Below the pieces are notes generated by a model. The model ran no database searches, was not told the DNA's origin, and saw only the letters and a program-made list of their open reading frames with translations. From Deltaproteobacteria bacterium RBG_13_61_14 (GTDB taxonomy: Bacteria; RBG-13-61-14): 6,973 bases of DNA. The position numbers were made by a program, and so were the translations under genes. Shown one piece after another: positions 1-6,973 of this stretch (position 1 is its first letter; each line of letters starts with the position of its first letter). The DNA lies in the NCBI GenBank assembly GCA_001797815.1, contig MGQK01000117.1:13288-20260 (forward strand), written 5' to 3'.

Positions 1-168
1 CGGGGCGACCCGGCCGAGATGACCGCGCACATCCAGGAGATGATCCGCAAGCTCGGGAGCTTCAACGGCGGGCTTGTGGCCTGGCCCTATATGGAGCCGC
101 AGGTGATCGGCGTCAGCCCGGAGACGGTGAAGCTGCAAGAAGAGCTTTTCTCCCGCTGGGAATACTAG
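1..168 (+). CDS. 3' end of a protein, tentatively uroporphyrinogen decarboxylase (URO-D) superfamily
   Basis: The reading frame is open from the first base to a TAG at 166-168 and gives 55 residues; the start lies left of the window. The visible tail contains an amphipathic helix (around IQEMIRKLG), a Gly-Gly-hydrophobic stretch (FNGGLVAWPY), then IGVSPETVKLQEEL and a final FSRWEY. A last helix, a GG-hydrophobic strand and a closing segment with a 'gvsPE' motif and aromatic end resemble the C-terminus of URO-D-like proteins, a superfamily that includes heme-pathway decarboxylases and corrinoid methyltransferases. That is inference from a short fragment, so the enzyme type is open. The last codons (GAA TAC TAG) run into a perfect palindrome, so the repeat supplies the stop and perhaps the last residue or two. 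The next gene, on the same strand, has its own promoter, so the two are probably not cotranscribed. Confidence 0.55.
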   Translation, partial: RGDPAEMTAHIQEMIRKLGSFNGGLVAWPYMEPQVIGVSPETVKLQEELFSRWEY

Positions 169-218
169 GGACAGGCCCCGGTATTCTTTCCCAAATACCG
201 GGGCCTGTCCCTAGTATT
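161..218. repeat. Perfect 58-bp palindrome, 25-bp arms, REP/MITE-like
   Basis: Bases 161-185 and 194-218 are exact reverse complements over 25 bases, separated by an 8-base loop (CTTTCCCA, 186-193). The core of each arm reads GGGACAGGCCCCGG or its complement. The left arm contains the TAG stop of the upstream gene (166-168). There is no T-tract after either arm, so it does not look like a standard intrinsic terminator, though a transcript would fold into a very stable hairpin and might be protected from 3' decay. Perfect arm identity suggests a recent insertion or active conservation, as seen for REP-like elements mobilised by REP-associated (RAYT) transposases. No transposase is present here. 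Confidence 0.9.
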
Positions 219-226
219 AGTATTGG

Positions 227-255
227 TTGCCTGCCGGCCGGTTTTATGCTCTAAT
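227..255 (+). promoter_or_regulatory. Sigma-70-type promoter with extended -10 for the MaoC-like gene
   Basis: TTGCCT (227-232, four of six matches to the -35 consensus) is followed after exactly 17 bases by TCTAAT (250-255, five of six matches to the -10 consensus). A TG pair at 247-248 sits in the extended -10 position. Transcription would start near 262, leaving a leader of about 31 bases that contains the ribosome binding site AGGGAG (281-286). The promoter begins just downstream of the palindrome. Confidence 0.6.
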
Positions 256-292
256 CGCGGGTAAATTATTTCTGAAAGGGAGGGAGTTGACC

Positions 293-751
293 ATGCCCGA
301 GTTAGTTCCGTTGGACAAACTGAAGGATTACGTGGGCAAGGAGATGGGGATTTCGGACTGGCTGAAGATCGAGCAGGACCGGATCAATGCTTTTGCGGAT
401 TGCACCGGCGACCACCAGTGGATCCACGTCAACCCGGAGCTGGCCAAGAAGGGGCCGTTCGGCACCACCATCGCCCACGGCTACCTCTCCCTGTCCCTGC
501 TCGTGCAACTGAGCGGCGGGATGAAGGTGCTCCCGGCCGGGACCAAGATGGCCATCAACTATGGGCTGAACAAGGTGCGGTTCCTCACACCGGTCAAGGT
601 CGGAAGCAATATCCGCAACCGCGCCGTGCTGAAGAGCGTGGAGGACAAGGGCGGCGGCCGCATCCTCTTCACCACCGAGAACACGGTGGAGATCGAGGGG
701 GAGGAGAAGCCGGCCCTGGTGGCGGAAACGCTGGCCATGTTCTTCACCTGA
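293..751 (+). CDS. MaoC-like (R)-specific enoyl-CoA hydratase / NodN-type dehydratase
   Basis: A 152-residue single hot-dog-fold protein. MaoC-family enzymes hydrate trans-2-enoyl-CoA to (R)-3-hydroxyacyl-CoA, or the reverse, in fatty acid or polyhydroxyalkanoate metabolism in the cytoplasm. The hydratase-2 motif is clear: FADCTGDHQWIHVNP at residues 34-48, with catalytic Asp40 and His45 at the D-x4-H spacing known for PhaJ (Asp31/His36), followed by GPFGTTIAHGYLSLSLL at 54-70. An 'isDWLxIxQxRInaFAdxTGDhQWIHvnP' pattern is characteristic of the NodN-like branch; the substrate chain length cannot be told. The ATG at 293 is preferred over one at 227 in the same frame, because AGGGAG lies six bases before it and homologues start about here, while the 227 codon overlaps the promoter. 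It seems to be transcribed alone: the next gene is on the other strand, and the two stops face each other 81 nt apart. Confidence 0.93.
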   Translation: MPELVPLDKLKDYVGKEMGISDWLKIEQDRINAFADCTGDHQWIHVNPELAKKGPFGTTIAHGYLSLSLLVQLSGGMKVLPAGTKMAINYGLNKVRFLTPVKVGSNIRNRAVLKSVEDKGGGRILFTTENTVEIEGEEKPALVAETLAMFFT

Positions 752-822
752 GCTTTGAGGGTGTCAAGGTGAAGATGAAGAGCCCCTGAACGTGTGCGTG
801 AACGTGGCCGAGGTCATGCCGC

Positions 823-850
823 GTGTCAGGTGTCAAGTGTCAGGTGTCAG
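823..850. repeat. Tandem heptamer array, four GTGTCAG copies
   Basis: Four head-to-tail 7-base units lie at 823-829, 830-836, 837-843 and 844-850. All are GTGTCAG except the second, which ends in A. The minus-strand glycosyltransferase reads into this array and takes its TGA stop from the second unit (complement of 833-835), so its last residues (LTPDT) are repeat-encoded. A similar GGTGTCAGGGTGGCAG stretch occurs after the peptidase gene near 6315. The array is too short and its units too small to be CRISPR; slippage or a dispersed intergenic repeat is the likely origin. Confidence 0.85.
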
Positions 851-2224
851 GTAGCCGCGACCGCGCTCGGAGCGGTTAGCGAAGCGCAGGCAGCGATAGG
901 ATTGCCGGTTCGGGCTCAACGCCTGGGCCAGGGAATAAATGGCGCGCATCAAGAAATGGGGCGCGGGCCGCGAGCCGGCCTGCTCAAGGGCTTCGTAATA
1001 CAAGCCCTCGATCCGGTCCACCCGGGCCTTCAGCGAGCAGCACTCTTCCACCTTTCTTCTCCCCGCTTCGCCCAGGGCCGCCCTTAGCTTCGCATCCTCG
1101 ATCATTCGGCCGGCCGCCGCGGCCAGCGCTTCCGGCTCCCCCGGCGGCACCAGCAGGCCGGTCTTTTCGTCCAGCACCAGCTCCCGGTTCCCGCCTACGT
1201 CGGTGGAGACCACCGGCTTTTTCATGGCCAGCGATTCCCGCACCGTGCCGGTCAAGCCCTCGGACCTGACCGAGGCGCAGACCGTGAAATCGCAGGCGGC
1301 CAGCATCCGGGGCACGTCTTCCCGGAAGCCGGTGAGGACAAAGCGATCTGCGATCCCCAGCCGGCCGGCCTCCTGCTCGAATTTCTCCCGGTTGATGCTG
1401 CCCACCAGCAAGAAGCGCGTCTCTGGGTGCCGGGCCAGGATTTTCCGGGCGGCCAGCAAGAGGTCCATGCCTCCCTTGAAATGACCGGGCTGGAACCGGA
1501 GCGCGCCGATGGCGCCGATGACCGGGGCCGCGGCGGGCAGGCCCAGCTCGGCCCGCACCGCGGCGCCGTCAAGGCCGGGATCAAAGGCTTTCAGGTCCGT
1601 GGACTCGTAGCAGACCGCGATCTTGTCCGGCGGAATCCGGCCGCTAGTGACCATGATCTGCTTCACCCTTTCCGAAACCGCCATGATCCGGGCCACCCGG
1701 CCGGAGCGGTACTTGATACTGTTGAAGCGGTCGAGCGGGTCGGACATGCCGCGGTTGGCGATGAGGACGCCGAGGGGCTGGAGATAGGAAAGGATAAAGA
1801 AAAAGTCCAGGTCCATGCCGGCGAAGGTGTGGATGAGGTCGTAGGGCTCCGCAGCCAGGTAGCGGCCGAGTTCCAGGAGCGAGGGCAAGGTGAAGCGGTA
1901 TTTCAATTTGGCAAACGGGAACTGGAGCAATTCCACCCCGGCTGCGGCCAGTTTGTCCAGGGTGGGAGGCAGGCCCTCCGGCGCTTGGATCTTCCTCTTG
2001 AAGACCGCGGAGACGGAATGACCGCGTTGGACCAACTCCCGGGCTAAAAGATAAAGCTGAACGCCGGAGCCGGTCCCGATCCCGAGGTGGGGGTTGCTTA
2101 AGAGAATTTTCAGCGACCGCGGCGATTTGTTCCCGGCGCTTCCGCGCGAGTTGGGATCACTTTTCAATTCCGGAACTCCACTCCAACACTCCAAGGAAGA
2201 CCTTAATTCCCTGACTTTGATCAT
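833..2224 (-). CDS. Glycosyltransferase family 4 (GT-B fold)
   Basis: As drawn this is a 463-residue GT-B glycosyltransferase that would move a sugar from a nucleotide donor to a lipid- or polysaccharide-linked acceptor at the cytoplasmic membrane face. The N-terminal Rossmann half begins at LKILLSNPHLGIGTGSGVQ (38-56), with the glycine-rich acceptor loop. The C-terminal half has APVIGAIGALRFQPGHFKGG (233-252), FLLVGS (271-276), VLTGFREDVPRML (296-308) and the GT4 EX7E motif, Glu322 to Glu330 in SEGLTGTVRE, then VVSTDVGGNREL. No signal peptide is visible. The start is uncertain. ATG 2224 has a G-rich stretch only two bases upstream, and residues 1-37 look like translated intergenic DNA. TTG at 2167, with GGAG eight bases before it, puts 18 residues ahead of the first strand and may be the true start. 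The last ~25 residues appear to be repeat-encoded. It lies downstream of the methyltransferase on the same strand. Acceptor and sugar cannot be inferred. Confidence 0.9.
   Translation of the reverse strand: MIKVRELRSSLECWSGVPELKSDPNSRGSAGNKSPRSLKILLSNPHLGIGTGSGVQLYLLARELVQRGHSVSAVFKRKIQAPEGLPPTLDKLAAAGVELLQFPFAKLKYRFTLPSLLELGRYLAAEPYDLIHTFAGMDLDFFFILSYLQPLGVLIANRGMSDPLDRFNSIKYRSGRVARIMAVSERVKQIMVTSGRIPPDKIAVCYESTDLKAFDPGLDGAAVRAELGLPAAAPVIGAIGALRFQPGHFKGGMDLLLAARKILARHPETRFLLVGSINREKFEQEAGRLGIADRFVLTGFREDVPRMLAACDFTVCASVRSEGLTGTVRESLAMKKPVVSTDVGGNRELVLDEKTGLLVPPGEPEALAAAAGRMIEDAKLRAALGEAGRRKVEECCSLKARVDRIEGLYYEALEQAGSRPAPHFLMRAIYSLAQALSPNRQSYRCLRFANRSERGRGYLTPDT
851..875. repeat. Dispersed repeat copy inside the 3' end of the glycosyltransferase gene
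   Basis: On the minus strand this segment reads CCGCTCCGAGCGC followed by GGTCGCGGCTAC. A related block, CCGCGAGAGCAGTCGCGG followed by CTAC, lies at 4308-4329 on the plus strand. The two share an exact 11-mer, GTCGCGGCTAC, and the same order of CCGC, GAG-C and the 11-mer with small gaps. The copy here is read as residues of the glycosyltransferase tail (around FANRSERGRGY). Eleven bases could match by chance in GC-rich DNA, so family membership is an inference from order and context. Confidence 0.45.
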
Positions 2225-2310
2225 GTCCCCTATTTTGATGTGCTTGTGCCCTGATTGCAAGGTGGGCCGCGATCCGGGGCGGGCTGTTCCAACCCAGCGA
2301 ACTGGACAGG

Positions 2311-2349
2311 GCAAGGGGTCTGGCCCAGGAAAAGGAATCAGACCGGATC
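2311..2349. repeat. Weak REP-like hairpin between the methyltransferase and the glycosyltransferase
   Basis: GGTCTG (2317-2322) and CAGACC (2339-2344) are exact 6-base inverted arms around a 16-base spacer containing CCCAGGAAAAGG. The layout (GGGG, GGTCTG, AGGAAAAGG, CAGACC) recalls short palindromic repeats scattered between genes in many uncultured high-GC bacteria, but the stem is short. It sits just after the methyltransferase stop in the direction of transcription. With no T-tract it is a poor terminator, and readthrough into the glycosyltransferase remains possible. Confidence 0.4.
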
Positions 2350-2356
2350 AATGTTC

Positions 2357-3262
2357 TTACCAGGTTAATAAGAGACGATCGTGAACAACTTCCTGAGGGA
2401 GGCTCTCTCCCTCCATTTGAAACCGCCGTAACATAGAGCGTCCGCAATTGACCAAGGCCTGTCGCTCAAAAAGTCCGGGCGGAATGGGCAGGCGGCATTG
2501 CTGCTGGCCGGATTTTTTGATGCCGTCAATGGAAAGAAGGACATAGACCCCTCGCTTTTTGCATCTGGCAATCGCGGCGAAAAGTCTCTCCAGGCTGAAG
2601 GTTTGGGCTCCATAGAGGATGGCCTGGGAATGGACATAAGGAGGATCGCAATAGACCACGTCCCCGGCTTGAGCTTGCTCCATGACCGGCTCAAAATCCG
2701 AGTGGAGGAAGGTCGTCTCACTGGTTCTTTCTCGCCAAAGGTCCACTCGGTGATTGAAAGAATCGGGGGTAATCGGTTGATGAACGCCGATCGGAGTGCT
2801 CATGTAACCATCCGCCTGTCGGAAACGAACCACGCCCCCGTAGCAGGCCCGGGCCAGGAAAATTAAATCCGCGGCGTTAGCAGAACGATTGTAAGACGCT
2901 TTGATCCGCTCATAAACTTCCTGACGATTTCCGGACATGAACTGGCGCCAGCGATCCGCATACCATTGTTTCAGAGCCAGTGGATCATTCTGCAAGGTGA
3001 TCCAAATCTCCGCTAACGGCTTGAGAATATCCGAGGCGATGGCTGAGGTCGGTGCCAGGCTGCCTAAAACCGCTCCGCTGCCGAGGAATGGCTCGAAGTA
3101 GGTTCCATATGAATCGGGAAAATAGCTGATGATTTCATGGGCGAACCGCTGCTTATTCCCGATCCATTTCAAAAGCTGGAATCGGAAAGGCGCAGGAGGC
3201 CGGCGAGGCTGGCCTCGCTTCAGCTCTTCGACCTGGAAGAGGCCGGTTGGCCGGAATTCCAT
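2357..3262 (-). CDS. DNA N6-adenine methyltransferase, D12 class (Dam/DpnM-like), apparently orphan
   Basis: This 301-residue protein would transfer a methyl group from S-adenosylmethionine to adenine N6 in a specific DNA sequence. The motif order is that of the alpha (D12) class. KWIGNK at 32-37 and FEPFLGSGAV at 56-65 form motif X and motif I, the AdoMet site. A target-recognition-like region with RFRQADGYMSTPIG is at 146-159. DVVYCDPPYV at 201-210 is motif IV, with catalytic DPPY at 206-209. Length is normal for the class. The ATG at 3262 has a GGGAG stretch just upstream and starts shortly before motif X. It lies 32 nt downstream of rluB on the same strand, so cotranscription is likely. 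No restriction endonuclease is visible next to it. Its GC content (45% in 2881-2940 by hand count) is well below neighbouring genes, which suggests acquisition from phage or another genome. GATC specificity is possible but cannot be proved from sequence. Confidence 0.93.
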   Translation of the reverse strand: MEFRPTGLFQVEELKRGQPRRPPAPFRFQLLKWIGNKQRFAHEIISYFPDSYGTYFEPFLGSGAVLGSLAPTSAIASDILKPLAEIWITLQNDPLALKQWYADRWRQFMSGNRQEVYERIKASYNRSANAADLIFLARACYGGVVRFRQADGYMSTPIGVHQPITPDSFNHRVDLWRERTSETTFLHSDFEPVMEQAQAGDVVYCDPPYVHSQAILYGAQTFSLERLFAAIARCKKRGVYVLLSIDGIKKSGQQQCRLPIPPGLFERQALVNCGRSMLRRFQMEGESLPQEVVHDRLLLTW

Positions 3263-3294
3263 TATCTCCCTTCTTCCCTGCCTAACTATATTCT

Positions 3295-4053
3295 CTAAGA
3301 GCGGGCCGATCTTCGAGCCGGCTGGCGCTTCGCGGGCCGGCCCATCGCCCACAGACGCTTGATCTCTTTTTCGTGGAGAAAGCGGAAGCGGCCGGGCAGG
3401 AGGCTGCCGAGCGCGAGCGGGCCCAGCGCCACCCGGTGCAGCTTGAGCACCGGATGCCCCACGGCCTCGGCCATGCGCCGGACCTGGCGGTGGCGGCCTT
3501 CGGTCAGGGTGATCTCGATCCAGGCATGGCGCGGGCCTTTGCGGAGCAACCGCACTTTGGCCGGCAAAGTCGGCTTGCCCTCGAGCGGGACTCCGCGCGC
3601 CAGTTTCTGCAGGGCGGCCGGGTCCGGGATTCCTTCCACCTTGGCCTGGTAGGTGCGCGGCACCTGGGAAGAAGGATGGGTGAGGCGGTGGGTGAGCTCG
3701 CCGTCGTTGGTGAGGAGCAGGAGGCCCGAGGTGTCCCAGTCCAGCCGGCCGACCGGATAGACCCGCTCCTTCATCCCATGGATCAAGTCCAACACCGTGG
3801 GCCGGCCTTCGGGATCATGGGTGGTGGTCACGTAACCCGCGGGCTTGTGGAGCAGGAGGTAGCTCCGGGGCGCGTCGGCCACGATCAGCCTGCCCGAAAC
3901 CCGGATCTGGTCCCGCGCCGGGTCGGCCTTGCTCCCCAGCTCGGCCACCACCCGGCCGTTCACCCGCACCTCGCCGGCCAGGATTAACGCTTCGGCCTTG
4001 CGGCGCGAGGCCACTCCCGCCCGGGCGATGATTTTCTGTAACCGCTCTTCCAT
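3295..4053 (-). CDS. rluB: Ribosomal large subunit pseudouridine synthase B
   Basis: A 252-residue RsuA/RluB/RluE-family enzyme that isomerises uridine to pseudouridine in rRNA. In E. coli RluB acts on U2605 of 23S rRNA. An N-terminal S4 RNA-binding domain (MEERLQKIIARAGVASRRKA through GEVRVNG, 1-33) is followed by LLLHKPAGYVTT (66-77) and the catalytic loop VGRLDWDTSGLLLLTNDG (101-118), where Asp105 is the expected nucleophile. EGRHRQVRRM is the conserved late motif of the family. The C-terminus ends in a short Arg-rich tail. GRLDWDTSGLLLLTNDGEL fits RluB better than RsuA (16S), so the symbol is given with moderate confidence. ATG at 4053 matches usual family starts, but AGGAG lies only one base before it. 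An in-frame TTG at 4071 with AAGAGAG upstream would add six residues. It probably leads an operon with the adenine methyltransferase 32 nt downstream. Confidence 0.93.
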   Translation of the reverse strand: MEERLQKIIARAGVASRRKAEALILAGEVRVNGRVVAELGSKADPARDQIRVSGRLIVADAPRSYLLLHKPAGYVTTTHDPEGRPTVLDLIHGMKERVYPVGRLDWDTSGLLLLTNDGELTHRLTHPSSQVPRTYQAKVEGIPDPAALQKLARGVPLEGKPTLPAKVRLLRKGPRHAWIEITLTEGRHRQVRRMAEAVGHPVLKLHRVALGPLALGSLLPGRFRFLHEKEIKRLWAMGRPAKRQPARRSARS

Positions 4054-4088
4054 GCTCCTCTGCCGGCGCAAAAAACTCTCTTGCGCTT

Positions 4089-4117
4089 ATCATCCAAGGA
4101 ATTGCCCTGGCCGTCAA
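4089..4117 (-). promoter_or_regulatory. Candidate sigma-70-type promoter for rluB
   Basis: On the minus strand, TTGACG (complement of 4112-4117, five of six matches to -35) is followed by exactly 17 bases and then GATGAT (complement of 4089-4094, four of six matches to -10). Transcription would start near 4082, about 29 bases before the ATG at 4053 and 11 before the alternative TTG at 4071. It would serve rluB and the methyltransferase. Confidence 0.5.
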
Positions 4118-4149
4118 GGGCGAATGAGAATTTGGGGTCAGGTCTCAAT

Positions 4150-4278
4150 GGTCTGTTGCCCAAATCAAAATTCTTTTTGGCCTCGTTTTTCCATCATCGT
4201 AAAATCGCGGGGTTACCTGGTAGGGGCGACCGGCCGGTCGTCCCTACAAACGGCCATTCGGCATTTAGGCAACAGACC
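4150..4278. mobile_element. MITE-like element with 16-bp terminal inverted repeats (129 bp)
   Basis: The left end, GGTCTGTTGCCCAAAT (4150-4165), is the reverse complement of the right end, ATTTAGGCAACAGACC (4263-4278), at 15 of 16 positions. Outside the arms, TCAAT (4145-4149) also pairs with ATTGA (4285-4289) across a 6-base bulge. The inside holds a second palindrome (4220-4247) and no coding capacity. Further short pairing (GGCC, TTT) inside the arms suggests a long imperfect palindrome whose left arm carries extra sequence. No clear target-site duplication is seen. A REP-like motif (TTTGGGGTCAGGTCTCAAT, 4131-4149) abuts the left end. It lies between the transporter and rluB genes and may be a non-autonomous element or a composite of REP units. 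Confidence 0.6.
4220..4247. repeat. 28-bp inner palindrome (GTAGGGGCGACC type)
   Basis: GTAGGGGCGACC (4220-4231) faces GGTCGTCCCTAC (4236-4247) around a self-complementary GGCC centre, with a single G/T mismatch between the arms. The GTAGGGGCGACCGGCC core is one I associate with a dispersed intergenic repeat in many environmental bacterial genomes; that association is from memory. Here it forms the middle of the larger inverted-repeat element at 4150-4278. Confidence 0.8.
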
Positions 4279-4294
4279 CTTTACATTGAACATT

Positions 4295-4341
4295 GGGTTT
4301 TGCCCTTCCGCGAGAGCAGTCGCGGCTACGCTGCAAAACCC
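4295..4341. repeat. Nested hairpin downstream of the transporter gene
   Basis: Outer arms GGGTTTTGC (4295-4303) and GCAAAACCC (4333-4341) pair perfectly. Within them, CCGCGA (4308-4313) and TCGCGG (4320-4325) form a second perfect stem with a 6-base loop. The structure lies 12 bases beyond the transporter stop in its direction of transcription, so it could stall polymerase or protect the 3' end. There is no T-tract after the stem on either strand, so it is not a textbook intrinsic terminator. Confidence 0.6.
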
Positions 4342-4352
4342 GAGTCAGGCCG

Positions 4353-5237
4353 TCAACCTGTTTCTAGCTCTTCGGCCAGTTGTTCGCCGGAGAAGCGGGC
4401 GAGCAGCACGGTGCCGAAAAGGATGGCGGCGAGGCCGGCGATGCGGAGCTCGCGGTGGAGGAGTTCTTGGGGGAAGGCCTCGCCCAGGGCATAGACGCCG
4501 AGGACGATGGTGATGAGGCGGGCGCAGAAGTCGGAGACGGCGGTGACCAGGATGGCGCGGCCGTGCTGGTAGCCGCGGGAGAGGAGGAAGAAGCCGGTGA
4601 GGTAGAAGAGGACGAGGGCGGGTGCGATCAGGCCGAAGGCGGAGAGGTAGGCGCGGGAGTGGAGCTGGATGAGGACGCCCTTGGTGAAGACGTCGCCCAG
4701 GCCCAGGAGCACACCGGCGATGATGCCGAACACCACCACCCAGTCAAAGCCGACGTTGAAGAACTTGCGGCCGGCATAGACCAGGAGGCACAGCCCGCAG
4801 GCGACGGCGACGGCGAGGACGAGCAGATGCGGGGTGAGGACGCTGGGTGTGGAGTTTTGGATCGGCTCGCTCAGGCCCAGGGCGACGATGCCGGCGGTGA
4901 CGATGATCACCCCCAGCCATTCCCGGGCTTTCAGGCGGTGGTCAAGAAAGAGGATGGAGAAGACGGCGAGGATGACGAAGCCGGAGCCCTGGATGGCGCG
5001 GGCCAGCGAGATGGGAGTGTAGTTGAGGGCGAAGGCGAAGAGGCCCCAGCCCAGGCCGGAGATAATCAGCCCGCCCATCCATTTCCTGGAGAAGACAAAG
5101 GCCCGGAGGGTGGAGAGCAGGTTGGGCCCGAGCGCGATGGGGGGAAGCTTGTCCGCGGCCTGCTTTTGCAGGACCACGCCCACGTCCCAGCAAATGGCGC
5201 AGAGGGTGATGAACAGGATGGAGATCCAGATAGACAC
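4353..5237 (-). CDS. DMT-superfamily (EamA/NIPA-like) membrane transporter
   Basis: A 294-residue very hydrophobic protein with roughly eight to ten predicted membrane helices, the first at residues 3-22 and others at about 53-72, 76-98 and 104-123. The drug/metabolite transporter superfamily usually has ten helices in two EamA repeats. The segment ISLARAIQGSGFVILAVFSILFLDHRLKAREWLG, with a helix followed by the charged 'D-R-K-E-W-G' loop, is typical of an EamA repeat, and the ending 'R-x-x-G-x-x-x-I-L-x-G' repeats this pattern. The early LQKQAADKLP after helix 1 resembles NIPA-type magnesium transporters, but the substrate cannot be assigned. GTG at 5237 is preferred because AAGGAAG lies about ten bases before it and helix 1 begins at once; a TTG at 5264 would add nine residues but lacks a ribosome binding site. 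It is divergent from the peptidase gene, with about 120 nt of shared upstream DNA. The short C-terminal tail is acidic. Confidence 0.85.
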   Translation of the reverse strand: MSIWISILFITLCAICWDVGVVLQKQAADKLPPIALGPNLLSTLRAFVFSRKWMGGLIISGLGWGLFAFALNYTPISLARAIQGSGFVILAVFSILFLDHRLKAREWLGVIIVTAGIVALGLSEPIQNSTPSVLTPHLLVLAVAVACGLCLLVYAGRKFFNVGFDWVVVFGIIAGVLLGLGDVFTKGVLIQLHSRAYLSAFGLIAPALVLFYLTGFFLLSRGYQHGRAILVTAVSDFCARLITIVLGVYALGEAFPQELLHRELRIAGLAAILFGTVLLARFSGEQLAEELETG

Positions 5238-5265
5238 CGCTTGCTTCTTCCTTCCCCGCTCCAAT

Positions 5266-5295
5266 GGTGTAGCATAGCCGGCGGCCGGCGGTCAA
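5266..5295 (-). promoter_or_regulatory. Weak candidate promoter for the transporter gene
   Basis: On the minus strand, TTGACC (complement of 5290-5295, five of six matches to -35) is followed by 18 bases ending in TGC and then TACACC (complement of 5266-5271, three of six matches to -10). The preceding TG gives an extended -10. The start would be near 5259, leaving a 22-base leader with the AAGGAAG ribosome binding site before the GTG at 5237. The poor -10 box keeps confidence low. Confidence 0.3.
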
Positions 5296-5341
5296 GGAGA
5301 TGATCCTGCCGGCGCCGAGAATTTCGGGCTTTCGACTCCTG

Positions 5342-5350
5342 TGCTAAAAT
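5342..5350 (+). promoter_or_regulatory. Extended -10 promoter immediately before the peptidase ATG (leaderless)
   Basis: TGCTAAAAT contains TAAAAT (5345-5350, five of six matches to -10) with TG one base upstream. Only seven bases separate it from the ATG at 5358, so transcription would start at or next to the start codon. No purine-rich ribosome binding site occurs in the A-rich stretch before the ATG, which agrees with a leaderless message. No convincing -35 box is present at 16-18 bases. Confidence 0.5.
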
Positions 5351-5357
5351 AAAAACC

Positions 5358-6293
5358 ATGTGGAAGCTGGCTGTGGTCGCCCTCCTGATCAGCTCGCCGG
5401 CCGAGACCTGGCAGACCCTCGCCACCGCCCACTTCGAGCTGCGTTACCCGCCGAAAATGGAACGGGCCGCGCAAGACCTGGAGCAACACTTCGAGCCCAC
5501 TCTCGCCGCGATCGGAGCCGACCTCCAGGTGAAAGAGGCCGGAAAGGTTCTGGTCATTTTGGCTCCGGACCGCGCGACCTTCTTCGCGCTGCAGCCGCCG
5601 GGCGTGCCGGACTGGGCCTCCGGCACTTCCTACCCCGATCGCCGCGCCATCTTCCTCAAACCCCTGGACCCGCTGGAGGTCCGCGCCGCCACCCTGCCCG
5701 GCATCTTCGCCCACGAGCTCGCCCACCTCCTCCTCCACCAGCGCCTGGCCGGGGTTCGTCCGCCGCGCTGGCTGGACGAGGGCATCGCCAGCCGCTACGG
5801 CCGCTCCCTGGACTGGGACCTGCTCGGGCCGCTCCTGAGCGTCGGCCTCACCGGCCGCCACCTTCCCTTTTCGGTTTTGGATGACACCTTTCCGGAAAGC
5901 GGCTCCCAGGCCCGGCTGGCCTATGCCCAGAGCACGGACTTGGTCGGGTTTCTCATCAAGACCTATAGCCCGGCCGCCTTCAACACCCTCCTCGACCGGA
6001 TCGCCGCCGGCGAGCCGGCCGACGCCGCGCTCAAGGCCGCCTTTGGCCAAGACCTGGCCGAGCTTTCCGCCAGGTGGCTTAAGCAGGTGCGCTGGACTTA
6101 CGGCCTGGTCGGGCTGCTCCTGGGCGGAATTCCGCTGTGGTTTGGAATCGCGCTTTTAGGGATCTGGGCCTATGCGCGCAAGCGCAAGACCTCGCGGTTG
6201 CGGAGGGAACTGTGGGACCTGGAAGACCGGGCCGCGGCGCTCTCCGCGCGGGAAGATGATGATTCTGAGGATACTCCGCCGACCTGTCACTGA
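5358..6293 (+). CDS. Membrane-anchored zinc metallopeptidase, peptidase MA-like (gluzincin)
   Basis: A 311-residue protein. Residues 1-15 (WKLAVVALLISSP) look like a short signal peptide or anchor, placing the main domain outside the cytoplasm. HFELRYPP (25-32) is the usual opening strand of peptidase MA-like domains. FAHELAHLLLH (117-127) holds the HExxH zinc site, His119, Glu120 and His123. WLDEGIA (138-144) supplies the likely third ligand, Glu141, 18 residues after His123, the gluzincin arrangement. YAQSTDLVGFLIKTYSPAAF and the following ALKAAFGQDLAELSARW match the helical end of such domains. A membrane helix follows at about 248-272, then a basic stop-transfer cluster (ARKRKTSRLRR) and an acidic tail that would lie in the cytoplasm. 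The natural substrate is unknown. ATG 5358 is chosen because it directly precedes the signal peptide. It is divergent from the transporter and convergent with the right-edge gene. Confidence 0.9.
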   Translation: MWKLAVVALLISSPAETWQTLATAHFELRYPPKMERAAQDLEQHFEPTLAAIGADLQVKEAGKVLVILAPDRATFFALQPPGVPDWASGTSYPDRRAIFLKPLDPLEVRAATLPGIFAHELAHLLLHQRLAGVRPPRWLDEGIASRYGRSLDWDLLGPLLSVGLTGRHLPFSVLDDTFPESGSQARLAYAQSTDLVGFLIKTYSPAAFNTLLDRIAAGEPADAALKAAFGQDLAELSARWLKQVRWTYGLVGLLLGGIPLWFGIALLGIWAYARKRKTSRLRRELWDLEDRAAALSAREDDDSEDTPPTCH

Positions 6294-6338
6294 GGGGAGC
6301 GAACCTTCGGACCAGGTGTCAGGGTGGCAGGGGCCGGT

Positions 6339-6417
6339 GATTTTGGATTTCGGATTTTAGATTTTGGATTTGAATCTTTCCGTTAATCCAAAATCCAAAA
6401 TTTAAAATCGAAAATTC
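6339..6417. repeat. AT-rich inverted repeat between convergent genes, possible bidirectional terminator
   Basis: This AT-rich block contrasts sharply with the GC-rich surroundings. The left part is a degenerate run of ATTTTGGATTT units. The arms at 6353-6371 and 6391-6409 are reverse complements at 18 of 19 positions, with a 19-base spacer. It lies between the stops of the plus-strand peptidase (6293) and the minus-strand right-edge gene (6481), where a bidirectional terminator is expected, and the stem is rich in T on both strands. GAACCG-type short repeats follow at 6425-6476. Similar 'GATTTTGGATTT' tracts are seen as intergenic repeats in other genomes (from memory). Confidence 0.65.
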
Positions 6418-6480
6418 TTTCCGCCGCGAACCGCGAACTCTTCGACAGCGCTCAGAGCAAGCCGGGAACCGTGAACCAAT

Positions 6481-6973
6481 TCAGGGTTTCTTGCCCTTGC
6501 CGGCGCCGGCCGGGCCGGTCTTTTTCTCCGGCCCTTGGCTCTTGCCTTTGGCCGGGCCGGCTTTGCCCTGCTTTTTCGCTTTCACCTCGCGGGTGATCTC
6601 CACGAATTTTTTCCCGGAAGCGCGCATCCGGATGACTTCGTCCGGCGAATAGCCGTAGTGCTCGGAGATGAACTTGAGGTTGACCAGGTTGACCACCTCG
6701 GCGTCGCTGAGCCTGATCGTCTTCCATTGAGACTTGGGCGTTTTCTTGTAGTAGCCGTAGGCCTTGCCGTAAGGCGGGCCCGGGGTCTGCTGGACCGGCA
6801 CGTAAAAGATCGCCGGGCTGAGCCCGAAGTGGAGGGTGATATCGAGCCAGCTAGTGCCGCGGAGGCGGAGCTTGAGCACCGCGTCGGGCGCGACTTTGGC
6901 CCGGGCCGCGATCAGGAACACCACGGGCAAATCCTCGTCCGGGATGCCCCGCTCCTTGACCACCACCACTTCC
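6481..6973 (-). CDS. Unrecognised protein with a duplicated ~20-residue helical motif and Lys/Gly/Pro-rich tail (5' end outside window)
   Basis: The frame runs from beyond the right edge to a TGA at 6481-6483; 163 residues are visible. A GTG at 6969 could be a start, but the open frame continues upstream of it, so the gene is probably longer. Residues 28-46 (counting the first whole codon as 1), APDAVLKLRLRGTSWLDIT, align without gaps to 109-127, SPDEVIRMRASGKKFVEIT: P, D, V, R, G, I and T are identical, and L/I, K/R, L/M, W/F, L/V and D/E are conservative. Between the copies is a Gly/Pro/Tyr-rich linker (TPGPPYGKAYGYYKK). The end (about 131-163) is a low-complexity basic tail of Lys, Gly, Pro and Ala. 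No catalytic motif is seen. The start of the protein, including any signal peptide, is not visible, so location is unknown. I cannot assign a function; it converges with the peptidase gene. Confidence 0.75.
   Translation of the reverse strand, partial: EVVVVKERGIPDEDLPVVFLIAARAKVAPDAVLKLRLRGTSWLDITLHFGLSPAIFYVPVQQTPGPPYGKAYGYYKKTPKSQWKTIRLSDAEVVNLVNLKFISEHYGYSPDEVIRMRASGKKFVEITREVKAKKQGKAGPAKGKSQGPEKKTGPAGAGKGKKP

Follow-up and report, generated by a model that had tools for sequence, protein, structure and literature searches.

A probable IS1182-derived MITE inserted at a fixed site in a RAYT-type repeat and carrying a GTAG REP-like unit

Results

A probable MITE nested with two other repeats

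We analysed an element in a 6,973-nucleotide stretch of bacterial DNA, referred to here as the window. It is very probably a MITE, that is, a gene-less derivative of an IS1182 insertion sequence that arose by internal deletion, was mobilised in trans by the DDE transposase of the IS, occupies a fixed site in a RAYT/TIRYT repeat tagged by GGGGTCAG, and contains a GTAG REP-like unit. The locus is three nested layers of selfish DNA: a RAYT-type repeat, an IS1182 MITE within it, and a GTAG repeat within the MITE. The features are listed in Table 1.

Table 1. Coordinates of the nested repeats in the window
Feature	Position	Strand	Basis
Left part of target repeat, GGGGTCAG + GTC (TIRtron/RAYT-end repeat)	4134–4144	+	GGGGTCAGNNNTTNA found 111 times in the genome (control 0); motif also bounds RAYT genes
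Left target-site duplication TCAA, degenerate here	4145–4148	+	4-bp duplication identical in 6/11 own-genome elements
Whole element, probable IS1182-type MITE, 131 bp	4149–4279	+	Family alignment; end pairs of the 11 copies resolved in the source genome
Left terminal inverted repeat TGGTCTGTTGCCCAAAT, consensus GGGCCTGTTGCCCAAAT	4149–4165	+	Repeat search; end search of genome
28-bp palindrome GTAGGGGCGACCGGCCGGTCGTCCCTAC, GTAG-tagged REP-like unit within MITE	4220–4247	.	11 genome copies; solitary elsewhere
Right terminal inverted repeat, reverse complement GGGTCTGTTGCCTAAAT	4263–4279	-	Repeat search; end search of genome
Right target-site duplication TTTA, degenerate here	4280–4283	+	Flank comparison of own-genome elements
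Remainder of interrupted target repeat, CATTGAACATT	4284–4294	+	2/12 mismatches to empty repeat GGGGTCAGAACTTTACATTAAACATT

An earlier note on this DNA described a 129-bp element with 16-bp inverted ends and a 28-bp inner palindrome. Direct reading bears out the ends, with positions 4150–4165 and 4263–4278 complementary at 15 of 16 positions; a repeat search extends the pairing to 19 nt (89% complementary) and recovers the palindrome at 94%. The extent itself needs a small correction, as comparison with the family shifts both boundaries outward by one base each to give 131 bp and 17-bp ends, the first base of the element being degenerate in the window copy (T instead of G).

The element strand folds strongly (z of -6.0 as RNA and -5.4 as DNA, with none of 200 shuffles as good) and lies between genes for an EamA-type transporter (4353–5264, minus strand) and an RluB-type pseudouridine synthase (3295–4071, minus strand). 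The fold and the intergenic location would suit a selected structured element such as an RNA hairpin, terminator or regulator, which we nonetheless regard as very unlikely given that copies are scattered at unrelated places with unrelated interiors, that the element matches no Rfam family, and that no terminator-like site was found at it. At this locus the element most probably amounts to neutral DNA between genes.

The window contains other inverted sequences: a further hairpin, GGGTTTTGC...GCAAAACCC, at 4295–4341, immediately after the interrupted repeat; intergenic AT-rich inverted repeats, ATTTTGGATTT and AAATCCAAAAT, at 6335–6416; and a long palindrome, AATACTAGGGACAGGCCCCGGTATT...AATACCGGGGCCTGTCCCTAGTATT, at 162–220, belonging to one class with the GGGGACAG repeat that flanks a 228-aa RAYT gene (L082) in the same genome.

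Copies in the same genome and in other phyla

The source genome (4.74 Mb in 132 contigs) contains full-length relatives of the element at 82–91% identity. The end GGGCCTGTTGCCCAAAT occurs in six exact copies and about 32 with at most two mismatches; hits with three mismatches were left out of the count, since a reversed control is high there too. The earlier note had proposed that the pairing would be mere chance if the ends had no second copy, and the further copies that it suggested looking for are abundant. Chance pairing of short repeats has next to no probability, being refuted by the folding shuffles, the copy number and the end pairs found across phyla.

Eleven two-ended elements of 107–198 bp were resolved in this genome, and these have several unrelated interiors. 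The interior class of the window copy is represented on contigs C117, C7, C94, C113 and C79; in a 140-bp class C53 and C89 are 99% identical, a 162-bp class is 96% identical, and there are other classes besides. The elements are short, non-coding, multi-copy and bounded by terminal inverted repeats, as MITEs are, and the suggestion of a non-autonomous element was right.

Perfect end pairs (121–137 bp), with interiors unlike that of the window copy, are present in six further genomes, MAGs named as Lentisphaerales, deltaproteobacterium, Syntrophus, Verrucomicrobia, Kiritimatiellae and Opitutae. A second genome from the window's order, G002, is apparently the same as the deltaproteobacterium MAG, since elements L069 and L197 are identical. 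In nearly all of the foreign end pairs GGGGTCA(G/A) or a near form lies 7 nt from one end. Phage and plasmid sequences gave no matches to the element; exact 17-mer hits in viral contigs were taken as chance, these being single ends in seemingly ordinary coding regions.

Ends shared with IS1182 transposase genes

Transposase fragments of the IS1182 family lie behind the same ends, answering the earlier call for a transposase with matching ends. In the source genome, an IS1182 N-terminus of 102 aa on C15 is located 111 nt inside a one-mismatch end, and this relic matches NF033551 with an E value of 1.4e-13, under the whole-protein cut-off since it is truncated. A C-terminal relic beside an end on C91 was assigned solely by pairwise alignment to L170, and an HMM scan of this fragment gave no match. 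L170, in G002, is a perfect end adjoining an IS1182 C-terminus; in the same genome transposase starts follow ends located at the repeat, at the same 7-nt site (L100, L123, L204). An Opitutae genome has a perfect end together with an N-terminus (L176) that shares 61% identity with an intact IS1182 protein over 65 aa. Ends the same as those of an IS1182 transposase gene are seen at L039, L170 and L176.

In a 270-bp sequence, L193, the 5' end of the IS (as in L210) runs directly into codons for the C-terminus of the transposase. L193 is an internal-deletion derivative of the IS and an intermediate toward the MITE. IS1182 transposase matches were found in five of the six foreign genomes with end pairs and in five of the six with the composite motif described below, not all of them carrying these ends.

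We recovered no intact, autonomous copy of an IS that has exactly these ends, the transposase pieces being truncated or at contig breaks; the nearest intact transposase (L099) is 56% identical at the N-terminus, has diverged ends and is not located at the repeat. PF01609 transposases of the source genome (IS1634- and IS4-like, L092–L094) were considered as a source and rejected, having no matching ends. The element resembles the IS1182 family in its transposase assignment by NCBIfam NF033551 and in having 16–17-bp ends and a 4-bp duplication, as does ISPse1, an experimentally captured IS1182 element with 16/16-bp ends and a 4-bp duplication (PMC3281130).

A fixed insertion site in a TIRtron-type repeat

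The element interrupts a third repeat, at 4134–4148 and 4280–4294, which lies outside the coordinates of the earlier note. It begins with GGGGTCAG (4134–4141), and MITE ends are placed 7 nt from this motif. The composite motif GGGGTCAGN6A+TIR occurs at 39 sites in six genomes, and its reversed control has none in 386 genomes. Right flanks match the repeat arm with at most 2/12 mismatches in four of the 11 elements, compared with 0/385 control windows. Four copies in the source genome (C20, C53, C89 and C107) are off the exact site.

Empty sites and target duplications had also been named as things to look for, and both were found. The repeat is dispersed through the source genome in about 110 copies, solo or paired, of which about 100 lack a MITE, and these paralogous empty repeats are recreated when the flanks of an element are joined: at C94 the joined flanks read GGGGTCAGTGC-CTGA-CTTATGACTTA, compared with GGGGTCAGTGC-TTGA-CTTATGACTTA in an empty repeat beside a RAYT gene. 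There is thus a fixed insertion point within a repeat family of which empty members are present, as with ISs that target REPs. The 4-bp duplication is imperfect in the window copy, differing at two of four bases. If the insertion reading is true, an allele of the target repeat free of the MITE would read GGGGTCAGGTC-YTNA-CATTGAACATT. We rejected stem-loop replacement of the kind attributed to IS1272, as simple insertion with duplication accounts for most flanks; L196 and L202, where the repeat arms are symmetric and a duplication is lacking, could fit replacement.

TIRtrons are defined by the motif GGGGWSAS (PMC3733652). GGGGTCAG fits this motif and bounds, in inverted orientation, most of the ~320-aa Y1 transposase genes of the source genome, which has 19 Y1 transposase hits (RAYT/TIRYT), unusually many. 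The ~320-aa Y1 proteins tested against NCBIfam match REP-associated tyrosine transposases (NF047646); one match exceeds the cut-off and another falls just short of it. The flanking repeat accordingly has the make-up of a TIRtron repeat, with inverted copies around Y1 genes and both solo and paired occurrences, and differs from those described (PMC3733652) in being the host repeat that a MITE interrupts. At RAYT loci L074–L088 the flanking repeats share GGGGTCAG and have copy-specific arms of short direct repeats, for example TTCACATTTCACATT.

An alternative explanation is that a RAYT/TIRYT enzyme, acting on single strands by HUH chemistry, moves the GGGGTCAG repeat and the hairpin together as one REP-like mobile element. 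Both the 19 Y1 genes, most ~320-aa ones being bounded by GGGGTCAG, and the constant 7-nt spacing are in keeping with this. We consider it improbable, though less so than a structured element, because an IS1182 DDE element at the same site has identical ends, 4-bp duplications are present, so many of the repeats lack a MITE, and no end of the MITE type lies within ~1.5 kb of any RAYT gene.

The inner GTAG palindrome

The palindrome GTAGGGGCGACCGGCCGGTCGCCCCTAC is present in 11 copies in the source genome, and seven of these are flanked on both sides by long inverted repeats, scoring 13 or more, as against 0/400 random sites, where the maximum is 11. The ends around the seven nested copies belong to four unrelated families, namely the present MITE, GGGTGTGCGACAAATTTGGT, GTAACCCTTCAG and CTATCTCAAAACC; an eighth copy, on C113, is within a MITE whose end is degraded. 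Independent nesting events number about four, because copies in one end family share one ancestor.

Two loci of the source genome, L028 (C126) and L032 (C3), represent another MITE family, whose 20-bp ends are GGGTGTGCGACAAATTTGGT and which carries the same palindrome, and L024 (C31) and L025 (C100) are inverted-repeat elements with ends GTAACCCTTCAG and CTATCTCAAAACC and the palindrome at the core. In distant genomes (L016, L017) a GTAGGGGCGACCCGGCGGGTCGCCCCTAC palindrome is apparently within a Y1 transposase-like coding region, its reverse strand resembling MPNHFHGIIVIVD.

In other organisms the GTAG palindrome is solitary and dispersed in many unrelated contigs. Among 65 sites in viral contigs that belong to the wider palindrome family, nesting in inverted repeats is not enriched (2/65, compared with 4/432 random sites), and a general preference of the palindrome for inverted-repeat elements is therefore unsupported by these sites. 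It is possible, although we hold this only tentatively and think it rather doubtful, that in this lineage the palindrome preferentially lands in, or is carried by, the cores of unrelated MITEs, which, with the IS1182 MITE landing on RAYT repeats, would amount to reciprocal HUH/DDE nesting.

The 28-mer is a GTAG-led hairpin in many dispersed copies, as are GTAG-tagged REPs (PMC3733652), and differs from these in that no matching RAYT was identified and that most copies in the source genome are inside inverted-repeat elements. Among the 19 Y1 genes none is a cognate RAYT gene flanked by the palindrome, the nearest being a GCCCCTAC half-site by a 155-aa Y1 gene. We therefore call the inner palindrome REP-like and a candidate GTAG REP. 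The proposal of a composite REP unit was partly right, in so far as a GTAG-type REP sits within the MITE.

Discussion

In the most probable mechanism, an IS1182 transposase would bind the 17-bp ends of the IS or of its deleted derivatives. The sequences themselves show the family, the ends, the duplication and the target position, while catalysis and action in trans are presumed from established DDE transposition. The enzyme would cut the GGGGTCAG repeat at YTNA with a 4-bp stagger and join the ends there, duplicating YTNA and placing IS and MITE alike between this tetranucleotide and the next arm of the GGGGTCAG-NNN-YTNA repeat. The repeat itself would be supplied by RAYT/TIRYT activity, as its position around those genes suggests. 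The GTAG REP was probably already in the ancestor of the window subfamily and would have multiplied along with the MITE, whose interior is a mosaic of other palindromic repeats.

IS1272, of the IS1182 family, uses inverted repeats as targets, with stem-loop replacement reported (PMC5678879). The present element shares with IS1272 and some other IS1182 members a described preference for palindromic or hairpin targets; it differs in being non-autonomous and in using one fixed position in a RAYT repeat, with YTNA duplicated and no stem-loop replacement. ISs that target REPs are listed from the IS3, IS110, IS4, IS256 and IS5 families (PMC1525189). Site-specific insertion into dispersed extragenic repeats is common to these and the present case; unlike them, IS1182 is absent from the families listed, the target is the GGGGTCAG TIRtron repeat, and what is inserted is in most cases a MITE.

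Each of the layers is of a known kind; the combination, and specifically the site-specific pairing of IS1182 with a TIRtron, seems to be undescribed. A literature search did not find this pairing, which ISfinder entries and further papers may still hold, and a search by oligonucleotide found no description of these ends.

With this finding IS1182 joins the families that use extragenic palindromic repeats as targets, and its target is unusually exact (7 nt after GGGGTCAG, YTNA duplicated) and common to several phyla. By landing on the end of a repeat that belongs to another transposon, the IS would have a site that is safe, plentiful and transferable, and recognition of a RAYT repeat by a DDE transposase, whether through its sequence, its hairpin or its single-stranded state, thereby becomes directly testable.
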